This document shows positions 1 to 15,999 of a stretch of DNA of 15,999 bases, in pieces. Source of the stretch: an uncultured Chryseolinea sp. (lineage in GTDB: Bacteria > Bacteroidota > Bacteroidia > Cytophagales > Cyclobacteriaceae); assembly GCA_946478915.1 (NCBI GenBank), contig CAMLER010000030.1, forward strand, positions 1 to 15,999. The letters are read 5' to 3'. The first letter of the stretch is position 1; every line of letters starts with the position of its first letter. The translations under genes were made by a program, and so were the position numbers. Below the pieces are notes generated by a model. That model was not told the origin of the DNA and searched no databases. It saw nothing but the letters and a program-made list of their open reading frames with translations.

Positions 1-1527
1 GCCATGTGGTCTCTCCATGTCACCGGTGGATTCGGTGAAAAGCAATTAATGGAAGCCCTTAGCGACAAAGATGAGTATGTGCGCGCGTGGGCTATACAAA
101 TGCTATGTGAAGACAAGTCAGCCTCGGATGCTGCTTTGCAGGAATTTAATCGCATGGCTGCAAAGGATCCCTCAGCTGTTGTGCGGTTATACCTGGCTTC
201 AAGCCTTCAGCGCCTGGACGAGGACAAAAAATGGGACATAGCCCAGGCGTTGGTTGCCCATGCCGAAGACGCCTCGGATCACAACCTGCCTAAAATGATA
301 TGGTATGGTGTGGAACCGTTGGTTGCCAGCAACAGTGCGCGAGTGCTTGAGCTGGTATCGGAAAACAAAATGCCCATGGTAACCCGATTCGTTGCCCGTC
401 GATCGGTCGACGCAAATGCTGTCGAAGCACTAATCGCACACTTGGAAGAGAAACCGGAATCAACTGCAACACTATTGGAAGGTATGCTCGATGGCTTAGA
501 AGGAAGAAAAGATATTGTTACGCCAAAAAACTGGTCATCGCTGTATCAGACTTTGCAATCATCGAGAGATAGTAAAGTAAAGCAACTAGCCGTTTCGATT
601 GCGCAGCAGTTTGGAGATACTGAAGCAGCCCAGGAGTTTATTGCAACTGTTCGGGATAACGGAAAGCCCAAGGACGAAAGGGTAAAAGCACTGAATGCAC
701 TTGCCCGAAAACAAAGGGTCGAACTTATCCGCGAATTGCCTTCCTTGTATAATGATCCCAACCTTCGCATACATGCTATCCGGGCAACGGCTGAATTTGA
801 TAAGGATGAGCTGGGAAAATTGCTTATCGAAAAATATCCTCGGTTTAACGCGGCCGAAAAACTTGAAACTGTGCAAACCCTGGCATCAAGGCCAGGTTAC
901 GGATGGATGTTAACAAATGCGTTGCGCAGTGAAGTGATTCCAAGATCGGATGTACCCGTTTACGCCGCGCGACAACTACTCCGCGTCGTCGGTAGCGGCT
1001 TTTTGGAGGTCTGGGGTGCTCCATTAGATGAGTTGAGCAACGACCAGACTGCAGCATATAAGAAGTATAAAGGACTTCTCAACGATGAGGCTATTGCAAA
1101 TGGCGATGCGGGCAAGGGTCGGCTGATCTTCAATAATACTTGCGGACCATGTCATAAGATGTACAATGAAGGTGGTGTCCTTGGTCCGGATCTGACGGGT
1201 TCAAATCGCGGTAATGTAGATTACGTTCTGAGTAATGTTCTCAATCCGAGCGGTGAAATTCAGGATGACTATAGAATGGTTGTCATTACTTCCACCGACG
1301 GCCGAACTTATGTTGGCAACGTCGTTTCTGAAAATGAAAGGCAGGTTACATTAAGGATCGTAGGACAGGATGCAATTGTGATCAACAAGTCTGATATTCA
1401 ATCCAGGGAAACAACAGAAACTTCGATGATGCCGCAAGGGTTGTTCAACTCGTTAACAGATGCAGAAGTACTTGATCTGATGGCTTACTTGCGTACGAAC
1501 TCGCAGGTGCGGGCTTCGGCGAGGTGA
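1..1527 (+). CDS. HEAT-repeat / c-type cytochrome protein, 3' part only
   Basis: This is the C-terminal part of a larger protein. The frame is open to the left edge, so the ATG at 4 is probably internal. Counting from that ATG, residues ~15-335 are helical HEAT-like repeats. They are followed by a monoheme cytochrome c domain with CGPCH at 380-384 (heme-binding C380, C383, H384) and a SMMP segment near 475 that could supply the distal methionine. The arrangement matches the PVC-type heme-binding family, whose full members often exceed 900 residues and carry an N-terminal beta-propeller dehydrogenase domain that would lie outside this window. Those proteins are exported and pass electrons in the periplasm; the substrate is unknown. 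The gene ends convergently with the oxygenase gene, with a long hairpin between them. The cytochrome domain is certain; the family is likely. Confidence 0.85.
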   Translation, partial: AMWSLHVTGGFGEKQLMEALSDKDEYVRAWAIQMLCEDKSASDAALQEFNRMAAKDPSAVVRLYLASSLQRLDEDKKWDIAQALVAHAEDASDHNLPKMIWYGVEPLVASNSARVLELVSENKMPMVTRFVARRSVDANAVEALIAHLEEKPESTATLLEGMLDGLEGRKDIVTPKNWSSLYQTLQSSRDSKVKQLAVSIAQQFGDTEAAQEFIATVRDNGKPKDERVKALNALARKQRVELIRELPSLYNDPNLRIHAIRATAEFDKDELGKLLIEKYPRFNAAEKLETVQTLASRPGYGWMLTNALRSEVIPRSDVPVYAARQLLRVVGSGFLEVWGAPLDELSNDQTAAYKKYKGLLNDEAIANGDAGKGRLIFNNTCGPCHKMYNEGGVLGPDLTGSNRGNVDYVLSNVLNPSGEIQDDYRMVVITSTDGRTYVGNVVSENERQVTLRIVGQDAIVINKSDIQSRETTETSMMPQGLFNSLTDAEVLDLMAYLRTNSQVRASAR

Positions 1528-1533
1528 AATAAG

Positions 1534-1608
1534 GAATAAGGGTATAAGGTATAAGGTATATGGGGGAGAGGACATACCCTATACCCTATACCCTATACCT
1601 TATACCTC
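1534..1608. terminator. Heptamer-built inverted repeat, likely bidirectional terminator
   Basis: The gap between two convergent genes is filled with 7-bp repeats of GGTATAA on the left and their complement (ATACCCT/ATACCTT) on the right. The arms at 1541-1560 and 1587-1606 pair at 19 of 20 positions around a 26-nt loop. The position and symmetry suit a terminator serving both strands. It lacks a clean U-tract, and its simple-repeat nature suggests that arm length may vary between strains. Confidence 0.5.
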
Positions 1609-1634
1609 ATGACTTGACCCGCTTACGGACTACC

Positions 1635-2585
1635 TTACTCCCATCGCAAATAGCCAAGCAACTTCTGCCCCAGAGGCGAAAGCCTTGCAACAGGATTTTG
1701 CTTTTCACGTTTCAACGCATCGCCAGGAAATGCATAACCTTCCATAGCATCACGACTTTGCCAACTGTTAATACGCCATTGACGCAATTCCTCATTATCT
1801 TCTTGTGCAGGCATCATGGCAATGTATTGGGCAATTCGCACTTTGTTTCCACTTGTATTCGCGCGAATACCATGCGGTAACAGACTATTAAAAATCAAAA
1901 GATCACCCGCTTCAAGTTTCACCTTTATTACTTCGAAGCCGGTTGTATCGGGTTTATAGTAATCGCGGTCCTCGGGTTGTGTTAGTTTCCACTTGTCGTA
2001 GGTGCGGTACAATTCAGGAACGCATTGAAAGCCACCCATGCTTTCATCGGTTTGATCGGCAAGTGCAAGTACACCCTGAACATTTTGAGGCTTGGTTTCC
2101 GGATTGTAATCCCAATGGATGAACCCTTTGTATTCAAATCCCGGACGCATGGGAAAATTGAGATTGGCGCGATCTATCGTAACCCACAACTTTTCTGTAC
2201 CCCAGATATCAACGAATGCTTCGTATACCCTTGGCGTTTGACGGTTGTCCCACAGGTACTGATGGTTGTAGATTTCCACCATCCCAGTGTTATTCAGCTC
2301 CTTCATCTGCATTTCGACGTTAGGTCGTTTATACCAGCTATCAATATCATTCGGATCTTTGCCTTCGTACTGCCAGAGGTAATCAGCAAGTCTTTTTGCC
2401 TGCTCCTTCGGCACAGCATTCTTGATTACCACATAGCCATTGGAGACCCAAAACTGCCAGTCACCATCACTAAGCACGCGCAGTGGATTACCATTGCTGC
2501 GATCGTTCAATTTAATCGGACTTGATTTCGCTGTAGAGGGATTACCTGGAATCTCCTTGTGGGCATTCATGGTTTCTACCTTCAT
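1635..2585 (-). CDS. Phytanoyl-CoA dioxygenase (PhyH) family Fe(II)/2-oxoglutarate oxygenase
   Basis: A 316-residue cytoplasmic protein with no signal peptide. Family members use non-heme iron and 2-oxoglutarate to hydroxylate small molecules. The iron-binding triad is visible as H157-W-D159 (within FIHWDY) and H238 (within LLPHGIR), with R250 placed to bind the 2-oxoglutarate carboxylate. Length is normal for the family. ATG at 2585 is used here; ATG at 2570 (residue 6) is equally possible because the first ~35 residues are not conserved in character. An exact TACTTTTG promoter box lies ~50 nt upstream. The gene stands alone, divergent from the mla operon and convergent with the cytochrome gene, so context does not reveal the substrate. 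Confidence 0.85.
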   Translation of the reverse strand: MKVETMNAHKEIPGNPSTAKSSPIKLNDRSNGNPLRVLSDGDWQFWVSNGYVVIKNAVPKEQAKRLADYLWQYEGKDPNDIDSWYKRPNVEMQMKELNNTGMVEIYNHQYLWDNRQTPRVYEAFVDIWGTEKLWVTIDRANLNFPMRPGFEYKGFIHWDYNPETKPQNVQGVLALADQTDESMGGFQCVPELYRTYDKWKLTQPEDRDYYKPDTTGFEVIKVKLEAGDLLIFNSLLPHGIRANTSGNKVRIAQYIAMMPAQEDNEELRQWRINSWQSRDAMEGYAFPGDALKREKQNPVARLSPLGQKLLGYLRWE

Positions 2586-2636
2586 ATTGCTTCTGTTGTG
2601 CGCTTAAAGGAAGATATAATAGTTAATGTCAGACTT

Positions 2637-2644
2637 CAAAAGTA
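2637..2644 (-). promoter_or_regulatory. Bacteroidota -7 promoter box for the PhyH gene
   Basis: The minus strand reads TACTTTTG, an exact match to the Bacteroidota -7 consensus TAnnTTTG, about 50 nt before the PhyH start codon. No clear -33 TTTG partner is present. The same octamer serves the lipoprotein cassettes later in the window. Confidence 0.45.
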
Positions 2645-2661
2645 AAGAGACCGGGCTCTTT
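2644..2661. promoter_or_regulatory. Inverted repeat AAAGAG-N6-CTCTTT, candidate operator
   Basis: A perfect 6-bp inverted repeat with a 6-nt centre sits in the divergent region between the PhyH gene (-) and mlaE (+), immediately upstream of the PhyH -7 box. That placement suits a regulator site covering the -33 region. It could also be a short hairpin of no importance. Confidence 0.3.
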
Positions 2662-2781
2662 CGCAGCTTATGCGGTGAATGAGTACTCAATTTAGTCAAA
2701 AAAGACAAACCCGGGATAATCAAACTGCGCTGAATCTTGACAATTATCATTTGGGATTTTGACGAACATCAGACTTTTTCA

Positions 2782-3591
2782 ATGTTACACCGAACATATT
2801 TGATCTTCAATGATCAAGCAGTGGCACTTCAAAGGACATACAGGGCATTTCTCGATGAAGTTGGTGACACAGCTCGGTTTGCACTGCAATTTTTTATTCA
2901 GCTCTTTAAAAAGAATCCGGAAGTTGACGAATTTCTGAGACAATGCTTTTGGGTGGGGTACAAATCGATGCCGCTTGTCGGCATTACGGCATTTATTATG
3001 GGACTTGTCCTAACCATTCAATCAAGGCCAACATTAGTGGAGTTTGGAGCTGAATCGTTGCTCCCGTCAATGGTTTCCGTCTCACTCGTCAGGGAGATCT
3101 CCCCGGTTATAACGGCATTGATATGCGCAGGTAAGATCGGATCGGGTATGGGCGCTGAACTGGGATCTATGCGCGTAACCGAACAAATCGATGCCATGGA
3201 TGTATCGGGAACAAATCCATTCAAATACCTGGTGGTGACGCGCGTTATGGCGACAACATTAATGTTACCGGTTTTATGCAATCTTTCCAACGCGGTCGCA
3301 CTCTACGGAGGCTACATCGGTGTTAATATACGAGGTGCGGTGAGCTGGCATTTGTACTGGACTCAGGTATTTGACGCGTTGAGCTTCGGCGATGTAGTAC
3401 CCTCGCTGGTCAAGACTTTCTTTTTTGGTTTTGCTATTGGAATTATAGGATGCTATAAGGGATTCAATTCACAGAAGGGTACAGAAGGCGTCGGTCGTTC
3501 TGCGAACTCGGCCGTGGTTGTAGCCTCGGTTCTGGTTTTTCTAATAGATCTCATCGCTGTTCAGATCAGCGATCTCCTTGGACTAACTTAA
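2782..3591 (+). CDS. mlaE: MlaE-family ABC transporter permease
   Basis: Inner-membrane permease of an Mla-type (MCE) lipid transporter, which moves phospholipids between inner and outer membranes. With the ATG at 2782 it has 269 residues, normal for MlaE. An in-frame TTG at 2737 would add 15 residues that do not look like family sequence, so it was not chosen. Hydrophobic segments lie around 57-80, 94-115, 148-180, 208-224 and 243-266. The conserved MlaE cytoplasmic stretch is seen at ~118-140 (GKIGSGMGAELGSMRVTEQI then DAM). The gene is first in a tight operon: mlaF begins 4 nt after its stop. Substrate direction cannot be told from sequence. Confidence 0.93.
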   Translation: MLHRTYLIFNDQAVALQRTYRAFLDEVGDTARFALQFFIQLFKKNPEVDEFLRQCFWVGYKSMPLVGITAFIMGLVLTIQSRPTLVEFGAESLLPSMVSVSLVREISPVITALICAGKIGSGMGAELGSMRVTEQIDAMDVSGTNPFKYLVVTRVMATTLMLPVLCNLSNAVALYGGYIGVNIRGAVSWHLYWTQVFDALSFGDVVPSLVKTFFFGFAIGIIGCYKGFNSQKGTEGVGRSANSAVVVASVLVFLIDLIAVQISDLLGLT

Positions 3592-3595
3592 ATCT

Positions 3596-4333
3596 ATGAA
3601 AAACGCTCCGGTCATATCAGTTAACAATCTTTTCAAGTCGTTTGGAGAAAATCATGTCCTCCGAAATTTTTCGTTGACGCTTGGACATGCTGAGAACCTT
3701 GCGATACTGGGCAGATCCGGGTCGGGTAAGTCTGTTCTTATAAAATGTATTATCAACCTGATCGAAGCCGATGATGGCAGGATAGTGGTTTTGGATCAAA
3801 ATATCAGTGACCTTACGAAGGATGAACTAGATCAGCTCCGGGCAAAAGTAGGCTTCTTATTTCAGAGTAATGCGTTGTACGATTCGATGACCGTAAGAGA
3901 AAATCTGGAATTTCCATTGCGTGTTCATTGGGAAAAAAGCAGGCGCGAAGCAGAATCTGAAAGTGCTGTGCTTGAAGCACTGAGCGACGTTGGTCTCGAA
4001 CACACAATTGACATGATGCCTTCCGAATTGTCAGGTGGAATGCGAAAGCGTGTTGCCCTAGCCAGGACTCTGATTCTTCGTCCAAGGATTATCCTTTACG
4101 ATGAACCAACCACCGGGCTAGACCCTATCACTGCAAGGGAAATCAGTGAGCTCATGGTAACCGTCCAAAAAAAGTATAATGCGTCCTCCATCATCATCTC
4201 GCACGACATGAACTGCATTGACATAACATCAAATCGCGTGATCATGCTGATCGATGGACAGTGCTATGCGAATGATACATATGCAAACCTTCGGCAATCT
4301 TCGGATTCCAAGGTTAGAGAATTCTTTGATTGA
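3596..4333 (+). CDS. mlaF: MlaF-family ABC transporter ATPase
   Basis: Cytoplasmic ATPase that powers the MlaE permease. All ABC motifs are intact in its 245 residues: Walker A GRSGSGKS (39-46), Q-loop Q90, signature LSGGM (145-149), Walker B IILYDE (165-170, catalytic E170), D-loop GLDP (174-177) and H-loop H203. Length is typical for MlaF. The start is the ATG four bases after the mlaE stop, and mlaD follows 8 nt after its own stop, so the three are almost surely co-transcribed and probably translationally coupled. Confidence 0.95.
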   Translation: MKNAPVISVNNLFKSFGENHVLRNFSLTLGHAENLAILGRSGSGKSVLIKCIINLIEADDGRIVVLDQNISDLTKDELDQLRAKVGFLFQSNALYDSMTVRENLEFPLRVHWEKSRREAESESAVLEALSDVGLEHTIDMMPSELSGGMRKRVALARTLILRPRIILYDEPTTGLDPITAREISELMVTVQKKYNASSIIISHDMNCIDITSNRVIMLIDGQCYANDTYANLRQSSDSKVREFFD

Positions 4334-4341
4334 TTGTTTAT

Positions 4342-5352
4342 ATGAAAAATAAAAAAGTCAATAATGCAAAAGTTGGGTTGCTCGTGTTAGCGGGCTTGGT
4401 TTTTCTTATCCTTACACTTTACATGATTGGAAAAAACCGGAACCTGCTCGGGTCTACGTTTTCAGTAAAGGCGGTTGTCAACAATGTAAATGGTCTGGTA
4501 CCTGGCAACAACGTGAGGTTTAAGGGAATAGATGTAGGAACAGTAAAATCAATAAGCGTTGCAAATGATACAGCCATCTATGTCGTTATGACCATCGACG
4601 AAAAGATGAGGGCATACATCAAGAAAGACGCAATCGTTTCTATTGGTACAGATGGCTTAATGGGGAACAAACTTGTCAACATCAACTCAGTTGGGGCTAA
4701 TGCCGACCCTATCGAAAAAGATGATGTTCTGCTTTCGAGAAAACCTGTCGAAACTGATGAAATGCTGAGAACACTTAATACGACAAACAACAATATTGAG
4801 CGAATTACGAAGAACCTGTACGAAATTACCGTAAAACTTAATAGCAGTGAAAGCTTGTGGGCACTTCTGTCCGATACAGTTATGACAAAAGATTTGAAGA
4901 AAGCGGTTGTTCATTTCAAGGATGCCGGCGCAAATACAGTTTCATTGACAGCGTCGGCAAAAAATATCGTCAACACGCTTGACGATGGTGAAGGAATAGT
5001 GTATCAACTGTTCAAAGACACGACATTGACTCACCAATTGGCTCATTCCCTCGAACAACTACAGGATGCAAGCAACCAGACTTCATCCATGATGACTGAA
5101 TTAAAGGGCGTTATCGAAAATGTAAAGCAAGGCGACGGCACAGCAGGTCTGGTGCTGGCCGACACCGCGCTACGGCAACGGTTATTGAACACTGCCGTCA
5201 ACATTGAACAAGGGACCGATCGCTTTAACGAAAACATGGAAGCGATGAGATCAAACTTTCTCTTCCGTAAATATTTCAAAAAAATGGAAAAGCAGCAGTT
5301 GAAGGAGCAGCAGGCGGCAAAGAAAAATTCTGGCTCGACCTCGCAACATTAA
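4342..5352 (+). CDS. mlaD: MlaD-family MCE-domain lipid-binding protein
   Basis: Periplasmic substrate-binding component anchored in the inner membrane. The ATG at 4342 gives 336 residues; an in-frame TTG at 4330 overlapping the mlaF stop is a poorer start. Residues ~11-29 form one membrane anchor, followed by an MCE domain at ~37-120 with the typical G-LVPGNNVRFKGIDVG turn (51-66). Residues ~135-320 are long, charged and probably helical; in MCE proteins such tails form a hydrophobic tunnel across the periplasm. The C-terminus is lysine/glutamine-rich. Last gene of the mlaEFD operon. The outer-membrane and soluble partners (MlaA, MlaC, MlaB) are not nearby, which is common outside Proteobacteria. 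Confidence 0.92.
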   Translation: MKNKKVNNAKVGLLVLAGLVFLILTLYMIGKNRNLLGSTFSVKAVVNNVNGLVPGNNVRFKGIDVGTVKSISVANDTAIYVVMTIDEKMRAYIKKDAIVSIGTDGLMGNKLVNINSVGANADPIEKDDVLLSRKPVETDEMLRTLNTTNNNIERITKNLYEITVKLNSSESLWALLSDTVMTKDLKKAVVHFKDAGANTVSLTASAKNIVNTLDDGEGIVYQLFKDTTLTHQLAHSLEQLQDASNQTSSMMTELKGVIENVKQGDGTAGLVLADTALRQRLLNTAVNIEQGTDRFNENMEAMRSNFLFRKYFKKMEKQQLKEQQAAKKNSGSTSQH

Positions 5353-5720
5353 AATGACGGGGCAATCGTTCTTGATGCAAACCATCATTTGTCACATTAG
5401 AAATAAACCTATGGTTGTCAGCCAAACCAGGTATCTGCCTGTTCAGCATCCTCAAAAATGTTATCTAACTTTAGATTTAAGCGCCCCCGAAAAAATAGGA
5501 TTGACCCCTGCCCGCGGAACTTGTATTATAAGCTGACCGTGTAATACGTTGACTGATCTGGCGCAAAGCCGGTGTCAAAAAAAACGCGTTGCCCATGCGC
5601 CGGTTGGGATACACTCGTTATTTACCATCCTTAGTGGGACCACAAAAAATTAGCAGTCCGTCGCAGGTACCGGATATATATCTTCCCGCAACCAGAATCC
5701 TCTAATTAAATTAAACCATG
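5353..5720. other. Intergenic region between convergent mlaD and dehydrogenase small-subunit genes
   Basis: No credible gene seen in these 368 bases. A weak inverted repeat TGATG-N5-CATCA lies at 5373-5387, just after mlaD. A second pair, GGCGCA (5560-5565) and TGCGCC (5596-5601), flanks an A8 tract (5577-5584; T8 on the minus strand) and could contribute to termination of the minus-strand operon. Neither is a textbook terminator. Confidence 0.3.
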
Positions 5721-6281
5721 TTAGTAGACCCAGGCACCATCTCCTTCCCTAAAGGGAATGCAACCCTCATAACGGCCGGGGATGGGTACATATCTTAAGG
5801 CCTGCGTTGCACCGGGTTCAGATGAAAAGAATCCCCATACAGTTAATTGATTTAACATTGTAAAGAAATGTACCTGATCCTCTCCCTCACTACTAGCTGT
5901 CCTAGATTCATTGTCAAAAAACAGCAGCAACTCATTTTTCTGTTCCGTTGTAAGTTTAGTAAATGAAGTATCATATTTTTTGCTGGTTGCTTCCCGAATA
6001 GTTGAGATGCCGTCAAAAAATGCTTCTTGTTCCTCTGGACTGTAGCACTCTGTTACAATTACCTTCATAAACTCGCCGATTTTGCTAGCTTTCGCTCCAG
6101 GGGATGATGCGGTGGCAGGAAGGATCGTTTCGCCAATTTCATCAAGCAACATCAGCATGTCATCGCTAAACTCTTCAATCTTAGTTTCATCTCTGCTGCA
6201 TCCGGAAAGAAAAGCCTGTGAACCAATTATGGCCGAACCCAGTAAAGCTGCCGTGGCGGATAAAGCTTCTCGTCTGTTCAT
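5721..6281 (-). CDS. Gluconate 2-dehydrogenase subunit 3 family protein, Tat-exported lipoprotein
   Basis: Small (186-residue) subunit of a membrane-bound flavoprotein dehydrogenase. The N-terminus has a twin-arginine signal (MNRREALSATAALLGS) ending in a lipobox LSGC with C28 as the lipidated residue, so the protein is probably exported folded by Tat and anchored to a membrane. In known gluconate and glucoside dehydrogenases this subunit carries the leaderless GMC subunit across the membrane with it. That fits here: the GMC gene lies 12 nt upstream on the same strand and its product has no signal. Residues ~35-186 match the helical subunit-3 fold by eye. The usual third subunit, a cytochrome c, is not in the operon. 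Confidence 0.85.
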   Translation of the reverse strand: MNRREALSATAALLGSAIIGSQAFLSGCSRDETKIEEFSDDMLMLLDEIGETILPATASSPGAKASKIGEFMKVIVTECYSPEEQEAFFDGISTIREATSKKYDTSFTKLTTEQKNELLLFFDNESRTASSEGEDQVHFFTMLNQLTVWGFFSSEPGATQALRYVPIPGRYEGCIPFREGDGAWVY

Positions 6282-6293
6282 GGCTATTGTTTT

Positions 6294-8024
6294 CTACAGG
6301 TTTTGTTTATTAAGCTCCGATACAGCATGATTAGCCGCTCTTGCTGTCAAGGCCATATACAGTATGGATGGACTTTGATTTCCAGTACTGGTCATACAAG
6401 CACCATCTGTTACAAAAACATTTTTGCAATGGTGTAATTGATTCCATTCATTGAGCATGGAGGTCTTTGGATCTTTCCCCATTCGCACCCCACCCATCTC
6501 GTGAATGTCAAGTCCAGGAGGCTGTTTATTATCAATTGCTTCCAATACTTTTCCTCCTGCAGATTCAAACATCTCGCTGCCTTGTTGAAGAAAATCTTTG
6601 ATCATCTTTTCATCATTGTCGTCATAATCTACCGAGGTGACCAATAGCGGTATCCCCCATTGGTCAACTTTATCTTCACTCAATCGAACATGATTGGATT
6701 CCTTCATGATTGTTTCCCCCTGCATATACATATATGCTTCCCAAGGTCCGGGGGTGCGCAACCGTTCTTTATAATCAGCACCAAGCCGCGGGGCACCACC
6801 GTTTTCAACACCACGGGTCCGATATGCTCCAGAGAAGCTTGTGAATCCTCCTACGTAATCCATCTCCTGTTTGCCAAGATTCCGGTAATTGGCAATAATG
6901 CCTTCAGTGGGATTTCGTACATAGTAATACTTATCTGTAAAACCTTCGAAAGCAGCCCTGATGAATCCTCGATAAATGTGGAAGCCAATGCCTGTTCCCA
7001 ACGTATCACTATCATTCCCCAACCCATTCGGAAAGCGTTCACTCGATGAGTTGAGTAAAATCAAGTTTGTGTTGAGCGCAGAAGCATTGACAAAAATGAT
7101 CTTCGCGAAATACTCAATTATTTCTTTAGTATTCGTATCAATGACGCGAACTCCCGTAGCTTCACCTTTTGCATCATCGTATATGATCGAGTGTGCAACT
7201 GAAAATGGTCTAACGGTTAGGTTACCCGATTTTTCTGCCCAGGGCAATGTGGCTGATACGGAACTAAAATATGCACCGTAAGGACATCCGCGCATACAAA
7301 GATTTCTAGCCTGACACCGGCCACGTCCCTGTTTTACGTGTAATTCGTTCGGCTCAGAAAGATGTGCCCATCTTCCCTGAACATATAATCGATTCTTATA
7401 ATGCTTTAAATAAGATTCTTTTAAATGTTTCTCAACACAATTAAATTCATAAGGCGGCAGAAACTCTCCGTCAGGCATTGCATCGATTCCATCCTTATTT
7501 CCACAAACACCAATAAATTTTTCAGCATGAGAATACCAGGGAGCTATGTCCTTATAACGGATGGGCCAATCGTGCCCATATCCCAATTTGGCGGGAGCCT
7601 CAAATTCGTAATTACTCCAACGCTGGCAAGCTCTTCCCCAAATAATTGACTTCCCACCAACCTGGTATCCCCTGATCCAATCGAATGGCTTCTCCTGGAC
7701 ATAAGGATGATCAATGTCCTTGATGAAGAAGTGAGCGGTGTCTTCACCAAATCCTGCTGACTTCGTTATTAGGGGATTATCTTTATAAAACTGATAGCTC
7801 ATCCTGCCGCGATGTTCCAACTCCCATGGAGCTTTGTTCATTGTAGGATAGTCCTTGAGATGTTCAATATTCCTGCCTCGTTCCAAGACAATTGTTTTCA
7901 AGCCCTTTTCACAAAGCTCCTTCGCGGCCCATCCTCCACTAATTCCAGAACCAATTACGATCGCGTCATATGTCTGCAAGGTCTTCGCTTTGATATTGAA
8001 GTGTACTTTGCTTGAATCATTCAT
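6294..8024 (-). CDS. GMC-family FAD-dependent sugar/alcohol dehydrogenase, catalytic subunit
   Basis: A 576-residue GMC oxidoreductase. FAD binding is shown by the N-terminal Rossmann motif G25-S-G27-I-S-G30 followed by acidic E48. The C-terminal GMC domain carries HEMGGVRMG (catalytic H508) and TGNQSP (N549), the His/Asn pair typical of sugar dehydrogenases. A cysteine-containing stretch CQARNLCMRGCPYGA in the middle is characteristic of the subset that pairs with subunit 3 and could bind an iron-sulfur cluster or be structural. No signal peptide, consistent with export by hitchhiking on the Tat-bearing partner. Likely oxidises a sugar or glycoside (for example gluconate or a glucoside C3 position) and passes electrons to a cytochrome; the substrate is not determinable. 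A one-mismatch promoter box (TAGAGTTG, minus strand, 8057-8064) precedes it. Confidence 0.9.
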   Translation of the reverse strand: MNDSSKVHFNIKAKTLQTYDAIVIGSGISGGWAAKELCEKGLKTIVLERGRNIEHLKDYPTMNKAPWELEHRGRMSYQFYKDNPLITKSAGFGEDTAHFFIKDIDHPYVQEKPFDWIRGYQVGGKSIIWGRACQRWSNYEFEAPAKLGYGHDWPIRYKDIAPWYSHAEKFIGVCGNKDGIDAMPDGEFLPPYEFNCVEKHLKESYLKHYKNRLYVQGRWAHLSEPNELHVKQGRGRCQARNLCMRGCPYGAYFSSVSATLPWAEKSGNLTVRPFSVAHSIIYDDAKGEATGVRVIDTNTKEIIEYFAKIIFVNASALNTNLILLNSSSERFPNGLGNDSDTLGTGIGFHIYRGFIRAAFEGFTDKYYYVRNPTEGIIANYRNLGKQEMDYVGGFTSFSGAYRTRGVENGGAPRLGADYKERLRTPGPWEAYMYMQGETIMKESNHVRLSEDKVDQWGIPLLVTSVDYDDNDEKMIKDFLQQGSEMFESAGGKVLEAIDNKQPPGLDIHEMGGVRMGKDPKTSMLNEWNQLHHCKNVFVTDGACMTSTGNQSPSILYMALTARAANHAVSELNKQNL

Positions 8025-8047
8025 AGATCATGAGGTTGGTCTACATT

Positions 8048-8177
8048 TCTAAATTGCAACTCTAATGCAATGAATTTCGTCTTTCCTTTCAGCTTCCGCC
8101 AGAATTTTCTCTTTGGCCCAATTACGAGTGAAATCTACAAAGCCCAAAAGTTGTTTTTCATTTGCTGTTCGAGGCTC
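8048..8177 (-). pseudogene. Relic of a carbon-nitrogen hydrolase C-terminal region
   Basis: On the minus strand this stretch reads, without gaps, as a divergent copy of the hydrolase encoded at 9581-10531. The relic has RTANEKQLLGF, a 10-residue stretch, then KILAEAERKDEI; the intact gene has RTGIEKKLWGF, ten residues, then KILAAAGREEEI. About 15 of 34 residues are identical. The nucleotides around 8096-8107 match 9709-9720 exactly. A stop codon lies ~10 codons upstream of the RT and no homologous sequence continues beyond it, so no functional protein can be made. It is an old remnant of a paralogous gene, now in the leader region of the dehydrogenase operon. The rest of 8178-8511 holds nothing I can identify. 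Confidence 0.55.
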
Positions 8178-8511
8178 TAAAAGACAAGGTATAAATCATT
8201 GTGGAAGTATTGAAAACATATTACAAAATGACTTTTCCATCGACGTTAATTCAATATTCATTCGTGATCCAAGTCCTCCAAAAAGAAACTTTTTTGTCGG
8301 ATATTACTTCAAAAACCAAGTTCGAATCAAGGGAATAACTGGTGATTTTGTATTACATGAACGGATGCAGGAGTCTTGGTGTGACATATTTGCGAACGCC
8401 CAGGTGAAACTTTCTAGAACAGGGCGTAAAGTTTCCCAAAACAAGTCTGCAACCTTCCTTAGTAACAGCTACATGGACAATAAAATGGTAAACTTTTACA
8501 TCTCTTTGCAA

Positions 8512-8519
8512 TAGTTTTG
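8512..8519 (+). promoter_or_regulatory. Bacteroidota -7 promoter box for the sugar kinase
   Basis: TAGTTTTG is an exact TAnnTTTG match ending 21 nt before the ATG at 8541. A start site a few bases downstream would leave a short leader, which supports ATG 8541 over the in-frame TTG at 8517 that overlaps the box. No clear -33 element. Confidence 0.45.
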
Positions 8520-8540
8520 ACAAACACATTTAGAATATCT

Positions 8541-9464
8541 ATGGGGATACCTATATATGTTGTGGGGAGCTCGAACACCGATATGGTAGTGAAGGCAGAT
8601 AAATTACCGTCGCCGGGTGAGACAGTAATTGGAGGCTCGTTCCTTATGAATCCGGGCGGCAAGGGAGCAAATCAGGCCGTTACAGCGTCAAGGCTGGGTG
8701 GCAATGTGACCTTCGTTGCAAGCATCGGAAACGATGTTTTCGGAAGACAGGCAATGCAGCAATTCCAAAGAGAGAAAATCAACACTTCCTTCATCACCAC
8801 CGACAAAAATCATCCTTCGGGTGTCGCGCTTATCAATGTAGATGCCAAAGGTGAAAACAGTATCGCAGTGGCACCGGGAGCAAATTCTCAACTTAATATC
8901 GTCAACGTTGAACAGGCGTTAGCGTCGATTAACGGTCCGGCTATACTACTTCTGCAATTGGAGATTCCTTTGGATACGGTGGAGTACACGATTGAACAGG
9001 CCTACAAAAAGAAGGTGAAAGTGATCCTCAATCCCGCACCTGCCAATATCCTGAGCGATGAAGTTTTCAAACATCTCTTTGTCATTACACCCAATGAATC
9101 AGAAGCTGAATTGTTGACGGGTATTCGTGTAACCAATATTGAATCTGCTGAAAAAGCAGCGCAGCTCTTGCATAAAAAAGGAGTGGCCAATGTAGTTATT
9201 ACGTTGGGATCAAAGGGTGCATACCTTTCGAATAGCGAAATGAAAGAACTTATCGCGGCTCCACCGGTTACGGCGATCGACACAACCGCCGCGGGCGATT
9301 GCTTCAACGGAGCACTCGCCGTAGCACTGTGCGAAAGCAAATCGCTGGATACGGCCGTAGCGTTTGCGTGTAAAGCAGCATCAATTTCTGTAACCCGCAT
9401 GGGAGCGCAATCCTCTTTGCCATTCAGGAAAGAGGTTGATGACTTATTGCTCGCGGCTTTGTAG
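8541..9464 (+). CDS. rbsK: Ribokinase-family (PfkB) sugar kinase
   Basis: Cytoplasmic kinase of 307 residues, the normal ribokinase length. It would phosphorylate D-ribose (or a related sugar) with ATP, feeding the pentose phosphate pathway. Visible motifs are the substrate-side VGSSNTD (8-14), the first PfkB signature NPGGKGANQA (37-46), NPAPA (164-168), and the second signature DTTAAGDCFNGA (247-258) containing the anion hole and catalytic base D253. The NPGGKGANQA wording is closer to ribokinase than to fructokinase or adenosine kinase, but sugar specificity is inferred only. It stands alone downstream of its own promoter, convergent with the hydrolase gene; no ribose transporter or isomerase is adjacent. 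Confidence 0.88.
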   Translation: MGIPIYVVGSSNTDMVVKADKLPSPGETVIGGSFLMNPGGKGANQAVTASRLGGNVTFVASIGNDVFGRQAMQQFQREKINTSFITTDKNHPSGVALINVDAKGENSIAVAPGANSQLNIVNVEQALASINGPAILLLQLEIPLDTVEYTIEQAYKKKVKVILNPAPANILSDEVFKHLFVITPNESEAELLTGIRVTNIESAEKAAQLLHKKGVANVVITLGSKGAYLSNSEMKELIAAPPVTAIDTTAAGDCFNGALAVALCESKSLDTAVAFACKAASISVTRMGAQSSLPFRKEVDDLLLAAL

Positions 9465-9468
9465 GAAT

Positions 9469-9478
9469 ACCAATTGGT
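9469..9478. other. Perfect 10-bp palindrome ACCAATTGGT
   Basis: It lies 5 nt after the kinase stop codon in the convergent gap 9465-9580. It has no loop and no T-tract, so it is not a standard terminator; it may be a protein site or chance. Confidence 0.2.
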
Positions 9479-9580
9479 GATAAGGCGGGGAATTTCTCTC
9501 TGGTGCTTTATTGAAATGAGGCTGTCTTAACATCTCCCTTCTTACAACCATTGCTCTAGTCGAGGGGTAATCCTTAATGA

Positions 9581-10531
9581 TCAGAAATCAAGCAAGCGTT
9601 TATACAGATCCACTCGCCGATCAGCCATGTATGTTGCATAGTTGGCCCAGGTATTTCTCATCTCTAAATCAATTGGCGCCACAAGAATTTCTTCTTCCCT
9701 TCCGGCAGCCGCCAGAATTTTTCCTTGTGGTCCTACGATGACAGAATTTCCAAAACCCCAAAGTTTTTTTTCTATTCCGGTCCGGCATGCCATTCCTACA
9801 AATACGTTGTTTTCAAGGGCTCTGGTCATCGCCAAAGCTTTTGATTGCTCCGGACTCCATCCAGCAGGCCCGCTAATTTCATCAGCAAACCAAAAAGTGG
9901 AATTAAGTATTAATTGTGCTCCCTTTAAAGCCAACCCCCTGACGTATTCCGGAAACATAAAATCATAGCAAATGGTCAGGCCTACTCTGCCGAGTTCAGT
10001 ATCCACAATTACTGCTTGATCACCATAACCTATATCATTCTTTTCAAAACTAAAAGGATGCACTTTCCGATATTTGGCCACCAGCCCTTTTACAGGTGAG
10101 ATCATTATAGAAGTATTGAATGGCTTATTGTTATCGCCCTTTTCCATCATTCCGCCGCTGATCCAAATGTTCTTCTTTGCCGCCAGTTTCTCCAGGAAAG
10201 AAACTGTTTTTCCAGGTATTTCTTCGGCAACTGAATTCAGATCAAGAGAATAACCGGTTGTTCCATATTCACAAAAAACAGCCATCCTCACTTCTTTATC
10301 TACAATACTATGAACCATAGAAGATATTTTCTCAAGATTGGTGTTGATGTCGCCGAGAGCGGAATCGATTTGCAGAATGGCTAGTTTCTTTTCAGTTTTC
10401 ATATTATTCTGTTTCAGCAAAGGTTCGAGCAAATTTGACTGCCCCAATACTAAGGGATCGGCAGTTGCGACAAGCGTCGCATTCATTGCTTTTCTTAAAA
10501 AAATTCTTCTTGATTCCACAGTTTGAATCAC
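9581..10531 (-). CDS. Carbon-nitrogen hydrolase (nitrilase superfamily) with Tat-like leader
   Basis: Amidase/nitrilase-superfamily enzyme of 316 residues from a GTG start. The catalytic Glu-Lys-Cys triad is present as E88 (FCEYGTTGY), K156 (YRKVHPF) and C188 (TICYDFMFPE). Family members hydrolyse amides, carbamoyl groups or nitriles; the substrate is unknown. Residues 1-30 (VESRRIFLRKAMNATLVATADPLVLG) resemble a twin-arginine signal, which is unusual for this family and would place the enzyme in the periplasm. The leader contains an aspartate in its hydrophobic part and may be weak. The alternative start ATG 10402 (residue 44, MKTEKK) would give an ordinary cytosolic enzyme. A degraded paralogous fragment lies 1.5 kb away. 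Divergent from the RraA-family gene. Confidence 0.87.
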   Translation of the reverse strand: MIQTVESRRIFLRKAMNATLVATADPLVLGQSNLLEPLLKQNNMKTEKKLAILQIDSALGDINTNLEKISSMVHSIVDKEVRMAVFCEYGTTGYSLDLNSVAEEIPGKTVSFLEKLAAKKNIWISGGMMEKGDNNKPFNTSIMISPVKGLVAKYRKVHPFSFEKNDIGYGDQAVIVDTELGRVGLTICYDFMFPEYVRGLALKGAQLILNSTFWFADEISGPAGWSPEQSKALAMTRALENNVFVGMACRTGIEKKLWGFGNSVIVGPQGKILAAAGREEEILVAPIDLEMRNTWANYATYMADRRVDLYKRLLDF

Positions 10532-10597
10532 ATATTTTCAAGTGTCTGTTAGACCTCGATGAGGAGATCATCATTCCAATATCGCAAGAATATTTCT

Positions 10598-10653
10598 GTA
10601 TCTCGTGGGAACTAGATCGTGGAATGCGTTAGGCTTGACTTTTCGCGAGATAC
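10598..10653. promoter_or_regulatory. Spaced inverted repeat GTATCTCG ... CGAGATAC in divergent promoter region
   Basis: Two perfect 8-bp inverted arms (10598-10605 and 10646-10653) lie 48 bp apart, within the 253-nt gap between the divergent hydrolase and RraA-family genes. The spacing of 4-5 helical turns would allow one regulator to loop across both promoters. No exact -7 box was found for either gene, so this is only a candidate. Confidence 0.25.
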
Positions 10654-10784
10654 CTGAGCTTAACTCAGACGGTCGAAGTCATCAGAAAGCAAACCATATT
10701 GCGAATAAACATTTTTCTCCGTCTGATGCTTTACTAGTAAATCAATTCTCGCCAAGTAATATCAGGAACTCAAATTTTAACACT

Positions 10785-11570
10785 ATGAAGAGCACTAATT
10801 TGATACTCGCATTGGTTGGATTAATGTTCACCAGTGCTTTCGCTCAGGAAAAGCTATCGGACGAAGAAATTCTAAAACTATATGCTACGCTGAGGGTCGC
10901 CGATGTGTCTGACGGAATGGACATGGTGGGCCTTCGCGATGCAGGACTTATGGATCAGCGTATTGCCGCCTTGTGGAAAGATACCGATAAGATGAAACAT
11001 ATTTTCCGGGGGATCGCTGTAACGGCACGCTATGTGCCGACAAACAAAGTGGTAAAGAATCCGATGTCAAAGGAGGAGTTTCAGAAATGGGAAGGCAGTT
11101 GGTATGGTACATTGTCAACCGAACCATTTGTTGAATTTATCAAGCCAGGGTCTGTCGTAGTAATTGACTTCTCTGGTGATGGTGACACTGGTTCAATTGG
11201 CTCCAACAATTCGCTGACATATCTGCAGAAAGGTGCCCGCGGAATTGTCTCAAACGGAGGCGTACGTGACACCGATGAAATAATCAAACAACAGATTCCA
11301 GTTTATTTCGACCCGATGCATCGGGGCAGAGGTATTCGTCCGGGTCGAAACGAAATTGAATCAGTGAATAAACCTGTCACGGTTGGAGGAGTGTTGGTTC
11401 GTGCTGGAGATGTAGTAGTAGCGGATGGCGATGGCGTGGTAGTGGTGCCTCGCGAATACGCCAAGCCCGTTGCAGAATATGCGCTCGAAATACTTCAAAA
11501 GGATAAGACTGCTCGACGGGAAATGTACAAGAAACTTAACATGCCGTTGGATGAAACGGTTGAGGAGTAA
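10785..11570 (+). CDS. Secreted RraA-family (HMG aldolase-like) protein
   Basis: The ATG at 10785 gives 261 residues. The open frame extends 60 codons further left, but that part does not look like protein, and the chosen start opens a clean Sec signal (MKSTNLILALVGLMFTSAFA, cleavage before Q21). The mature part is an RraA fold: SNGGVRD at 156-162 with R161-D162 as the substrate- and metal-binding pair, then RAGDVVVADGDGVVVVP (206-222), the usual closing motif. RraA relatives include 4-hydroxy-4-methyl-2-oxoglutarate/oxaloacetate aldolases, and databases often mislabel them as demethylmenaquinone methyltransferase. True RraA regulators are ~160 residues and cytosolic; this longer, exported version is more likely a catabolic aldolase/lyase. 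Exact reaction unknown. Confidence 0.85.
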   Translation: MKSTNLILALVGLMFTSAFAQEKLSDEEILKLYATLRVADVSDGMDMVGLRDAGLMDQRIAALWKDTDKMKHIFRGIAVTARYVPTNKVVKNPMSKEEFQKWEGSWYGTLSTEPFVEFIKPGSVVVIDFSGDGDTGSIGSNNSLTYLQKGARGIVSNGGVRDTDEIIKQQIPVYFDPMHRGRGIRPGRNEIESVNKPVTVGGVLVRAGDVVVADGDGVVVVPREYAKPVAEYALEILQKDKTARREMYKKLNMPLDETVEE

Positions 11571-11620
11571 GAGAGAGGGTCCGTTCTGGGAGTGAGGAAT
11601 AAGGAGTAGGTGGACGCCTG

Positions 11621-11662
11621 CCGTCTCCGCTGAGTCTCCCGTCTCGGGGACTCAGTCGGACT
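11621..11662. repeat. Hairpin B alone, left boundary of the array
   Basis: The array begins with a solitary B hairpin 50 nt after the RraA-family stop codon. No A half precedes it, so the first element was truncated or the array grew from this point. The 50 nt before it include a GAGTGAGGAATAAGGAGTAGG stretch that resembles the simple repeats near 1530. Confidence 0.8.
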
Positions 11663-11750
11663 GTTGGCGTCATTAAAAAACAATACAAATATCAACCCTG
11701 GTCGACGTCAGCATCGGCCGACGATCACCAAAATGAATTTTGCATCTTCG

Positions 11751-11900
11751 ACGCAGCGTCCCTGAGACAGGAGACGCTGCTGTGACAGCGCTTCAATATC
11801 GAGGTATCAATCTAAATGGACGGCAAGTGTGCATTATATCTTCGGATAGCAGCATGCGCCGTCTCCGCTGAGTCTCCCGTCTCGGGGACTCAGTCGGACT
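11751..11900. repeat. Double-hairpin element 1 (A-linker-B)
   Basis: Hairpin A pairs AGCGTC (11755-11760) with GACGCT (11773-11778) plus CCT/AGG, leaving loop GAGAC. Hairpin B pairs CTGAGTC (11868-11874) with GACTCAG (11887-11893) plus CCC/GGG, leaving loop GTCTC. The A core 11758-11775 and B core 11872-11889 are also reverse complements at 16 of 18 positions, so a long A:B stem is an alternative fold. GCTGCT (11776-11781) can pair with AGCAGC (11848-11853) inside the linker. Confidence 0.85.
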
Positions 11901-11989
11901 ATTTCCATCTCTACCAAAAATTAAATAAACCGCTGCGTACGGAAGTCAGCAACATCCAACAATCACCAAAATGAATCTGCATTAGCGTG

Positions 11990-12139
11990 ACGCAGCGTCC
12001 CTGAGACAGGAGACACTGCTGTGACGGCACTTCCATATCGACGTATCAACTCTAGATAGCTGCAAGTGTACATTATATCTTCGGATAACAGCATGCACCG
12101 TCTCCGCTGAGTCTCCCGTCTCGGGGACTCAGGCGGACT
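11990..12139. repeat. Double-hairpin element 2
   Basis: Same 150-nt length as element 1. Differences include GACACT for GACGCT in the A stem, which weakens it, and GACGGCAC for GACAGCGC. The new GACGG can pair with CCGTC at the start of B. The base after the B stem is G instead of T, at a position predicted to be unpaired. Confidence 0.85.
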
Positions 12140-12182
12140 GCGTTCATCTCTCCCAAAAAATACCAAATACACCGCTGAGTGC

Positions 12183-12200
12183 AGGAGGCAGCACCCTCCT
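12183..12200. terminator. Hairpin AGGAGG-N6-CCTCCT downstream of lipoprotein gene 1
   Basis: A perfect 6-bp stem, extendable by GTG/CAC with one bulge, lies ~105 nt beyond the lipoprotein stop codon on the minus strand. A T-rich run follows only ~20 nt later, so it is an imperfect terminator candidate. It is repeated at 13897-13914. Confidence 0.3.
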
Positions 12201-12304
12201 CACAATTATCAGAATGAATTTGCATCGAATGCTTCAAATGCCGGATAATTCGACCAAAATGAATATTGAAATCTTCGGCGGAGCTTACGTTCTGAATGAT
12301 TCTG

Positions 12305-13519
12305 TTAATAAATTATAATACCACGAGAAACATAACTTTCATTCTCCCATTCAGGAAGTATAGCCCGCTCATATGGCAGAGACTCAACATAAAACTGCGT
12401 AGAGAGGTGCTTCATGTTCACGATAGACAATTTCGGATGGTTTGTTATAATTCCGGCAGGAAGCTCAGTTAACTTGTGACTTCCTAATGAGCTGTACACG
12501 TACCAGTTCACTTCTAAATTATTTGAAGACTCTGAGAATCCAAAATTGCTCTTGCGATAAATAAAGGGCGCTGTAGAGGTCGCATAAAAATCTTGAATGT
12601 CATTGGACAATATTGCATATCCCTCTGGCGAAAGAGCTGAAATGTTCTCTTGAGGAATTGCCCCTTTATTGCGATAGAAAAATTTGTATGTCGGATAACC
12701 AACGCTAATTTCTGTAACGTATTTCGATAAGCTGTTTAAATAACCTCCCTTTATGCTCTTATGAAAGTCTGTGCCGAAGTGAAGTTGGTGAAGATACGAT
12801 GGAGGTTCGATTGATTGATTTGATTCACGACCTGTTATATAAAAGTATACTTCATTGCTCTCTGGAAAATTAAATTCGACCGTGTGATCAAATTCAGACA
12901 ATTCATCAAATGAAAAAGTGTAGGAATCATTGGCCTGCGGATTGTCAAGTATCCTATATCTAATATTACCTTCCAAGTCAGAGGCCTGCAAGAGAAATTT
13001 TGGGATCAAGTCGCTTAAATACGCCGTTACTGTAAAACTCGGTTTATCGTATTGTTGCCATGAACTCCCCATAGCGTGCTGATTTGTAACAGCATATTGG
13101 TGCAACGGACCCGTTGAGTTCACCGTAATATCAAACGTACCGCTGAATGTCGATGCGCCAGTTATAGGCGGAGTAAAATAATTCAGTTTTAATTCTCCCC
13201 CTTTCTGGTAGTGAAAGTATGTATTCGCTATGTAGCGCTCAGTACCATATTCCCAAACATGTTTTATTATTGTCACCGCAATAGTTTGACCCTTCACTAG
13301 TTCCGATGTTGTAATAATTTTTACGTCACCGGTTTCAAAAGATTCAAATGTGATGGGGGTCCCGTCTTCATCATGAATAATGACCCAGTTATCTGTGTCT
13401 GATGTTTCAAAACTTTCATCTACAATCAGGGTTAGTAAGGCCAAAGGCGCTTTCGGTTCATCGTTCTCGCACGCGAAAGATAAAAGAAGAACGGCAATGA
13501 ATATAAGATGTGTTTTCAC
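12305..13519 (-). CDS. Uncharacterised cassette lipoprotein, copy 1
   Basis: I do not recognise this protein. The chosen GTG at 13519 gives 404 residues opening with a lipoprotein signal, MKTHLIFIAVLLLSFAC, then acidic ENDE directly after the cysteine, a pattern compatible with surface export in Bacteroidota. An in-frame TTG at 13549 was rejected because it overlaps the promoter box. The mature part is rich in aromatic and beta-prone residues with few charged clusters, suggesting a beta-sandwich-like extracellular protein. An ESFETSD / ESFETGD duplication occurs near the N-terminus. No catalytic motif is visible. Its base composition is more AT-rich than the housekeeping genes to the left, and it sits as cargo inside the repeat array, both hinting at transfer or specialised expansion. 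Confidence 0.8.
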   Translation of the reverse strand: MKTHLIFIAVLLLSFACENDEPKAPLALLTLIVDESFETSDTDNWVIIHDEDGTPITFESFETGDVKIITTSELVKGQTIAVTIIKHVWEYGTERYIANTYFHYQKGGELKLNYFTPPITGASTFSGTFDITVNSTGPLHQYAVTNQHAMGSSWQQYDKPSFTVTAYLSDLIPKFLLQASDLEGNIRYRILDNPQANDSYTFSFDELSEFDHTVEFNFPESNEVYFYITGRESNQSIEPPSYLHQLHFGTDFHKSIKGGYLNSLSKYVTEISVGYPTYKFFYRNKGAIPQENISALSPEGYAILSNDIQDFYATSTAPFIYRKSNFGFSESSNNLEVNWYVYSSLGSHKLTELPAGIITNHPKLSIVNMKHLSTQFYVESLPYERAILPEWENESYVSRGIIIY

Positions 13520-13546
13520 AGATTTTATTAAGTAGACAATAACACA

Positions 13547-13554
13547 CAAAAGTA
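13547..13554 (-). promoter_or_regulatory. -7 promoter box of lipoprotein cassette 1
   Basis: The minus strand reads TACTTTTG, an exact TAnnTTTG match. It leaves a leader of about 20 nt before the GTG at 13519, and the sequence before the start is A-rich as expected for Bacteroidota. The promoter travels within the cassette. No -33 TTTG at the expected distance. Confidence 0.5.
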
Positions 13555-13703
13555 TCCGACTAATCTTAAATGCTGGAATGCGGAACTTTGTAACCTAGTT
13601 TTCCTGGTTCCATTTCATTGTCTCGGAATGGATCCAATCGATTAATTGGTATCCTCTCAAGACTGAAGAATAAATTTTGAATCAAAATGAATTTGCATCG
13701 GAC

Positions 13704-13853
13704 ACGCAGCGTCCCTGAGACAGGAGACGCTGTTGTGACAGCGCTTCCATATCGAGGTATCAACTCTAGATAGCTGCAAGTGTACATTATATCTTCGGAT
13801 AACAGCATGCACCGTCTCCGCTGAGTCTCCCGTCTCGGGGACTCAGGCGGACT
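13704..13853. repeat. Double-hairpin element 3
   Basis: It lies between the two filled cassettes. Relative to element 1 the linker pair changes from GCTGCT/AGCAGC to GCTGTT (13729-13734)/AACAGC (13801-13806), a G-C to A-T swap that keeps pairing. The A and B loops remain GAGAC and GTCTC. Confidence 0.85.
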
Positions 13854-13896
13854 GCGTTCATCTCTCCCAAAAAATACCAAATACACCGCTGAGTGC

Positions 13897-13914
13897 AGGA
13901 GGCAGCACCCTCCT
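13897..13914. terminator. Hairpin AGGAGG-N6-CCTCCT downstream of lipoprotein gene 2
   Basis: Exact copy of the hairpin at 12183-12200, placed the same distance beyond the second lipoprotein gene. Confidence 0.3.
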
Positions 13915-14018
13915 CACAATTATCAGAATGAATTTGCATCGAATGCTTCAAATGCCGGATAATTCGACCAAAATGAATATTGAAATCTTCGGCGGAGCTT
14001 ACGTTCTGAATGATTCTG

Positions 14019-15233
14019 TTAATAAATTATAATACCACGAGAAACATAACTTTCATTCTCCCATTCAGGAAGTATAGCCCGCTCATATGGCAGAGACTCA
14101 ACATAAAACTGCGTAGAGAGGTGCTTCATGTTCACGATAGACAATTTCGGATGGTTTGTTATAATTCCGGCAGGAAGCTCAGTTAACTTGTGACTTCCTA
14201 ATGAGCTGTACACGTACCAGTTCACTTCTAAATTATTTGAAGACTCTGAGAATCCAAAATTGCTCTTGCGATAAATAAAGGGCGCTGTAGAGGTCGCATA
14301 AAAATCTTGAATGTCATTGGACAATATTGCATATCCCTCTGGCGAAAGAGCTGAAATGTTCTCTTGAGGAATTGCCCCTTTATTGCGATAGAAAAATTTG
14401 TATGTCGGATAACCAACGCTAATTTCTGTAACGTATTTCGATAAGCTGTTTAAATAACCTCCCTTTATGCTCTTATGAAAGTCTGTGCCGAAGTGAAGTT
14501 GGTGAAGATACGATGGAGGTTCGATTGATTGATTTGATTCACGACCTGTTATATAAAAGTATACTTCATTGCTCTCTGGAAAATTAAATTCGACCGTGTG
14601 ATCAAATTCAGACAATTCATCAAATGAAAAAGTGTAGGAATCATTGGCCTGCGGATTGTCAAGTATCCTATATCTAATATTACCTTCCAAGTCAGAGGCC
14701 TGCAAGAGAAATTTTGGGATCAAGTCGCTTAAATACGCCGTTACTGTAAAACTCGGTTTATCGTATTGTTGCCATGAACTCCCCATAGCGTGCTGATTTG
14801 TAACAGCATATTGGTGCAACGGACCCGTTGAGTTCACCGTAATATCAAACGTACCGCTGAATGTCGATGCGCCAGTTATAGGCGGAGTAAAATAATTCAG
14901 TTTTAATTCTCCCCCTTTCTGGTAGTGAAAGTATGTATTCGCTATGTAGCGCTCAGTACCATATTCCCAAACATGTTTTATTATTGTCACCGCAATAGTT
15001 TGACCCTTCACTAGTTCCGATGTTGTAATAATTTTTACGTCACCGGTTTCAAAAGATTCAAATGTGATGGGGGTCCCGTCTTCATCATGAATAATGACCC
15101 AGTTATCTGTGTCTGATGTTTCAAAACTTTCATCTACAATCAGGGTTAGTAAGGCCAAAGGCGCTTTCGGTTCATCGTTCTCGCACGCGAAAGATAAAAG
15201 AAGAACGGCAATGAATATAAGATGTGTTTTCAC
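14019..15233 (-). CDS. Uncharacterised cassette lipoprotein, copy 2
   Basis: Encodes a 404-residue protein identical to the product of 12305-13519, including the GTG start, lipobox LSFAC and acidic ENDE. No amino-acid difference is present, so the pair has had no time to diverge or is kept identical. With its own promoter copy it should be expressed equally, doubling gene dose. Tandem identical genes allow loss or gain by homologous recombination. Confidence 0.8.
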   Translation of the reverse strand: MKTHLIFIAVLLLSFACENDEPKAPLALLTLIVDESFETSDTDNWVIIHDEDGTPITFESFETGDVKIITTSELVKGQTIAVTIIKHVWEYGTERYIANTYFHYQKGGELKLNYFTPPITGASTFSGTFDITVNSTGPLHQYAVTNQHAMGSSWQQYDKPSFTVTAYLSDLIPKFLLQASDLEGNIRYRILDNPQANDSYTFSFDELSEFDHTVEFNFPESNEVYFYITGRESNQSIEPPSYLHQLHFGTDFHKSIKGGYLNSLSKYVTEISVGYPTYKFFYRNKGAIPQENISALSPEGYAILSNDIQDFYATSTAPFIYRKSNFGFSESSNNLEVNWYVYSSLGSHKLTELPAGIITNHPKLSIVNMKHLSTQFYVESLPYERAILPEWENESYVSRGIIIY

Positions 15234-15260
15234 AGATTTTATTAAGTAGACAATAACACA

Positions 15261-15268
15261 CAAAAGTA
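15261..15268 (-). promoter_or_regulatory. -7 promoter box of lipoprotein cassette 2
   Basis: Same TACTTTTG box on the minus strand, about 20-30 nt before the GTG at 15233, carried inside the duplicated unit. Confidence 0.5.
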
Positions 15269-15417
15269 TCCGACTAATCTTAAATGCTGGAATGCGGAAC
15301 TTTGTAACCTAGTTTTCCTGGTTCCATTTCATTGTCTCGGAATGGATCCAATCGATTAATTGGTATCCTCTCAAGACTGAAGAATAAATTTTGAATCAAA
15401 ATGAATTTGCATCGGAC

Positions 15418-15564
15418 ACGCAGCGTCCCTGAGACAGGAGACGCTGTTGTGACAGCGCTTCCATATCGAGGTATCAACTCCAGATAGCTGCAAGTGTACA
15501 TTATATCTTCGGATAACAGCATGTGTCTCCGCTGAGTCTCCCGTCTCGGGGACTCAGCCGGACT
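15418..15564. repeat. Double-hairpin element 4 (3-nt deletion)
   Basis: Like element 3 in its A half and linker, but three bases are missing at the linker/B junction (near 15523-15525), giving 147 nt. The base following the B stem is C here, the third variant at this unpaired position (T, G, C among elements). Spacer type switches back to the empty form right after it. Confidence 0.85.
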
Positions 15565-15652
15565 GTTGACGTCATTAAAAAACTATACAAATATCAACCC
15601 TGGTCGACGTCAGCATCGGCCGACGATCACCAAAATGAATTTTGCATCTTCG

Positions 15653-15802
15653 ACGCAGCGTCCCTGAGACAGGAGACGCTGCTGTGACAGCGCTTCAATA
15701 TCGAGGTATCAATCTAAATGGACGGCAAGTGTGCATTATATCTTCGGATAGCAGCATGCGCCGTCTCCGCTGAGTCTCCCGTCTCGGGGACTCAGTCGGA
15801 CT
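15653..15802. repeat. Double-hairpin element 5
   Basis: Appears identical to element 1 (offset 3902). The 88-nt spacer before it differs from the first spacer at two positions (GTTGAC for GTTGGC and AACTAT for AACAAT). Confidence 0.85.
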
Positions 15803-15891
15803 ATTTCCATCTCTACCAAAAATTAAATAAACCGCTGCGTACGGAAGTCAGCAACATCCAACAATCACCAAAATGAATCTGCATTAGCGTG

Positions 15892-15999
15892 ACGCAGCGT
15901 CCCTGAGACAGGAGACACTGCTGTGACGGCACTTCCATATCGACGTATCAACTCTAGATAGCTGCAAGTGTACATTATATCTTCGGATAACAGCATGCA
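15892..15999. repeat. Double-hairpin element 6, cut by window end
   Basis: Copy of element 2 (offset 3902) up to the last linker base; hairpin B would begin at the next nucleotide outside the window. By analogy with the first block a filled lipoprotein cassette may follow. Confidence 0.8.

Follow-up and report, generated by a model that had tools for sequence, protein, structure and literature searches.

An array of structured repeats at positions 11621–15999 of a contig from an uncultured Chryseolinea sp. raises the question of whether it is a new gene-cassette system or a known type of repeat that has come to enclose and multiply a gene. In a preliminary description of the window (the whole stretch of 15,999 nucleotides analysed here), constant A-linker-B elements were seen to separate spacers that are either empty or filled with a lipoprotein gene, and a cassette mechanism was proposed. 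The alternating layout is borne out by our analysis. Behind an RraA-like gene (10605–11570, + strand) that precedes the array, six A hairpins on the − strand (11752–11782, 11991–12021, 13705–13735, 15419–15449, 15654–15684 and 15893–15923) alternate with six B hairpins on the + strand (11623–11661, a bulged hairpin with the foot GTCTCC, then 11861–11899, 12100–12138, 13814–13852, 15525–15563 and 15763–15801), and the array goes on past the window end. From core to core, the A-linker-B elements measure 132, 132, 132, 129 and 132 nt, consistent with the 147–150 nt given earlier for wider borders, and the linker preceding the fifth B hairpin is 3 nt shorter. The B-to-A inner gaps are 90–91 nt or 1566 nt with the borders as cut here; the 88–89 and 1564 nt first reported differ from these through the cut point of the hairpin. 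In an Rfam scan of the window no family reached its gathering score, and the phage and plasmid collections held no match to positions 11600–13700.

Although A and B had been presented as separate parts, the A hairpin is the reverse-complement form of the B hairpin, and the two are subtypes of one hairpin family in opposite orientation. Its members have the build of a REP: a bulged-T hairpin (GTC-T-CC..GG-GAC), an outer stem that is variable but paired, and a GTC foot before the stem. The predicted folds consist of the bulged stem and a 3-nt loop, and the sequence right after the B hairpins is TCGGAC, GCGGAC or CCGGAC. That the elements are structured, as first proposed, is seen in the covariation of their outer stems, which are Watson–Crick paired at 422 of 500 positions across 100 distinct hairpins, whereas shuffling gives 296 on average and 320 at most. 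Neighbouring hairpins no more than 300 nt apart in the window are inverted in all nine pairs. The A-linker-B element is thus a REP doublet (BIME, also called REPIN), a BIME being a REP with an inverted REP, frequently in tandem (PMC8266576).

The foot sets these hairpins apart from canonical REPs. In place of GTAG/GTGG, the distinct feet are GTC in 7/7 cases in the window, 29/31 in the Chryseolinea MAG CF_bin.38 and 17/29 in C. serpens (shuffled means 0.4, 1.3 and 1.0, respectively), and TTC in 22/22 in the related genome SSA6. RAYT groups with atypical hairpins are known from Bacteroidetes (PMC6006769). Four of the seven distinct feet in the window and 15 of the 31 in CF_bin.38 read CGTC, most others being GTC behind another base, which brings to mind the CGTC-tagged REPs of Di Nocera 2013 (PMC3733652). 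These repeats, reported there from Bacteroidetes, likewise carry CGTC/TGTC at their unpaired end and form opposite-orientation dimers, and their host genome is described there as one in which no dedicated transposase was found. They differ from the array hairpins in having 8–9 bp stems that open with AT pairs, loops of 4–5 nt and a CCA-like tail, whereas the array hairpins have a bulged stem, a predicted 3-nt loop and no such tail.

The preliminary description had called for a search for the element elsewhere, and it does recur: the hairpins occur on 12 contigs of CF_bin.38 and in other related genomes. With up to two mismatches, the core matches 28 times in CF_bin.38, 41 times in C. serpens, 24 times in SSA6 and 7 and 6 times in two others, with no match to the reversed-pattern control in any of the five genomes; in a further core scan, a single match to the reversed control turned up, in G007. 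By the strict rule, CF_bin.38 holds 33 hairpins in 12 stretches, 11 of which have at least one. Close pairs (up to 300 nt apart) are inverted in 18 of 22 cases in CF_bin.38, 5/6 in C. serpens, 5/5 in G007 and 2/2 in G006, and in only 1/3 in SSA6. Variants of this build are also present in other Chryseolinea genomes, often as inverted pairs, and in related genomes the hairpins adjoin unrelated genes, as judged by eye from ORF maps. The copy number of 6–41 per genome, counted in five genomes with strict patterns, lies below the usual REP figure of over 100 (PMC2817692).

A candidate for the enzyme behind such repeats is found beside their siblings. SSA6 carries a REP-associated transposase gene (RAYT) between inverted REPs that share the core, and this 741-nt REP-RAYT-REP unit is present twice at 99.6% identity, with homology that stops at the REPs. 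The protein is a predicted Y1/HUH transposase related to IS200. Its best NCBIfam model is NF047646 REP_Tyr_transpos (E 1e-20; 74.1 bits, just below the cut-off of 80), its best Pfam model, PF01797 (E 2.3e-4, 21.7 bits), falls just below the cut-off of 23, and a phmmer search of PDB returned nothing at E 0.01. For a wider comparison, 30 RAYT loci were taken, one per genome for 30 of the 32 matching genomes (second copies, G047 and G160 were left out); flanks were displayed for L171–L199 (29 loci) together with L029, L031 and L033, and counted in 37 loci, namely the 30 plus L031–L035, L040 and L044, the flank being shortened by a contig end in four of the 37 (L174, L183, L184 and L193). Of the 25 RAYTs in the SSA6-RAYT clade, 20 have one or more such hairpins alongside in the expected sense, as against none of the 12 distant RAYTs and none of 3700 shuffled flanks; the 41% cut applied in this count was chosen post hoc, after the loci had been displayed.

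The preliminary description had asked for an enzyme that consistently accompanies the element: a RAYT stands beside sibling hairpins in SSA6 and in most of its clade, yet across genomes the two do not co-occur beyond chance. Among 196 genomes of the family, a RAYT-clade match (1e-20) is found in 32 and a core match (up to one mismatch) in 17; by hand count, both are present in three (G002, G041 and G082), as against about 2.8 expected by chance, so that there is no association. Eight of the 17 core-matching genomes have a single match, the level of the reversed control (singles in 12 genomes), and nine have two or more. The core sequence differs among RAYT-bearing genomes, which may account for the missing co-occurrence; we do not count this as support. 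In the REP-bearing Chryseolinea genomes examined (CF_bin.38, C. serpens, G006 and G007), no RAYT was seen to have these hairpins at its flanks. The SSA6 RAYT has no match in CF_bin.38, the two RAYTs of C. serpens (33 and 31%) have flanks of another kind, and the Y1_Tnp loci examined from G001, G004, G006 and G007 show none of these hairpins.

The gene enclosed by the array, as first described, lies between elements in two identical units. It encodes a predicted lipoprotein of 404 aa, with copy 1 at 12305–13519 (− strand, GTG start as in P0001) and copy 2 at 14019–15233 (− strand). The protein has no match in Pfam, only a sub-threshold match in NCBIfam (residues 1–27) and no relative in PDB by profile at E 1. 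The two filled spacers do not count as separate observations, since the filled units are one exact tandem duplication of 1,724 nt (12043–15480, with 12043–13766 equal to 13757–15480) that starts and stops within BIME linkers. The final pair of empty units is likewise a copy of the initial pair, with 467 of 470 nt compared in agreement. The array thus comprises three unit types rather than six independent slots.

Taken together, these observations are most readily explained by a tandem BIME array of a Chryseolinea-type REP family, in which recombination between repeats amplified the lipoprotein gene, and we regard this explanation, which involves no new cassette system, as very probable. RAYT transposases would spread REPs of this build as single strands and in trans, as the RAYT-flanking copies in relatives and the TnpA-REP literature suggest, and a RAYT may have placed the first element at this site. 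Once in tandem, the BIME copies could serve as direct repeats, and unequal crossing-over or template switching between them would duplicate both the lipoprotein segment and the block of empty units. The array resembles REP/BIME (REPIN) systems with their RAYT (TnpA-REP) in its short footed hairpins, inverted pairs with a linker, tandem runs and dispersal, and in the sibling hairpins that flank RAYT genes in related genomes. It departs from them in the bulged T and in a GTC foot that stands a few nucleotides from the stem; the REP/BIME explanation is weakened by this foot in place of the canonical GTAG, by the modest copy number, by the missing cognate RAYT in REP-bearing Chryseolinea genomes, by the lack of any RAYT–core association over the 196 genomes and by an empty-site comparison that covers one gene. 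There is also a precedent for the amplification step. According to PMC3161906, 22 of 90 novel rearrangement junctions in E. coli were located at REPs; there, too, new duplication junctions arise inside REP sequences. Those junctions come from sequencing of laboratory isolates, whereas ours are read from one natural sequence, and the authors of that study prefer secondary structure to homology as the cause, favouring structure-driven template switching.

How the gene came to lie in a BIME spacer allows for a variant that is compatible with BIME amplification: the gene may have entered the spacer once, either carried in by a mobile element or via illegitimate recombination at a 20-nt motif, after which the filled unit was copied without any dedicated system. 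We consider such a single insertion possible, if somewhat less than an even prospect. The cargo is bordered by direct repeats of 20 nt (12208–12227 and 13681–13700, both + strand) with the sequence ATCARAATGAATTTGCATCG, 19/20 nt identical between left and right, a score reached by 0 of 2000 shuffles, and the empty spacer, when aligned to the cargo spacer, contains a single, diverged copy of the motif. However, the motif may belong to the BIME unit itself, a native gene between two complete BIMEs would look alike, and no transposase gene was seen in the cargo segment.

A mis-joined repeat in the assembly could also produce identical 1.7-kb units and a repeated block of the first two empty units (u1-u2). 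The two copies match without a single difference along 1,724 nt, repeats of this kind are error-prone in assembly, and the REP hairpins of CF_bin.38 lie about 0.8 kb or less from a contig end on 5 of 12 contigs. We nevertheless hold an artefact to be improbable, as the copies can be told apart: the elements that follow cargo copies 1 and 2 on their right carry different bases (T/C at 13767/15481), and the copied unit u1′ differs from u1 at three sites and by the 3-nt shorter linker preceding it. Even a real artefact would leave the REP identity of the hairpins unaffected.

The least tenable explanation, to which we give hardly any credence, is the cassette array first proposed, in which A-linker-B would be the attachment site for a dedicated recombinase that inserts or excises genes between elements: constant elements with empty or filled spacers and a cargo bordered by direct repeats, of which the aligned empty spacer keeps one copy, would suit it, but both filled units belong to a single exact duplication, the hairpins have REP/BIME anatomy, lie dispersed beside unrelated genes and are accounted for by the RAYT association, hairpins that neighbour each other in the 12 CF_bin.38 stretches are at most 207 nt apart (by an A-type pattern that also matches some B hairpins, giving overlapping rows; the pair counts come from the separate strict-rule scan), and such hairpins occur at none of 20 loci of cargo-gene relatives (3.4–4.2 kb per locus), neither set yielding a different gene in such a slot. 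Integron arrays share with this one the recurrent structured elements between spacers and differ from it in that the array has one repeated gene, elements dispersed in relatives and hairpins without attC core sites. From 11601 on, GTTRRRY is found only at 13113 and 14827, both in the cargo gene (copies 1 and 2 alike), and RYYYAAC at 11954, 12382, 14096 and 15856, in no case inside a hairpin, which agrees with the earlier remark that such sites are lacking. As also remarked, no recombinase is in view: the Pfam scan of 10 window proteins revealed none, including no tyrosine integrase IntI.

On this reading, the supposed cassette system gives way to REP/BIME repeats for which a RAYT clade can be tested as partner, and the array provides a natural instance of a predicted lipoprotein gene duplicated between REPs. 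That clade, with its bulged-core flanking REPs, also offers a way into the question of which enzyme moves CGTC-type REPs, which PMC3733652 left open. We can envision, as a speculation more likely wrong than right by a wide measure, that the GTC-footed (CGTC-like) REPs, a class reported without a transposase, are related to REPs that one clade of RAYTs serves within the same bacterial family, with foot and RAYT having changed together while the bulged core was kept; here, a BIME unit would also have taken a lipoprotein gene into its spacer, where it is now carried in a REP-bounded, amplifiable unit. Literature searches returned no paper joining ‘repetitive extragenic palindromic’ with ‘Chryseolinea’, and, judged by title, this type of array is absent from the results for REPIN/RAYT combined with either gene amplification or Bacteroidota, for RAYT with Cytophagales and for REP-linked lipoprotein duplication. 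With regard to the site itself, the best match to the RraA-like gene in CF_bin.38 (73%) is followed by the next gene after 115 nt, on a 5.9-kb contig that carries no REP; from the comparison of this one gene, the place behind the RraA-like gene that the array now takes up may once have been empty.

Six hairpins of type A (minus strand) and six of type B (plus strand) alternate from position 11621 to the end of the window, A and B being inverted subtypes of one bulged REP hairpin and each A-linker-B a BIME, or REP doublet. As the preliminary description had laid out, the element length is near-constant (132 nt core to core in four elements, 129 nt in one) and the gaps are short or long: with borders as set in our analysis, 90–91 nt or 1566 nt separate B from the following A. 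The array is a new REP/BIME family with a tandemly duplicated gene, a cargo found at 12305..13519 and 14019..15233, both on the minus strand. Self-comparison of the window revealed exact identity over 1,724 nt (12043–13766 and 13757–15480), with both ends of the repeat in linkers of A–B elements, and 15585–15999 exactly matches 11683–12097; the long spacers are copies of each other, not independent. Between the elements left and right of the first cargo copy, 143 of 148 positions match, and the five mismatches are confined to the part left of 12043. Given the exact copies and this comparison, the array can be explained if a filled unit and a two-unit block were each duplicated once; recombination would have copied them. 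In E. coli, 22 of 90 amplification junctions lie at REPs, a finding credited there to secondary structure, not homology (PMC3161906). Less probably, the repetition in the window reflects an assembly error; the array copies are, however, distinguishable at a few sites, which counts against it.

By sequence comparison, A corresponds to the reverse complement of B, except that the stem has changed, and the predicted fold places a bulged T after GTC on the 5′ arm. In a set of 100 distinct hairpins, drawn from the window and from related genomes, the five outer pairs, at positions outside the search pattern used for collection, are Watson–Crick in 422 of 500 cases, whereas dealing the arms out anew gave 296 on average and 320 at most; an inner T–A replaces C–G in 18 of the 100, a variation permitted by the pattern.

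The hairpins are a dispersed REP-class family in BIME arrangement, and the duplications end within BIMEs, which PMC8266576 describes as a REP joined to an inverted one, arranged in tandem. Genome contigs scanned for exact matches yielded 12 loci: CF_bin.38, a Chryseolinea MAG, has eight, and C. serpens, the related genome SSA6, UBA2786 and RH-18aug17-329 have one each; allowing two mismatches, these genomes hold 28 (on 12 contigs), 41, 24, 6 and 7 core copies, respectively, and a reversed-pattern control gave zero matches in the same five. Four of the six genomes of the C. serpens genus carry hairpins, the core search finding none in G008 and G009. The neighbours are unrelated genes, a judgement made by eye, without counting, on the ORF maps for 35 stretches. 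Inverted orientation characterises 18/22 close pairs in CF_bin.38, 5/6 in C. serpens, 5/5 and 2/2 in the family genomes G007 and G006, and 1/3 in SSA6. A C. serpens BIME (L084; 150–175 nt) has two tandem counterparts in G007 (L132), with matches of 87–89%, the reported matches between these loci being element-sized only. REPs also surround seemingly the same gene, with similar ORF starts, in C. serpens (L083:5539-8625) and G007 (L134:2980-6005), a shared setting that suggests vertical inheritance of some copies.

The cargo product is, on inspection of its sequence, a predicted lipoprotein, with Cys17 invariant in all eight aligned sequences and no match to a known family in a Pfam scan. A protein search gave eight matches at 99 to 37% identity; the 99% copy of the 12305-13519 protein, P0001, sits on a longest public contig of only 1,535 nt, as would happen if flanking repeats had interrupted the assembly there as well. 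The preliminary description had read the array as cassette-like, with constant elements separating empty or lipoprotein-filled spacers; this idea is not needed. Cargo relatives exist without these BIMEs, since no REP of the window kind occurs at any of their 20 loci in 11 of 196 family genomes (3.4–4.2 kb around each), and CF_bin.38 BIMEs exist without this gene between them, since the widest gap between neighbouring hairpins there is 207 nt. A filled spacer could nevertheless be hidden, because this MAG is fragmented and, on 5 of its 12 REP-bearing contigs, no more than about 0.8 kb separates hairpins from a contig end; REP hairpins may break the assembly, so that longer arrays escape view. 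Such hairpins stand near the starts of L123 and L127 and the ends of L124, L125 and L094. Both cargo borders carry a 20-nt direct repeat (19 identical), and the empty spacer, aligned to the cargo, a single diverged copy, a pattern compatible both with insertion into a spacer and with two complete BIMEs flanking the gene.

The array follows an RraA-like gene (10605..11570, plus strand) whose best CF_bin.38 match is 73%; in that MAG an Ldh_2-family gene comes next, beginning 115 nt further downstream, and a search of the 5.9-kb contig found no REP. If the two genes are orthologous, as this one match may indicate, the array would be a lineage-specific addition or have been lost in CF_bin.38.

Placement of the elements would fall to a REP-associated transposase (RAYT). 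SSA6 holds two REP-RAYT-REP copies of 741 nt, 99.6% identical (L088:3762-4502 and 8434-9173), whose homology stops at the REPs; the RAYT frame is in two pieces in one. A third copy is less similar (82%), and RAYT remnants of shorter length also adjoin REPs. With near-identical copies and sharp ends at REPs, the unit behaves like an insertion element. Its RAYT fits best the NCBIfam model for REP-associated tyrosine transposase (E 1e-20, just below cut-off), and relatives at 1e-20 occur in 32 of 196 genomes drawn from the family. Outside SSA6, inverted flanks score above all 20 shuffles at 24 of 29 such loci. A strict bulged-hairpin rule finds at least one hairpin oriented as expected beside 20 of 25 clade RAYTs (those of 41% identity or higher), and both hairpins beside ten, but none beside 12 more distant RAYTs; shuffled flanks gave 0 of 3700, and further 320-nt pieces taken from these loci 45 of 871. 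Five clade members fail (L031, L171, L183, L186, L188); related hairpins that fall outside the rule flank L031 (UBA2786) and L188 (G074). Counting against the link, no RAYT flanked by GTC-footed hairpins was found in any REP-bearing Chryseolinea genome examined, and RAYT clade and core are found together in 3 of 196 genomes, about chance. In G008, sibling hairpins accompany a RAYT of the clade, and the core has no match. RAYT subclasses with atypical hairpins are known in Bacteroidetes, according to PMC6006769.

The point of interest is the contrast in the foot, the short motif before the stem, between GTC REPs and the RAYT-flanking TTC REPs. Among distinct feet, GTC accounts for 7/7 in the window, 29/31 in CF_bin.38, 17/29 in C. 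serpens, 7/11 in G007 and 4/4 in G006, whereas in SSA6 it accounts for 0/22 and TTC for 22/22. CGTC-tagged REPs are said in PMC3733652 to be without a transposase. C. serpens also has another hairpin family (CTTGTTGGTG..CACCAACAAG) in tandem repeats adjoining a different RAYT gene (L086:3760-4130). Elsewhere in the window, two 42-nt stretches (8072-8113 and 9685-9726), 81% alike, lie in or near different genes.
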